From an uncultured Lachnospiraceae bacterium (GTDB taxonomy: Bacteria; Bacillota; Clostridia; Lachnospirales; Lachnospiraceae): a stretch of 56,210 nt of DNA. The position numbers were made by a program, and so were the translations under genes. The notes under the pieces are model-generated. The model had not been told where the DNA came from and did no database searches. It was given only the letters and a program-made list of their open reading frames with translations. Shown here piece by piece: positions 1 to 56,210 of this stretch; within the stretch, counting starts at the first letter, position 1; each line of letters begins with the position of its first letter. The stretch spans positions 1 to 56,210 of the forward strand of contig CALWLI010000024.1 of assembly GCA_944381485.1 (NCBI GenBank), written 5' to 3'.

Positions 1-8
1 AATGCACT

Positions 9-15
9 CTCCTTT
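9..15 (-). promoter_or_regulatory. Ribosome binding site of a gene beginning just left of the window
   Basis: Read on the minus strand, these bases are AAAGGAG, followed by about eight bases up to the window edge. A minus-strand start codon probably lies within a few bases outside the window, so much of the AT-rich sequence to about position 300 would be that gene's leader and promoter region. The gene itself cannot be seen. Confidence 0.45.
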
Positions 16-301
16 AAAATAATTATTGCGTATCACTTTCACATTTCACATACCTCAAAAAGTATATAAAATGCCCTTTTTATACGCCTTTTACGAGGCT
101 ATATTACTACCGATAAGTAAATTTATCAACAGTTTTTTGAAAAATTAAGAATCTTTCGTTAAAAAATGCTTAAATTCACTGTCCTGATAGTAAATGCCTT
201 ACCTACATTCAGCAGTATAGCGCAGTAATATCAATATTGCTATTACTTTTATCTGTGCGATTTCTTACGAATTTCTTACACAATTTATTAATATTTATCA
301 A

Positions 302-353
302 ATATCTCCCGCCTGCAGCCTGTAATATTTTTTAAGCTGCCTGCGGGAGATAT
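302..353 (-). terminator. Hairpin terminator of the cell-wall-binding protein gene
   Basis: ATATCTCCCGC (302-312) pairs perfectly with GCGGGAGATAT (343-353), with an inner GCAGC/GCTGC extension. It lies about 45 bases beyond the stop codon on the minus strand. The following bases are AT-rich but not a clean U-run, so termination is likely rather than certain. Confidence 0.6.
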
Positions 354-397
354 CTTATCTCTTATGTTCTATTTCATTAATTTATAGTGCTTGTTCA

Positions 398-1588
398 TCA
401 AGGCCCTGTAGTAAGTCCGGGCTTAAGGTTTCCATAGCTGTCATAGTTTCCGCTTGTGTTACTGCTTCCCGGTGTGCTTCCACCTGAGGCTGTGGGGCCG
501 TTTGATGTGGACACTCCTCCGCTCACGCCGGGGCCTCCTGATACATAACCTGAATTAACTCCTGAACCATTTATGGTGATCACTCCGTTTGTAGAGCCCG
601 AGTTTACTGTAGGTCCGCTCGTTCCTCCGGGAGCTCCTGTGTTTACTGTCACGCCTGTGCTGCCGGGAGTATTTCCTGTGCCTATGGCTGAGGGACCGCT
701 CGTCGAGGTTCCGGGGGCTCCTGAGAATACTCCGTTATTTACATTGTTGGAGCTGCTTCCTGTGTAGGCTCCGCTTGAGTTGAAGCTGTAGTTGATCCCA
801 CCTATATTTAAGGTAGTGTTTGCCGCCATGCTTCCGTCAGACTGCAGATAGTAATAAACTCCGTTAAGATTTATCCAGCCTGTCATCATATGTCCGGCAT
901 TTGAGAAGTAATACCACTTATTGTCTATCTGCTTCCAACCTGTGGCCATGATGCCGCTTGTGGGGTCGCAATAGTATCTGTTGGTATTGTCGGAGAGCCA
1001 GCCTGTAAGCATTTTTCCTGAAGTTGTGTCAAGATAATAATAGTTGCCGTTTGCCTGCTGCCAGCCTGTAAGCATCTTTCCGTCATTTCCCAGGCAGTAC
1101 CACTCATTGTTTATCCTTGCCCACTGTCCTATTACAGCTGAGCCGTCATCGAGGAAGAAGTACCAGGCATTGTCTATGCTTCTCCAGCCTGTAGCCATCT
1201 CTCCCGAATCCTTCAAATAATAATACTTTGTCTGACCGTTGGCGTCGGTGAGATTTATCCAACCCTTGGCCATAGCTCCGTTTGACTGCAGATAATACCA
1301 CTTTCCGTTTACCTGCTGCCAGCCTGTGGCCATTGCGCCGTTGTCCTTAAAGTAATACCATACGCCGTTGATCTGCTTCCATCCCTTTACCATATAGCCG
1401 GTATTATCTATATAATAGTAGGTGCTGCCGTCCTGAAGCCAGTTGTTGTACACCACCTGTCCGTTGTACACATAATAGTATCCGGTCTGATTCTGCATCC
1501 AGCCGTCAGCGTAGGCAGTGATACCCATTGCACCCGCCGATATTGCAAGAGCAGCTATGATCCCCAACTTACGAGAAACCTTTTTCAT
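398..1588 (-). CDS. Secreted protein with choline-binding-type cell-wall-binding repeats
   Basis: 396 aa from the ATG at 1588, chosen because GAGGAGG lies just upstream and the product then begins with a classical signal peptide (MKKVSRKLG, hydrophobic core, likely cleavage after AYA near residue 27). The mature part is about a dozen 20-residue repeats of the form GWxxxxGxWYYxxxxGxMxTGW (residues about 28-275), typical of the cell-wall-binding repeat family that docks on choline-substituted or other wall polymers. The last 115 residues are a Gly/Ser/Thr/Asn/Pro-rich tail without a recognisable domain, and no catalytic module is present. The adjacent upstream gene makes CDP-choline, so the repeats may really bind phosphocholine here. 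An adhesin or wall-structural role is inference. Confidence 0.88.
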   Translation of the reverse strand: MKKVSRKLGIIAALAISAGAMGITAYADGWMQNQTGYYYVYNGQVVYNNWLQDGSTYYYIDNTGYMVKGWKQINGVWYYFKDNGAMATGWQQVNGKWYYLQSNGAMAKGWINLTDANGQTKYYYLKDSGEMATGWRSIDNAWYFFLDDGSAVIGQWARINNEWYCLGNDGKMLTGWQQANGNYYYLDTTSGKMLTGWLSDNTNRYYCDPTSGIMATGWKQIDNKWYYFSNAGHMMTGWINLNGVYYYLQSDGSMAANTTLNIGGINYSFNSSGAYTGSSSNNVNNGVFSGAPGTSTSGPSAIGTGNTPGSTGVTVNTGAPGGTSGPTVNSGSTNGVITINGSGVNSGYVSGGPGVSGGVSTSNGPTASGGSTPGSSNTSGNYDSYGNLKPGLTTGP

Positions 1589-1625
1589 ATCCGCCTCCTC
1601 TGTATTTATACAAACTGTCAAATAT

Positions 1626-1653
1626 ACTATACCATATCCTGTATTTTTGTGTA
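1626..1653 (-). promoter_or_regulatory. Possible promoter of the cell-wall-binding protein gene
   Basis: On the minus strand TACACA (1653-1648) and TATAGT (1631-1626) are separated by 16 bases, about 40 bases before the start codon. Both boxes are imperfect, so this is tentative. It would let the wall protein be transcribed apart from the upstream lic gene. Confidence 0.35.
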
Positions 1654-1671
1654 TATATTTTTCTTTACGAA

Positions 1672-3570
1672 TTAAGCCTTAATACTTACATTTTTCCAAA
1701 GCTTCATAGCCTTTTTGTAATAGTCCTTGGCATAAGCGTACATTTTTAAAGTGTAATCCCCGAAGGTGACCCCAAGTATCTCCTTGTAGACAGCCCAGAG
1801 GGCCCACAAAAATCCTCCCAGGGAAATATAAGAATATATCACTGCAAGTTCCTCCCGGGTGGGCTCTCTGTCGAAATATATCCTTATGAGCCTCTCCGCC
1901 TCCGTCTCGTTCATGTAGGCATATATTATGAACATTCCCACATCCACAAGGGGATCGCACATACCGCAGTATTCCCAGTCTATAAGCTTTACAAGGCTCA
2001 GATCCCTCTCGGTGTCCGAAACATCCGCCCCTTCAAGAAATAGGAAGTTGTCAGGCACAGAGTCAATATGGGCTATGGTCTTCTCCCTTCCCGTCCTGTC
2101 AAGTATGTCGCAGAGCTCCATCTCGTCTTTATAAACTTTGTCAAAGTCCTCAAAGGGTATAGCCTCCCTGTTCATTGATGCTCCGGCACTCTCGCAAATG
2201 CTCACATAAAACTTTATCTTTTCTCTTATGTCAAAGCTGTGGGGCACTTTGATTCCGCTTTGATGCAGTGTCCTGAGTTTTGCCATGCAGGCCTTAAGGT
2301 CCACCTCGTTTGAGGCATCCGCATTTCTTGAGCCTTCGTAATAGCGTGATATCTTGTAGCCGGTATCAGGGTCAAGGTAAACCAGTCTCTCTGTGATCCC
2401 GGTATCCTTTATGGCCTCATATACAGCCGCCTCCTCGCTGCGGTTGATGAGCTTTTCCGTGCCCTCTCCCGGGATCCTGCAGATATATTGCTTTCCTGAT
2501 ACGGAAAAAAGCCATGATTTGTTGGTCATGCCTGACTTAAGGCAGCGTATCCTCTTTATCTCGGACTCGGGGACTTTAAAGACCGTGCTGACAAGTCTCA
2601 TGGCCTCAGAGCCTGAATCCTCTCTGTAGCTCTCGTCAAACTCCCTGAGCTCCTCAAGATTCTCAAACTCGTACACCATGTTCTCAGGCTGAGGATTTAT
2701 ATACATCTCTATGTCGCTGCAGTTCTCCGCCTCCTTCACATGTCCGAAGTAAGCTGTGATCCTCTTTCCGGCAAATCCGTTCAGCATATCCATAAGCACA
2801 TTTTCCCAGTAATACTGCTCGGTACCCGGTATTTCATAGTAGCGCTCAAGTACCGGAAGGAATTTCTCAGAAAACTCCCTTGAGAAGTAGGCAGGCCCAT
2901 ACATGTACCAGGAGTTCCTTCCTCCCTCCATCACGTCAGTCATCCTGCCTTTCTTGTTAGTGCCTATGACCCACTCCTTGGTGTCTCCCTCGGAGAAGGC
3001 GGCGCAGTACCAGGCTCCTCCCTCATAGCTGTGATAAATATTTTCTCTAAGCCAGTTGTCGGAGCTGAGTATGTAGCAGTTCTTTCCATAAAGAAGCTTT
3101 CTCGCATGCCATATGGTGGATAGGTTGTTCTTTGTGGCATATTCAGGATTATACAGAAGCTTTACTCCAAATTTATCTCTGAGATACTCGAATTTCTCCT
3201 TCATATATCCGACTATTACGGTTATATCGGTAATACCCACCTTGTTAAGCTGTTCGATCTGCCTGTCCACCATCCTCTCTCCAAGGACCTTGATCATGCC
3301 CTTAGGTATCTCATAGGTAATAGGAACAAAGCGGGAACCGAAGCCCGCCGCCATAATTATGGCCCTGTCCACCTTGAAAGCCTCAAGGAAACGCTTTCCC
3401 TCCGCTGTGACAGATCTCAGCTCACCGCTTTCAAGAAAGCCCTCCGCCACGCACTCCTTTAAAAGTCCGTTTACAGCTCCCAGAGAGAGTCCTGAAAGCT
3501 TGGCAAGCTCCCTCTGAGTAATGTCCGGATGTTCAATTATCGTTCTTAATAAAATAACTTTTCTGTTCAT
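1672..3570 (-). CDS. licCA: HTH / CTP:phosphocholine cytidylyltransferase / choline kinase fusion (LicC-LicA type)
   Basis: 632 aa with three modules. Residues 1-65 form a winged helix-turn-helix (TQRELAKLSGLSLGAVNGLL). Residues about 68-300 are a nucleotidyltransferase with the signature AAGFGSRFVPIT...PKGMIKV, as in LicC, which makes CDP-choline from CTP and phosphocholine. Residues about 330-625 are a choline/aminoglycoside kinase fold with the catalytic loop HIDSVPDN (501-508) and the metal-binding DWEY (531-534), as in LicA. Together they should convert choline to CDP-choline for phosphocholine transfer to surface glycans. The gene lies upstream of a choline-binding-type protein. The start has no visible Shine-Dalgarno sequence and sits nine bases after a TATACT box. 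LicB (uptake) and LicD (transfer) are not in this window. Choline is the likely but unproven substrate. Confidence 0.9.
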   Translation of the reverse strand: MNRKVILLRTIIEHPDITQRELAKLSGLSLGAVNGLLKECVAEGFLESGELRSVTAEGKRFLEAFKVDRAIIMAAGFGSRFVPITYEIPKGMIKVLGERMVDRQIEQLNKVGITDITVIVGYMKEKFEYLRDKFGVKLLYNPEYATKNNLSTIWHARKLLYGKNCYILSSDNWLRENIYHSYEGGAWYCAAFSEGDTKEWVIGTNKKGRMTDVMEGGRNSWYMYGPAYFSREFSEKFLPVLERYYEIPGTEQYYWENVLMDMLNGFAGKRITAYFGHVKEAENCSDIEMYINPQPENMVYEFENLEELREFDESYREDSGSEAMRLVSTVFKVPESEIKRIRCLKSGMTNKSWLFSVSGKQYICRIPGEGTEKLINRSEEAAVYEAIKDTGITERLVYLDPDTGYKISRYYEGSRNADASNEVDLKACMAKLRTLHQSGIKVPHSFDIREKIKFYVSICESAGASMNREAIPFEDFDKVYKDEMELCDILDRTGREKTIAHIDSVPDNFLFLEGADVSDTERDLSLVKLIDWEYCGMCDPLVDVGMFIIYAYMNETEAERLIRIYFDREPTREELAVIYSYISLGGFLWALWAVYKEILGVTFGDYTLKMYAYAKDYYKKAMKLWKNVSIKA

Positions 3571-3578
3571 AATTTAAG

Positions 3579-3584
3579 AGTATA
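3579..3584 (-). promoter_or_regulatory. -10 box next to the licCA start codon
   Basis: TATACT on the minus strand ends nine bases before the ATG of licCA, so transcription would begin within a few bases of the start codon. No convincing -35 box is visible. If used, the mRNA would be leaderless or nearly so, which agrees with the missing ribosome site. Confidence 0.4.
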
Positions 3585-3610
3585 CAACATTTTTGAACAA
3601 AAATAAAGTG

Positions 3611-3872
3611 ATAAAAACACCTCATCCGACCGGCCTCTCCTCCCCTCTACTTTTACAAATGCAAAGAGGGAAGCTCTTTTTGCTCGGCCGGGCTTTTAGC
3701 TTTAGCGCCCAGCCCCTCATCCTATTACTTTTTTAAGAATAATAAAAACACCTCATCCGACCGGCCTCTTCTCCCCTCTACTTTTGCAAACGCAAAGAGG
3801 GAAGCTCTTTTTGCTCGGCCGGGCTTTTAGCCTTAGCGGTCAGCCCGACCGAGCAAAAGAGTTCCCTCTCTT
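3611..3872. repeat. Tandem REP-like repeat, two copies, with a long hairpin
   Basis: Two copies of a roughly 105-bp unit (3611-3715 and 3742-3846, period 131) lie between licCA and glnN. They differ at only a few positions; both begin ATAAAAACACCTCATCCGAC and end near CAGCCC. In the second copy the arm GAGGGAAGCTCTTTTTGCTC and following bases (3795-3825) pairs with 3842-3872 in a stem of about 27 bp with two one-base bulges; the first copy lacks the right arm. There is no coding capacity. The CCTCATCC start and hairpin form resemble the small dispersed palindromic repeats common in Clostridia genomes. It may also help end glnN transcription, although no U-run follows. Confidence 0.7.
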
Positions 3873-3893
3873 GAATTTGAAAAATATTAATCC

Positions 3894-6011
3894 CTATACC
3901 TCGAACATCAAATCTCCATAGCTCGGCATAGGCCAGTACTTCTTGTCAACTATCATCTCCAGCCTGTCCGCAGGTGTTCTCAGTTTTTCCATCACAGGCA
4001 CTACCTTTGAATGGTAGGCGTTTGCTCTCTCCTTGCTGTCGGTATAGCTCTTGGCCTCCTTGCGGGCTGCTTTGAGCTCTTCCCTTGCCTTGTACATTTC
4101 CGCAAGAAGACTGCTGCACTCCTCGATAAGCTTTGTCTGCACCGTCACATCCGCAAGGGGGCAGGCCTTTCTTATCTCGTTCATGTTTGAGGCCATGGCT
4201 CCTATGTACTCGGAGACTGCAGGTATTATCTGCTTTCCGGCGATGTTTACCATGCTCTTTGCCTCTATGTTTATGGCCTTGCTGTATATGTCGTACTCCA
4301 CCTCTGCCCTTGACTCCAGCTCTCTCTCCGTAAATACTCCGAACTCTCCGAAGAGCTTCTTGGATTTGTCGGTCACAAGGGCCGGAATAGCATCCACCAT
4401 GGACTTTATGTTGGGAAGGCCACGCCTTGCGGCCTCCTCCTCCCACTCCTTTGAGTAGCCGTTGCCGTTGAATACTATCCTTCTGTGCTCCTTAAAAAGC
4501 TTCTTTATAAGGTCATGTACACAGAGGTTGAAGTCCTCCGCCTTCTCCAGCTCATCAGCCGCATCTCTGAATGCCTCTGCGGCAATGGTGTTTAATGTGG
4601 TGTTGGCGGATGAGATGGAATCTGAGGATCCCACCATCCTGAACTCGAACTTGTTCCCGGTAAAGGCAAAGGGTGATGTCCTGTTTCTGTCTGTGGCATC
4701 CTTGTCAAAGTCGGGAAGATTCTTTACTCCCGTGCTGAAGGTGCCTCCCTGCTTGCTGTGGGTAGCCTCTCCTGTGGAGGTGAGCTGTTCTATAACGTCC
4801 TCCAGCTGCTCTCCCACAAATACAGAGATGACTGCAGGGGGAGCCTCATAGCCTCCAAGACGCTGCTCATTGCCCACATTTGATGCGGACATTCTCAGAA
4901 GGTCCGCATGCTTGTCTACAGCAGACAGCATACATGCAAGCACAAGCAGGAACTGTATATTCTCGTGGGGTGTCTCTCCCGGGCTCATAAGATTTATGCC
5001 GTCATCCGTGGAGAGGGACCAGTTGTTGTGCTTTCCTGATCCGTTTACTCCCGCAAAGGGTTTCTCGTGGAGAAGGCAGGCAAGCCCATGTCTGTTTGCC
5101 ACCTTCTTTAAGGTCTCCATTATTATCTGGTTGTGATCCACCGCCAGGTTGCACTCCGCATAAATGGGAGCCAGCTCATGCTGTGCGGGAGCCGCCTCAT
5201 TGTGCTGAGTCCTTGCCGTAACTCCCAGCTTCCAGAGCTCGTGGTTTACCTCGTCCATGAAGGCCCCTACTCTCTCCCTTATGGGTCCGTAGTAGTGGTC
5301 ATCCAGCTCCTGTCCCTTTGCAGGGTTTGCACCGAAAAGGGTCCTTCCTGTATATATGAGATCCTTCCTCTTCAGGTATTTCTGCTTGTCAATGAGGAAG
5401 TACTCCTGCTCGGGTCCTACCTGCGCTGTGACTCTCTTTGAAGTAGTATTTCCGAAAAGCCTTATGAGTCTCAGAGCCTGATCATTTACCGCCTGCATCG
5501 ACTTTAAGAGAGGAGTCTTCTTGTCCAGGGCATCTCCTGTATAGGAGCAGAATGCAGTGGGCACACACAGGGTAACTCCTATGGCGTCCTCCCTCAAAAA
5601 TGCGGGGGAAGTGCAGTCCCAGGCTGTGTAGCCTCTGGCCTCAAAGGTTGCTCTCAGTCCTCCTGAGGGGAATGAAGATGCGTCGGCCTCTCCCTTTATG
5701 AGCTCCTTCCCCGAGAATTTGAGTATGGCCTTTCCGTCCTCGTCAACTCCCGATATGAATGAGTCGTGCTTTTCCGCGGTAACTCCCGTGAGAGGCTGGA
5801 ACCAGTGAGTGAAGTGGGTGGCACCGTGCTCAATGGCCCAGTTTTTCATGGCATCCGCCACTATCTCGGCGATCTCCGGGTCAAGCTCACTTCCGTCCTC
5901 TACGGTCTTGATAAGTTTGTTGTACACATCCTCCGGCAGCCTCTCCCTCATAACCTTGCGGGAGAACACATCGCAGCCGAAGATATCATCGATCATGTTT
6001 CTGTCGGGCAT
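3894..6011 (-). CDS. glnN: Glutamine synthetase type III
   Basis: 705 aa, the usual length of the large GSIII family. It forms glutamine from glutamate, ammonia and ATP in the cytosol. Catalytic-core motifs are visible: [15 protein letters not shown] (the metal- and glutamate-binding NE..E strand), [20 protein letters not shown] (ammonia/ATP site) and [21 protein letters not shown]. The N-terminal part carries the GSIII-specific region ([15 protein letters not shown]). The start has GGAAAGGA upstream with slightly long spacing. It follows fba by 26 bases on the same strand and probably shares its promoter. No glnR or GlnB-like gene is nearby, so nitrogen control cannot be read from the window. 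Confidence 0.95.
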
Positions 6012-6037
6012 CTTAAGATATCCTTTCCGTTAAAGTC

Positions 6038-6910
6038 TTACTTTGCGGAGTTGATGCTTCCGAATATCTCGCATTTCTCCTTAACTGTCTCCATAATAGC
6101 CTCTGTTCCGGGCTTTAAGAGCTTACGAGGGTCAAATCCCTTGCCCTCTCTGTCCTTGCCTGCCTCTACATACTTTCTTGTAGCTGCGGCGAAAGCAAGC
6201 TGGCACTCTGTGTTTACATTTATCTTGGATACGCCAAGAGATATGGCCTTCTTTATCTGGTCAGTGGGTATTCCTGTGCCGCCGTGAAGTACAAGAGGAA
6301 GCTCTCCTATCTTTTCCTTTACAGCTGCAAGAGTCTCAAAGGAAAGTCCCTTCCACTCGGGGGGATATACTCCGTGTATGTTTCCTATTCCTGCTGCAAG
6401 GAAGTCAACTCCAAGGGAAGCTATCCTTGCGCACTCCTCAGGATCGGCACACTCGCCTGCTCCGATAACTCCGTCTTCCTCTCCGCCTATAGCTCCGACC
6501 TCGGCCTCTATTGACATGCCATGATCATGGGCAAGCTTTACCAGCTCCTTGGTCTTCTCTATGTTCTCATCTATGGGAAGGTGAGAGCCGTCAAACATTA
6601 TTGATGAAAATCCCGCCTCTATGCACTTAAGGCATCCCTCATATGAACCGTGGTCAAGGTGAAGAGCTACGGGAACAGTAATGTCCAGAGTCTCCATCAT
6701 GGCATTTACCATTGCGGCAACGGTGTTAAAGCCGCACATATATTTTCCTGCTCCCTCGGAGACTCCCAGAATAACAGCTGTATTCAATTCCTGAGCCTCT
6801 GTGAGCACTGCCTTTGTCCACTCGAGGTTGTTGATATTGAAATGTCCGATAGCGTATTTACCCGCAAGGGCCTTATCAAGCATTTCTTTTGCCGGAACAA
6901 GTCTTGACAT
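6038..6910 (-). CDS. fba: Fructose-bisphosphate aldolase, class II
   Basis: 290 aa. A zinc-dependent aldolase that splits fructose 1,6-bisphosphate into dihydroxyacetone phosphate and glyceraldehyde 3-phosphate. Residues HLDHGSY (84-90) supply the catalytic Asp and the first zinc His; the later GNIHGVYPP and VLHGGTGIP segments supply the other zinc-binding His residues and phosphate contacts, and KINVNTECQ matches the family C-terminal signature. AGGAGG lies ten bases before the ATG. A good promoter (6957-6985) precedes it. It is followed closely by glnN, so a glycolytic and a nitrogen-assimilation gene are probably co-transcribed. Confidence 0.95.
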   Translation of the reverse strand: MSRLVPAKEMLDKALAGKYAIGHFNINNLEWTKAVLTEAQELNTAVILGVSEGAGKYMCGFNTVAAMVNAMMETLDITVPVALHLDHGSYEGCLKCIEAGFSSIMFDGSHLPIDENIEKTKELVKLAHDHGMSIEAEVGAIGGEEDGVIGAGECADPEECARIASLGVDFLAAGIGNIHGVYPPEWKGLSFETLAAVKEKIGELPLVLHGGTGIPTDQIKKAISLGVSKINVNTECQLAFAAATRKYVEAGKDREGKGFDPRKLLKPGTEAIMETVKEKCEIFGSINSAK

Positions 6911-6956
6911 AAAGTCTACCTCCTGATTTGATTTCTTTTATTTTTAACGATTGTCA

Positions 6957-6985
6957 ATTATACATCAAATGCCACTATGCTACAA
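6957..6985 (-). promoter_or_regulatory. Promoter of fba-glnN
   Basis: On the minus strand a perfect TATAAT (6962-6957) lies 17 bases after TTGTAG (6985-6980). It is located in the 83-base gap between pgi and fba, with the AGGAGG site of fba further down. The -35 box is weak, but the spacing and -10 are ideal for the housekeeping sigma factor. Confidence 0.65.
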
Positions 6986-6993
6986 GAACAGTT

Positions 6994-8340
6994 TTAAAGT
7001 CTCTTTTTGAGCTCCTCTGACAGCTCCTCATAGCCGGGCTTGCCCAAAAGGGCGAACATGTTCTTCTTGTAGCTCTCAACACCGGGCTGGTTGAAGGGAT
7101 TGACTCCCAGTATATATCCGCTTACACCGCAGGCAAACTCATAGAAGTAGAAGAGCTGTCCCAGGTAGTACTCGTTCTGCTCCGGTATATTTATTATCAT
7201 GTTGGGGACCTGTCCGTCAGTGTGGGCGAGGACCGTTCCGTTCATGGCTGACTTGTTTACAAAGTCCACGGTCTTTCCCTTGAGGTAGTTCATGCCGTCG
7301 GTGTCCACCTTCTCTTCCTTCAGTACTATGGTCTCAGGGCTCTCCTCCACATTGAGGACTGTCTCCATCAGTATACGGGAGCCGTCCTGGATAAACTGTC
7401 CCATGGAGTGAAGGTCTGTTGTGAGGTCCACAGAGGCGGGGAATATGCCTCTCTTGTCCTTGCCCTCGGACTCGCCGTAGAGCTGCTTCCACCACTCTGA
7501 TATGTAGTGAAGGCTCGGCTCATAGTTGGCGGTTATCTCTATCATCTTGCCCTTTCTGTGGAGCATATTTCTTATGGCAGCGTAGAGAAGAGCGTCATTC
7601 TCCTCGTACTTATTGTTGAGGCAGAGCTCTCTCATGGAAGCTGCTCCCTCCATAAGCTTATCGATGTCGCAGCCTGCAACAGCTATGGGCAGAAGTCCCA
7701 CTGCGGTAAGGACTGAGTATCTTCCTCCCACATCATCAGGAACGACGAACTCCTCGTAGCCCTCCTCGTCGGCAAGCTTCTTTAAGGCTCCGCGGGCCTT
7801 GTCTGTGGTTGCGTATATCCTCTTTGCAGCCTCCTTCTCGCCGTACTTTTCTATGAGCTTTTCCTTGAGCACTCTGAAGGCTATGGCGGGCTCTGTCGTG
7901 GTCCCGGACTTTGAGATGATATTTATGGAGAAATCCCTGTCTCCTATCACTCTGAGAAGATCATTCAAGTACTTGGAGCTTATGGAATTTCCCGCATAAA
8001 ATACCTGGGGATATTTTCTGTCTTCCTTAGTAAGTGTGTTGTAGAATGAGTCTGTGAGGAACTCTATGGCCGCTCTTGCTCCAAGATATGATCCTCCTAT
8101 GCCGACTACCACCAGCACCTCCGAGTCGGACTGTATCCTTGCGGCTGCCTTTTTTATCCTGTCGAACTCATCCCTGTCATAGTTTATGGGCAGATCTATC
8201 CAGCCGAGGAAATCATTTCCTGCTCCCTTTTTCTCAACCAGCGTGTCCCTGGCAGTCTCTGTCAAAGCTTTGAAATTCTTTATCTCCTCCTCGCTCACAA
8301 AGCCTGCAAGCTTGGAGTAATTAAGGTTTACTCTTTTCAT
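6994..8340 (-). CDS. pgi: Glucose-6-phosphate isomerase
   Basis: 448 aa from the ATG at 8340; a GTG nine bases further upstream is possible but lies almost on top of the GGGGAAAG ribosome site. It interconverts glucose 6-phosphate and fructose 6-phosphate. Family signatures include [31 protein letters not shown] (sugar-phosphate site), the [18 protein letters not shown] signature and [14 protein letters not shown] near the C terminus with its catalytic Lys. The length is that of the compact bacterial form. It lies 45 bases downstream of tkt and is probably co-transcribed with it, grouping glycolytic and pentose-phosphate genes. Confidence 0.95.
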
Positions 8341-8385
8341 ATCCGTCACACTTTCCCCTTTATTTAAAATTTTTATTTGTTCGGG

Positions 8386-10368
8386 TTACATTATAGACTT
8401 TACAGCCTTTACCACATTTTCAACTGTGAAGCCGAACTTTTTGAAGAGCTTGTCCGCAGGAGCCGAAGCGCCGAAGCCGTGCATGCTTACAACAGCACCG
8501 TCAAGTCCTGTGTATTTGCCCCAGCCGAAGTCTGAGAGAGCCTCAACAGCCACTCTTCTTCTAATCTTCTTGGGAAGCACTGATTCCCTGTACTCCTCAC
8601 TCTGCTCCTCGAACACATCCACGCAGGGCATGGATACGACTCTCACATCAATGCCCTCTTTTAAGAGCTCCTTCTTTGCCTCAAGAGCAAGGCTCACCTC
8701 TGAGCCTGTGGCTATGAGTATAGCATCGGGCTCAGCCTTTTCCGAATCCTCGATCACATATCCTCCCTTTAAAGCTCCCTCCTTTGAGGAGTTGGCAAGC
8801 TGAGGAAGGTTCTGTCTTGTGAGGGCAAGAGCAGTGGGATGGCCATCTGAATTCATAGCACTGTACCAGGCTGTGGCTGTCTCTGTGTAATCAGCAGGTC
8901 TCCAGAGATGTACCATAGGAGTTGCCCTCAGGGCTGCAGCCTGCTCTATGGGCTCATGGGTAGGGCCGTCCTCTCCGACACCTATGCTGTCGTGAGTAAG
9001 TACATATATGGCGGGAAGCTTCATGAGAGCCGAAAGTCTTATCATGGGCTTCATATAATCACTGAACACAAAGAAGGTAGCGCAGTAAGCTCTCAGTCCT
9101 CCATGGAGGAGTATTCCGTTTGTCTCCGCTGTCATAGCCAGCTCTCTTATTCCGAAGTGAAGGTTCCTTCCGCTGCGATCCTCCTTTGAGAAGTCCCCCG
9201 CTCCCTTCATATTTGTCTTGTTTGAGGGAGCAAGGTCAGCTGAACCTCCGACAAGGTTTTCAAATCTGTCCTTAAGCTTGTTGATTATGTCTCCCGAGAT
9301 ATTTCTTGTAGCCTGAGGCTTGTCCTCGAAGCTCCAGTACTCACTGTCCTCCCAGAGCTTTGTGGCATCATCGGAGAAGAACTCATCCCATTTTTTCTTC
9401 ATCTCAGGGAACTTCTCGCAGTACTCCTTAAAGAGGCTGTTCCACTTCTCCTCTCCCCCTGAGAGCTCCTCGCAAAGCTTTGCATAGTTTTCTCTCACAT
9501 CCTCAGGTACAAAGAAGGGCTCCAATGAATCCCACTCGAAATTCTTCTTCATGGAGATTATATTGTCCTCCCCCAGAGGCTCTCCGTGGGCACTTGCCAT
9601 TCCCTCCTTGGGTGAGCCGTAGCCTATCTTTGTGTGTACTGTGATGAAGGAGGGTCTCTCCTTGTCAGCCTTTGCCTCCTCTATGGCCTTGCCTATGGCC
9701 TCAAGATCGTTTCCGTCCGCCACATCAAGAGTCTGGAAGCCCATAGCCTTCATTCTTTCTGTTACATCCTCAGTAAACGCAATGTCTGTGTTTCCTTCGA
9801 TTGAGATCTTATTACTGTCGTAAAGTACTATGAGCTTTGAAAGTCCCAGTGTGCCTGCTGTGGAGAAGGCCTCATAGTTTATTCCCTCCTCAAGGCAGCC
9901 GTCTCCACCAAGGACAAAGGTATAGTGGTCGATCACGTTGTAGCCTTCCCTGTTGAACACGCTCTCAAGATGAGCCTCAGCCATGGCCATTCCCACAGCC
10001 ATAGCCATTCCCGCTCCGAGAGGTCCTGTTGTAGCTTCAACGCCTACTGTGTGTCCGTACTCCGGATGTCCCGGAGTGAGGCTGTCAAGCTGGCGAAAGC
10101 TCTTAAGATCGTCGAGTGTAAGTCCGTAGCCGAAAAGGTGAAGCAGAGAGTAGAGCATGGCTGAGCCATGTCCCCCTGAAAGGATGAACCTGTCTCTGTT
10201 TACCCACTTGGGATCCTTGGGATTGTGGGACATATGATGTGCCCAGAGCTCGTAGGCCATGGCCGCGGAACCCAGGGGAAGTCCCGGATGTCCCGAGTTA
10301 GCCTTCTGGATCATATCTGCCGCCAGGACCCTTATGGCATTTACGGATCTTTTATCTGTTGAATTCAT
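8386..10368 (-). CDS. tkt: Transketolase
   Basis: 660 aa, full length for the bacterial homodimeric enzyme. With thiamine diphosphate it moves two-carbon units between pentose-pathway sugars. Motifs in order: ANSGHPGLPLGSAAMAYELW at the N terminus, the thiamine-diphosphate/metal motif GGDGCLEEGINYEAF continuing to DSNKIS, and the pyrimidine-domain stretch THDSIGVGEDGPTHEPIEQ, then the C-terminal transketolase domain. GGGAGG precedes the ATG. A TTGATA-18-TATAAT promoter lies about 50 bases upstream, and pgi follows in the same direction. Confidence 0.96.
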   Translation of the reverse strand: MNSTDKRSVNAIRVLAADMIQKANSGHPGLPLGSAAMAYELWAHHMSHNPKDPKWVNRDRFILSGGHGSAMLYSLLHLFGYGLTLDDLKSFRQLDSLTPGHPEYGHTVGVEATTGPLGAGMAMAVGMAMAEAHLESVFNREGYNVIDHYTFVLGGDGCLEEGINYEAFSTAGTLGLSKLIVLYDSNKISIEGNTDIAFTEDVTERMKAMGFQTLDVADGNDLEAIGKAIEEAKADKERPSFITVHTKIGYGSPKEGMASAHGEPLGEDNIISMKKNFEWDSLEPFFVPEDVRENYAKLCEELSGGEEKWNSLFKEYCEKFPEMKKKWDEFFSDDATKLWEDSEYWSFEDKPQATRNISGDIINKLKDRFENLVGGSADLAPSNKTNMKGAGDFSKEDRSGRNLHFGIRELAMTAETNGILLHGGLRAYCATFFVFSDYMKPMIRLSALMKLPAIYVLTHDSIGVGEDGPTHEPIEQAAALRATPMVHLWRPADYTETATAWYSAMNSDGHPTALALTRQNLPQLANSSKEGALKGGYVIEDSEKAEPDAILIATGSEVSLALEAKKELLKEGIDVRVVSMPCVDVFEEQSEEYRESVLPKKIRRRVAVEALSDFGWGKYTGLDGAVVSMHGFGASAPADKLFKKFGFTVENVVKAVKSIM

Positions 10369-10417
10369 TTTATCTACCTCCCGGATTTTGTTTGTGATTT
10401 TATCGCATACTAAAAAT

Positions 10418-10447
10418 ATTATACATTAGCTGAACATATTTTATCAA
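10418..10447 (-). promoter_or_regulatory. Promoter of tkt-pgi
   Basis: On the minus strand TTGATA (10447-10442) and TATAAT (10423-10418) are separated by 18 bases. The pair matches the housekeeping consensus at 11 of 12 positions and lies about 50 bases before the tkt start. Confidence 0.75.
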
Positions 10448-10480
10448 CACTTTATTGCCCCTTAGGGCGCCGATCTCAAG

Positions 10481-10509
10481 TTGAATTTCCTTTTTTCTCA
10501 TGCTATTAT
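10481..10509 (+). promoter_or_regulatory. Promoter of mtnN
   Basis: TTGAAT (10481-10486) and TATTAT (10504-10509) are separated by 17 bases, followed by a short leader with GGAGG before the mtnN start at 10556. It diverges from the tkt promoter about 35 bases away. Confidence 0.65.
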
Positions 10510-10555
10510 TTCAGGGAAAATAACTTCTCCCAAGGAGATTTAACGGAGGTAATTT

Positions 10556-11248
10556 ATGCTTTTTTTCATAGGCGCCATGCCTGAGGAGATAGCGGGTCTT
10601 GCCGCTAAGCTTGAGGACGCCCGATGTGTGGAGCACTCAGGACATAAGGTGTATACCGGAAAGCTCTCAGGAAAGGATATAGGTGTCACGGACGCCGGCA
10701 TAGGAAAGGTGAATGCCGCCATGTGCACCCAGATGGTGATAGATAATTACAAGCCTCAGGCGATAATAAACACAGGCATAGCAGGGTCTCTTGATCCCCG
10801 CCTCAACATAGGAGACATAGTCCTCTCCACAGATGCTGTCGAGTACGATATGGACGCTACAGCCTTCGGCTACCCACAGGGCCAGATCCCGGAGATGGAG
10901 GTCTTCTCCTTCGAGGCTGATAAGGAGCTTTTATCTGAGGTCATAAAGGCTGCAGATGATGTGCTCCCCGATATAAACCATCTTTCGGGAAGAGTGGTCA
11001 CAGGAGATGCCTTTGTAAACTCAAATGAAAAAAAGGCCTTCCTCAAAAAGGAGTTTGACGGGCTCTGCTGTGAGATGGAGGGAGGGGCCATAGCCCATGT
11101 ATGCCATATCAACAAAATACCTTTTCTCATAATAAGAGCCATATCAGACAGCGCTGACGACTCATCCCATATGGACTATGAGACCTTTGAAAAAAAGGCT
11201 ATAGAAAGCTCCGTAAAGCTCTCTCTTGCAATAGCCGAAAGATATTAA
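10556..11248 (+). CDS. mtnN: 5'-methylthioadenosine / S-adenosylhomocysteine nucleosidase
   Basis: 230 aa. It removes adenine from methylthioadenosine and S-adenosylhomocysteine, recycling the products of SAM-using reactions. Catalytic residues of the family are in place: Glu11 in GAMPEE, Glu175 in CCEMEGGAIAHV (purine/ribose site) and Asp198 in RAISDSAD, the general acid. GITDAG-type ribose loops are recognisable (DAGIGKVNAA, NTGIAGSLD). ACGGAGG lies just before the ATG. It is the only plus-strand gene in the left 52 kb and runs toward murG-metK, so the making and recycling sides of SAM metabolism are convergent neighbours. Confidence 0.95.
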   Translation: MLFFIGAMPEEIAGLAAKLEDARCVEHSGHKVYTGKLSGKDIGVTDAGIGKVNAAMCTQMVIDNYKPQAIINTGIAGSLDPRLNIGDIVLSTDAVEYDMDATAFGYPQGQIPEMEVFSFEADKELLSEVIKAADDVLPDINHLSGRVVTGDAFVNSNEKKAFLKKEFDGLCCEMEGGAIAHVCHINKIPFLIIRAISDSADDSSHMDYETFEKKAIESSVKLSLAIAERY

Positions 11249-11253
11249 AAAGG

Positions 11254-11305
11254 AAAAGCTGCAGGCCTTAAGGGATCTTATCTTCCCTTAAAGTCGGCAG
11301 CTTTT
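11254..11305. terminator. Bidirectional terminator between mtnN and murG
   Basis: AAAAGCTGC (11254-11262) pairs with GCAGCTTTT (11297-11305), with an inner CTTAAGGGA / TCCCTTAA(A)G stem. Plus-strand reading ends in TTTTAATATAC and minus-strand reading in TTTTCCTTTTT, so it can stop transcription from both convergent genes. Confidence 0.8.
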
Positions 11306-11336
11306 AATATACTTATTTTCAGGCCTGTAAGACTTT

Positions 11337-12407
11337 TTATTTTTCTGAGACTGTCTTTTCTATCAGCTCTATGACTGTCTTTACTCCGTCGGATTGGTTT
11401 GAGGCCTTCATGTTCTCAATGTATTTTTCCCTGTCTCTCCAAAGCTCCTCTATGGCGGAAAGGAGGCTCTCCTCTGTGAGTTCTTCCTCCTCCATCACCT
11501 TTGAGAAGCCCTGCCGCTCAAAGGAGCGGGCGTTAAGTATCTGGTCTCCTCTGCTGGCCTTGGCTGAAAGAGGGATCAAAAGGTTCGGCTTCTTTAATGC
11601 CAATATCTCGCAGATAGCGTTAGCACCTGCTCTTGACACCATAAGGTCAGCCGCCGCAAAGAGATCCTTTAAGGGCTTGTCCACGTACTCGTACTGAACA
11701 TAGCCTGTCTTTCCTTTAAGGCTCTCCTCCACATTTCCCTTTCCGCAGATATGTATGAGGTCAAACTCCTTTAAGAGGCTGTCCAGTATGCCTCTCATAG
11801 CCTCATTTACCTTGACCGAGCCCAGGCTTCCTCCTATTATGAGAAGCACCGGCTTTTCTCCGGAGAGCCCTGCATAGCGAAGCCCCTCCTCTCTTGAGCC
11901 TGAGAGTATCTCTTTTCTTATAGGTGAGCCGGTAAGGACCGCCTTGTCCTTTGGAAGGTACTTCATGGTCTCAGGGAAATTGCAGCATATCTTTGTGGCT
12001 GAGGGCATGGAAAGCTTGTTTGCAAGCCCCGGAGTCATATCCGACTCGTGGGATATGACAGGCACCTTATAGTGCTTTGCCGCCAAAGTGACAGGTACAG
12101 CCACAAAGCCTCCCTTTGAAAATATCACGTCCGGCTTGAACTTCTTTATTATCCTCCTCGACTGCATATAGCCTCGAAGGACCCTGAAAGGATCCGTAAA
12201 GTTTTTGAGGTCAAAATAGCGCCTCAATTTTCCGGATGAGATAGCCTTGTAATCAATGCCGGCATTTTCCATAAGCTCTCTCTCTATCCCCTTGTAGGAG
12301 CCTATGTAGAGTATCTCATATCCCCGCTCTCTGAGATCGGGTATAAGTGCCAGGTTGGGGGTGACATGTCCCGCCGTGCCCCCTCCTGTAAGGATTATCT
12401 TCTTCAT
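11337..12407 (-). CDS. murG: UDP-GlcNAc:lipid I N-acetylglucosaminyltransferase
   Basis: 356 aa. It adds GlcNAc to undecaprenyl-pyrophosphoryl-MurNAc-peptide to give lipid II at the inner face of the membrane. Visible features: the N-terminal [14 protein letters not shown] loop, [13 protein letters not shown], the second-domain [12 protein letters not shown] loop and the nucleotide-sugar segment [23 protein letters not shown]. The ATG overlaps the metK stop by four bases (ATGA), so translation is probably coupled and transcription depends on the metK riboswitch. The sequence is somewhat unlike the division-cluster MurG proteins, so it could be a second, specialised copy; the rest of the genome would decide. 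Confidence 0.88.
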
Positions 12408-13603
12408 AATTTCAGTGCCCTCTTAAGCTCCTCTGTCTTATCTGTAGCCTCCCAGGGAAGCGCTATGTCATCTCTTCCGAAATGTCCGTAGGCCGCTGTC
12501 TGCTTGTATATGGGCCTTCTGAGATCCAGCATCTTTATCATGCCGGCCGGTCTGAAATCAAAGACCTCACGGATCGCCTTTGTCAGGCTCTCCTCAGAGA
12601 CTTTGCCTGTGCCGAAGGTGTCCACCATCACGGAGGTGGGCTGAGCCACTCCTATGGCGTAGCTGAGCTGTATCTCGCACTTATCCGCAAGTCCTGCCGC
12701 AACTATGTTCTTTGCCGCGTATCTGGCGGCATAGGCTGCTGTCCTGTCCACCTTTGTGGGGTCCTTTCCGGAGAATGCTCCGCCGCCGTGGCGAGCCATT
12801 CCGCCGTAGGTGTCAACTATTATCTTTCTTCCGGTAAGCCCGGAATCTCCCTGAGGGCCTCCTATGACAAAGCGTCCTGTGGGGTTTATGTAGATCTTTG
12901 TATCCTCATCTCTCATGTCTGCGGGAATGATCTCATCTATGACGTATTTCCTTAAGTCAGCTTCTATCTCCTCGTGGGTAACGCTCTCATTGTGCTGAGC
13001 CGAGAGGACTATGGCCTCCACCCTCACGGGCTTTCCCTCCTCGTCGTACTCTACTGTCACCTGGCTCTTTCCGTCAGGCCTCAGATATTTGAGTGTTCCG
13101 TTCTTTCTGACCTCTGTAAGCCTCCTTGTAAGCTTGTGGGCAAGCATTATAGGATAGGGCATCAGCTCCGGGGTCTCATTTGTGGCATAGCCGAACATCA
13201 TACCCTGGTCTCCTGCGCCTATGGCCTCCAGCTCATCCTCCGTCATCCCGCTCTCCTTGGACTCAAGGCATCTGTCCACGCCCATGGCGATATCTGAGGA
13301 CTGCTCGTCGATGGCGGTGATGACTCCACAGGTGTCGCAGTCAAAGCCGTATTTTGCCCTGTCGTATCCTATCTCTCTTACGGTCTCCCTGACTATCCTC
13401 TGGATATCCACATAGGCGTTTGTGGTTATCTCTCCCATGACGAATACCAGGCCTGTAGTACAGGTTGTCTCGCAGGCCACCCTGCTCATGGGGTCCTTCT
13501 CCAAAAGCGCATCCAGTATCGCATCGCTTATCCTGTCACACATCTTGTCGGGATGTCCTTCAGTCACGCTCTCGGAGGTAAAAAAATGTCTCTCTCTGTT
13601 CAT
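12404..13603 (-). CDS. metK: S-adenosylmethionine synthetase
   Basis: 399 aa from the ATG at 13603 (AAAGGAG upstream); longer in-frame readings would run back into the riboswitch terminator. It makes SAM from methionine and ATP. Motifs: [19 protein letters not shown] at the N terminus, the signature [12 protein letters not shown] and the glycine-rich P-loop [15 protein letters not shown]. Preceded by a SAM-I riboswitch and its terminator, so expression should fall when SAM is plentiful. murG follows with a four-base overlap. Confidence 0.97.
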
Positions 13604-13646
13604 CGTCTCTCCTTTCTTTCGTATCCCTCTCCTCGCTTTGGGCAAA

Positions 13647-13675
13647 TGAAAAACCCGTGCTTTCGAACACGGGTT
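13647..13675 (-). terminator. Riboswitch-controlled terminator upstream of metK
   Basis: On the minus strand AACCCGTG (13675-13668) pairs with CACGGGTT (13659-13652) around an eight-base loop and is followed by a U-run. The loop and stem base contain TGTTCGAAA (13669-13661), the exact complement of TTTCGAACA (13705-13697) in the aptamer, so an alternative antiterminator pairing is possible. Confidence 0.88.
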
Positions 13676-13690
13676 GACTGTCATTCAACG

Positions 13691-13793
13691 CCTTGTTGTT
13701 CGAAACTTATGTTTCGCTCAGGTGGGCACCTTCCGCATAGCGGGGTTGCCGTGACTTCTCAGGTCCTCTGTACCTCCATCACTCTGAACAAGG
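13691..13793 (-). promoter_or_regulatory. SAM-I (S-box) riboswitch aptamer
   Basis: Read on the minus strand. P1 is formed by CCTTGTT-complement strands at 13793-13787 and 13697-13691. Between them lie GTGATGGAGG, the conserved CACGGCAACC, a CCGCTATGCGG stem, AAGGTGCC and a P4-like hairpin CGAAACATAAGTTTCG, in the order known for S-box RNAs. Binding SAM should hold P1 closed and free the terminator at 13647-13675; without SAM the 3' side of P4/P1 can pair with the terminator arm. It controls metK and, by overlap, murG. Confidence 0.9.
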
Positions 13794-13813
13794 GATAATC
13801 TGTTATTTATATA

Positions 13814-13836
13814 ATGCCGCTACAGTATACCGGCAT
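13814..13836 (-). terminator. Small hairpin at the end of the ABC permease gene
   Basis: ATGCCG and CGGCAT arms (13831-13836 / 13814-13819 on the minus strand) form a six-bp stem that begins in the permease stop codon, followed by an AT-rich stretch (TATATAAATAA). It may be a weak terminator of the exporter operon or a barrier before the riboswitch transcript. Confidence 0.4.
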
Positions 13837-14705
13837 CAGAGCTCAAAATCAAGCTCTTTTCTCTTTTTTCTTCGGGGGCTTATATTGGCCACCGCCATCA
13901 AAAGCATGACCGCCGCCATCAAAAGCTGCAAAGCTGTTCCGAGTATGCTCCATCCCCTTATAATGAGGCTTTCTCCTCCTGAAAAAAGCCTTAGGGCAGC
14001 CTCTGTGATGAGTCCCGTCTCTCCCATCTGGCCCGCAACAGTATTTGCCACATTGACTAAGGGGTTTATGAGAAGTATCCACAGAGACATTATATTGTTT
14101 CCCCCGCTTATTATGGAGAGCAGCATGCTCAGTACCGCCGTCCCGAAGCACAGGAAAACTATAAAGCCGTAGGTGTAGGCTGTCGCCCTTGCCGTGCTCT
14201 TTGAAAAGGAGCTGAAAAACATGCCCGCCGACATGAATACAAAGGCCTCAAAGGTAAATATCACTGTGAGCTCTCCTATTTCCCTCACTGTGACTCCTCC
14301 GTATATAAGAGCCACAAGTACTGCCGGTATGCATGTTATCTCCAAGACTATTACAAAGCTCAGATTGCTCATGAGCTTTCCCAGAACTATCTCCCCGGGG
14401 CTCATCTGCGTTGTAAACATCAGGTCAAGAGTCTCTCTCTCCCTCTCAGAGCTTATGGCGCCTGAGGTGAGGGAGGGGGTTATAAACAGAAGGAGCATAA
14501 ACTCCAGAAGGACTACAAAGCCGTATATCCTCAAAAATGCTCCGTAATCACTTTTTGCCGTCATCCGCATGGTGGCGGCCACTCCGGAGGCCCCTATGAG
14601 GGTCACTGCAAAAAGCAGGGTGTTCACCACACATATGAGGGCGGGAAGGCTCCTGCTGCGGGAGCTGACCATTATCTCCCGCTTAAATATCGGATTGACT
14701 TTCAT
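13836..14705 (-). CDS. ABC-2 type exporter permease
   Basis: 289 aa from the ATG at 14705, which has AAAGGAC upstream and starts with the conserved MKVNPIFKREI; an upstream start at 14732 would overlap the ATPase gene more. About six hydrophobic segments follow, with the LFITPSLTSGAISSERERETLDLMFTT stretch typical of ABC-2 (NatB/GldF-like) permeases. It is the last gene of the two-component/ABC operon and overlaps the ATPase gene by 23 bases. The substrate is unknown; such modules often export or remove antimicrobial peptides or act on envelope components. Confidence 0.88.
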   Translation of the reverse strand: MKVNPIFKREIMVSSRSRSLPALICVVNTLLFAVTLIGASGVAATMRMTAKSDYGAFLRIYGFVVLLEFMLLLFITPSLTSGAISSERERETLDLMFTTQMSPGEIVLGKLMSNLSFVIVLEITCIPAVLVALIYGGVTVREIGELTVIFTFEAFVFMSAGMFFSSFSKSTARATAYTYGFIVFLCFGTAVLSMLLSIISGGNNIMSLWILLINPLVNVANTVAGQMGETGLITEAALRLFSGGESLIIRGWSILGTALQLLMAAVMLLMAVANISPRRKKRKELDFEL

Positions 14706-15648
14706 ATGAAAGCACCGTCCTTTCCTCGTCATGTCCTGTAAGCTGTATGAATATGGACTCCAGGGAACCCTTTTCTCTGGAAAAGCTTACAACAGGGAGC
14801 CCTTCGTCTATCATTTTTGCAAGGAGCTCCGACTCCGCCTTTCTGCTCCCCTCGAAATTTATGAGAAGGTCATTTCCCTTTATGCTCATGTACTTTACAT
14901 TTTTCTCTTCCTTCAGCATTTTTATTGCCTGAGTTATCTTTGAAGAAAGGGTAACTATTATGGGGTTTTGGGCTGTGACCATCTTCATGACGTCTGTAAG
15001 CCTGCCGCTCATGACCATGCTGCCCTGATCTATTATGCCTATGTCCGTGCACATCTCCGAGATCTCCGTAAGTATGTGGGAGCTTATGAGTATGGTCTTT
15101 CCCATCTCCGAAAGCTCCGACAGCTTCTGCTTGTACTCAAATCTCGTTCTGGGATCAAGACCCAAGGTGGGCTCGTCCATGATAAGCAGCTTGGGGTCGT
15201 GGATGAGGGCTCTCGCCAGGGAAAGCTTCTGTTTCATTCCCCTTGACAAGGCCTCTATATAAAAGTCCGACTTGTCCTCAAGCCCCATGTATTGGAGGAG
15301 CCTTGTGATCCTCTTCTCCGCCCTAAGCCCGTCTATCCCGTAGCAGGAGGCAAAAAAGCTCATGTACTCTGACACAGTCAGGTTGTTGTATACTCCGAAG
15401 CTGTCCGGCACATAGCCTATCTTTTTTTTGAGCCTTCTGTTGTCGCTGCCGGACTCCATGCCCTCTATTATGACCTTGCCCTCGTCCGGATAAAGTATGC
15501 CTGTCATTATCTTTATGGCCGTAGTCTTTCCCGCTCCGTTGGGGCCTACAAAGCCGTACAGTGCCCCCTCCTCTATCTCAAGGTTGAGGCCGTCCAGAGC
15601 ACAAAACTTGCCGTAAAACTTTTTTATATTTTTCATTGCAAGGATCAT
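14683..15648 (-). CDS. ABC transporter ATPase subunit
   Basis: 321 aa. Walker A GPNGAGKTT at 35-43, the signature ALSRGMKQKLSLARAL, Walker B LLIMDEPTLGLDP and a switch His in SSHILTEISEM are all intact, so it should hydrolyse ATP. The roughly 90-residue C-terminal extension is typical of ABC-2 ATPases of the CcmA/NatA/GldA class. It overlaps the upstream membrane-protein gene by four bases (ATGA) and the permease gene by 23 bases, which makes a tightly coupled exporter. Confidence 0.93.
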   Translation of the reverse strand: MILAMKNIKKFYGKFCALDGLNLEIEEGALYGFVGPNGAGKTTAIKIMTGILYPDEGKVIIEGMESGSDNRRLKKKIGYVPDSFGVYNNLTVSEYMSFFASCYGIDGLRAEKRITRLLQYMGLEDKSDFYIEALSRGMKQKLSLARALIHDPKLLIMDEPTLGLDPRTRFEYKQKLSELSEMGKTILISSHILTEISEMCTDIGIIDQGSMVMSGRLTDVMKMVTAQNPIIVTLSSKITQAIKMLKEEKNVKYMSIKGNDLLINFEGSRKAESELLAKMIDEGLPVVSFSREKGSLESIFIQLTGHDEERTVLSYESQSDI

Positions 15649-18125
15649 ATGCTCCCCCCTGTTATTGAAGGTATGGGAAGGAAGACCACAGTATCGGAAG
15701 CTGTGCTGTCCTTCGGTATGTATCTCACAGTGACAGTATTTCCCGGGGACAAGTAGGAGGAGAGCTCAGCCATGTTAAAGCCGGTCTTTCCTCTCTCTAT
15801 ATTGTCGTAGGAGCTGGTGTAGTAATTATAGAGGGCTATGTCTCCGTCAAAGGCTGTGAGTATGTTGCCGTTTCTGTCCGCCATGCCCTCAAACTCTTCC
15901 GAAAGGCTGTTGAGCTTAAGCCCTGTCACGTTCACATCCGTGCCCAGAGAATACTCAAGAACAACTGCGGCGTTTCCCTTTGTTGTGTTGTCATAGAGGT
16001 TGTACTCTCCCGATATGAGCTTCGGCTCCTCAGCGAGAGCTATCCTGTAGATCTCAGAGCTCCTGCCGAAGTCGGCATCGGCATCTGTTGCCAAAAGTGT
16101 GGTGCCGTAGCAGCTCATTTCCCCGCTCACTATGCTCTCCGGGGTCTGTCTGCCCTCGGAAAAGCCTATTATCACAGCCCCGGGGAAGTAGCTTCCCAGA
16201 GAGTTCTCCATGTAGTATTCTATCAGGCCGCTTCCCGCCAGATCGCTCATATATTCCGCCGCCTGCCTGTTTGCCGAGCTTTCCTCCACATCCATTATGT
16301 AATTTCCTGTTATATAGGGCATGCCTGTAGGGCCGAAGCTGAGCTCTCCCGCAGTTATGCGCCTGCTCTCTCCCGAGGCTATGTCTCCCACCTTCAGCAC
16401 ACCGCCGTAGGTGAGCACCGTCACATCGCTCAGATCCTCGCCGCTGTTATTTGTAATGCTTCCCTCAACTCTTCCGTCATATATATTTAGAGCCCCGCTG
16501 ACAGTGGGAGTCTCGCTCCCCTTGCCTCCGCGGTAGAGTTCAAATACAGACTCTGAAAAGGGCTTCATATTGTCTGTCTCTATATAGGTCTCCTCGGTGC
16601 CGTAATCCACTTTGACCCTCTTTAAGGCGCTGTCACCCACTGCCGTGCTGACACTTCTCTCGCTCTTTGTGCCGTCTATTATGGCTCTTACCGTGTATTC
16701 TGAATTGAGTCCCAGTCTCACAGGCCCGTTATAGGGAGAGGCTATTCCTATAAAGTCCGTCTCCGTCTCTCCGGAGGAATTGTACTCCCTGATGGAAGCA
16801 TAATTGATGAAGGGCCCCTCCATCCTGGTGGATGTGCCCATGAACCATATTAGGACGGAGGCAACGATCGCGGCCCCCGCAGCGCCCGGCCCGTACATAT
16901 GGCTTAAGCCCCTCTGCTTAAGGAAAACATAGAGTCCCGGCCCTGCCAGGAGCACATAGGCTGAGGCCACGAAAAGATAAAGGCTGAGGTTTGGAAATTT
17001 CTCCACATTTCCCACATTTATGAGGGCCGATATCTCTCCGTACTCGTCTCTCTCCGCCTCCATAGTCTTTGAGAGCCTGTCTATTCCGGTGCTTCCCACA
17101 AGTGCTGTCAGAAGCTCATCCGTGTATGATATCTGCTCCTTGCAGAATTCGGATATGTCGCAGAGATCGTAGGCCGTTATCCCCACTGTGCCTGCTCCCG
17201 CCTTTACTGTGGTAAGCACAGAGAGAGCGTCGCTTGAAAGCCTTTGGGTCCCACCCTCTATATACACGTCGCTTACAGGGATGTTTAATACCGCCCCCTC
17301 CAGACCGTCGACCGAGTACTGTATACCCATGTTCACGGCCCTTATCTCAGGGCTTGAGATGGAGGTCGGTGGAAGGTAGTACCTAAAGTCTCCTATGGGA
17401 TTATGTCTGGCGCCTGTACCCAATAAAAGCACGCCTCCGTTTTCCACCCAGTCCCATATGACTCTTATCACTTCATCGTCAAGAAGATTGACATTGTAAT
17501 TGCTTATTACTATGACGTCCAGCTGGTCCAACCCCTCCTCCGTATAGGGCAGCTCATCCGCGTTGAGAAAGAGAGTCCTTGCCTTGAGTGAGGTGTTGTT
17601 GAGGCTTACCCCTGACATGAAATTCAGGCTTGTGGGATTGTCACTTATTATCCCTATAAAGAGGGCAGGCCCGGAATTGTCTATGTTAAGCCTTACAGTC
17701 TTCTCCTCAAGTATGTTTCCCGAGCTGTCCTTTACCTGCGCCAGAAGCTCATCCACATGTTCCCCTATGGAGATGTTTCCGCTGATCTCCCGGGTTTCAA
17801 AGGCCTCCATGCCAAGGGGATAGCTGTAGCAGTACAGCGTGTCGGAATCCTCTATCATATAGAGCTCGACGCTCCCTGTGAGAGGCTGCTCCCTGTCGTT
17901 TTCCACCTCCATTCTGACAGGCAAAAAACGCCTCGGCTTCGCAGTATTCTGGTAGCCGTAGCTTATCTTAAGTTCAACTCCCCCCGAGCTTCCGATACCG
18001 CTTATGTCCACAGCGGCGCCTGAAAGAGCGGAAAGCTCCGCACCGGCTCCTTCTGAAAGGGCTGTGGTCTCCGAGCCGAGAAGAAGTAAGATCGTTATTA
18101 TAAATAAAGTGAGTCTCTTTTTCAT
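15645..18125 (-). CDS. Large membrane-anchored extracytoplasmic protein of the ABC operon
   Basis: 826 aa, without a firm family name. A signal sequence (MKKRLTLFIITILLLLG) is followed by an extracytoplasmic beta-rich region (about 45-150) and a segment resembling a class-I glutamine-amidotransferase-like fold (LDVIVISNYN, then WDWVENGGVLLLGTGARHN near 220-241) as found in GldG-type proteins. Two transmembrane helices lie near 380-402 and 412-431, and a second long region (about 435-826) follows. Its place between the sensor kinase and the ATPase, with a four-base overlap to the latter, suggests it works with the ABC-2 exporter, perhaps as a substrate- or envelope-sensing partner. The function is inferred from context only. 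Confidence 0.7.
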   Translation of the reverse strand: MKKRLTLFIITILLLLGSETTALSEGAGAELSALSGAAVDISGIGSSGGVELKISYGYQNTAKPRRFLPVRMEVENDREQPLTGSVELYMIEDSDTLYCYSYPLGMEAFETREISGNISIGEHVDELLAQVKDSSGNILEEKTVRLNIDNSGPALFIGIISDNPTSLNFMSGVSLNNTSLKARTLFLNADELPYTEEGLDQLDVIVISNYNVNLLDDEVIRVIWDWVENGGVLLLGTGARHNPIGDFRYYLPPTSISSPEIRAVNMGIQYSVDGLEGAVLNIPVSDVYIEGGTQRLSSDALSVLTTVKAGAGTVGITAYDLCDISEFCKEQISYTDELLTALVGSTGIDRLSKTMEAERDEYGEISALINVGNVEKFPNLSLYLFVASAYVLLAGPGLYVFLKQRGLSHMYGPGAAGAAIVASVLIWFMGTSTRMEGPFINYASIREYNSSGETETDFIGIASPYNGPVRLGLNSEYTVRAIIDGTKSERSVSTAVGDSALKRVKVDYGTEETYIETDNMKPFSESVFELYRGGKGSETPTVSGALNIYDGRVEGSITNNSGEDLSDVTVLTYGGVLKVGDIASGESRRITAGELSFGPTGMPYITGNYIMDVEESSANRQAAEYMSDLAGSGLIEYYMENSLGSYFPGAVIIGFSEGRQTPESIVSGEMSCYGTTLLATDADADFGRSSEIYRIALAEEPKLISGEYNLYDNTTKGNAAVVLEYSLGTDVNVTGLKLNSLSEEFEGMADRNGNILTAFDGDIALYNYYTSSYDNIERGKTGFNMAELSSYLSPGNTVTVRYIPKDSTASDTVVFLPIPSITGGSI

Positions 18126-18139
18126 TTATCTTCGAGTTT

Positions 18140-19273
18140 CTATGCCCTCACGAAATTTTCGTTATTTTTGTTGAAATGTCTCTTAAGCCTTACTGTAAAG
18201 ACTGTTCCGTTGAGATCCGACTGCACGCTTATGCTTCCGCTGTGCATCTCGGCTATGTCCTTTGCTATGGCAAGCCCAAGGCCTGTTCCTCCGGTATTTG
18301 TGGAGCGGGATCTGTCCACGCGATAGAACTTGTTGAAGATGAGAGGCTGGTCCTTCTCAGGTATTATGTATCCGTAGTTTATCACCTTCACCTCCACCGT
18401 ATGAGGCCCTGCATTTATCTTGACTATCACTCTCTTTCCGTCAGCCCCGTACTTTATGGCATTCCCTATGAGATTGTCAAAGAGTCTTGCCAAGAGGTTG
18501 CCGTCAGCAGTGATCTCCAGAGATTTAACATTGGTCCTCAGCTCATAGGAAAGCCCCTTCTCCGCAAAGGCCGGGTACTGCTCCTCAAGAAGCTGCTCCA
18601 AAAGCTTTACTATGTCCACATAGCTTACCTTCATGGTTATCTTGCCGTAGCTCAGCTTCGTGAAGCTGAAGAGGTCCTCAATAAGCTGCTCAAGCCTTCT
18701 GGATTTACCGTAGGCTATGTCAAGATATTTCTTTTCAAGCTCCGGAGTAAGCTTCACCTTGTTCTTTCCTGAAAGCAGCTCCAGATAGCCTATGATGGAG
18801 GTAAGGGGAGTCTTAAGATCGTGGGCTATGTTTGTGATGAGGTCGTTCTTGCTCTGCTCCGACTCCCTCTCCCTCTTAAGAAGCTCTTTTATCTCCTCTG
18901 TCATCTTGTTGAGGTTTTCCGCCATTCCCGAGAATTCGTCGTCTCCCTTAATCTCCACCTTCGTGTCAAGATCTCCCGCTGCCACTCTCTTCATGGCCTC
19001 GGATATCAGGTTTATGTATTTTGTCTCATTGCGCTGCAGAAACCAAAAAATGCAGCAAAAGAGCACTGTGCCTCCTATGAGGAACAAAAACACAGCGGCC
19101 GGGCTGTAGCCCTCCCCTGCGGACACCTGAAAATTGCCCGTAATAAAGCCCATAAGCCTGCCCATATTGAAAATGAGCAGGCCCTCTGTAAGGCAGGTGA
19201 TTATCGCCGCGATTATTATGTTGATCACAAGCTTTGTGTGATATCTCTTGCTGATATCCTTCTTACTTTTCAA
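18140..19273 (-). CDS. Two-component sensor histidine kinase
   Basis: 377 aa from a TTG start inside the end of the response-regulator gene (11-base overlap); no other start lies before the first membrane helix. Two transmembrane helices (about 16-38 and 58-79) flank a short extracellular loop of about 20 residues. A HAMP-like linker (MKRVAAGDLDTKV), the phospho-acceptor His151 in NIAHDLKTPLTSIIGYLELL, the N box DNLIGNAIKYG and the G box TGGTGLGLAIAKDI follow. The tiny sensor loop suggests sensing within the membrane, or through the neighbouring 826-residue protein or ABC exporter. Confidence 0.93.
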   Translation of the reverse strand: MKSKKDISKRYHTKLVINIIIAAIITCLTEGLLIFNMGRLMGFITGNFQVSAGEGYSPAAVFLFLIGGTVLFCCIFWFLQRNETKYINLISEAMKRVAAGDLDTKVEIKGDDEFSGMAENLNKMTEEIKELLKRERESEQSKNDLITNIAHDLKTPLTSIIGYLELLSGKNKVKLTPELEKKYLDIAYGKSRRLEQLIEDLFSFTKLSYGKITMKVSYVDIVKLLEQLLEEQYPAFAEKGLSYELRTNVKSLEITADGNLLARLFDNLIGNAIKYGADGKRVIVKINAGPHTVEVKVINYGYIIPEKDQPLIFNKFYRVDRSRSTNTGGTGLGLAIAKDIAEMHSGSISVQSDLNGTVFTVRLKRHFNKNNENFVRA

Positions 19274-19967
19274 TCTTGTATCCGACTCCCCACACAGTTG
19301 TTATTATCTTATCCTGCCTGGAATCCTCCTTCATCTTGCCTCTGAGTCTTCTGATGTGGACCATTACAGTATTGTTGGCCTCATAGACCTTTTCATTCCA
19401 GACCTTCTCAAATATCTCATCCGTGGAAAATACCTTTCCGGGGCTTGAAGCCAAAAGGTAGAGTATGTCAAACTCAATGGGAGTAAGCTTTATCTCCTCC
19501 CCGTCTATGGTAACCTTATGATTGTCCTTATTTATGGACAGGCCTCTTATGTTTATCTCGTTTGAAACTCTCTCCGAGACGGTATTGTTGGGGTTTAGCT
19601 GGGTATATCTTCTCAGCTGGGATTTGACCCTGGCGGTAAGCTCAAGGGGATTGAAGGGCTTTGTGACATAGTCGTCCGCCCCTGTGCCCAGACCCATTAT
19701 CTTGTCAAGGTCTCCGGATTTTGCCGAGAGCATGATAATAGGGATATTGCTGTTCTCCCTTATCTTCTTGCACATGGTTATTCCGTCCATGCCCGGCATC
19801 ATAATATCCAGAAGGACAAGCCTTATGTCCTCCTCCGCCAATATCTTAAGGCCCTCCTCCGCGGAGGAAGCCTTAAAGACCTTATATCCGTCAGATACAA
19901 GGTATATCTCCACAAGATCAGCTATCTCTTTTTCATCATCAACTACAAGTATGTTTATCTCAGGCAT
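19263..19967 (-). CDS. OmpR/PhoB-family response regulator
   Basis: 234 aa. The receiver domain has the acidic pair VVDDE (9-12), phospho-acceptor Asp54 in LLDIMMPGMDG and Lys103 in TKPFN. A winged-helix DNA-binding domain follows (about 135-234), with LTPIEFDILYLLASSPGKVFS and VMVHIRRLRGKM. GGGAGG precedes the ATG. First gene of the operon RR - kinase - membrane protein - ATPase - permease; it most likely regulates this operon, perhaps from the TATAAT seen about 36 bases upstream. VanR-like in arrangement. Confidence 0.94.
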   Translation of the reverse strand: MPEINILVVDDEKEIADLVEIYLVSDGYKVFKASSAEEGLKILAEEDIRLVLLDIMMPGMDGITMCKKIRENSNIPIIMLSAKSGDLDKIMGLGTGADDYVTKPFNPLELTARVKSQLRRYTQLNPNNTVSERVSNEINIRGLSINKDNHKVTIDGEEIKLTPIEFDILYLLASSPGKVFSTDEIFEKVWNEKVYEANNTVMVHIRRLRGKMKEDSRQDKIITTVWGVGYKIEK

Positions 19968-20002
19968 AAATATACCTCCCTGCTTATGTTGCCATATATA
20001 CG

Positions 20003-20008
20003 ATTATA
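20003..20008 (-). promoter_or_regulatory. -10 box of the response-regulator operon
   Basis: A perfect TATAAT on the minus strand lies 35 bases before the response-regulator start. No good -35 box is found at normal spacing, as expected for a promoter that needs an activator such as the regulator itself. Confidence 0.45.
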
Positions 20009-20054
20009 AGGCCTAAGTCCTTTCAGCGCCATTAAAATTTGCTTACAAAAAAAT

Positions 20055-22202
20055 TTATTCCGCCTCACAGGGTATAAAAGTCCTTGTTATCTCAGGATCT
20101 CTCAGCTTTCTTATGCGGTCAGCCGCCTCCGTGGCCTCCCTGCAAAATTCAAGCTGGCTGTCCACCTTTTTCTTTCCCCTCAAGTCCTGCTTCTCATAGC
20201 TTCCGTCAGGCTGCATCTCTGATGCCTTTACATTGTCCTGAAGCTCCAGATCCAAGATATGCTCAGCCTTAAGCTTATCATTCTTTTCAAGGACAGGGAA
20301 TACTATCTCCACTCTCCTGTCCAGATTTCTGGGCATCCAGTCCGCAGAGCCCATAAAGTAGAGAGGATCTCCGTTGTTGAAAAATTTCATTATCCTTGCG
20401 TGCTCAAGGAAATTTCCAACTATGGATCTGACTCTTATATTTTCGCTGAGGCCCTTTATACCCGGCCTTAAGCAGCATATTCCTCTTACTATAAGGTCTA
20501 TCTCCACTCCCGCAGAAGATGCCTCATACAGGGCGTCAATTATCTCTCTGTCACAGAGGGAGTTCATCTTTGCCGTAATTGCCGCGGGAAGGCCCAGCTT
20601 CGCATTCTCAGTCTCCCTTCCTATGAGCTTTAAGAGCTTCTTTCTGAGCCAGAGAGGAGCTACTACAAGCTCATTCCAGTTCTCAGGCTCCGAGTAGCCG
20701 GAGAGCATATTGAATACCGCCGTAGCATCCTCACCTATCCTCTCGTTGCAGGTGAATATTCCGCAGTCAGTGTACTGCTTTGCTGTGGAGTCGTTGTAGT
20801 TTCCCGTTCCCAGATGCACGTACCTTCTGATGCCCTCATCCTCGTACCTGACCACGAGAGTTATCTTTGAATGGGTCTTGAGCCCCACCAGTCCGTATAT
20901 TACATGACAGCCGGCCTTCTCCAGCCTCTTTGCCCAAACTATGTTGTTCTCCTCGTCAAATCTCGCCTTGAGCTCCACAAGCACAGTGACCTGCTTGCCG
21001 TTTCCCGCAGCCTCCTCAAGGGCGGCTATGATGGGGGAGGTGGAGCTGACTCTGTAGAGAGTCTGCTTTATGGCAAGTACCTTGGGATCCTTTGCCGCCG
21101 TCCTGACAAATTCCGTCACCGGCTCAAAGCTCTCGTAGGGGTGGAAGAGGAATATGTCCTCCTTCCTTATATTCTCGAATATGTCCTCGTCGTTCATAAG
21201 CTCAGGCACCGGCTGAGGTACATATTTCTTATATTTCAGCCTGTCAAAGCCCTCAAGGCCGTACATCTTCATGAGGAAGGTCAGATCCAGAGGACCGTTT
21301 ATCATATATATGTCGCTGTTTTCTATCTCAAATTCCTTCTTAAGTATCTTCAGAAGACGCTTGTCCGTCTTGTCCTCTATCTCAAGTCTTATGACTTCTC
21401 CTCTGCGGCGCTTTTTAAGCTGCTTTTTTATCTCCTCAAGGAGATCTTCCGTGTCATCCTCGTCCAGGTCAAAGTCAGCATTTCTCATTATCCTGAAGGG
21501 ATGGGCCGATATTATGTCATAGTTGAGGAAAAGCTTTCTTATGTTCCTCTCAACTATCTCCTCAAGAAGTATTACCTTCCTTATCCTGTTTCCCTCCTCA
21601 TCCGCAGCTGTGGGAAGCTCCACGACTCTGGGAAGCACTGAGGGCACCTGCACCATAACGAATTCAGGCTCCTCGTTCTCCTTTGCATTCTTCTTTCTCA
21701 CAAGTGCCGCAAGGTTGAGGGTCTTGTTGAGTATAAGGGGAAAAGGTCTTGAGGAGTCAAAGGCCATGGGGGTGAGGACAGGATAGACCATATCCTCAAA
21801 ATATCTGTCCACCGCCTCCGCCTCCTCGGCGCTTAAGTCCTCATGCTCTCCTATGACTGTAAGTCCCTCCTGCCTGAGGGCGGGGATCAGGGCCCTTTTG
21901 TAGGTGGAATACTGCATGTCCACCATGGCATGGGTCCTTTGGGAAATGCGCTCCAGCTGCTCTGTAGGTGTCATCCCCGCTATGTCAGGCTTCTTGTAGC
22001 CGGCGTGTACCATGTCCTTCAGTGAAGCCACTCTCACCATGAAAAACTCATCCAGGTTTGATGCTGTTATGCTCAAAAACTTAAGTCTTTCAAAAAGGGG
22101 AAGGCTCCTGTCTCTGGCCTCCTCCATGACTCTCTGATTAAATTCCAGCCAGCTCAGCTCTCTGTTTATATAATTATCCGATGATTTCTTTAAATCAGGC
22201 AT
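20055..22202 (-). CDS. ppk1: Polyphosphate kinase 1
   Basis: 715 aa, full length. It reversibly builds inorganic polyphosphate from ATP. The N-terminal signature NRELSWLEFNQRV and FERLKFLSITASNLDEFFMVR are clear. The catalytic part holds LVELKARFDEENNIVWAKRL and the first catalytic His in GLKTHSKITLV; the second is in LEHARIMKFFN, followed by FMGSADWMPRNLDRRVE. GGAGG precedes the ATG. It lies 21 bases downstream of a Ppx/GppA-like gene, the common synthesis/degradation pair, although that partner lacks key residues. Confidence 0.96.
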   Translation of the reverse strand: MPDLKKSSDNYINRELSWLEFNQRVMEEARDRSLPLFERLKFLSITASNLDEFFMVRVASLKDMVHAGYKKPDIAGMTPTEQLERISQRTHAMVDMQYSTYKRALIPALRQEGLTVIGEHEDLSAEEAEAVDRYFEDMVYPVLTPMAFDSSRPFPLILNKTLNLAALVRKKNAKENEEPEFVMVQVPSVLPRVVELPTAADEEGNRIRKVILLEEIVERNIRKLFLNYDIISAHPFRIMRNADFDLDEDDTEDLLEEIKKQLKKRRRGEVIRLEIEDKTDKRLLKILKKEFEIENSDIYMINGPLDLTFLMKMYGLEGFDRLKYKKYVPQPVPELMNDEDIFENIRKEDIFLFHPYESFEPVTEFVRTAAKDPKVLAIKQTLYRVSSTSPIIAALEEAAGNGKQVTVLVELKARFDEENNIVWAKRLEKAGCHVIYGLVGLKTHSKITLVVRYEDEGIRRYVHLGTGNYNDSTAKQYTDCGIFTCNERIGEDATAVFNMLSGYSEPENWNELVVAPLWLRKKLLKLIGRETENAKLGLPAAITAKMNSLCDREIIDALYEASSAGVEIDLIVRGICCLRPGIKGLSENIRVRSIVGNFLEHARIMKFFNNGDPLYFMGSADWMPRNLDRRVEIVFPVLEKNDKLKAEHILDLELQDNVKASEMQPDGSYEKQDLRGKKKVDSQLEFCREATEAADRIRKLRDPEITRTFIPCEAE

Positions 22203-22223
22203 ATTCTCTCCTCCTGTAAAAGA

Positions 22224-23759
22224 CTACAATACCTTCTTGCTCTTAAGTATGGGCCTGTATCCGAAGATCTCCTCAAAAAAGTCGGCCTTTCTCTCAACTT
22301 CCATCTTTTCAAGTGTCATGTCGGCCTTTGAGGATGCGCTTATGACAAGCTTTTTCTCCTTCTCGTTCACAGCCACTCTCAGGTTCTCAGGCTTGTTTCT
22401 GTGGCCTCTGTCAAGGGCGTTTGCTATCCTCAGCACAGCCGTGAGCTTTGCCGTCCTTATGAGCTTGTCTCCGTCCTCAGTCATATTGTAGTCGAACTCC
22501 GAGGTATTGTATCTGACCACATTCGCCGCCAGCTCTCTCTCCGAGTGAGAGAGTCCTATTATCTCTGTGGAGAGGATAATATTGTATCCGCACATGGCGG
22601 CATTCTTAATATTGATAAATTTGCCGCAGGAGTGAAGCATGGCGGCTATTCTGAGTATCAGTCTGTCCCTCTTTGAAAAGCCGCCTATCTTCTTCATGCT
22701 GTCATATATCTTCAGGGCATAGTCCTCCACAAGTCGGGAATGCTCCGTGTCACACTTATATCTCTTTGCGATATTTCCGGAGGCTGCAACTATGTCCTCC
22801 TCAAAATCATGCTTAAACTTCACCAGTTTGTTTTTTTCCGCATATTCCGCCGCAGCGCCGTCGCAGAATCCGCTTCCGGGGATTATCACCCTCTTTGCCT
22901 CAAAGAGCTCGATTATCCTCTTGTATATGACGGAGGAGACTAAGAGGGCGTTGGCTATGCTCCTGTTTATCTTCAACATCTCCTCAAGATTGTTTATGCC
23001 CATCATTATATATTCATCACATTTTGCCAGGACATCACCGGCATCCAAAATAAGCACTCCATCATTTACCGAGCCCGCTCCTCTGAAAAGGTAGTTCGTG
23101 CTCTCGCCTATGCCTACCAGATTGCTTATGGTGTTGTTTTTTGCATAAAGCCTCTTGTAGCTTATAAGCTCCCCGTCCGTTATCTCCCTTATCTCCTCTG
23201 TTATGAGCTTTCCGCTTATGGGGAGCTCCTCCACCATCTCAGCGATCTTTACTGCCGCCAGGGGAAGGTTTTCTGTGGACACCAGCTTGTTCTTGTCAAA
23301 GAGAGATATCTGTATACCGCCGTAACCTGAATCTATTATGGCGGTGCTGTCCTTTATGATCTCGCTGAAATTGAGATCCGGCTTCACTGCTATAGCCTTG
23401 TAGTTTAAAAAGCGCTGCTGAGAGTTTGACACCACGTCCACTGTGATGCCGGTGCGCACTTTTATCCTGTCTGTCACTATCTTTGAGTTCTCCGCCTCTC
23501 TGAAGGCTGAGGTGGCGTAAGCCTTGTAGGCGTTGACCTTGTAGGTCTTCATTATCTCCGCAAATCCGTTAAGTACGTCAAAGAGCCGTTCCATGCTCTC
23601 ATAGGAGATACGGCCCAGCTCAAAGGTCTCCCTGCCCACAGGGAGTCTGTTTATTATTCTGTCTATCCTGCGAAATTCTTTTTTGCCCCCTATTTCATAG
23701 ATGCTAAGCTCCTGCTCCAGGCTTCCCACTCTTATAACTGCAAAAATATGGTATGCCAT
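22224..23759 (-). CDS. Ppx/GppA-family protein with degenerate active site, HD-like C-terminal region
   Basis: 511 aa. The fold and order match Ppx/GppA phosphatases (N-terminal actin-like ASKHA region about 1-305, HD-related helical region about 320-500 with MLHSCGKFINIKN), and it sits between plsC and ppk1. Three conserved sites are altered. The first phosphate loop, normally D-x-GS, reads IRVGSLEQ with Arg10 in place of Asp. The catalytic Glu of the usual GNEEAR motif is replaced in SNSQQRF (111-117). The second loop, normally DIGGGS, reads DSGYGGIQ (143-150). It may have lost exopolyphosphatase activity and act as a polyphosphate or (p)ppGpp sensor or as a regulator of the kinase, or it may use other residues. 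The start directly follows the plsC stop codon. Confidence 0.8.
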   Translation of the reverse strand: MAYHIFAVIRVGSLEQELSIYEIGGKKEFRRIDRIINRLPVGRETFELGRISYESMERLFDVLNGFAEIMKTYKVNAYKAYATSAFREAENSKIVTDRIKVRTGITVDVVSNSQQRFLNYKAIAVKPDLNFSEIIKDSTAIIDSGYGGIQISLFDKNKLVSTENLPLAAVKIAEMVEELPISGKLITEEIREITDGELISYKRLYAKNNTISNLVGIGESTNYLFRGAGSVNDGVLILDAGDVLAKCDEYIMMGINNLEEMLKINRSIANALLVSSVIYKRIIELFEAKRVIIPGSGFCDGAAAEYAEKNKLVKFKHDFEEDIVAASGNIAKRYKCDTEHSRLVEDYALKIYDSMKKIGGFSKRDRLILRIAAMLHSCGKFINIKNAAMCGYNIILSTEIIGLSHSERELAANVVRYNTSEFDYNMTEDGDKLIRTAKLTAVLRIANALDRGHRNKPENLRVAVNEKEKKLVISASSKADMTLEKMEVERKADFFEEIFGYRPILKSKKVL

Positions 23760-24515
23760 TTATTCACACTCCTTCCGGTGCTCCTCCTGCAGCTCCTTAA
23801 GCATGTCTGAAATAACTTCCCTCAGGTATTTCCCCGGCCTTTTTTTGATCTCGGGAGGAAGCTCACAGAGATCTATCGGGCTTCCGAAGCTTATCCTCAC
23901 CTTTGCCGGTCTTATCTTCGGGAAATGCTTTTCAAATATATCGTCCGTTCCAAGCATTGCCACAGGAATTATTTTGCACTTTGATTTCGTGGCGATTTTA
24001 AGGCTTCCCTCATGGAATTCCATAAGCTCTGAAGGGTCCTCATTTTTGTTTCTGGTGCCCTCCGGGTATATCCAGACAGATATTCCGCTCTTTATATTGT
24101 TGACAGCGTCCAGTATGGTCTTTAATCCCTGCTTCATGTCCTTTCTGTCCAAAAACAGGCATTTTATATTCTCCATCCACTGCTTAAGGAGGGGGATACT
24201 TCCTATCTCCTTTTTGGCTATGAAACCTGTCTCTGTCTTTACAAATATATAGCCTAAAAGTATGTCAAAGTCAGAGCGATGGTTGCCCACGAAAAGAACA
24301 GCCTCGTCATCAGGAATATTCTCCGTGCCTGAGACCTCTATCTCTGTCCCTGCTATCTTAAGAAGGAACCTGAAGACCGTCTGTATGATCCTAAGGCACT
24401 GTCTTCCCTTCTTCTCAGGGGATCTTTTCCCCAAAAGCCACTCGAAGATAAGAAGAGGGATGCCGAATATAAGAAAGCATATCACCGTTAAAAGTACTGC
24501 CGCCAGTCTTATCAT
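23760..24515 (-). CDS. plsC: 1-acyl-sn-glycerol-3-phosphate acyltransferase
   Basis: 251 aa. It acylates lysophosphatidic acid to phosphatidic acid at the membrane. A hydrophobic N-terminal helix (about 4-28) anchors it. The HX4D catalytic motif is NHRSDFD (78-84) and the glycerol-phosphate-binding motif is IYPEGTRN; AMLGTDDIF and RISFGSPI match later family blocks. GAGAGG precedes the ATG. It lies 13 bases after the polysaccharide permease and abuts the Ppx-like gene, so the four genes permease-plsC-ppx-ppk1 look like one operon. Confidence 0.93.
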   Translation of the reverse strand: MIRLAAVLLTVICFLIFGIPLLIFEWLLGKRSPEKKGRQCLRIIQTVFRFLLKIAGTEIEVSGTENIPDDEAVLFVGNHRSDFDILLGYIFVKTETGFIAKKEIGSIPLLKQWMENIKCLFLDRKDMKQGLKTILDAVNNIKSGISVWIYPEGTRNKNEDPSELMEFHEGSLKIATKSKCKIIPVAMLGTDDIFEKHFPKIRPAKVRISFGSPIDLCELPPEIKKRPGKYLREVISDMLKELQEEHRKECE

Positions 24516-24528
24516 TTTTTACCTCTCA

Positions 24529-25341
24529 TCAAAGCACGTCCGAAAAATGGGGGCGAAGCTTTGCAAATATTTTAAGTCCTGTGTAGAGCAGCAGGATCGA
24601 AACGGCCCAGAAGTACAGAGTGTTCAGGGGTCTGTCCCAAAAGGGGTGTCCCGTGAGCATACTGTCTCTGTATCCCGCCACTATATAGTAGAAAGGGTTC
24701 AGCTTGAATATAGGGTCCATCCAAGGATGCTCAGCCGTAAACATTCCGTCCCAGTACATAATGGGGGCCAGCCACATTCCGAACTGCAGGCATATGGCGA
24801 CTATCTGTGACATATCCTTAAAGAAAACATTTACCGAGGAGGTTATGTAGCCAAGTCCGAGAGCAAGGACCGTGGCTGCTCCGGTATAGTAAAACACCTG
24901 TAGCCAGCTTATCCTCGGCGTGTAGCCTGCAACTAAAAATACCACGGCCATGATAGCAAGAAAGCAGAAATGTACCATAAGGCTTGAGACTATCTTTATT
25001 ATGGGCAGAAGCTCAACAGGGAATACAACCTTCTTTACCAGATAGCTGTATTCCGAGAGATTGTTTGTAGCTCCCGAAAGTGCCTCCTGAAAATAGAACC
25101 AGGGCACCAAGCCCGGTATCAGCCATATGACATAGGGCGTGTCCGGCACAGGCGGAGTGGACTTCATTCCCAGCTGGAATATGAAGAAGAATATCAGCAC
25201 AGTCACAATGGGCTGCACGAACATCCAAACCATCCCGAAGTAGGACCCCACAAAGCGTTTCCTGAAGTCCGCCTTTGCCAGATCCCATATCATTTTTCTT
25301 TTTGTGATTATGTCTCTAAGTAAGTGTGTAATGCTTCTCAT
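24529..25341 (-). CDS. Polysaccharide-type ABC-2 permease without adjacent ATPase
   Basis: 270 aa with about six transmembrane helices. The opening DLAKADFRKRFVGSYFGMVW and the PYVIWLIPGLVPWFYFQEALS stretch are typical of TagG/Wzm/RfbD permeases, which export teichoic acids or O-polysaccharides with a TagH/Wzt-type ATPase. No such ATPase is next to it; the only ABC ATPase in the window (14.7 kb) belongs to another operon. It starts just outside the glycan locus and is followed by plsC. It may use an ATPase encoded elsewhere. Confidence 0.88.
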   Translation of the reverse strand: MRSITHLLRDIITKRKMIWDLAKADFRKRFVGSYFGMVWMFVQPIVTVLIFFFIFQLGMKSTPPVPDTPYVIWLIPGLVPWFYFQEALSGATNNLSEYSYLVKKVVFPVELLPIIKIVSSLMVHFCFLAIMAVVFLVAGYTPRISWLQVFYYTGAATVLALGLGYITSSVNVFFKDMSQIVAICLQFGMWLAPIMYWDGMFTAEHPWMDPIFKLNPFYYIVAGYRDSMLTGHPFWDRPLNTLYFWAVSILLLYTGLKIFAKLRPHFSDVL

Positions 25342-25367
25342 CAGCTGTAATTCCTGATCACCTAATA

Positions 25368-25394
25368 ATTATCCCCCGGTGGGAGATACGTCAA
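25368..25394 (-). promoter_or_regulatory. Possible promoter of permease-plsC-ppx-ppk1
   Basis: On the minus strand TTGACG (25394-25389) is followed after 15 bases by GATAAT (25373-25368). Both boxes match the consensus at five of six positions, but the spacing is short. The 81-base gap between rfbC and the permease marks a likely operon boundary. Confidence 0.45.
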
Positions 25395-25422
25395 TAGGTT
25401 TTACCTGAACTTAATTTTTATT

Positions 25423-25995
25423 TTACTCGAATTTAAATGTATCCTTGAGGCTGCCCCACTTTTTGTCCTTGTCGGACATTATAAGCTCCATGCCCTCAGG
25501 TATGGGCCAGTCGACATTTATGGTGCTGTCGTTGTATATAAGTCCTCCCTCATCTCCCGGATGATAGAAGTCCGTACACTTGTAGGCAAACTCCGCTATG
25601 TCGCTGAGTACCAGAAATCCGTGGGCAAAGCCCTCCGGTATGTAAAACATCTTTTTATTGTCCTCGGAGAGTTCGACTCCGAACCATTTTCCGTAGCTTT
25701 CGGAGTGGAGCCTTAAGTCCACAGCCACATCGAAGACCCGTCCTCTTATGGCTCTTACAAGCTTGCCCTGGGGATACTGCTTCTGGTAGTGAAGTCCCCT
25801 CAGAACTCCCTTCACCGAGCAGGACTGATTGTCCTGTACGAAGGTCATGGAAAGTCCGGCCTCCTTGAAATCGTTTTCATTGTAGGTCTCCATAAAGTAG
25901 CCTCTCTCGTCCTTAAAGACCGTGGGTTCAATGACATACAAGCCCTCTATCCGAACCCCGTTATTTTCACATTCACTGACCTTTATCTTACCCAT
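25423..25995 (-). CDS. rfbC: dTDP-4-dehydrorhamnose 3,5-epimerase
   Basis: 190 aa. It epimerises dTDP-4-keto-6-deoxyglucose at C3 and C5, the third step of dTDP-L-rhamnose synthesis. Catalytic features: RGLHYQ with the base His, VFDVAVDLR, and FYIPEGFAHGFLVLSD with the cupin core. GAGGGAA precedes the ATG. It stands about 21 kb from rfbD-rfbB-rfbA at the other end of the glycan locus, so the pathway is complete but split. Confidence 0.95.
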   Translation of the reverse strand: MGKIKVSECENNGVRIEGLYVIEPTVFKDERGYFMETYNENDFKEAGLSMTFVQDNQSCSVKGVLRGLHYQKQYPQGKLVRAIRGRVFDVAVDLRLHSESYGKWFGVELSEDNKKMFYIPEGFAHGFLVLSDIAEFAYKCTDFYHPGDEGGLIYNDSTINVDWPIPEGMELIMSDKDKKWGSLKDTFKFE

Positions 25996-26034
25996 TTTTC
26001 ATTCCCTCTTTTTATGGATTTATGTTCGTTCCGC

Positions 26035-28041
26035 CTAAAGGCAGAAGGCTGAGACAACGCACTGCCATATGCTTGAAAAAAGCACGGCTGTCTCGGAAAT
26101 CATTATTAAATAATAGCATATATAATTTCCCCTTGCAAGGATGCCCCTCTTTCCTGTAAACAGCATATAGAGGGGAAAGATAAGGGGAATGAAGTATCTT
26201 CCCTGAACTCCCGCTATCTCCTCGGCTCCGGGAACTGTGAAGGCCACATACATGCTTGTCCATACGAGCACGGCCGAGGCCCCTATCATCAGAAATATCC
26301 AAAACCTCTCTCTAATGCCGAGGCGCTTTGCCTCAGGCTTTCCTGAAGAGATGAATACCGAAAACAAAAGTATAAGCAGCACAGCCGGATAAAAGCCCTT
26401 AAACTCGGAATTTCCCGATACTATATGCCCCATAAAGGTTGTGCAGTCAGGCCCGAAGAAGCACTGGGGGATCCACCTTATCATCTGCCTTATAAGTATA
26501 AAGGCGTAGCTTAGAGGCTCCGACAGTATGAATCCCACCTGGGATACCTCTGATGTGGCACCGCCTCTTGTGTCCCCGGTCTCTGCGGGGGCAAGGGCTG
26601 TCGGCAGGATAAAGCTTGAGATAAGCAGAATGAGTATGAGAACTATCCACGCTCTGTAGAGCCAAAGCCCCTTCTTTTTCTTAAATTTATCCTTCGGCAT
26701 GAGAAGGGCAATAAGCACCAAAGGCGCATAGACCGCCTTTACCATACATCCCCCCATAAAGGCCAAGGCCATTATGCCCTGTGTCCTTAAATTTAAGTGC
26801 TCATCCTCAGAGCACAGCTCCGACAGAAGGCAGGCCATTCCAAGATACAGGCAGGATGTCACAAAGGGATCATAGGAAAAGGTGGAGGCAAGAAAGATAT
26901 TCTGGGGGAACAAGGCTATGGCCATCATAAGAGGCTTACAAAAAGGAAGCATCCTTATGGCTGCAGTCATTATAAGGGCATACATGATAAGGTTTGCAAG
27001 CCTTCCCATAAAGATCAGACTGCTCCAGTCCATGTCAAGTCCCTTCGCCGCCTTCACTCCCGCCGCTGAGGCAAGGTAGGCCGGCATCCTGTTTACAGGA
27101 GTATAAAAATCAGGGCTCCTCTCTCCCTCCTTGTAATCGCAGGCGCTGTCAAGCAGTCTGTGATAGCTTTCTCTCTCGTACTCATTGTCCGGCTGAGCGT
27201 CCGGATTGTTGAAGTCTGTCACCATCAGCTGGTTCAATACCGCCGTGGATATGTGCATTTCACCGGGAAACGAGGCCATGTCCATGACAGCCTGAAGGTG
27301 AGTCTCCTCATCGTTTCCCACCTTGCCTGCAGGAAGGGCCGCCGTGAGGCAGAGCCCTGAAAGGCTGCATATCACAAAAAATGCCAAATGGGGCTTTTCA
27401 TAAAGAAGCCGTGAAAAAAGCGCCATGAACAAGAAGGCAAAGACAGCGCAGAATACAAACAGGTCTCGTACAGGATTTATCTCCGGTTCATTTACCATCA
27501 CAGCCCTGTCCAAAAACACTCCTGAAAAGTCCGTGTCCTCGGCCTTAGTGCCTGTGGGAGCCTCAACTATGTCAATGCTTAAGGCCACAAGGCTTCCCTC
27601 GGGGATTTTGGCCTCTTTTTTTATATCCTCAAGGTCTATAAGCTCCTCGGTGAGAAAGACAGGGTCATTGTCATATACAAAGACAGGCTCGGACTCATCC
27701 TCAAATTCAAGCCCTATCCTAAGTCTTTTGCTGGAATTTTCATAGAGAAATTCGCTGCCCTTGGTTTTTATCTCTCCCCCGAGCCGAAGAAGGAGTTCTT
27801 CCCCATGCTCCTCATCCACTTCTATGCGTGGGCCTCTTCCGGACTCGGAGAAATAAGTCCTTTCATCTGTGATGACAGTCTCCCCCCTGCCTCTTCCCGA
27901 GAGAAACTCTCTGTTAAAAAAGAGCTCTGTAAGTGCCGCTGCAAGAAGTGCTGCGGCCAGGACAAAAAGAAGCCCGGACAGATTTTTTGTTTTCAGCAAA
28001 GCTTCAGCTCTCTTCATTTTCTCTGAATTCCCCATTCTCAT
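26035..28041 (-). CDS. DUF2142-type multi-pass membrane protein of the glycan locus
   Basis: About 668 aa from the ATG at 28041 (AGAGGCGGG upstream); starts at 28065 (TTG) and 28017 are also possible. One N-terminal membrane helix, an extracytoplasmic domain (about 50-190) and then ten or more hydrophobic helices. The first loop after the second helix has GNDEETHLQ, an acidic motif like that of GT-C glycosyltransferases. This matches the DUF2142 family found in many polysaccharide loci, with a proposed transferase or polymerase role. It overlaps the DUF2304 gene by 38 bases. A polymerase or polyprenyl-phosphate-sugar-dependent transferase role is plausible but not shown. Confidence 0.75.
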   Translation of the reverse strand: MRMGNSEKMKRAEALLKTKNLSGLLFVLAAALLAAALTELFFNREFLSGRGRGETVITDERTYFSESGRGPRIEVDEEHGEELLLRLGGEIKTKGSEFLYENSSKRLRIGLEFEDESEPVFVYDNDPVFLTEELIDLEDIKKEAKIPEGSLVALSIDIVEAPTGTKAEDTDFSGVFLDRAVMVNEPEINPVRDLFVFCAVFAFLFMALFSRLLYEKPHLAFFVICSLSGLCLTAALPAGKVGNDEETHLQAVMDMASFPGEMHISTAVLNQLMVTDFNNPDAQPDNEYERESYHRLLDSACDYKEGERSPDFYTPVNRMPAYLASAAGVKAAKGLDMDWSSLIFMGRLANLIMYALIMTAAIRMLPFCKPLMMAIALFPQNIFLASTFSYDPFVTSCLYLGMACLLSELCSEDEHLNLRTQGIMALAFMGGCMVKAVYAPLVLIALLMPKDKFKKKKGLWLYRAWIVLILILLISSFILPTALAPAETGDTRGGATSEVSQVGFILSEPLSYAFILIRQMIRWIPQCFFGPDCTTFMGHIVSGNSEFKGFYPAVLLILLFSVFISSGKPEAKRLGIRERFWIFLMIGASAVLVWTSMYVAFTVPGAEEIAGVQGRYFIPLIFPLYMLFTGKRGILARGNYICYYLIMISETAVLFSSIWQCVVSAFCL

Positions 28042-28381
28042 CTGCCCGCCTCTCAGTCTTTTCAAGGGCCATCTCCTGTGCCAGCTCCTTTATCTTTGTC
28101 TCAAGAGTTGATATGGTCATGCTCATGGAAAAAAGCTTCATCAGCAGTATAAATATGGTAAAGAGGAAGAGGAAATTTGCCGTGGAATATATTCCCAAAA
28201 GAGCGGCAAGACCGTCCGCCACCTTGGGAAAGAGGGCAAACACCACGAACATGAGGCAGAGTATCACCCAAAAGATGGAGTCCTCTATCCTCATCCTGGA
28301 TCTCCTTATTTTTTGAACTATGATCCCGAAAGTCCCCACAGATACTATAATGAGTACCATGCGAAAAAGTGTTGTCATCAT
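28004..28381 (-). CDS. DUF2304 family small membrane protein
   Basis: 125 aa with three hydrophobic segments (about 5-24, 35-53 and 66-88) and a charged, probably coiled-coil tail (TLETKIKELAQEMALEKTE). Its size, layout and position beside GT2 glycosyltransferases match DUF2304, often found with dolichol-phosphate-type glycosyltransferases and thought to anchor or assist them. GAGGTGG precedes a double ATG (28381 or 28378). It lies 13 bases after a rhamnosyltransferase-like gene. Confidence 0.8.
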   Translation of the reverse strand: MMTTLFRMVLIIVSVGTFGIIVQKIRRSRMRIEDSIFWVILCLMFVVFALFPKVADGLAALLGIYSTANFLFLFTIFILLMKLFSMSMTISTLETKIKELAQEMALEKTERRADENGEFRENEES

Positions 28382-28394
28382 ATTTCCACCTCTT

Positions 28395-29372
28395 TTACGG
28401 ACCTGTTATATATTTGTCGACGTAGGTCCTGTTTCCTGTAAATGCCCTTATAAGGCTCTTTGGAAGGCGCCTGTAATTCTTTCCCGCAATATAACCGCTG
28501 TATTTTGCGGCTGAGGAAAAGAAAAGCCCTATAAGGCCTAAGGGCCTTCCTGTCTTTAAAAGGTGCAGGGCCGTACTCTTTACAAGTCTTATGCCCTCCC
28601 CCTCGCTTCTTATCCCTCCGAAGACCTCCCCGTGCTCGGCTTGGCTCAGCCCCAGATCGAAGTTTCTCTTAAACTGCTCCATGGGGCCATAATTGTGGGA
28701 GTGTATCACCTTGGCTGAGGCCGTATATGAGATCCCGTATCCGCTGTCAATGACCTTCCTTGCATAGATCATGTCTTCGTTAAATATGGCATGATCCGTA
28801 AGGCCTCCCAGCCTGTCATAGGTGCTCCTTCTGTATGCGCAGCACACGTCCGAGGCAAAGAAAGCCTTTATACCAAGGCTTTCAAGGTCCTTTTCTGTTT
28901 TTATCCTGCTCTCCGGAGGATAGTTGAAGGCCCTTGTGAATCTCTCCGCCTCCCTGCAGCCCTCCCTCGGAAGCTGCCTTGCATAGGAGAGGGCTATATT
29001 TTCATTGCAGAAGGGCCTAAGAAGCTCCCTTATAAGCCTGTCGTCATAGGGCAGGGCGTCATCTGTCATAAAGATAAAAAATTCCGCATTGGAGTAGGAA
29101 ACACCCATGCGCCTTGTAGCCGCATGATCAAAATCGGCCTTTTTTATGTGTATGATTTTAAGCTTTCCGAAGAGTGGGGAGGCGTCAGCCTCACCCATAG
29201 CCTTGAGCTTAAGATAAAGCTCGTGAGGCATAAGTTCCTCTTCAGTATTAATTATTATAAGCTTTTCTATATATTCGGACTCAGGCAAAAGTCTCTCCAC
29301 AAGCCTCAAAAATTCCTCCCCCGGCTTGTAGACAGGTATTATTATGTCTGTTTTAAAACTGTCTTTACTCAT
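28395..29372 (-). CDS. GT2 glycosyltransferase, rhamnosyltransferase-like
   Basis: 325 aa. GT-A fold: TDIIIPVYKPGEEF at the N terminus, the block FDHAATRRMGVSYSNAEFFI and the metal-binding MTDDALP, then FNEDMIYARKVIDSGY with the catalytic acidic residue. FDHAATR resembles the FDHGGTR block of dTDP-rhamnose-using enzymes, in keeping with the rfb genes of the locus. GGAGGGC precedes the ATG. It overlaps the flippase gene by four bases. Donor and linkage are inferred. Confidence 0.85.
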   Translation of the reverse strand: MSKDSFKTDIIIPVYKPGEEFLRLVERLLPESEYIEKLIIINTEEELMPHELYLKLKAMGEADASPLFGKLKIIHIKKADFDHAATRRMGVSYSNAEFFIFMTDDALPYDDRLIRELLRPFCNENIALSYARQLPREGCREAERFTRAFNYPPESRIKTEKDLESLGIKAFFASDVCCAYRRSTYDRLGGLTDHAIFNEDMIYARKVIDSGYGISYTASAKVIHSHNYGPMEQFKRNFDLGLSQAEHGEVFGGIRSEGEGIRLVKSTALHLLKTGRPLGLIGLFFSSAAKYSGYIAGKNYRRLPKSLIRAFTGNRTYVDKYITGP

Positions 29373-30652
29373 CTGCCCTCCTTATGGGAAAACCGATCTC
29401 CTCTTGAAAGCTCATAGGCTGATATGCCTGCAAAGCTTAAAAGGAGCGCAAGCATCAAAAGGCAGTAGCATATGGCTGCGCCTGTCATGCCATGGCCGGA
29501 GACTGCAAAGTAGGATGCAAAAAGAGCTGCGGCGGTTGTACAGAGATATACGGCAAAGATGCTTTTCTGTCTTCTCATTATGACAAGTATATAGTAGTAG
29601 AAATTGGCCAGAGCATAGAAGCCTCCCCCCAGTATTATCACAGCGAAGGAGTATCTGTTGTTATAGAGGCTTCCGCTGTAGCCTGCCCCCAGTATCAGCT
29701 CTCCCAGCCTCAAAACAGGGCCTCCCAATAAAAGTGCTGCCCCGAAGGCTGCCAAAATAAGGCCTGCCGTGGCAAGCTCTATCTTCCTGCATATTCCCAT
29801 AAAACGCTTTTTCTCCCCCAGTTCAAAGGCGGAGGCCAGCATGGTCATAAAGGGCTTTATGATGAAATTTGCCACCAGATAGACAAAGCTTGTGGGCATA
29901 AACAAGATATTAAATATACCGCTTACCTCGTCTGTAAGGCAGAGATCTATGGCATATTTCACCGAAGAAAAAATATAAAAATCCAGAAATACCGATAAGA
30001 AGAGCAGGGCTGTGTCCCTGAATATACCCTTTATCTTCCCGGGCTCAAGGCTCATATCCTCCTTCGGAAAGCCTTCCTTAAAGAGCCTTACATTAAAAAA
30101 TAAAAGCCCTGCAATTTCTGAAAAAAGTGCCGTCAAGGCTCCGATAAGAAGACTTCCTGAGATAAGAAGGCCTGCCATAAGTCCCGCCATCATAAGGAGG
30201 GTCCTCATAAACAGAGCCTTGCCTCCCAGATAGAGCTTTCCCTGTCTCTGACATTCCGACTCGAAAACGTCGGCAAAGCCGTCTGTTATCTTGCAGAGGG
30301 CAAGGAGCATTATCACCGCTCCCTTGTAGGGAGAATATCTCCCGGAGAGGGCCATAAAGCCGAGGAACAAAAAAGCTCCGAGTACGGCAATGAGAGAGCT
30401 TATAATCCTCGCTCTCACATATTCTCCGAAGCTGTATTCATTTTTTACATCTGTTATTTGAAAGGGTCTGATACCGAAATACGCCACTATGAACATCTGC
30501 TGTCCGAAGGTGGAAAAGCCGAATCCGAAAATACCTCCGTCCTCAGCCCCCGCCGTCCTCATTACAAAAAAGGCAAGCACCATGGAGGAAAGGGCATACA
30601 GAAGGCTTCCTGCCGTATTCCAAAACAGATCCCGGCTCAATCCCTTATTCAT
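29369..30652 (-). CDS. Flippase-like polysaccharide export protein (first of two)
   Basis: 427 aa with about 12 hydrophobic helices, beginning LFWNTAGSLLYALSSMVLAFFVMRTAG, the usual N-terminal pattern of Wzx-type flippases of the MOP superfamily. Such proteins move undecaprenyl-linked repeat units across the membrane. Neighbours are glycosyltransferases on both sides. No good ribosome site is visible, so translation may be coupled to the upstream gene, which ends seven bases before. A second, different flippase lies at 32.4-33.9 kb. Confidence 0.82.
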   Translation of the reverse strand: MNKGLSRDLFWNTAGSLLYALSSMVLAFFVMRTAGAEDGGIFGFGFSTFGQQMFIVAYFGIRPFQITDVKNEYSFGEYVRARIISSLIAVLGAFLFLGFMALSGRYSPYKGAVIMLLALCKITDGFADVFESECQRQGKLYLGGKALFMRTLLMMAGLMAGLLISGSLLIGALTALFSEIAGLLFFNVRLFKEGFPKEDMSLEPGKIKGIFRDTALLFLSVFLDFYIFSSVKYAIDLCLTDEVSGIFNILFMPTSFVYLVANFIIKPFMTMLASAFELGEKKRFMGICRKIELATAGLILAAFGAALLLGGPVLRLGELILGAGYSGSLYNNRYSFAVIILGGGFYALANFYYYILVIMRRQKSIFAVYLCTTAAALFASYFAVSGHGMTGAAICYCLLMLALLLSFAGISAYELSRGDRFSHKEGR

Positions 30653-30658
30653 TGCGAT

Positions 30659-31369
30659 TTACTGTTTCTGAGATTTCCTGAAATTTTGTATGACCAATAT
30701 GGATATAAGCATTCTGAGCATGTACTTTGCGGCATTTAAGGGTTTCAGGTAGGATTCTCCCTCCGTCCTCTCCCTAACCTTCACCGGCACCTCGGCCACC
30801 TTTGCTCCGTTCTTAATGAGAAAGGATATGGTGTCCGGCTCAGGCGCGTAGTTCAAATTCTCGGCAAAGTCCTCTATCATGCTCCTGTTGTACATCCTCA
30901 GTCCGCAGGTAGGGTCTGTCACGGACTTCCCCGTTGTAAGCCTTACGGAGAGAGCTATGAGCTTTGAGCCTATGCTGCGCATGCCGCCCATCTTGTTCTC
31001 CAAGCCTATGAATCTGGAGCCCAGGACTATGTCATAACCCTCCTCCATCTTCTCCTTCATGGCATTTATATACTCAGGCCTGTGCTGTCCGTCTCCGTCA
31101 AACTGGACCGCATAGCTGTATCCCTCCCTGCGGGCATATTTCATGCCGGTCTGAAAGCAGCCGGCAAGGCCCAGGTTTATGGGGAGCTCTATAGTATTGT
31201 ACCCTTTATTTCTGCAGAGCCCAGGGGTGCCGTCTGTGGAGCCGTCTGTCACCACCACATAGTCAAGCTCAGGATAATCCTCCCTCAGCTCGTCCACAAC
31301 AGCCTCTATGCTTTTTTCCTCGTTGTATGCCGGTATTATCAGCAAAACTCTGTTTCTGTCTGTAAGCAT
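30659..31369 (-). CDS. GT2 polyprenyl-phosphate-type glycosyltransferase (DPM1/DPG-like)
   Basis: 236 aa. IIPAYNEEKSIEAVVDEL, the VTDGSTDGT loop, NLGLAGCFQTGMKYA and FDGDGQHRPEYI match the dolichol-phosphate mannose/glucose synthase-like GT2 family; DPTCGLRMYNRS is also characteristic. No C-terminal membrane helices are present, so it is probably recruited by partner proteins such as the DUF2304 or DUF2142 neighbours. It likely moves a sugar onto undecaprenyl phosphate. The start overlaps the ATP-grasp gene by 31 bases. Confidence 0.87.
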   Translation of the reverse strand: MLTDRNRVLLIIPAYNEEKSIEAVVDELREDYPELDYVVVTDGSTDGTPGLCRNKGYNTIELPINLGLAGCFQTGMKYARREGYSYAVQFDGDGQHRPEYINAMKEKMEEGYDIVLGSRFIGLENKMGGMRSIGSKLIALSVRLTTGKSVTDPTCGLRMYNRSMIEDFAENLNYAPEPDTISFLIKNGAKVAEVPVKVRERTEGESYLKPLNAAKYMLRMLISILVIQNFRKSQKQ

Positions 31370-32388
31370 TTTCTGATTACCATGTCCTTATATGCATGTG
31401 TATGGGCCGCTACAGAAAAGCAGTCCTCATCGGCCCTTCCTGTCTTGAGCCACTGCACCACAGCCCTCGGGAGGTCGGCCCCTGCCATATGGGAGAATGG
31501 GTAGCCGCCGCCGAATCTGGCGTTCATGTCGATCACATAGGGGCACATATTGTCATTGTCCATGATAACGTCCACATCCATGTTGCCTATGTGTCCGAAG
31601 GCCTTTGAGATGCTCTCTCCCAGATCTCTCAGTATCTCATATTCCCTGTCGCAGGGCCCCAAAATTATCGCCTCGTCTGTCTCTCCGGCTCTCATGGCCA
31701 GCTTTTTCTTTATAAAGACCGTGACAAAGTTCTTTTCAAGGTCATTAACTATGTCCAGTCCGTATTCGCTTCCTTCCCTCAGCTCCTGAATGAGTACGCA
31801 CTCGTCCGTGAAGGGTCGGGACTCATATTTGAGATAGCTCTCCTCTATGCTTCTTCTGCATATATCATACAGAACTCTGAGCTCTTTCTTATTATAGGCC
31901 TTGGACACGCCTATGGAGCCCATTCCGAAGCGGGGCTTTACCATAACGGGATAGCTCATGGTCATGGCCTTTACGGAAAGCTCGGCCTGAGACAAATTGA
32001 TCTCTGTGTGGGGACATCTTATACCTGATCTCCAGAGCTTTAAATACATGCTGTACTTGTCGTTGCAGCAGTTGACTGTGTCCCTGTCAGACACCAGCAC
32101 AAACACGCCCTCCTTTGAGAACTCCTCGCGGTGGGCCGCAAGCACAGGAAGGTCGATGTCAAACAGGGGTACTATCAGGTCTATATCATTTTTTTTGCAG
32201 AAGTCCAGCAGAAAGGGTATATAGTTCCCGTCATATATAAGAGGGGTTATAACATATCCGTCAGCATTAAAAAATGCGGGACTTACGGCAGAGTTGGCGG
32301 CAAAGACCCGTCCCTCCCCGGAAAGGGCCTTCTTGAACCAATCCACCATATATGTTCTTCTTCCCGCACTGGTAAGTAAAATATTCAT
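31339..32388 (-). CDS. ATP-grasp enzyme of the glycan locus
   Basis: 349 aa. It begins with a Rossmann-like PreATP-grasp domain (NILLTSAGRRTYMVDWF, VPLFDIDLPVLA), then an ATP-grasp region with YPVMVKPRFGMGSIGVSK (ATP-binding Lys loop) and DVIMDNDNMCPYVIDMNARFGGGYPFS (metal ligands), resembling carbamoyl-phosphate-synthase-like ligases. The family joins a carboxylate to an amine or other nucleophile through an acyl phosphate. In this locus it may attach an amino acid or other acid to an amino sugar; the substrate is unknown. Ribosome site is weak. Confidence 0.82.
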   Translation of the reverse strand: MNILLTSAGRRTYMVDWFKKALSGEGRVFAANSAVSPAFFNADGYVITPLIYDGNYIPFLLDFCKKNDIDLIVPLFDIDLPVLAAHREEFSKEGVFVLVSDRDTVNCCNDKYSMYLKLWRSGIRCPHTEINLSQAELSVKAMTMSYPVMVKPRFGMGSIGVSKAYNKKELRVLYDICRRSIEESYLKYESRPFTDECVLIQELREGSEYGLDIVNDLEKNFVTVFIKKKLAMRAGETDEAIILGPCDREYEILRDLGESISKAFGHIGNMDVDVIMDNDNMCPYVIDMNARFGGGYPFSHMAGADLPRAVVQWLKTGRADEDCFSVAAHTHAYKDMVIRKCLQTETEFC

Positions 32389-32406
32389 AGTCTGTATAAT
32401 ACCATA

Positions 32407-33885
32407 TTATTCGGCCTTTTTATAGCCTTTTATGGTCTCCATTATGTATTTAAGGCTCTCCAGCTTAAAAAGGGCCGCCGCCACGATAAAGAGAATGATC
32501 CCCTCTGCCACCAACAGCACGAGAGAAATAAATCCTCCGAGCCCTGACATAAAAAAGCCTGCAGCAAGGAACTTACAGCTCAGCCATACTGTGATCCCCA
32601 TAAATACGGATACGCCAAACTCCGGCAGCACATCTCTCCACTGCTTCAGCGGGCCGTAGCCTATGAGCCTGCTGTTGGGGGCAGCGTTTATGAAGGTGCA
32701 CACAAAGTCAAAGCAGGACTTCAAAAGTATCATGGTGAGAATGCCATAGGGAAGGCTCAGGAAAAGCACAGCCAGTCCCATAAGCTTTTTTATTATCTCA
32801 AGCTTCAGGTATATGTCGCTCCTGCCCTGAGCATTTACAGCCTGCAGGTTGGCCACATGCATGGGCCACACGCTGTAGCCCAAGGCGCAGAGTACAAGGT
32901 AGGGGGTGCAGTCACTCCAAGCCTCACCCAAAAGCACTTCTATCAGAGGCTCGGCCACAGCCATGAGCCCCGCCATCATGGGAAACATTACAAAGCTCCC
33001 CATCTTTACCGTCCTTCTGAGCATCTCCTTAAGTTCCTCCTTGCTGTCCTGATTCTTTGAGAAGGCGGGGAGCATTACAGACTGCATGGTCTGGGCCATA
33101 GCGTTTGCTATTATCTGGGGGAACTGGTTTCCCCTGCTGTAAAGCCCGGTAGTCACAGGGCTGTACAGCTTTGAGATGACCGGAGTGTAGATATTGTTAT
33201 ATACAGTGTCTATAAGTCCTGAAACCAAAACCTTCCAGCCGTAGGAAAACAGTTTGGAAAGTTTTTTTAAGGAAAAAACAGGAGCAGGCCTTATTCCCAC
33301 CGAGACTATAAGTATCAGCATAAGCAGCAGATTCTTCATAAGCTGCTGGATCACAAGAGCCCAGGTCCCCAAGCCGTAAAACGCAGCGGCTATTCCTGCA
33401 ACTCCCGAGAGGATGTCCGCCTCCACAGTTGCCACACACTGCTTTTTAAAATCCATATTCCTTGCAATGTAGGCTATCTCAACCGAGATGACCGCACCTG
33501 AAAACAGCATGAGGGAGAGGACTCTTAACATGGGAGTAAGCTCACTGTCTGCAAAGTAATCCCCTAAAAAAGGAGCCGCAAAAAAGATCAAAAGGTAGAT
33601 CACAAGGGCCATGATAAGGCCAAGATAGAGCACTGAGGAGTAGTCCCCAATGTCCACCCTTCTCTTCTGTATGAGGGCTGTCTGGAATCCGCTCTGGATC
33701 ATCACATTGGCTATGGACACAAATATGAGCATGAGGGCCATGGTGCCATACTTTTCAGGACCCAAAAGTCTGGCCAAAACCAGGGAGATCAAAAAGGTTA
33801 TCAGCTGGTCTCCACCGTTTTCCAAAGCCTTCCAGAATATTCCCTTAGCTATATCCGATTTCAGTTCTTCCGTTCTCCCGCTCAT
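32407..33885 (-). CDS. Oligosaccharide flippase, WzxC-like (second of two)
   Basis: 492 aa with 12-14 hydrophobic helices. The start SDIAKGIFWKALENGGDQLITFLISLVLARLLGPEKYGTMAL resembles WzxC/RfbX-type flippases (GPEDYG motif), and YIARNMDFKK is also typical of this class. AGGGAG precedes the ATG, and the gene overlaps the acyltransferase gene by four bases. It differs in length and sequence from the flippase at 29.4 kb, so the locus may export two glycans or two forms of one. Confidence 0.88.
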   Translation of the reverse strand: MSGRTEELKSDIAKGIFWKALENGGDQLITFLISLVLARLLGPEKYGTMALMLIFVSIANVMIQSGFQTALIQKRRVDIGDYSSVLYLGLIMALVIYLLIFFAAPFLGDYFADSELTPMLRVLSLMLFSGAVISVEIAYIARNMDFKKQCVATVEADILSGVAGIAAAFYGLGTWALVIQQLMKNLLLMLILIVSVGIRPAPVFSLKKLSKLFSYGWKVLVSGLIDTVYNNIYTPVISKLYSPVTTGLYSRGNQFPQIIANAMAQTMQSVMLPAFSKNQDSKEELKEMLRRTVKMGSFVMFPMMAGLMAVAEPLIEVLLGEAWSDCTPYLVLCALGYSVWPMHVANLQAVNAQGRSDIYLKLEIIKKLMGLAVLFLSLPYGILTMILLKSCFDFVCTFINAAPNSRLIGYGPLKQWRDVLPEFGVSVFMGITVWLSCKFLAAGFFMSGLGGFISLVLLVAEGIILFIVAAALFKLESLKYIMETIKGYKKAE

Positions 33886-34922
33886 TTTGAGATCTCCCTC
33901 TTTTTGGGAAGCAAAAGCTTAAGCATAGGCTTATACACAATGTGGTAAGCAGCTATTGACATAAGAAGCGCCAGACAGAAGGAGGCCGCCGTAAGTATGA
34001 TCCACATGCCGTAGCCATGGGGTGTTTCCGTAAGTATATCCATTATTATCAGGTTTTGTGTAAAGCCGTGGAACAGATAGACAAAAAAGATATATCTCGC
34101 CACAAAGTTTATTATCTTTTCGAGCCTTCTGCTTATGACATCCCCATACTCTGTCACCGCTATATACACAGCCACAGTCATGAGTATCATACTGGGAGCG
34201 TAGTCGTGTATGTAGGCGTTTTGTCCGGGAATGTAAAACTCCTCAAGGGAGGATATTATAAGTCCTGCAAAACCCGAAAGTATAAGTATATGCTTCTGCC
34301 TTTTGCTAAGCTCCATAGTATCCAAAAGATAGCCCAGGATGCAGTAAAAGGCCCAGCTGTAGAAAATATAGGATGTGAAAACCATCTCCATCCTCTCAAG
34401 GTGATAGAGATCCTCCACCACAAACCACACAAAGCTTACAGCCAATAGTATCTTTTTTTCCGATACAGGCATGTTCCTAAGCATCCTTGCTATAAAGGGA
34501 GCTGCAAGGTAAAAGCCTGCAAGCGCAAAGACAAACCAAAGGTATCCAAGTACCTTGGCCTGAAGGAAAAGCTTGATATAATTTTTCAGATATGCCATAT
34601 CAGGAGAAAATCCGAAAATATAGATGTAGTTGAAGGTAGTCACAAGAAAGACAGGTATGCCTATCTTTACTATCCTGTCCCAATAGAAGCCCCAAATATT
34701 ATCAAATTTTTTTTCAAGTATGAACCTGCCGCTGAGCATGAAAAAAAGCCCGTTGCAGGTCAGGGTAAGAGTCCTGATTATCTCCCTCACATGCCATCTT
34801 ACAGGCTCTGTGGCAGCATCTGCTATATAGGTCTGTCCCAGCATGTGGGTAGATATAACCATGATTATGGCCATGATCCTCAAAAGATTATAATTTGTCA
34901 GAACCTTTTTTTCCGAAGCCAT
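33882..34922 (-). CDS. Acyltransferase-3 family membrane protein
   Basis: 346 aa with about ten hydrophobic helices. RIMAIIMVISTHMLG carries the conserved His of the OafA/NodX-like acyltransferase 3 family, and NGLFFMLSGRFIL and FYWDRIVKIGIPV match the following blocks (usually R-x10-H, then SG and F-R). These proteins O-acetylate or O-acylate cell-surface sugars in the membrane. It is coupled by overlap with the WzxC-like gene, which suggests that the exported unit is acylated before or during export. Confidence 0.9.
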   Translation of the reverse strand: MASEKKVLTNYNLLRIMAIIMVISTHMLGQTYIADAATEPVRWHVREIIRTLTLTCNGLFFMLSGRFILEKKFDNIWGFYWDRIVKIGIPVFLVTTFNYIYIFGFSPDMAYLKNYIKLFLQAKVLGYLWFVFALAGFYLAAPFIARMLRNMPVSEKKILLAVSFVWFVVEDLYHLERMEMVFTSYIFYSWAFYCILGYLLDTMELSKRQKHILILSGFAGLIISSLEEFYIPGQNAYIHDYAPSMILMTVAVYIAVTEYGDVISRRLEKIINFVARYIFFVYLFHGFTQNLIIMDILTETPHGYGMWIILTAASFCLALLMSIAAYHIVYKPMLKLLLPKKREISK

Positions 34923-34942
34923 TTTTATCTCCCTATATAAAT

Positions 34943-34977
34943 ACGATAACCGCGGACCTTGAGCCTGCAGTTATCGT
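34943..34977. terminator. Hairpin between L,D-transpeptidase and acyltransferase genes
   Basis: ACGATAAC (34943-34950) pairs with GTTATCGT (34970-34977), with a partial inner stem. It lies 19 bases after the stop of the L,D-transpeptidase gene. The minus-strand tail is ATTTATATAGG rather than a U-run, so readthrough into the acyltransferase gene is possible. Confidence 0.5.
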
Positions 34978-34995
34978 AAAAGTCATTTTTTAGGT

Positions 34996-36378
34996 TTATG
35001 CCCCTATTATAGCGGGATCCGTGGGATCATAATTCTGGTTCATAGGTATCGCCTGCTCTATGGCCGGCCTGTCGAAGGGCCCTGTCACCCACTCGTCATT
35101 GTATATGGTTATGGGGGTGCCCAGAGGGCAGTTGTTGTATATCCAGGCCGCATTTCCCGAAACCATTCTTATGCATCCGTCGGAATATATCTTTCCAAGG
35201 TAATTGTAGCTTCCGGCATTCAGATGATAGGAATCCGGTTGGTCAAGATAGATCACCGAGTGAAGGAGGAAGCCGTCCTTGAATCTGCAGAGATACTGGC
35301 AGTAGATATTGTCATGCATGAATTTCCATCTGTACTTCTGATAAGTCTTGAAGGTTCCTATGGGTGTGTCGGGACCTACTGTCACAAGGAATACCTTGTA
35401 GGGTATGATGTATCCGTTATCCCCATCCTTTGTGTATATGGTAAGGGTCTTCATATCCTTGTTTATCTTTATCTGATAGTCTCCGGGAAGTCCTATTACA
35501 GGCTCCAGGTCCGTGACTACCTTTCCCGTGGCGTCAAAATAGTACTTGTAGCCGTCGATGTACTGCCATCCTGTCACCGCCTGGCTGTTCAAGAAGTAGT
35601 ACTTGTCCCTGTCGTTGTAGCCCCAGCCTGTGTAAGGCTGTCCGTCGAAGGTGGAGTAGCGCATTATTCCGTCAGCGCCCAAAACCGCTCCCTCGTAGTT
35701 TGCTCCAACCATATGGTTCTGAGTTCCCTCCGCAAAGGGAAGTCCGTGCTTCCAGAGCTTCAGCTGCACATCAGTGATATATTGTCCTGTGCCCATGGCT
35801 CCTGAGGTCTGTCCGTCGTGAGCCCAGTCAAGGACCGTGCCGTCATTAAGCTTTACTCTGTAGTAGAGATCATAGAGATTGTGTGTGTAGCCTGTTATCC
35901 TCATCTGGAAAGCCTGAACCTTGGCTCCGTCTCCGGTGTAGGGTGTGAGCATCTCATTCATGGCCCACTTGCTCCAGCCGTGCTCCGCTGTGTAAACTCT
36001 GTAATATACGTCTCCTATGCCGTTTCCCATCAGCACCTTAAAGCCGTAGAAGGCCCCCTCGGGAGCCGTAAAGAAATCCATGTTTGTGGTAAATCCCTCT
36101 GTCAGATTTCCGTCTGACTTTATCATCTGAGCATGTACCTCAGGGACAAGGCCTAAAATGTCGTCCGCCTTTACAGATCCCTCCTGATACAGCTCCGACT
36201 GCCTTATGGCATCAGCCTCAGCCTGTGCAGCCTCCTCTGCGATCCTCTGCTGCTCCCTCTCGTATCCCTCTGTTCCGGGAGCCCAGATCACTCCACTCGC
36301 AAGAGATGTCATGGGCGAAAGCATCAGCATCGCCGCAGACATGCAAAGCATGACAGCTGATCTTATTCTCTTATGCAT
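34996..36378 (-). CDS. Secreted L,D-transpeptidase with wall-binding repeats
   Basis: 460 aa from the ATG at 36378, chosen for AAGGAGG upstream and the signal peptide that follows (MHKRIRSAVMLCMSAAMLM, cleavage near residue 29). Residues about 85-200 contain two segments like clostridial hydrophobic-W domains (GWSKWAMNE; VLDWAHDGQTSGAMGTGQ). Two or three cell-wall-binding repeats follow (PYTGWGYNDRDKYYFLN, VTGWQYIDGYKYYFD). The C-terminal YkuD domain has HSVIY and the catalytic SDGCIRM with Cys at about 402. It should form 3-3 cross-links or attach proteins or polymers to peptidoglycan. Its place within the glycan locus suggests coordination of wall cross-linking and polymer display. Confidence 0.92.
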   Translation of the reverse strand: MHKRIRSAVMLCMSAAMLMLSPMTSLASGVIWAPGTEGYEREQQRIAEEAAQAEADAIRQSELYQEGSVKADDILGLVPEVHAQMIKSDGNLTEGFTTNMDFFTAPEGAFYGFKVLMGNGIGDVYYRVYTAEHGWSKWAMNEMLTPYTGDGAKVQAFQMRITGYTHNLYDLYYRVKLNDGTVLDWAHDGQTSGAMGTGQYITDVQLKLWKHGLPFAEGTQNHMVGANYEGAVLGADGIMRYSTFDGQPYTGWGYNDRDKYYFLNSQAVTGWQYIDGYKYYFDATGKVVTDLEPVIGLPGDYQIKINKDMKTLTIYTKDGDNGYIIPYKVFLVTVGPDTPIGTFKTYQKYRWKFMHDNIYCQYLCRFKDGFLLHSVIYLDQPDSYHLNAGSYNYLGKIYSDGCIRMVSGNAAWIYNNCPLGTPITIYNDEWVTGPFDRPAIEQAIPMNQNYDPTDPAIIGA

Positions 36379-36497
36379 TGTAAACCTCCTTGTCAATAAA
36401 ACGCAGATATTCAGATATAATCTATCATAAAAAGACCTGCTTTTCCACAGAGTCTTTATTTTATCAGGAAAATGTAAACAAGTTGTAATAAAAAGGC

Positions 36498-37499
36498 TTA
36501 GGACCTGTTCATAAAAAAGAGCCTTGCTTTTCTCAAAAATCCCCACATAAAGGGACAGTAGAGCTTGAGCAGAAGAAGCCTCCTCTCCACGGGAAGAAGC
36601 TCATCACGAAACTTCCTGTTTTTCTTCTCCTTAAGGGCCTTCAGCCTTCCCTCCTTAAGGTCTATGAGGAATCTCTCCCTGCCAAGAGCCTCCTTTACTG
36701 ACGTACGGAATTTCCCTCCCGTTTCCCTGTCAAAGTCCCTGTAAAGCTCTTCCATGGAATTATAATGCTCTTCCCACTTTTTTTTGCTCTCTCCCGAGTC
36801 TATATCGCTGCTCCAGGAGCCCTCAGCCCCTTGTCTGTACACTGACATGGGCCTGTCAAAATAATACACAGTGCCTCTTGAGGCCATGTATATCTGAAGA
36901 GGTATGTCTCCCACAGGACACTTAAAGTAATACTCCGGAAGCTCCTTTGCATATTCTGTCCTTATCATAAGGGAGGCTGTGGGATAATTCGACTTTTTTG
37001 AGATAACCTCCTCAGCGCTGACAGGTCGGTCCTCCTCATACGGCCTTATCATGCTGCTTGCGTGATAGGCCCCGTCCGAGTGGAGTATGCAGGCACTGTG
37101 GAGAGTCATTGCACACTCTCTGTGCCTTTCCATGTATTCCGCCTGGAGCTTCAGCTTCTCAGGATCAGTCCAAAAGTCGTCTCCCTCGCACATGGCGATG
37201 TACTTTCCTGACGCTCTGGGGAAATTAAATACTCCGCTTATATTCCTTATCCCGCGGCTGTACTGATTTTCCCTCTGAAGTATGGGCTTTATTATGTTGG
37301 GATACTTTTTTTCATATTCCCTTATTATGTCCGGCGTGTCGTCTGTAGAGGCGTCATCGTGGATCAGTATCTCATACTTGAAATCGCAGTCCTGCATCAG
37401 AAAGCCCTCAAGAGCTTCCCTTAAATATTTCCCGTGATTATAGGTTATGCATGAGACGGAGACTAAAATGTCTTCTTTATCTCTGATCTCTTCCTTCAT
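36498..37499 (-). CDS. GT2 family glycosyltransferase
   Basis: 333 aa from the ATG at 37499, which has AAGGGAG at good spacing; a start 39 bases further up would overlap the PLP gene more deeply. The GT-A fold is clear: VSVSCITYNHGKYLREALEGFL, HDDASTDDTPDIIREYEKKYP and the metal-binding CEGDDFWTDPEKL. The C-terminal 60 residues are basic and may touch the membrane. The donor sugar is not evident. It overlaps the PLP-enzyme gene by 23 bases. Confidence 0.88.
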   Translation of the reverse strand: MKEEIRDKEDILVSVSCITYNHGKYLREALEGFLMQDCDFKYEILIHDDASTDDTPDIIREYEKKYPNIIKPILQRENQYSRGIRNISGVFNFPRASGKYIAMCEGDDFWTDPEKLKLQAEYMERHRECAMTLHSACILHSDGAYHASSMIRPYEEDRPVSAEEVISKKSNYPTASLMIRTEYAKELPEYYFKCPVGDIPLQIYMASRGTVYYFDRPMSVYRQGAEGSWSSDIDSGESKKKWEEHYNSMEELYRDFDRETGGKFRTSVKEALGRERFLIDLKEGRLKALKEKKNRKFRDELLPVERRLLLLKLYCPFMWGFLRKARLFFMNRS

Positions 37500-38442
37500 G
37501 CCAAAGGCTCCCTTCCGCCCCTGAAAGAGCACAGTCAAAAAATCCGGGAGTCCCTCCCGTATGTAAAAAGAGCACAGCGCCTGTTATTCCCCTTTTTTTG
37601 ATCTCTTCCTTCATGCCCACAAAGGCCTTTGCGCTGTAGCAGGGGTCTGAGGGTATTCCGAAGGAATTGATTAGTTCCTTCACACAGGCCTTTGTTTCAG
37701 GGCCGTATTTCCCGTAGCCCCCTGAGAGGTATTCATCCCTAACCTCCGGCTCGGGAATGTCCTCCCCACTGTAGCCTGCGGCCTCAAGAAGCCTTTTGAT
37801 CTCAGCCTTTGCCTGAGAGGCAGTCCTTGAAACTGATATTCCGGTCACTATGTCCTCTCTTTTTGATCTCAGACATCCGGATATGAGTCCCGCCTGGGTC
37901 ATTCCGGTGCCTGTGGCCGTAAATATGCGGGAAAAGCTTATATTCTCTCTCCTCTCAAATTCCATGATCTCGCTGAAAGCCTTCTCATATGCTCTCAGGG
38001 CGACGGCCTCGTTTCCCATACCCAGGGCGTTGCCGTATACATAGTAGGGCTTGTGGCCGAGACTTAAAGCATGTTTCATCTCAGCCTCCACAGTCTCCCT
38101 GACATTCTCTCTCTCACAGAAAACAAGCCGTGCCCCTGAGGCCCTTACCATAAGCTCATTAAAATGCCTCTCCTTACTCTCCGCCGCCTTTTTACATATG
38201 ACTGCGCAGGGCATGCCCGAGGCTGAGGCCATCTGGGATACCACGCGGTTTAAATTAGATGCCGGGGATCCGTATGAGATCATATAGTCACAGCCTTTTT
38301 TTCTCGCATCCTCAAAGAGCTCCGCAGCTATCCTCACCTTGTTTCCACCGAAAGAAAACGGGAGAAGATCCTCCCGTTTTATATATATGGAAGCCTTATC
38401 CTGTTTTTTCAAAAAATATATATCAGATCTCAACTCAGGCAT
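37477..38442 (-). CDS. PLP-dependent enzyme, D-cysteine desulfhydrase / ACC deaminase-like
   Basis: 321 aa of the fold-type II PLP family. KREDLLPFSFGGNKVR holds the PLP Lys in the order seen in D-cysteine desulfhydrase and ACC deaminase, followed by SYGSPASNLNRVVSQMAS (substrate loop), TGTGMTQAGLISG (phosphate loop) and VLFLHTGGTPGFF at the C terminus. The assigned members act on D-cysteine, D-serine-like or cyclopropane amino acids. It lies between a glycosyltransferase and a DegT aminotransferase and overlaps the former, which is unusual. It may supply or invert an amino acid that decorates the glycan; the reaction is unknown. Confidence 0.78.
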   Translation of the reverse strand: MPELRSDIYFLKKQDKASIYIKREDLLPFSFGGNKVRIAAELFEDARKKGCDYMISYGSPASNLNRVVSQMASASGMPCAVICKKAAESKERHFNELMVRASGARLVFCERENVRETVEAEMKHALSLGHKPYYVYGNALGMGNEAVALRAYEKAFSEIMEFERRENISFSRIFTATGTGMTQAGLISGCLRSKREDIVTGISVSRTASQAKAEIKRLLEAAGYSGEDIPEPEVRDEYLSGGYGKYGPETKACVKELINSFGIPSDPCYSAKAFVGMKEEIKKRGITGAVLFLHTGGTPGFFDCALSGAEGSLWHEGRDQR

Positions 38443-38449
38443 TTTCTTC

Positions 38450-39568
38450 TCATCCCACTATTATCTCACATATCCTGTCCACATCCTCAGCCGAGAGCTC
38501 AGGGTATATGGGCAGTGTCAGTATGTTTTCAGAAAGTTCAAGAGCGATGGGAGTTTCCTTCGGGTCATAGCTTCCTCTGTAGCAGTCGTAGGCGTTCACA
38601 CAGGGATAAAAATACTTCCTGGAGTATATGTTCTCTCCCATAAGCTTTTCATAGATCTCATTGCGCTTAAATATATTTCCGTCAAAGACCACAGGCATAT
38701 AGGCATAGTTATATACTGTATCCTCCCGCCTTCCAAGGAGCCTTATGCCCCTTACATGCCCCAGGTTTCTCACATACCTGTCGTACACGGCCTTTCTTTC
38801 ACTTATCCAGTCATTCACATGCCTTAAATTGCAAAGTCCCATGGCTGCACAGAACTCGTTCATCTTGGCATTGCCGCCCACATACTCGACGGACTCCTTG
38901 CCTGTTATTCCGAAGTTCTTGAGCTTATAGAGTTTTTCCGAAAGCTCTCTGTTCTCGCCCTTCCAGGTGACGGCTCCTCCCTCAATGGTATTGAATACCT
39001 TTGTGGCGTGAAAGCTGAACATGGAGGCGTCCCCCAGCTCTCCCACAGGTATTCCTCCCACACTTTCACCGAAGGCGTGGGCCGCATCAAAGATGAGCTT
39101 CAATCCGTGCTCCTTTGCGATTCCTTCTATTGTCTTAAAATCACATATGTTCCCGTATACGTGAACAGGGAGTATGGCGCAGGTGTCCTTTGTTATGAGG
39201 CTTTCTATCTTTGAAGCGTCTATGGTGCAGTCGTCAGGATCTATGTCACAAAATACGGGCTTTAGGCCGTTTCTGACTATGGCATGGGTGGTAGAGGCGA
39301 AGGTAAAGGGAGTGGTTATTACCTCCCCCTCAAGCTCAAAGGCCTGAATGAGCATCTCCAAAGCCATATGCCCGTTTACAAACAGCTCCACCCCGCCCAC
39401 TTCCAGGTAGCTTTTAAGTTTTTCCTTCAGTTCCTCATGGTACATGCCCATGTTCGTGAGCCAGCGGTTTTCCCAGAGCTTTGATATGAGCTCCTCGTAC
39501 TCCCTAAATTCAGGAAGGCTCGCCTTTGTCACTGTTATGATCTCATTTTCTCTCAATTTATTCACCAT
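38450..39568 (-). CDS. DegT/DnrJ/EryC1/StrS sugar aminotransferase
   Basis: 372 aa from the ATG at 39568; a TTG at 39577 with GGGGAG six bases upstream is an alternative. VNGHMALEMLIQAFEL, TPFTFASTTHAI, FDAAHAFGESVGG and FSFHATKVFNTIEGGAV with the PLP Lys define the family. The opening ITVTKASLPEFREYEELISKLWENRWLTNMG resembles enzymes that aminate dTDP-4-keto-6-deoxysugars, and rfbB in this locus would supply such a substrate. It therefore probably makes a dTDP-amino-dideoxyhexose. No separate N-acetyltransferase is evident. Confidence 0.87.
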   Translation of the reverse strand: MVNKLRENEIITVTKASLPEFREYEELISKLWENRWLTNMGMYHEELKEKLKSYLEVGGVELFVNGHMALEMLIQAFELEGEVITTPFTFASTTHAIVRNGLKPVFCDIDPDDCTIDASKIESLITKDTCAILPVHVYGNICDFKTIEGIAKEHGLKLIFDAAHAFGESVGGIPVGELGDASMFSFHATKVFNTIEGGAVTWKGENRELSEKLYKLKNFGITGKESVEYVGGNAKMNEFCAAMGLCNLRHVNDWISERKAVYDRYVRNLGHVRGIRLLGRREDTVYNYAYMPVVFDGNIFKRNEIYEKLMGENIYSRKYFYPCVNAYDCYRGSYDPKETPIALELSENILTLPIYPELSAEDVDRICEIIVG

Positions 39569-39593
39569 TTTCCGCAATTCGAGCTCCCCGTCT

Positions 39594-41138
39594 CTAAAGG
39601 TCAAAAAGATCCGACAGCTCTATCTGTCTGTACTCCTCATCCTCCTCGGACTTCGGATTTTTGGCCTCAGTCCTTTTTCTTCTTACCGGTCTCGCTACTC
39701 TCAGTATCTCTTCCCGGTCATCCTCTGATATTTTTATCTCTCTTATCACAGGCTTTCTTTTTCTGTGGTGAGGCTTTTCCTCTTCCTCTTCTTTCAGGGC
39801 CTCATTAATTACCTTTTCTATCTCTGCAGGAAGTATCTCCTCTGATTCATCTGAAGGCATGGGCTCAGGCTCGGGCTCTGACTCAGGTTCAAACTCAGGC
39901 TCAGGTTCAGGAGCGCCCTCCGGCTCGGCTTCCCTTTCGATTTTCGGTTCCGGCTCGGATTCAATTTCCGATTCAACTTCAGGAGCGGCCTCAACCTCGG
40001 CTGCCGCCTCAGCTTCAGGCTCAAGCTCAGCTTTAATATTCTCATCGGGGATCGGCTCTTTTTCATCTGAATTATCTTCTGCTGCAGTAAGCTCCTCTTT
40101 GCTCTCCTCAGGGCGCCTTGAAGTGTACAGCTTTCCCCTGTATAAAAGCTTGCAGAGCCTGTGGTAAAGCCCCGGTTTGTTATGTTTAAAGAGGAACAGC
40201 GCCACAGAGTTTTTAAGCCCTATAGGATCGGTCTGGGCAATAAGCCTTCTGAAATCCTCTCTTTCCGAGAGCTTTCTTATCATCTGCAGCTTCTCCTCGT
40301 CGCTGCAGTCAGTCTTATAATAAGGCATTCCCGCAAAGCCACAGATGTGGAAGAATATCCTGTTGTTCATGGCATTGATTATCTCATCGTCCACATTGCA
40401 GCTGTCAAAAAGCTCGTCGTAGGCTCTAAGCACATCAAAACAGGTCTCCAGTCCGTTTTCATTGTATTTGGTGACAAGGGATTCTCCCTGTCCGTGCTGG
40501 ACATAGTTGAGATATGCTTCCTTCACCACGGAAACCGATCTGCAGTGCCTGAGATATCTCAGGGAAAAGCATATGTCCTCATTTATATTCATGCCCTCAG
40601 TATAGTAGAGCTCCTTGTCTCTGACAAGAGAGGTCCTGTACAGCTTGTTGCTGTGGGTATGGATAAGCTGCTCGTCAAAAAGGTTTATGAACACAGTATT
40701 CAAAAACTCTTCCAAGGTTCCCTGAAAATCCACATCCGATCTGCGCACTTCCTTTTTTCCGTTGTCAAACACGCGTCTGAATCCGCATATGGATACGTCA
40801 GTCTCATAGAGGCTGACATCTCTGTAGAGCTTCTCTACCATATCCGAATCTATATAGTCATCCGCATCCAGAGTTATAAACCACTCCCCCTGAGCGGCCC
40901 TTATGCCTGCATTCCTTGCGGAGCTCACTCCGCCGTTTGCTTTGCGTATGAGCTTTACTCTTCCATCCTTGGAAGCGAGCCTTTCCACCGTCTCCGCTGT
41001 TCTGTCCGAGGAGCCGTCATCCACGACTATGACCTCAATATTTGCATAGCTTTGAGAAAGAGCCGATGATACAGCTCTCTCTACTGTGGACTCCGAATTA
41101 TATGCCGGAATGATAATGCTTACTTTTTCATTCTCCAT
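39594..41138 (-). CDS. GT2 glycosyltransferase with long acidic C-terminal tail
   Basis: 514 aa. Residues 1-230 are a typical GT2 domain (VSIIIPAYNSESTVERAV, VDDGSSDRTAETVE, GVSSARNAGIRAAQGEWFITLDADDYID, EDICFSLRYL). Residues about 361-455 are almost only Glu, Pro, Ala and Ser in E-P and E-x pairs. A basic patch (KPHHRKRKPVIREIK, later PVRRKRTEAK) and the ending QIELSDLFDL follow. Such a tail is unusual on a cytosolic transferase and could be a flexible scaffold, a partner-binding tail or a repeat-expansion product. The gene lies upstream of the DegT gene, which begins just after its stop. Confidence 0.85.
   Translation of the reverse strand: MENEKVSIIIPAYNSESTVERAVSSALSQSYANIEVIVVDDGSSDRTAETVERLASKDGRVKLIRKANGGVSSARNAGIRAAQGEWFITLDADDYIDSDMVEKLYRDVSLYETDVSICGFRRVFDNGKKEVRRSDVDFQGTLEEFLNTVFINLFDEQLIHTHSNKLYRTSLVRDKELYYTEGMNINEDICFSLRYLRHCRSVSVVKEAYLNYVQHGQGESLVTKYNENGLETCFDVLRAYDELFDSCNVDDEIINAMNNRIFFHICGFAGMPYYKTDCSDEEKLQMIRKLSEREDFRRLIAQTDPIGLKNSVALFLFKHNKPGLYHRLCKLLYRGKLYTSRRPEESKEELTAAEDNSDEKEPIPDENIKAELEPEAEAAAEVEAAPEVESEIESEPEPKIEREAEPEGAPEPEPEFEPESEPEPEPMPSDESEEILPAEIEKVINEALKEEEEEKPHHRKRKPVIREIKISEDDREEILRVARPVRRKRTEAKNPKSEEDEEYRQIELSDLFDL
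39791..40058. repeat. Imperfect GGCTCN-type repeat DNA coding the acidic tail
   Basis: A run of imperfect six-base units of the kind GGCTCA/GGCTCG/GGTTCA encodes alternating Glu-Pro/Glu-Ser pairs on the minus strand. The opposite strand reads Gly-Ser pairs in a shadow frame, which is not a gene. The units are too diverged for a simple phase-variable tract but could still change by recombination. Confidence 0.6.
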
Positions 41139-41182
41139 ACTGACTGAAAACCCCTTGGTATTAGCTTTACAAATATATTATT

Positions 41183-42106
41183 CTATATCTTCCCGAGCAT
41201 TTGTGCAATACAGGTTTCAAAAAGAACCACCCCTTGAAAAATCCGGGTAAATATCATCTTTAATGCGCCTGCCTTCAAGTAATTTCTGTAGTAGTATCGC
41301 TCCGATCTCTGTCTTATCCTCTGTCTCTTTGTCATTCCCTTGAAAGACTGCTTTATTGTGGTGCTTCCCTCATGTCTGTAGGACTCATTGCACAGAAGAA
41401 GTGTCTTATAGCCTGCCGCCCTCATTTTAAAGCCCAGAACATTTTCCTCGCAGTAAAGGAAAATGTTCTCGTCATAGCCTCCGCAGCTCATGAATTTATC
41501 GGCGTCGACACACAAAAGCGATCCGTGAACAGCTCCAACCTCACATATTTCTTTTCCTGAGAAGTATTCCGGGCTGTAGTTTATGGCGGAGCTGAATATT
41601 CGCCTTGAGAGAGGACCCGAATTCAAGAGCTCGGAAAGCCAGCCTCTCATCATCCAGGCTGTCTGCTGACTTCCCCCGCTGTCGTCTTTCATCACCGCAG
41701 ATACAACGGCAGCCTCCTCGTCCTCTGCCAGAGCCTCCGTCATCCTTAAAGCGCACTCCTCGGAAAAACTCACGTCCGGGTTTGCAATTATCACATACTC
41801 CGCTCCCAGGACCTCGTAGGCATATCTGACTCCCAGATTGTTCCCCGCGCCGTAGCCTCCGTTTTTTTCCGAGTTTACCAGCATGAATCTGTGAAAATTA
41901 TCGTCCTCGGAGGTTTCCTGCCCATACTTTTTCTCTTTTGCGTTAAGCATTTCAAAAAAGGAGCCTATCCTCTCTCTGCTGTCATCGGAGGATGCGTTGT
42001 CCACAACGATGACAGCGTCAATTACAGGATAGTTTTCTATCCTTTTTACCGCCTCTATGCACTCCGAGGCATTATTATAATTTAAGATCACTGCCGCAAG
42101 CTTCAT
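41183..42106 (-). CDS. GT2 glycosyltransferase, rhamnosyltransferase/galactofuranosyltransferase-like
   Basis: 307 aa. LAAVILNYNNASECIEAVKR, VVDNASSDDS, NGGYGAGNNLGVRYA and IIANPDVSFSEE are the usual blocks of WbbL-type transferases, with YDENIFLYCEENVLGFKMRAAGY carrying the acidic catalytic region. Members transfer L-rhamnose or galactofuranose; both donors are made in this locus (rfb genes and glf). The ribosome site GGAGGAG lies rather far from the ATG. It precedes a GT2 gene and follows a GT8 gene. Confidence 0.87.
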   Translation of the reverse strand: MKLAAVILNYNNASECIEAVKRIENYPVIDAVIVVDNASSDDSRERIGSFFEMLNAKEKKYGQETSEDDNFHRFMLVNSEKNGGYGAGNNLGVRYAYEVLGAEYVIIANPDVSFSEECALRMTEALAEDEEAAVVSAVMKDDSGGSQQTAWMMRGWLSELLNSGPLSRRIFSSAINYSPEYFSGKEICEVGAVHGSLLCVDADKFMSCGGYDENIFLYCEENVLGFKMRAAGYKTLLLCNESYRHEGSTTIKQSFKGMTKRQRIRQRSERYYYRNYLKAGALKMIFTRIFQGVVLFETCIAQMLGKI

Positions 42107-42133
42107 TTTATAAAGAGTCTTTCTCCTCCGAAA

Positions 42134-43120
42134 TTATTTCCGAGCCTCCCCTGTTCTGGGTATGACATATTTTCTCTCGAAATATCCGCTTATACACTTT
42201 CTGAAAAAGGGACACAAAACAGTGATTATCTCCATAAGATGAAAGAGAAGAAGCTCAGCTTCCCTTCCTCTTATCTCCCCCTGCCCTATGTAGGGCGAAA
42301 GCTCAAGCCACTTTCTGTATATTTTTCTGTAGGGATTAAGGTTTCCCCTGAGCCAGGGCCTCTCCGTCCCCAAATAATGTATGATCCTCGGCGAAGTCTT
42401 TGCCCTCTCAAAGGCAGCCTTTCCTATGTCCCCATAGGAAGGGCTTTCTTTTTTGAGAAATTCATAGCTGAAATATTTGTAATTTGTGAAAAAATTGAAT
42501 TCCGGAGAGAGCATGCCTGTCTCTCCTCTGAGAACATAATTTATGGCGTCCTGATCGGCGCAAAAAAGCCTTTTGCCGTTTTCCTTGTAGTAATCCACAA
42601 GCCTTCCCGACACGTCCTCACTGACCCATTTCTTAAAATCTATCAGAAGTACACCGGCGTTAAAATAGGGCTCCGCTTCAGAAAAGCCTATGCTTTTAAG
42701 CACAGACTTATAGATGGTGGGCTCAGGCACAGCACAGACTGTCTTTCCCTCCATGTCCATCTCAAAGAGCTCACTTAAGCTTCCGTTTATGACCGTGTCA
42801 CAGTCTATGTAGAGAAGCCTGTCTATGGAAGGGGGCAAAAGCTTTCCCATAAAAAATCTGCCGAAAACATTTATACCGTAGCTCCCCGCATCCGTCTGCT
42901 TTCCGAATTTCTCAAGTTCTTCGGATACATCCGTAAAGAAGATATTTCTCTCAAAGCTTTCAGCTATAGCGGTAAGTTTCTTCTTGTTTTCAGCACTTAT
43001 ATTATTAGATATTATATAGATATTTATATTATCGGCACTGCGGTTTTGGGCACACAGGGAGTATATGGATACCCCTGTGTAAACCGCATAATTGTCTCCG
43101 GGTGCGTAAACTACATCCAT
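42134..43120 (-). CDS. GT8 family glycosyltransferase
   Basis: 328 aa from the ATG at 43120 (GGGAAG upstream); an earlier in-frame start at 43150 overlaps glf more. The GT8 pattern is clear: MDVVYAPGDNYAVYTGVSIYSL at the N terminus, the metal-binding DCDTVINGSLSELF, FNAGVLLIDFKKW, DQDAINYVL and HYLGTERPW. Family members use UDP-glucose or UDP-galactose. It adds to the set of transferases building the surface glycan. The start overlaps the end of glf by ten bases. Confidence 0.9.
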   Translation of the reverse strand: MDVVYAPGDNYAVYTGVSIYSLCAQNRSADNINIYIISNNISAENKKKLTAIAESFERNIFFTDVSEELEKFGKQTDAGSYGINVFGRFFMGKLLPPSIDRLLYIDCDTVINGSLSELFEMDMEGKTVCAVPEPTIYKSVLKSIGFSEAEPYFNAGVLLIDFKKWVSEDVSGRLVDYYKENGKRLFCADQDAINYVLRGETGMLSPEFNFFTNYKYFSYEFLKKESPSYGDIGKAAFERAKTSPRIIHYLGTERPWLRGNLNPYRKIYRKWLELSPYIGQGEIRGREAELLLFHLMEIITVLCPFFRKCISGYFERKYVIPRTGEARK

Positions 43121-44226
43121 GAAAATGCGCTTCCCAATTCCTTCCTGCATAAGCCTAATGCGGATGCTATGACCTTGTCCATGTCATAATACTTATATTC
43201 TCCAAGACGTCCTCCGAAGATAACTTTATCCTCCTTGGAAGCCTTTTCGGCATATTTAAGGTAGAGCTTTTGGTTTTTCTCGTCATTTACCGGATAGTAG
43301 GGCTCCATGCCCTCCTCCCACTCTGAGGGGTACTCCTTTGTGATGACTGTTTTCTCCTGAGTGCCGAACTCAAAATGCTTATGCTCTATTATCCTTGTGT
43401 AGGGAGTCTCTCTGTCAGTATAGTTTATGACTGCGTTTCCCTGGAAATTGTCCGTGTCCAAGACCTCTGTCTCAAACCTCAAGGTCCTGTACTCCAGTCT
43501 TCCTTCGCTGTAGCCGTAGTAGGCGTCTATAGGGCCTGTAAATATGATCTTATCACAATTATCGGAAAGCTCTCTGTTGCACAGAAAATCTGTGCCCGTC
43601 ATCATGTCACAGCCTTCAAAAAGCTTGTTGATGATCATATTGTAGCCACCCTCAGGAATGCCCTGATAGCGGTCATTAAAGTAATTGTTGTCATACACGA
43701 ATCTGACAGGAAGCCTCTTTATTATAAAGGCGGGAAGGTCCCTGCAGTCTCTTCCCCACTGCTTCTCAGTATACCCCTTTATCAGCTTTCTGTAGATATC
43801 CTCTCCCACAAGGCTTATGGCCTGCTCCTCAAGATTACGGGGTTCTCCCTTTACAGCCTGCCTCTGGGACTCTATCTTTGCCCTGGCCTCCTCGGGAGTT
43901 ACGACCCCCCACATCTTGTTGAAGGTATTCATGTTAAAGGGCATATTGTAGAGCTCCCCCTTATAGTTTGCCACCGGGGAGTTGGTATATCTGTTAAATT
44001 CACAAAGCGAATTTACAAAGCTCCATATACTCTTGTCATTTGTATGGAAAATATGAGCTCCGTACTTGTGGACATTTATCCCCTCGATATTCTCGCAGTA
44101 GACATTGCCCCCTGCCTCACTCCTTTTTTCCACCACAAGGCAGCTCTTCCCTGCCTTCCCTGCAAAATAGGCGAAAACTCCGTTGTAAAGTCCCGCTCCT
44201 ACGAGCAGGTAATCATAATGCTTCAT
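43111..44226 (-). CDS. glf: UDP-galactopyranose mutase
   Basis: 371 aa from the ATG at 44226 (AAGGAG just before it). It converts UDP-galactopyranose to UDP-galactofuranose with reduced FAD. The FAD loop YLLVGAGLYNGVFAYFA, EKRSEAGGNVYCE, the conserved YGAHIFHTN and GYTEKQWGRD, and the C-terminal RLGEYKYYDMDKVI are family hallmarks. Its presence predicts galactofuranose in the surface polymer. The gene overlaps the end of leuA by 14 bases. Confidence 0.95.
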   Translation of the reverse strand: MKHYDYLLVGAGLYNGVFAYFAGKAGKSCLVVEKRSEAGGNVYCENIEGINVHKYGAHIFHTNDKSIWSFVNSLCEFNRYTNSPVANYKGELYNMPFNMNTFNKMWGVVTPEEARAKIESQRQAVKGEPRNLEEQAISLVGEDIYRKLIKGYTEKQWGRDCRDLPAFIIKRLPVRFVYDNNYFNDRYQGIPEGGYNMIINKLFEGCDMMTGTDFLCNRELSDNCDKIIFTGPIDAYYGYSEGRLEYRTLRFETEVLDTDNFQGNAVINYTDRETPYTRIIEHKHFEFGTQEKTVITKEYPSEWEEGMEPYYPVNDEKNQKLYLKYAEKASKEDKVIFGGRLGEYKYYDMDKVIASALGLCRKELGSAFSWM

Positions 44227-45913
44227 CTGTCTCCTTTCGCTCGTCACCATAGTAAAGCCTGTTAATAGCCGAGAAAATTCCCCTGATCGAGGCTCTGGTG
44301 ATGTTTGAGCTTATGCCCACACCAAAGGTGACTCTTCCTGTAGGCTGGTCAAGGAGATGAACATAGGCAACCGCCTCAGCGCTTGAACCCGAGGTAAGGG
44401 CGTGCTCGCTGTAGTCCATGATCCTTATCTGAATTCCCAGCTCTTCCTCAAGACCTCTCTGAACCGCATCTATAGGTCCGGTTCCTATACCTGTAAAGCT
44501 CTTTAACTCGCCGTGGTTCTTGTAGCTTACATTTACAAGAGTTGTGCTTCCCTCTCCCTCAAGGTCAGGCTCGCTTATCTTTACCGACTTAAAGTGCATG
44601 GGCTCCTTGGCATCCACATAGTTCTTTATGAAGGCCTCGTTTACCTGCATGGGAGTGATCTCTCCGTACTCCTCTGAGAGAGGCTGAATGATATCGGCAA
44701 ACTCCCTGTGCATGGCCTTGGGAAGCTTGTAGCCGTAGTAGCTCTCCAAAACAAAGGCGACTCCGCCCTTTCCGGACTGAGAGTTGATGCGAACGATGGG
44801 CTCATAGGTCCTTCCTATGTCTGCCGGGTCTATGGGAAGATAGGGGACATGCCAGTAGGGAGAATTAGATTCCCTGAGGGCATGTACTCCCTTGTTTATG
44901 GCATCCTGATGAGATCCGGAGAAGGCTGTGAACACCAGCTTTCCTGCGTAAGGGTGCCTGTCGTCAATGGGCATGCCTGTGCATCTCTCATAGATCTCCG
45001 CTATCTCAGGCTCGTTCTCTATGTTGAGTTCAGGGTCTATACCCTGGGAGAACATGTTGTAGGCCAAGGTGAGTATGTCCACGTTTCCTGTTCTCTCCCC
45101 GTTTCCGAAAAGTGTGCCCTCGACTCTGTCGGCTCCCGCCATGAGGGCAAGCTCTGTCGCGGCAACTCCTGTTCCTCTGTCATTGTGGGGATGGACACTT
45201 ATTATAACCTTGTCCCTGTCCTTCAAATGAGTGTTCATCCACTCCACCTGGTCGGCAAACACATTGGGAGTGCTGCACTCCACAGTAGTGGGCAGATTAA
45301 GTATTATCTTGTTATTCTCATCCGGCTTCCATATGTCCATCACAGTCTCACAGACCTCAAGGGAATAGTCAAGCTCGGTGCTTGAGAAGCATTCCGGAGA
45401 ATACTCAAGCCTCAGCTCACCGTCAAAGTCCTGCATGTACTGCTTTACCAGCTTGGTTCCCAAAACAGCGATGTTCTTGACCTCCTCTTTATTCTTTTTG
45501 AAAACCACATCTCTGTGAAGAGGGCAGGTATTGCTGTAGATATGGAATATGGCCTTTTTGACTCCCTTGAGAGACTCAAAGGTCCTCTTTATAAGGTCCT
45601 CTCTGCACTGAGAAAGCACCTGTATGTATACATCGTCGGGAATGAGTTTTCTGTCCACCAGCTGACGTATAAAGTCAAACTCTATCTGGCTGGCTGAGGG
45701 AAAGCCCACCTCTATCTCCTTAAAGCCCAGCTCGCACAGCTTTGTGAAGAATTCTATCTTCTCTTCCACATTCATAGGCTTTACAAGAGCCTGATTTCCG
45801 TCTCTCAGATCCACCGAGACCCAGGTAGGAGCCTTTGTTATGACCTTTGAAGGCCAAGTCCTGTCCGGAAAGCTTACAACCGGGCCTCTCTCATATCTCT
45901 TATAATTAAGCAT
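44213..45913 (-). CDS. leuA: 2-isopropylmalate synthase
   Basis: 566 aa, the length of the long LeuA type 2 enzymes. It condenses 2-ketoisovalerate and acetyl-CoA, the first step of leucine synthesis. VSVDLRDGNQALVKPM (metal and substrate), the zinc-binding VHPHNDRGTGVAATELAL and the C-terminal regulatory domain (SYKNHGELKSFTGIGTGPIDAVQRGLEE) are visible. AGGAGG precedes the ATG. It is out of place among glycan genes, between glmM and glf, and its 54-base upstream gap is too short for a T-box or leucine leader. The other leu genes are not in the window. Confidence 0.95.
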   Translation of the reverse strand: MLNYKRYERGPVVSFPDRTWPSKVITKAPTWVSVDLRDGNQALVKPMNVEEKIEFFTKLCELGFKEIEVGFPSASQIEFDFIRQLVDRKLIPDDVYIQVLSQCREDLIKRTFESLKGVKKAIFHIYSNTCPLHRDVVFKKNKEEVKNIAVLGTKLVKQYMQDFDGELRLEYSPECFSSTELDYSLEVCETVMDIWKPDENNKIILNLPTTVECSTPNVFADQVEWMNTHLKDRDKVIISVHPHNDRGTGVAATELALMAGADRVEGTLFGNGERTGNVDILTLAYNMFSQGIDPELNIENEPEIAEIYERCTGMPIDDRHPYAGKLVFTAFSGSHQDAINKGVHALRESNSPYWHVPYLPIDPADIGRTYEPIVRINSQSGKGGVAFVLESYYGYKLPKAMHREFADIIQPLSEEYGEITPMQVNEAFIKNYVDAKEPMHFKSVKISEPDLEGEGSTTLVNVSYKNHGELKSFTGIGTGPIDAVQRGLEEELGIQIRIMDYSEHALTSGSSAEAVAYVHLLDQPTGRVTFGVGISSNITRASIRGIFSAINRLYYGDERKETDEAL

Positions 45914-45967
45914 TTACCTTTCCCTCCTGAAATTACTGTATGTTGTCCGAATATATCCGTTACTTTG

Positions 45968-47323
45968 TTACTGCTGAATATGTCCGCATTCAGCCATTAC
46001 CGCTATTATCTCATCGACGCAGGCCTCACACTCTGAAGCATCTGCGGATTCCGCCATGACCCTTATGAGAGGCTCTGTGCCTGACTGTCTCAAAAGTACT
46101 CTTCCTCTGTCTCCCAGCTTCTCCTCGGCTTTTTTTACAGCGGCTTTGACCCTGTCGTCATCCTGCGCCTCCTGTTTGCTCCTGACCCTTACATTCTTTA
46201 GGCACTGGGGATACATGGGGCATTCCTTTGCAAGCTCACTCAGAGGAAGCTTTCTCTCCAAAAACACATCCATAAGCTTTAGAGAGGTAAGTATACCGTC
46301 GCCTGTGGTGGCATTTTTGCTGAAAATAATGTGTCCCGACTGCTCTCCTCCCAGAGAGTGTCCGTTTGCGGCCATATTCTCGTAAACAAATCTGTCCCCA
46401 ACCTTGGTCTTCTCGTACTTTATCCCCTCTCTGTCCAGAGCCTTGTAAAGTCCAAGATTTGACATGACTGTGGTGACTATGGTGTCATTGTTGAGCTTGC
46501 CCTCCTCATGCATATATTTTCCGCATATATACATGATCTGATCTCCGTTCACTACGTTTCCGTTCTCATCAACAGCAAGGCACCTGTCGGCATCTCCGTC
46601 ATAGGCAAAGCCTATGTCGCAGCCCTCCTTCACCACAAACTCCTGCAGTCTGTCAATGTGGGTGGAGCCGCAGTTATTGTTTATGTTCACGCCGTTGGGT
46701 TCATTGGCCATGACATGGGTGTGGGCGCCCAGAGCGTCAAACACCGGCTTTGCTATGGATGAGGCTGAGCCGTTGGCGCAGTCAAGAGCTACGTGCTTGT
46801 CCTTGAAGGATTTCTTTGCTATGGATATGAGGTAGCCTATATACCTGTTGCGTCCCGCCGCATAATCCACGGTCCTTCCTATGTCATCCCTTGTGGCAAG
46901 GGGCATATCAGCCATGTCAGAATCCAGATATTTCTCAAATACCTCTATGGTATTGTCGTCTATCTTTTCCCCTGTTTGGCTTATTATCTTTATTCCGTTG
47001 TCATAGTAGGGGTTATGACTGGCGGAGATCATGACTCCGCAGTCAAAATCGTCGACCCTTGTAATGTATGCCACCGAAGGTGTGGTGGTGACATGCAGGA
47101 GATAGGCGTCAGCTCCCGACGCCGTGAGTCCTGAGGAGAGGGCATCCTCAAACATATAGCTTGAGCGCCTTGTATCCTTTCCTATAACCACCTTGCATTT
47201 TTTTTCGGGATGCTTGCTGCCGTAATAATAGCCCAGTATCCTTCCGATCTTATAAGCATGCTCCACAGTGAGTTCCACATTCGCCTCTCCTCTGAAGCCG
47301 TCTGTTCCAAAATATTTACCCAT
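45968..47323 (-). CDS. glmM: Phosphoglucosamine mutase
   Basis: 451 aa. It converts glucosamine 6-phosphate to glucosamine 1-phosphate on the way to UDP-GlcNAc. KYFGTDGFRGEANVELT at the N terminus, the phosphoserine loop VMISASHNPYYDNGIKI, the metal loop FAYDGDADRCLAVD, GGEQSGHIIF and the C-terminal RQSGTEPLIRVMAE are all canonical. AAGGAAG precedes the ATG. It supplies peptidoglycan and probably the glycan locus. Confidence 0.96.
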   Translation of the reverse strand: MGKYFGTDGFRGEANVELTVEHAYKIGRILGYYYGSKHPEKKCKVVIGKDTRRSSYMFEDALSSGLTASGADAYLLHVTTTPSVAYITRVDDFDCGVMISASHNPYYDNGIKIISQTGEKIDDNTIEVFEKYLDSDMADMPLATRDDIGRTVDYAAGRNRYIGYLISIAKKSFKDKHVALDCANGSASSIAKPVFDALGAHTHVMANEPNGVNINNNCGSTHIDRLQEFVVKEGCDIGFAYDGDADRCLAVDENGNVVNGDQIMYICGKYMHEEGKLNNDTIVTTVMSNLGLYKALDREGIKYEKTKVGDRFVYENMAANGHSLGGEQSGHIIFSKNATTGDGILTSLKLMDVFLERKLPLSELAKECPMYPQCLKNVRVRSKQEAQDDDRVKAAVKKAEEKLGDRGRVLLRQSGTEPLIRVMAESADASECEACVDEIIAVMAECGHIQQ

Positions 47324-47358
47324 TAACGGTCACTTCCTTAAAATCGCTTTTATAGTTA

Positions 47359-48297
47359 TCAGGCTGTATAATCGATCTCCTCAAGATACCTTGAGAGAGC
47401 GTCCTGCCATGTGGGGAGTTCCTCAAACCCCTCCTCGGAAAGCTTTGAGAGATCCATCCTGGAATTGTGAGGTCTCTTTGCCTTTGCCGGGTACTTTGAA
47501 GAATCCACCGGCTCTACCTCCACATCTTTTCCTGAAAGCCTGAATATCTCCTTTGCAAAATCATACCAGCTGCAAAGTCCTGTATTTGCCACATGATAGG
47601 TTCCGTACTTGTCGGAAAGTATCATATCTACTGCAATGCGGGCAATGTCAGGGGTGTAGGTGGGAGAGCCTATCTGGTCGTCCACCACAGTAAGTCTGTC
47701 ATGGGTCTCGGAAAGCTTGAGCATGGTCTTTACAAAGTTCTTTCCGTTCTTTCCGTATACCCACTGTATCCTTACTATAAAATGCCTGTCGGGGACGTAC
47801 TTTCTGACAGCCTCCTCACCCTCATATTTTGTCTGTCCGTAGACATTTAAGGGCTCGGCCTCGTCTTCAGGCTCCCAGGGCCTGTCTCCCTCTCCGTTAA
47901 ACACGTAGTCAGTGGAGAAATACATCATGGGTATCATGAGCTCCCTGCAGACCTTTGCTATATTCTCTGTGCCGTAGGCGTTCACAAGCCTGCACTTTTC
48001 CTCATTGTCCTCAGCCGCGTCCACCGCAGTCCAAGCGGCGCAGTGTATCACCGCGTCGGGAGCGGCGTCGCCTATCACCTGTCTCACGGCCTCAGGGTCC
48101 GTGATGTCCCTCTCCTCGATATCTACACCTATGCCCTCTATATTCCTCTTTTGGAGCTCCAGCATGATATCGTGGCCCAGCTGTCCCTTTACTCCCGTGA
48201 CAAATATCCTCTTTGCGCTGTCCTCTATGAGCTTGTCAATGTCAAGCTCACCGAAATCCGTCTTGATTATAGTATTCTTGAGATCGTTGCTTATCAT
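47359..48297 (-). CDS. rfbD: dTDP-4-dehydrorhamnose reductase
   Basis: 312 aa. It reduces dTDP-4-keto-L-rhamnose to dTDP-L-rhamnose with NAD(P)H. The nucleotide loop is FVTGVKGQLGHDIM, the catalytic YxxxK is YGQTKYEGEE, and STDYVFNGEG and NTGLCSWYDFAKEIF match the family. About 28 residues precede the Rossmann strand that usually begins the protein, and the start is supported by GGGGATATACT before the ATG, so the extension is probably translated. It is downstream of rfbB by 27 bases. Confidence 0.94.
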   Translation of the reverse strand: MISNDLKNTIIKTDFGELDIDKLIEDSAKRIFVTGVKGQLGHDIMLELQKRNIEGIGVDIEERDITDPEAVRQVIGDAAPDAVIHCAAWTAVDAAEDNEEKCRLVNAYGTENIAKVCRELMIPMMYFSTDYVFNGEGDRPWEPEDEAEPLNVYGQTKYEGEEAVRKYVPDRHFIVRIQWVYGKNGKNFVKTMLKLSETHDRLTVVDDQIGSPTYTPDIARIAVDMILSDKYGTYHVANTGLCSWYDFAKEIFRLSGKDVEVEPVDSSKYPAKAKRPHNSRMDLSKLSEEGFEELPTWQDALSRYLEEIDYTA

Positions 48298-48324
48298 AGT
48301 ATATCCCCTGCGCCCTTTAAGTTT

Positions 48325-49350
48325 TTAATTGACTCTGTCCCTGTACATTTCCTTGAAATAATTCTGATACTCTCCGCTTATTATCCTCTCCCACCAGTCC
48401 TTGTTTTTGAGATACCACTCTATGGTCTGCTTTATGCCTGTATCAAAATTGTACTTGGGCTTCCATCCCAGTTCTCTCTCGAGCTTTGCGGGATCTATGG
48501 CATATCTTCTGTCGTGTCCCGGCCTGTCCTTAACATACTTTATGAGGGACTCGGGCTTCCCGAGGGCCGAGAGTATGGTCTTTACAACCTGAAGGTTCGT
48601 CCTCTCATTGTGACCGCCTATATTGTAGATCTCTCCCTCTTTTCCCTCTCTCACGATAAGGTCGATAGCCTTGCAGTGATCCTCAACGTGGAGCCAGTCT
48701 CTCACGTTCGCTCCGTCTCCGTATACGGGAAGCTCCTCGTCCGCGAGAGCTCTCGATATCATGAGAGGGATGAGCTTCTCGGGGAACTGGTACTGCCCGT
48801 AGTTGTTGGAGCATCTTGAGATGGTGACAGGTATCTTAAATGTCCTGTGGTATGCCATAACGAACATGTCCGCCGAAGCCTTTGAAGCCGAGTAAGGGCT
48901 TGAGGCGTGGAGAGGTGTCTCCTCCGTAAAGAAGAGATCGGGCCTGTCAAGAGGCAGGTCTCCGTAGACCTCATCGGTGGACACCTGATGGTATCTCTTT
49001 ATGCCGTACTTTTTGCAGGCGTCAAGGAGGGTGGTGGTGCCCATCACATTGGTACGCACGAACTCCTCGGGATGCTCAACAGAACGATCCACATGGCTCT
49101 CCGCCGCAAAGTTTATGATAACGTCGGGCTTTTCCTCCTCAAAGAGCTTGAAAACAAATGCCCTGTCTGCAATATCTCCCTTTACAAACTTATAATTGGG
49201 CTTTCCCTCTATGCTCTTTAAATTTTCAAGGTTTCCCGCGTAGGTGAGCTTGTCAAGGTTTATTATCATGTCCTCGGGATAGGTGTTTACCAGATACTGC
49301 ACCATTACGCTCCCGATAAATCCCGCTCCGCCTGTAACTACTATCTTCAT
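48325..49350 (-). CDS. rfbB: dTDP-glucose 4,6-dehydratase
   Basis: 341 aa. An extended short-chain dehydrogenase that turns dTDP-glucose into dTDP-4-keto-6-deoxyglucose. IVVTGGAGFIGSVMVQYL is the NAD loop; VSTDEVYGDLP and YSASKASADMFVMAYHRTF hold the catalytic Thr-Asp-Glu and Tyr/Lys residues; SRCSNNYGQYQFPEKLIP is diagnostic. TTAGGAG precedes the ATG. Its product may feed both rhamnose synthesis and the DegT aminotransferase. Confidence 0.96.
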   Translation of the reverse strand: MKIVVTGGAGFIGSVMVQYLVNTYPEDMIINLDKLTYAGNLENLKSIEGKPNYKFVKGDIADRAFVFKLFEEEKPDVIINFAAESHVDRSVEHPEEFVRTNVMGTTTLLDACKKYGIKRYHQVSTDEVYGDLPLDRPDLFFTEETPLHASSPYSASKASADMFVMAYHRTFKIPVTISRCSNNYGQYQFPEKLIPLMISRALADEELPVYGDGANVRDWLHVEDHCKAIDLIVREGKEGEIYNIGGHNERTNLQVVKTILSALGKPESLIKYVKDRPGHDRRYAIDPAKLERELGWKPKYNFDTGIKQTIEWYLKNKDWWERIISGEYQNYFKEMYRDRVN

Positions 49351-49430
49351 ATGTTTAACTCCTAAATTTTTTTGAAATAGCTATGTTTATTTTATTTTTC
49401 CGCAAAGCTCCAAAAGCGAGTTCTGCGGCC

Positions 49431-50321
49431 TTACTTTTGGATCTTATCTACATATTTTCCGTCCAGCACGTCCTTTAAATACTTGCCGTACTGGTTTTTT
49501 TTAAGTACCTCGTAGGACTTAAGGACCTCCTCCTTGGTGATCCAACCGTTTAAATAGGCTATCTCCTCAAGGCAGGCTATCTTTCTGTGCTGATGGGTCT
49601 CCACTGTACGCACGAAATTCCCGGCATCCATGAGGGACTCATGGGTTCCCGTGTCAAGCCAAGTAAAGCCCTGTCCCAGAAGCTCCACCTCCAGCTCGCC
49701 GTTCTCGAGATAAATGCGGTTAAGATCCGTTATCTCAAGCTCGCCTCTTGCGGAGGGCTTAAGATTTTTAGCATACTCCACCACCTTGTTGTCGTAGAAG
49801 TAGAGTCCGGTGACGCAGTAGTTGGACTTGGGGTTTTGAGGCTTTTCCTCTATGGAGACAGCCTTTCCCTCGCTGTCAAACTCCACTATTCCGAAGCGCT
49901 CAGGGTCGTCAACATAGTATCCGAAGACTGTTGCGCCCTCAGTCTTTTCAGCGGCCTTCCTCAGTCTCTTTGTGAAGCCGTGTCCGTGGAAGATATTGTC
50001 TCCCAGTATCATGGCTACAGAGTCATCACCTATAAAGTCCTCGCCGATGATGAAGGCCTGGGCGAGGCCGTCCGGAGATGGCTGTACCTTGTAGCTAAGG
50101 CTTATTCCAAACTGGTGTCCGTCACCCAAGAGATCCTCGAACCTGGGAGTGTCCGTAGGTGTGGATATGATAAGTATGTCCTTTATGCCCGCATTCATGA
50201 GAACCGACAGCGGATAGTATATCATGGGCTTGTCGTAAATGGGCAAAAGCTGCTTTGATGTTACCTTTGTCAGCGGGTAAAGCCTCGTCCCCGAGCCCCC
50301 CGCAAGGATGATTCCCTTCAT
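49431..50321 (-). CDS. rfbA: Glucose-1-phosphate thymidylyltransferase
   Basis: 296 aa. It makes dTDP-glucose from dTTP and glucose 1-phosphate, the first step of dTDP-rhamnose synthesis. [52 protein letters not shown] and [21 protein letters not shown] are the expected blocks, and [14 protein letters not shown] closes the active site. CGGAGG precedes the ATG. It is probably the first gene of the glycan operon, with a promoter embedded in an upstream terminator. Confidence 0.97.
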
Positions 50322-50388
50322 TCTTTTCCTCCGAATCCGCCCGGAGCAAAGCTCTTAAGCGGTGTTTTTCTTTAAAATACTGCTTTTT

Positions 50389-50417
50389 ATAATAGCATAA
50401 AGCCGCATAGTTTTCCA
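50389..50417 (-). promoter_or_regulatory. Possible promoter of rfbA inside the upstream terminator
   Basis: On the minus strand TGGAAA (50417-50412) and TATTAT (50394-50389) are separated by 17 bases, about 70 bases before rfbA. The -35 lies in the loop of the hairpin at 50399-50429. It is a candidate start for the long glycan operon; the -35 box is weak. Confidence 0.4.
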
Positions 50418-50429
50418 CTATACGGCTTT
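50399..50429 (-). terminator. Terminator-like hairpin after the DUF4349 gene
   Basis: AAAGCCGTATAGT pairs with ACTATGCGGCTTT (one mismatch) around a five-base loop, about 60 bases beyond the DUF4349 stop. It is flanked by AT-rich sequence on both sides (TTTTAAAG and ATGCTATTAT). It separates the DUF4349 gene from the glycan operon. Confidence 0.6.
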
Positions 50430-50489
50430 TAAAGTTTTCTTTAAAATTTGCGTTTTACCGCTCTCCGAATACTTAACCCGCCACAGCCC

Positions 50490-51503
50490 TCACTTTTTTT
50501 CGCGTTGTATCTCGTCTCCTTCTCCTTTTCCCTCTTTGTTGATCTGCCTGTTTTTTCTGCGGTTCTTCACGGTTTTTGCCGCCTTGTAAACGCCTGATAT
50601 GACCATACCCAAAACAGCCGCCACAGGCAGAAAGCTTACTGTAACTATGACCGCATTTTCGAGAAAGCTTCCGAGACCACTCATGTTTTTGGATATACCC
50701 GAGCCTATCCTCTCAAGGACTCCTGCCTGAGCGCCGACTGTTAGGACCTTCACCTCGCTGATATCTATCCTTACAGTGCTGTAGTTCACCTGATTGTCAT
50801 AAAGTCTCAGCTGTGACTCAAAGTTTTGGAGCTCATATCTTATCTCCGAAAGCCTGTCCTCTATTACGATAAGGCTCTCCGCGCTCTCCGCCTCCGATAA
50901 TAGTTCCGTAAGCCTCTCCTGCTCTGTCTTAAGGGCGGTAATGCGGGACTCGGTGTCCGTATATTTAAGGGTGATGTCAGTGAGCTGCTCGTTTTTGGAT
51001 ATGATATTTGCATACGCAAAGGCTGTGTCCATGAATTCATCCAGCCTTTCGGAGGGTATCCTCACCGTAAAATGTCCCCATCTCGTCTCCCCGTTTTTGA
51101 TGTTGCCGCTGACAGACGAGCTCTCAACATAACCTGAGAGGGCCTCGGCCTTCTCCTCTATAGAAGCCGTGAGCCTGTCAAACTCCTCGGTCTCGACTCT
51201 CATGCTTACATCCTTTATGAGCTTCCTTGAGCCTGTCTCAGGCCCTGACGTGTACTCGGCTTCCCCCATGCTCCCTTTATCGGCTTCAACGATTCGGTTT
51301 GCCGAGGGAGCCGCCCCGAAGCCTGACTCCGCCGTAACGCTTCCCACACTTTGTGCTACTGCCCCCGCCTCGTCATAGGCCGCTGCGGTCTCCGCTGTCA
51401 CCATCTCAGCCTCATAAGCCGAATCAGCCTCCGAGCCCGCCCCGCAGGCGGCTGATAAAAACGCAGTCGAAAGTGCCAACAGAATCAAAATTGTTTTTTT
51501 CAT
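50490..51503 (-). CDS. DUF4349 lipoprotein
   Basis: 337 aa from the ATG at 51503 (GGGGAGGAG upstream). It starts with a lipoprotein signal with lipobox LSAAC (Cys20), then an Ala/Glu-rich linker. Residues about 100-280 match DUF4349: RKLIKDVSMRVETEEFDRL, the GYVESSSVSG turn and the WGHFTVRIPSERLDEFM block, followed by a coiled-coil stretch (TALKTEQERLTELLSEAESAE). A single C-terminal membrane helix (about 278-300) and a basic tail end it. The function of the family is unknown; a role at the cell envelope is likely. It appears to be transcribed alone. Confidence 0.88.
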   Translation of the reverse strand: MKKTILILLALSTAFLSAACGAGSEADSAYEAEMVTAETAAAYDEAGAVAQSVGSVTAESGFGAAPSANRIVEADKGSMGEAEYTSGPETGSRKLIKDVSMRVETEEFDRLTASIEEKAEALSGYVESSSVSGNIKNGETRWGHFTVRIPSERLDEFMDTAFAYANIISKNEQLTDITLKYTDTESRITALKTEQERLTELLSEAESAESLIVIEDRLSEIRYELQNFESQLRLYDNQVNYSTVRIDISEVKVLTVGAQAGVLERIGSGISKNMSGLGSFLENAVIVTVSFLPVAAVLGMVISGVYKAAKTVKNRRKNRQINKEGKGEGDEIQREKK

Positions 51504-51620
51504 ACCAAAAGTCTCCTCCCCATATATTTTCATCTGAAATATATACGGGCCATACAGGTCCGGGCTTTCAATGATTATTCATAGTTTCTTATGTAAACAT
51601 GTAAATCCTCCAAAATCTTA

Positions 51621-52256
51621 TCAACTTATTTCATTCAATATCTTCTTGCTACGCTCAAGCACATCATAAATGATCTGATCCGACAGCCCTATATTGAAAA
51701 AATAGTCAGATAAAAGCAGATCCGATATATCATCCCATGTAATGTTCAATTCATGATTTGTCATTTTCCATATAAGCGACAATTCAGAACTTTTGAACGC
51801 TGTCAAATATATCTCGTTTTCCATTGGCGTAACAGAAAGACCATACGCTTTTATCACGTCCCATGCCAAATCTGTAAACGTTTCTCCCATGCGTATATTT
51901 GAAAGGTTTGAATCCGCGAGTTCAAATACCAAGCGGTATAATTCAGGCGTCGTATACCTCCACAGAAGTATCGTATAGACACACATTTTTTCAGCAGGAC
52001 CGGTATCCTCGGGTAATTTCGTTTCAAAAGCCTTTTCATAAAGCTTTTTATTGGAATAGTCCATAACCTTGGCCCCCAGATTCTCTTTTGAAGAAAAATA
52101 ATAGCTTATTAATCCCAAATTTACTCCGGCGCAAGCTGCTATTTCCCTTGTAGTCACATTTTTATATCCCTTTTTCAGAAAAAGATCATATGCCACCTTA
52201 AGAATACTTGATGCAGTCCGATTCAAGCTTTCCTTTTTTTCTTGTTTGTATCTCAT
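51621..52256 (-). CDS. TetR/AcrR-family transcriptional regulator
   Basis: 211 aa. The N-terminal helix-turn-helix (TASSILKVAYDLFLKKGYKNVTTREIAACAGVNLGLISYYFSSKENL; residues about 14-58) is typical; the C-terminal ligand/dimer domain has no clear relative. AGAGG precedes the ATG. It is transcribed away from the ATC-hydrolase operon across 349 bases holding two matching palindromes, the usual layout of a TetR repressor with its target. The gene is visibly more AT-rich than the glycan genes to its left, which hints at separate origin. The ligand is probably the substrate handled by the operon (inference). Confidence 0.93.
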   Translation of the reverse strand: MRYKQEKKESLNRTASSILKVAYDLFLKKGYKNVTTREIAACAGVNLGLISYYFSSKENLGAKVMDYSNKKLYEKAFETKLPEDTGPAEKMCVYTILLWRYTTPELYRLVFELADSNLSNIRMGETFTDLAWDVIKAYGLSVTPMENEIYLTAFKSSELSLIWKMTNHELNITWDDISDLLLSDYFFNIGLSDQIIYDVLERSKKILNEIS

Positions 52257-52285
52257 AATATCCTCTTTCTTTAATTTATTTAATT

Positions 52286-52315
52286 ATTATATACTTTTCT
52301 GCCGATCAAAATCAA
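52286..52315 (-). promoter_or_regulatory. Promoter of the TetR gene
   Basis: On the minus strand TTGATT (52315-52310) and a perfect TATAAT (52291-52286) are separated by 18 bases, about 30 bases before the TetR start. The palindrome at 52333-52346 lies just upstream of the -35 box. Confidence 0.65.
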
Positions 52316-52332
52316 TATTCCTTCACAACGCT

Positions 52333-52346
52333 TTATACATGTATAA
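52333..52346. promoter_or_regulatory. Operator-like palindrome 1
   Basis: TTATACATGTATAA is a perfect 14-base palindrome. It shares the core TTAnnCATGnnTAA with the palindrome at 52565-52580. It lies upstream of the TetR promoter, a suitable site for autoregulation. Confidence 0.55.
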
Positions 52347-52526
52347 GCAAACCATATCACAATAAATATTGGAATTTTATACGGATGATCCCCTCATATA
52401 AATTATTCACATATAATATTTTGCTCTTTTCATCTGTTTTTGAATTTTTACGCGAAAATACACACAAAATCATCAGGCATTTTTTGTATATTTTTTATAA
52501 TATTTGCTCTGTTTTCCAATTTATTG

Positions 52527-52555
52527 TTGACATTTTAATATGCCGGGTTTATTTT
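52527..52555 (+). promoter_or_regulatory. Promoter of the ATC-hydrolase / amidohydrolase operon
   Basis: A perfect TTGACA (52527-52532) is followed after exactly 17 bases by TATTTT (52550-52555). Transcription should start near 52562, just before the 16-base palindrome, which would place that palindrome in a classical repressor position. Confidence 0.7.
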
Positions 52556-52564
52556 TATTTTATA

Positions 52565-52580
52565 TTTAGTCATGACTAAA
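52565..52580. promoter_or_regulatory. Operator-like palindrome 2
   Basis: TTTAGTCATGACTAAA is a perfect 16-base palindrome lying at about +3 to +18 relative to the predicted transcription start and ten bases before the AGGAGG of the first gene. Its inner 14 bases fit TTAnnCATGnnTAA, as does palindrome 1. Confidence 0.65.
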
Positions 52581-52605
52581 AAATATAAATCAGGAGGTGA
52601 AATTT

Positions 52606-53094
52606 ATGGCAAATATAATAAGCCCGGACGAATTGCCTGTTTTAACCAGAAGAGAGGTGGAGGCGCGTATCCTAAAGCCATTCTTGGAAGCCCTCGAACA
52701 GGAACTCGGCACCGAAAAAACCATTGAAATACTTACGAAAGCTGTCACAAAGGACGCCTTGGCTCACGGGGCAAAGCAAGCAGAGCTCCACGGCAGCAAC
52801 AAGCTTGAAGATCTTCCGGCGATTTGCAGCCACCACTCCGAAGGGGGAAGCTTGGATGTTGAATGTACAAGGCTCTCCGAAAACAAATTGCTCTATAAAA
52901 CATTGAGATGCGAATACTGTGATATGTACAAGCGACTCGGCATGGAAAAGTGGGGGCCTTATCTCTCCTGTATGCGTGACGAGGCATTCTTCAAGGGGAT
53001 AAATCCCGACTTTGCTTTTGAACGCACACAGACTCTGATGACCGGAGGAGAATGCTGCGACAGCGTGATTATCGACACGAAAGGGGAGAATTAA
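52606..53094 (+). CDS. L-2-amino-thiazoline-4-carboxylic acid hydrolase family protein
   Basis: 162 aa from the ATG at 52606, with AGGAGG at correct spacing; a GTG nine bases earlier lies on the ribosome site. It is a small soluble protein whose second half has the conserved order of the ATC-hydrolase family: Cys pair in RCEYCDMYKRLGMEKWGPYLSC, then RDEAFFKGINPDFAFERTQTLM and GGECCDSV. In Pseudomonas the family member AtcB opens L-2-amino-thiazoline-4-carboxylate to N-carbamoyl-L-cysteine, which the amidohydrolase AtcC then cleaves to cysteine. Here an M20 amidohydrolase follows directly, in keeping with a two-step scheme. The true substrate may differ, since the family is broad. Confidence 0.82.
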   Translation: MANIISPDELPVLTRREVEARILKPFLEALEQELGTEKTIEILTKAVTKDALAHGAKQAELHGSNKLEDLPAICSHHSEGGSLDVECTRLSENKLLYKTLRCEYCDMYKRLGMEKWGPYLSCMRDEAFFKGINPDFAFERTQTLMTGGECCDSVIIDTKGEN

Positions 53095-54273
53095 ATGGAT
53101 ATCAAGGACAGAGCGCTGAAGTACGAGGATTACATTATCAATATGCGCAGATGGTTTCATCAGCATCCGGAGCTTTCCAACAAGGAATTTGAGACTACCG
53201 AACGCATAATCAGAGAGCTTGGAGATATTGGTATCGAGGCCCGGCGGTTTGACGGTCTTACAGGTTGTCAGGCCGTAATAAGGGGAGGCAAGGTCTCCGA
53301 GAATCCGGCCACTATCCTCTTAAGAGCCGACATAGACGCTCTCCCGACTCAGGAAGCCACAGATCTTCCCTACAAGAGCGTCAACGACGGAGTAATGCAC
53401 TCATGCGGCCACGACTCGCATATCGCAATGCTCCTTGGAGCCGCAAGGATACTTACAGACCTTAAGGGCGAATTTTCAGGCAATGTAAAGCTCATATTTC
53501 AGGGAGCGGAGGAGACGGCTATAGGGGCGAAAGCTTACGTAGATCGAGGCGTTTTAAACGGAGTTGATGCCGTGTTGGGTCTGCACATAGCGTCTTGGAA
53601 GGAAGCCGGATATTTCAGCATTCCCGACGGCCCACAGACAGCAAGCAGCGACCAGTTTACAATAACAGTAAAAGGCAAGGCCTGTCACGGCGGACTGCCC
53701 CACGAAGGCCATGATTCTATCACTGCAGCGGCAGCGATCGTCATGAATCTTCAAACGCTTATTTCCAGAGAGAATGATCCGAGAAATGCGTCAGTTATCA
53801 CCATAGGGCGAATAGACGGCGGTTATCAGTATAATATCGTTGCCGGAAAAACCGTTCTGTACGGCAATGTCCGTGATTTCTCAAAAATCCACCGGATGGA
53901 GGTGTCTGATCGCATCAGAGAGATGGTTCAATATACTGCAAAGGCCTATGGATGCAGTGCAGATATAGACTACGAATTTAAAACCGGCCCTGTTATACAC
54001 GAGGATGTTGATTTTAACAATTTAGTGAGGAATGCCGCAACAAAGCTTTTCGGCGCTGACGTAATAAAAAACGACCCGCCTGTAAGCGGAAGCGATGACT
54101 TCGCATATTTTTGCCAAGATATCCCCGGAGTATTCGCATTTCTCGGCGGTAGGAATGAGGCAAAAGGCTGTGCATATCCTCACCATCATGAATGCTTCAA
54201 TGTAGATGAGTCGGCTTTCGTAAAGGGAAGCGCTCTTTTGGCTCAAGCTTCTGTCGACTTTCTTAACGCCTGA
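53095..54273 (+). CDS. M20 family amidohydrolase (M20D, hippurate / N-acyl-amino-acid hydrolase type)
   Basis: 392 aa. The ATG directly follows the stop of the ATC-hydrolase-like gene. It carries MRRWFHQHPELSNKEFETT, typical of the M20D group, metal ligands in LLRADIDALP and HSCGHDSHIAMLLG, the catalytic GAEE loop and the later HHHECFNVDE. Such enzymes remove acyl or carbamoyl-like groups from amino acids. Known AtcC-type enzymes belong to a related but different M20 branch, so this is a functional analogue at most. No signal peptide, so cytosolic action on an imported substrate is likely. Confidence 0.92.
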   Translation: MDIKDRALKYEDYIINMRRWFHQHPELSNKEFETTERIIRELGDIGIEARRFDGLTGCQAVIRGGKVSENPATILLRADIDALPTQEATDLPYKSVNDGVMHSCGHDSHIAMLLGAARILTDLKGEFSGNVKLIFQGAEETAIGAKAYVDRGVLNGVDAVLGLHIASWKEAGYFSIPDGPQTASSDQFTITVKGKACHGGLPHEGHDSITAAAAIVMNLQTLISRENDPRNASVITIGRIDGGYQYNIVAGKTVLYGNVRDFSKIHRMEVSDRIREMVQYTAKAYGCSADIDYEFKTGPVIHEDVDFNNLVRNAATKLFGADVIKNDPPVSGSDDFAYFCQDIPGVFAFLGGRNEAKGCAYPHHHECFNVDESAFVKGSALLAQASVDFLNA

Positions 54274-54290
54274 TTCCGGATGTCCGGAAT
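54273..54290 (+). repeat. Small perfect inverted repeat between amidohydrolase and transporter genes
   Basis: ATTCCGGA and TCCGGAAT flank a two-base spacer, starting in the amidohydrolase stop codon. The tail TTTAAAAAC is not a U-run, so it is more likely an mRNA-stability or partial-attenuation hairpin than a full terminator. Confidence 0.5.
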
Positions 54291-54336
54291 TTAAAAACTA
54301 TTTATACATCTATATATTTATGAAAGGGAGGCAACT

Positions 54337-55026
54337 ATGAACTATTTTGAAATCGCCAACAGTCCTTGGATCTGGCTTGCCTGCGGAGCCTGTGTGGGCT
54401 GGGTCTTGCTTCAGAGCTTCTTATTTGTGAGAAAATCTCTCAAAGTTGGAAAAGAGCTTGGGGTCACGGATGCCCAAATCAAATCCACAGTAAAAATAGC
54501 TACTGTCACAAGTATAGGCCCGTCTCTTGGGATAGCTGTGGGAATGGTCGCTTTGCTCCTCTCCTTGGGAGGGCCGATCGCTTGGTATAGGTTGTCATAT
54601 ATCGGTTCGGTAGCATATGAAACGACTGCTGCAGAGCTTGGAGCTCAGGCAGCCGGAGAAGCCTTGGGGTCACTGAGCCCTACCGGCTTTGCTACGGCCG
54701 TATGGACCATGACACTCGGCGCTATGGGAGCTCCTATTCTCACCGCACTTTTTACCGATAAAATGGATAAACTTCAAAATATCATGGCCGGCGGAAAAAG
54801 AGAAATGCTTCCCATAATCTCAGGGTGCTGTATAGCAGGTGTATTTGCGTTCCTCACCTGTGACAGGGTCTTCCGTTTCGACGCTCAAACTGTTGCTGCT
54901 CTGGTAGGATTTGCATCTATGGCCCTTTTTTCAGGATTTAATAAAAAGGCTCAAAAGAAATGGATCCACGACTGGGCATTCACCTTGTCCATGTTTATCG
55001 GCATGGCCGTATCCATGCTTTTCTAA
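54337..55026 (+). CDS. DUF5058 family membrane protein
   Basis: 229 aa with about six hydrophobic segments and a charged loop (KSLKVGKELGVTDAQIKSTV) after the first helix. It starts with NYFEIANSPWIWLACG and includes IGPSLGIAVGMVALLLSLGGPIAWYRLSYIGSV, typical of the DUF5058 family, whose function is not established. GGGAGG precedes the ATG. It lies between two M20 amidohydrolase genes and next to a second small membrane protein, so together they could be a two-subunit permease for the amidohydrolase substrate. This is inferred from context. Confidence 0.82.
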   Translation: MNYFEIANSPWIWLACGACVGWVLLQSFLFVRKSLKVGKELGVTDAQIKSTVKIATVTSIGPSLGIAVGMVALLLSLGGPIAWYRLSYIGSVAYETTAAELGAQAAGEALGSLSPTGFATAVWTMTLGAMGAPILTALFTDKMDKLQNIMAGGKREMLPIISGCCIAGVFAFLTCDRVFRFDAQTVAALVGFASMALFSGFNKKAQKKWIHDWAFTLSMFIGMAVSMLF

Positions 55027-55042
55027 ATAAGGAGGGAACAAA

Positions 55043-55738
55043 ATGAGTAATGAAAGTAAAGAGAGTGTATTCTACAAAGATTATATACCCTCTATAATCC
55101 GTTTGGGCCGATTCACAAATCTGCTTGGAGTATTCATGGGATTGCTTCCCGGACTCGTCCTCTTATTTGTGTTCGACCTGCATCCTCAACCCCAACACAT
55201 CCTGACCGGATTTCTTCTTATAGCCTCTATGGAGGGAGTATTTTGGTTTATTGAGCCCATCTCCTATTACGGAGTTCTTGGAATTCCAGGCACATACATG
55301 TCATTTTTGTCCGGAAATATCAGCAACCTCCGCATGCCTGTTTCTATTGCCGTTCAAAACGCTGCGGAGGTTGAGCCCGGAAGCGAGAAGGGTACTATTA
55401 TCTCCACAATAGGAATAGCGGTGTCCATCATTGTAAATGTACTCATCCTTACCTTAGGAGTGATACTCGGTTCATCGGTGCTTTCAATGGTGCCCGAAGG
55501 CGTAACAAATGCTCTCACAAATATAGTTCCCGCTCTCTTTGGAGCTTTATTTGCCCAGCAGCTCGTTTCCGATTTAAAGACCGGTATTGTGGCCGCCTGC
55601 CTCGCTGTAGCAGTGCACCTTATAGGCTATTTCACTCCGCTTCTGAACTGGGTTCCGGGAGGCTCATATTGGTTCATGATGGTTCTGATCATCTTCGGTA
55701 CGATATTTGTAGGCCGAGGAATATCCGGAAAGAAATAG
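55043..55738 (+). CDS. Small multi-pass membrane protein, partner of DUF5058
   Basis: 231 aa with about six hydrophobic segments. No family is recognised with certainty. Notable conserved-looking parts are LLGVFMGLLPGLVLLFVFD, the EGVFWFIEPISYYGVLGIPGTYMSFLSGNISNLRMP stretch with helix-breaking Pro and Gly residues and an NxR motif, and VQNAAEVEPGSEKGTIIST before the fourth helix. AGGAGG lies just before the ATG, 16 bases after the DUF5058 gene, so the two proteins are made together. It looks like the second half of a transporter or channel; there is no ATPase or binding protein in the operon. Confidence 0.78.
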   Translation: MSNESKESVFYKDYIPSIIRLGRFTNLLGVFMGLLPGLVLLFVFDLHPQPQHILTGFLLIASMEGVFWFIEPISYYGVLGIPGTYMSFLSGNISNLRMPVSIAVQNAAEVEPGSEKGTIISTIGIAVSIIVNVLILTLGVILGSSVLSMVPEGVTNALTNIVPALFGALFAQQLVSDLKTGIVAACLAVAVHLIGYFTPLLNWVPGGSYWFMMVLIIFGTIFVGRGISGKK

Positions 55739-55763
55739 TTTCAGGAGGTAATAAAATCAAATT

Positions 55764-56210
55764 ATGGATAAGCAAATACTATATGATGCAATAGATTCCG
55801 AGCGCAATGCTCTTAAAGAAATATCCGATCAACTGTGGGAATATGCGGAAACCGCATTTAATGAAGTGAAATCATCATCCCTTTTAAAAGAGCATATGAA
55901 AGCTCACGGTTTCAATATATCAGATGTGCCAAACATGCCCACAGCTTTTATAGCAGAGTACGGCAGCGGCTATCCCGTTATAGGAATACTCGGAGAATAT
56001 GATGCCCTCCCCGGCCTCTCACAGAAAATCCAAACTACTCAGGAGCCTGTAAAAGAAGGAGCCTCAGGACACGGTTGTGCTCACAATCTCTTAGCCACAG
56101 GATGCGTAGGCGCGGTTGTGGCCATAAAAGAAATGATTGCCTCGGGGAAACTTAAGGGCACAATACGGTATTACGGATGTCCCGCCGAGGAGCAGTTGGT
56201 CGGAAAGCCA
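55764..56210 (+). CDS. M20 family amidohydrolase, AbgB-like (truncated by window end)
   Basis: The first 149 codons are present and the frame is open to the window edge. AGGAGG lies upstream of the ATG at somewhat long spacing. ELWDYAE-type opening (ISDQLWEYAETAFNEVKSS), GILGEYDALPGLSQK and the metal-binding GHGCAHNLLATGCVGAVVA match the AbgB/p-aminobenzoyl-glutamate hydrolase branch of M20 enzymes, in which GHGCAHN replaces the usual CGHDxH; RYYGCPAEEQLVGK holds the catalytic Glu pair. This is a second amidohydrolase of a different type from the one at 53.1 kb. AbgA/AbgB pairs work as heterodimers in E. coli, so the two M20 proteins here might pair. Confidence 0.88.
   Translation, partial: MDKQILYDAIDSERNALKEISDQLWEYAETAFNEVKSSSLLKEHMKAHGFNISDVPNMPTAFIAEYGSGYPVIGILGEYDALPGLSQKIQTTQEPVKEGASGHGCAHNLLATGCVGAVVAIKEMIASGKLKGTIRYYGCPAEEQLVGKP

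Follow-up and report, generated by a model that had tools for sequence, protein, structure and literature searches.

Uptake and cleavage of p-aminobenzoyl-glutamate are carried out by AbgT together with the AbgA/AbgB hydrolases. The reaction of cyanide with cystine is known to yield 2-amino-thiazoline-4-carboxylate (ATC). Formation of ATC from cyanide in mammals is reported in PMC9291117, and the Pseudomonas route leading from ATC through carbamoyl-cysteine to cysteine is outlined in PMC10821248. In the Bacillus yxe route N-acetylcysteine is deacetylated by YxeP, giving cysteine (according to PMC9706529), and CyuP, of the E. coli CyuA/CyuP system for cysteine fermentation, is presented as a cysteine importer in PMC9040844.

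The window (the whole stretch of DNA that was analysed, a contig of 56,210 bases) carries at its right-hand end a TetR-family gene and, divergent from it, an operon of five genes. The gene set and the positions given in an earlier note were all confirmed by the open reading frame coordinates and the family scores:

51621..52256, - strand: TetR-family regulator, divergent from the operon (PF00440, TetR_N, 50.4 bits)
52606..53094, + strand: ATC_hydrolase family protein, 162 aa from the ATG (PF14196, 106.8 bits, cut-off 28.1)
53095..54273, + strand: M20a, an M20D amidohydrolase/deacylase of 392 aa (TIGR01891, 344 bits, cut-off 153.75)
54337..55026, + strand: DUF5058 membrane protein, proposed carrier subunit 1 (PF16481, 216.2 bits, cut-off 28.2)
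55043..55738, + strand: partner membrane protein (PART, 231 aa), proposed carrier subunit 2 (no Pfam family at E 0.01)
55764..56210, + strand: M20b, an M20 amidohydrolase/dipeptidase, first 149 codons

Consecutive genes on the + strand are separated by 0, 63, 16 and 25 bases, and the ATC gene is preceded by a ribosome site (AGGAGG, 8 bases 5' of the ATG). The M20b gene is truncated by the end of the contig; the complete protein has 460 aa in the near-identical locus of a congener (L029, 271-1653, - strand). Like AbgT with AbgA/AbgB, the operon sets a putative membrane importer beside two M20-family hydrolases, but the carrier proposed for it is made up of two small proteins from a family so far undescribed, and it has an ATC_hydrolase gene in addition; neither membrane protein matches the AbgT family in Pfam (DUF5058 matches only PF16481, the partner nothing at E 0.01). 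As in the Pseudomonas ATC pathway, for which we know of no such carrier pair, the ATC_hydrolase gene lies directly 5' of an M20-family amidohydrolase gene. M20a is not, however, of the hydantoinase/carbamoylase type (TIGR01879), to which we take AtcC, cited in the earlier note, to belong: it scores 34.8 bits there, where the cut-off is 204, and is assigned to M20D/TIGR01891. The best solved-structure match of M20a is YxeP (1ysj, E 7.7e-73), the deacetylase of the yxe route, which counts in favour of the reading given below; the acetyltransferase, monooxygenase and ABC transporter genes of that route are missing from the operon. The likeness to CyuA/CyuP lies in a CyuA-type gene, found in the Hespellia version of the operon and in locus L254, both described below; in the route proposed for the window, unlike in the E. 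coli system, cysteine would enter in bound form and through other proteins. The literature search returned no paper naming DUF5058 or PF16481 and, among the matches listed, none on this gene set, in agreement with the earlier note, which knew of no described system of this kind.

We read the locus, with moderate confidence, as a catabolic uptake-and-cleavage operon, in which a DUF5058-partner carrier and hydrolases would free an amino acid, likely cysteine. On the strength of their gene context, DUF5058 and the partner are read together as a single carrier in the membrane, which would probably be a heteromeric secondary importer. Its substrate would be an amide-type conjugate of an amino acid (N-acyl, N-carbamoyl, thiazoline or dipeptide). 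In the cytosol, the ATC_hydrolase-family enzyme would open or trim the conjugate, and the two M20 hydrolases would cleave the amide bond, giving the free amino acid. In Hespellia a CyuA-type desulfidase would ferment the cysteine to pyruvate, ammonia and sulfide, and in the window copy the divergent TetR repressor would probably be in control. L-ATC is an unproven, putative substrate.

Many bacteria, and some archaea, have the membrane pair next to enzymes that cleave amides. In a sample of 398 genomes of the phylum, DUF5058 exceeds the cut-off in 30, every one of which also has the partner, and 30 of the 31 with the partner hold DUF5058. The two genes adjoin in 79 of 80 loci, which are not independent and in all of which the partner is present by construction, since they were chosen by the partner protein. 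An M20 hydrolase lies at most two genes from the pair in 69 of these 80 loci, against none of the 189 genes that lie five or more places away (genes of at least 100 aa on either strand, with an M20 profile made from the pair's neighbours in the other locus set and applied also to the control genes). The earlier proposal that the two membrane proteins belong together, beside amide hydrolases, is borne out by these counts. Several further genes directly beside the pair are hydrolases of amides or peptides (AAT, Amidohydro_1/3, M42, M19, M28, AstE/AspA); some neighbours are of other kinds (CoA transferase III, PGA_cap, a LuxR-type regulator). Of five plasmid records examined, from haloarchaea and Paracoccus, four combine DUF5058 and the partner with an annotated amidohydrolase, and in the 11 matching plasmid records the partner is named only "hypothetical protein". 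In the tree, the M20b labels of the window, of Hespellia (a 50-codon fragment) and of some others were assigned manually, the 17 rows marked "none" include possible gene-calling misses, and the program warned of long branches. Alignments A1 and A2 took 32 of 43 and 34 of 46 available sequences, respectively; A5 and A6 left out near-duplicates over 85%, fragments and two overlong open reading frames, and A6 also the partner sequences of L180 and L136.

Both membrane proteins are modelled as all helical. The mean hydropathy is +0.69 for DUF5058 and +0.9 for the partner; the AlphaFold2 model of DUF5058 is of middling confidence (mean pLDDT 79.9, pTM 0.59), and that of the partner has a mean pLDDT of 87.1. 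Arg85 and Glu95 of DUF5058 are invariant in alignment A5, as are Asn92 and Arg97 of the partner in A6. Homology between the two was rejected by profile comparison (probability 2.6%), despite the similar helix order of the models. Sequence profiles found no relative of solved structure for DUF5058, and for the partner only short, weak MerF matches (E 0.045 or worse). The fold search against solved structures gave no usable transporter homologue, which shows little because the DUF5058 model is middling and the proteins were modelled singly.

The two M20 enzymes of the operon retain motifs that we take to be metal-binding: HSCGHD, AEE, GLH and PHHH in M20a, and GHGCAHN, AEE and WHPA in the complete M20b of the congener. 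The latter protein scores 224 bits with TIGR01891, and the window fragment alone 111 (cut-off 153.75). M20D enzymes act on many substrates. For the ATC protein, which is 52% (BLAST) or 49% (alignment A7) identical to its Hespellia counterpart, the sequence-profile search found no convincing relative of solved structure. As a side observation, PF14196 is named in work on archaeal two-component systems, judging by the title.

The strongest alternative, which we regard as quite possible though less probable, is that the conjugates handled by the carrier and the M20 hydrolases, whether N-acyl or dipeptide, contain another amino acid instead of cysteine, the activity of the ATC protein being unrelated and its Pfam name a transferred label. 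It is favoured by the distribution of the ATC gene, as the pair occurs without it in 124 of 128 loci. A renewed search of the 48 and 80 loci, for which a wider profile had been made from 39 PF14196 loci, found ATC in L003 (the window) and L029 among the former, and in L127 and L128 among the latter, L029 and L127 being the same congener contig. In congeners and their kin, ATC adjoins DUF5058 in two of 61 genomes, and in the phylum sample, among the 30 genomes with DUF5058 over the cut-off, only in the window's own genome. The 128 loci show ATC together with the pair in the window operon, in its congener and in Hespellia, and nowhere else; the core of DUF5058, partner and M20 is far more widespread, and ATC chemistry has been added to it locally. 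Also in favour of a non-cysteine substrate are the CyuA-like genes, present in just two of the 128 loci (L128 and L133) and giving no match in the window's own genome (assembly 91% complete). Such an empty result carries no weight unless backed by a positive control, though the same query matched 111 of the 398 genomes. The full M20b is nearest to HmrA and Xaa-Arg dipeptidase, nearer than to the solved aminobenzoyl-glutamate utilization protein, the entry of which is silent on AbgA versus AbgB, so that "AbgB-like", as the earlier note had it, stays a candidate label. Finally, the PF14196 family may have another role, since its members also occur in dihydroxyacetone-kinase operons, with or without CyuA. 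Beyond the 128-locus count there is one contig-edge case (L258). In G260, which gave no match to DUF5058, the partner gene breaks off at the end of its contig and adjoins a longer, divergent ATC_hydrolase gene; this was not taken as a confirmed case.

Against this alternative, and for cysteine, stand the loci in which ATC meets CyuA. The order ATC-M20a-DUF5058-partner recurs in an isolate of another genus, Hespellia stercorisuis, with 49-62% protein identity depending on the alignment, and after it comes an initial stretch of 50 codons from an M20b gene. The gene order of the window is therefore not chance and, with the near-identical congener copy, the neighbourhood is not confined to one genome, which the earlier note had named as a finding that would refute it. 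In Hespellia a gene of the cysteine-desulfidase type (CyuA) overlaps the ATC gene. Its product aligns to 9he0 (E 2.7e-28) and retains GCTE (Cys, Glu), CGA and CDGAKxxC, including the three cluster cysteines (the roles of the GCTE and cluster-cysteine residues are those given in PMC12647591). Its closest annotated homologue (Vescimonas, 51%) is labelled L-serine ammonia-lyase, and the cysteine-desulfidase label sits on a 34% homologue. In another lineage, locus L254 has ATC, then an MFS_2 permease related to melibiose carriers, then a gene like M20b (41% identical) and, after that, CyuA. The 398 genomes contain four cases of a PF14196 gene no more than 6 kb from a CyuA-like gene, against 0.20 expected, with at least two of the four pairs inside dihydroxyacetone-kinase operons. 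The cysteine idea of the earlier note thus gains an independent argument: in Hespellia and a few other Bacillota, CyuA-type genes adjoin ATC_hydrolase genes or lie near them.

A separate question concerns the ownership of the window copy and not its function. Identity to a contig from a different species of the genus is 99.9% from ~47,600 to 56,210 and ~78% to the left of this block, which is either a recent recombination or an assembly chimera. That the locus is a chimera or mis-binned piece, with the operon foreign to this genome, is rather unlikely: homologous recombination would give the same picture, and the operon was found independently in the Hespellia isolate.

The divergent intergenic region holds three candidate control elements:

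52333..52346, divergent intergenic region: perfect 14-base palindrome TTATACATGTATAA, putative second operator
52527..52555, + strand: sigma-70-like promoter TTGACA-17-TATTTT, a consensus match only
52565..52580, between the -10 and the ribosome site: perfect 16-base palindrome TTTAGTCATGACTAAA, candidate TetR operator

The region contains 11 sigma-70-like sites, against 9.1 (sd 2.8) in shuffles. The 16-base palindrome as TetR operator is suggestive only, since one as long is present in 653 of 20000 simulated regions. TetR control, as earlier suggested, is probable for the window copy with its divergent gene; on the 6.9-kb Hespellia contig no TetR match was found. TetR regulators often govern efflux genes, and the direction of transport is unreadable from sequence; export or sensing by DUF5058 and the partner, e.g. 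efflux of a toxic hydrolase product, is nevertheless very improbable, as the steady pairing with hydrolases (window M20a, M20b and ATC have N-termini without a signal sequence, by eye) and the MFS_2 permease at the corresponding place in L254 fit import, and other regulators stand at other loci, such as a PucR-type cluster (one representative identified) in 27 of 80.

More speculatively, and in our estimate doubtful in its full extent, DUF5058 and the partner may be an unrecognised family of secondary transporters for amide-bound amino acids, reaching from Bacillota to haloarchaea and perhaps of unsolved fold, with which the window lineage and Hespellia would import a cysteine conjugate such as ATC, fermented by these anaerobes to pyruvate, ammonia and sulfide. 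DUF5058 and a "hypothetical protein" thereby become one testable carrier family with a predicted substrate class, and the operons of Hespellia and L254 offer a concrete test of where bound forms may supply anaerobes with cysteine and sulfide. Should ATC be the substrate, the operon would let in a metabolite made from cyanide by mammals.

The earlier note had proposed six genes at 51621..56210 as a TetR-controlled operon that imports an N-acylated or thiazoline amino-acid derivative and hydrolyzes it to cysteine or another amino acid, and all six genes are confirmed at these positions. The order on the + strand is ATC_hydrolase (PF14196, ATC), an M20D deacylase gene (M20a), DUF5058 (PF16481), a second small membrane protein without a Pfam family (the partner) and a second M20 gene (M20b), with successive gaps of 0, 63, 16 and 25 bases. 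An intergenic stretch of 349 bases separates the operon from the divergent TetR gene. M20b is interrupted by the contig end of the window; a contig of a congener genome (L029; public CALWLK010000092.1, L127) carries the same genes complete, with an M20b of 460 aa. The following elements lie upstream of the operon:

52527-52555, promoter-like site, upstream of the palindrome
52565-52580, perfect 16-base palindrome just 5' of the ribosome site, candidate TetR operator

A palindrome of that length occurs in 653 of 20,000 simulated regions of matching composition. At other loci of the DUF5058-partner pair the regulators are of the PucR, sigma-54 or GntR type; apart from the copies in the window and the congener, BLAST detected TetR-like genes in 2 of 48 loci (L075, L093).

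The two membrane proteins occur together. Of 61 related genomes, 15 have DUF5058 and 14 have the partner, the exception (G023) having a truncated DUF5058. Across 398 genomes of the phylum (that of the window included), DUF5058 is found above the cut-off in 30 and the partner in 31, with 30/30 common to both; the extra partner gene (G260) is cut by a contig end, and the partner is absent from two genomes of this sample (G167, G200) whose DUF5058 matches fall under the cut-off. The partner is present in 46 of the 48 loci read (the exceptions are one contig end and one truncated copy). A genome scan with the partner gave 486 stretches encoding a relative, and in 79 of the 80 kept DUF5058 adjoins it; the record titles of these 80 include Bacillota, Synergistaceae, Spirochaetes, Calditrichales, a deltaproteobacterium and the archaeon Natronococcus. 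Eleven plasmid records match the partner, of which five were read. Three haloarchaeal records show DUF5058, a hypothetical protein and then an annotated amidohydrolase, while in Paracoccus the annotated amidohydrolase precedes the pair. The Vibrio copy is surrounded by transposases, with no amidohydrolase in view, and one Arthrobacter and one Paenarthrobacter plasmid record each gave a match to one protein of the pair only. All three haloarchaeal plasmids read (L268, L270, L272) also have a TRIC cation channel family gene near the trio.

The window genome has a second DUF5058-partner locus, divided across two contig ends (L004 on G000 C27, L113 on G000 C28), downstream of genes named by eye as selA-selB-like and cysteine-desulfurase-like. 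Its counterpart in G018 and G005 (L024, L026) runs on into two or three M20 genes.

In 69 of the 80 loci the pair has an M20-family gene no more than two genes away, as compared with 0 of 189 genes from the fifth position outward (same profile), and in 44/80 an M20b-like gene is directly 3' of the pair on the same strand. Pfam naming of the neighbors, applied to cluster representatives only, gave hydrolase-type families (AAT, Amidohydro_1/3, M42, M19, AstE/AspA, M28), CoA transferase III, PGA_cap, SDR, a ketopantoate-reductase-like protein, a xanthine/uracil-type permease, and LuxR-type, PucR and sigma-54 regulators; two neighbors matched no Pfam family, and LepA, an MgsA-type ATPase and NosD are plainly unrelated. 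In four Clostridioides difficile-labelled genomes (L151, L152, L161, L163) the pair is flanked by an M19 dipeptidase on one side and an Amidohydro_3 gene on the other, and a sigma-54 activator and, in 3/4, a xanthine/uracil-type permease are nearby (again from cluster representatives).

On a tree of 89 partner sequences the downstream enzyme type changes 18 times versus 35.1 in shuffles (0/200 as low), and the partner proteins of the window and of Hespellia group together (100/99) within an 11-member, all-M20b clade (100/98). Carrier and adjoining enzyme thus tend to be kept together, which would follow if the imported compound is the substrate of the enzyme; a neighborhood shared through common descent would produce the same pattern.

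A carrier role for the pair is suggested by mean hydropathies of +0.69 (DUF5058) and +0.9 (partner), where the remaining four proteins have -0.2 to -0.4, and by predicted models in which both are helical bundles; neither matched a known enzyme family in Pfam. The strongest argument is one of gene replacement at one locus:

L254, 2158-8865, operon of flavoprotein, ATC_hydrolase, MFS_2 permease, M20b-like and CyuA (cysteine-desulfidase-type) genes

The permease, kin to melibiose carriers, sits between ATC and the M20b-like gene (protein 41% identical), where M20a is absent. L254 is an alternative version of the operon with a different carrier, and by analogy the pair would fill the carrier's place in the window. 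The idea of uptake followed by hydrolysis is supported by context. The ATC-containing version of the operon is rare.

From ~47,600 to its end the window is 99.9% identical to the congener contig (G018 C92; L029, L207), versus ~78% to the left and ~80% at another locus common to both genomes. The segment reflects either a recent exchange between two species or a chimera in one assembly. An rfbA (dTDP-sugar) gene lies ~2 kb away from the jump in identity. Under either reading of the segment the operon itself is real, because an isolate genome carries a version of it:

L128, Hespellia stercorisuis DSM 15480, glycerol-dehydrogenase-like, CyuA-type, ATC, M20a, DUF5058, partner and start of M20b

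Identities to the window proteins are 49-52% (ATC), 57% (M20a), 57-62% (DUF5058) and 60-61% (partner); M20b retains its first 50 codons, followed at the contig end by other DNA, putatively transposase-like by eye. The CyuA-type gene and ATC share 8 to 11 bases, according to which ATC start is taken. An alignment and motif check shows that its protein retains the Cys, the Glu and three cluster cysteines; this Cys and Glu are reported to be critical and to lack conservation in serine dehydratases (PMC12647591). Its closest annotated homologue (Vescimonas, 51%) is labelled L-serine ammonia-lyase, and one from E. coli in the plasmid collection (34%) cysteine desulfidase.

Cysteine would be the likeliest product of the operon. 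This reading is favored because PF14196 is named after ATC hydrolase, because the nearest solved relative of M20a is YxeP, reported to convert N-acetylcysteine to cysteine (PMC9706529), and because CyuA-type genes accompany some PF14196 genes. B. subtilis ScmP is likewise described as highly specific for N-acetylcysteine (PMC12757645). In the 398 genomes, PF14196 and CyuA-like genes (32-43% identical to that of Hespellia) lie within 6 kb in 4 cases, where random placement predicts 0.20 (Poisson p 6e-5), and within 200 bases in 2; in Phascolarctobacterium (L133) the end of a CyuA-like gene is upstream of the pair. A single open frame in L214 (4466-5890) encodes a Gate (nucleoside recognition) domain fused to a CyuA-like C-terminal half. 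Two points count against cysteine. The window's own genome gave no CyuA match, and several PF14196 genes occur in dihydroxyacetone-kinase operons, a setting that an ATC role alone leaves unexplained (L210, L252 and L255 by comparison, L218 by eye); three of these four have a CyuA-like gene, and two of the four PF14196-CyuA-like pairs belong to them. This gene set is not known to have an assigned function.

If the substrate is 2-aminothiazoline-4-carboxylate, it would have a plausible natural source in an animal gut and nothing more, because the compound is reported to form from cyanide and cystine and to be present in the blood and tissues of humans with no known exposure (PMC9291117). The wider interest lies in the DUF5058-partner pair, a proposed family of carriers that would take up amide-bound amino acids, of which no description was found in the papers searched.
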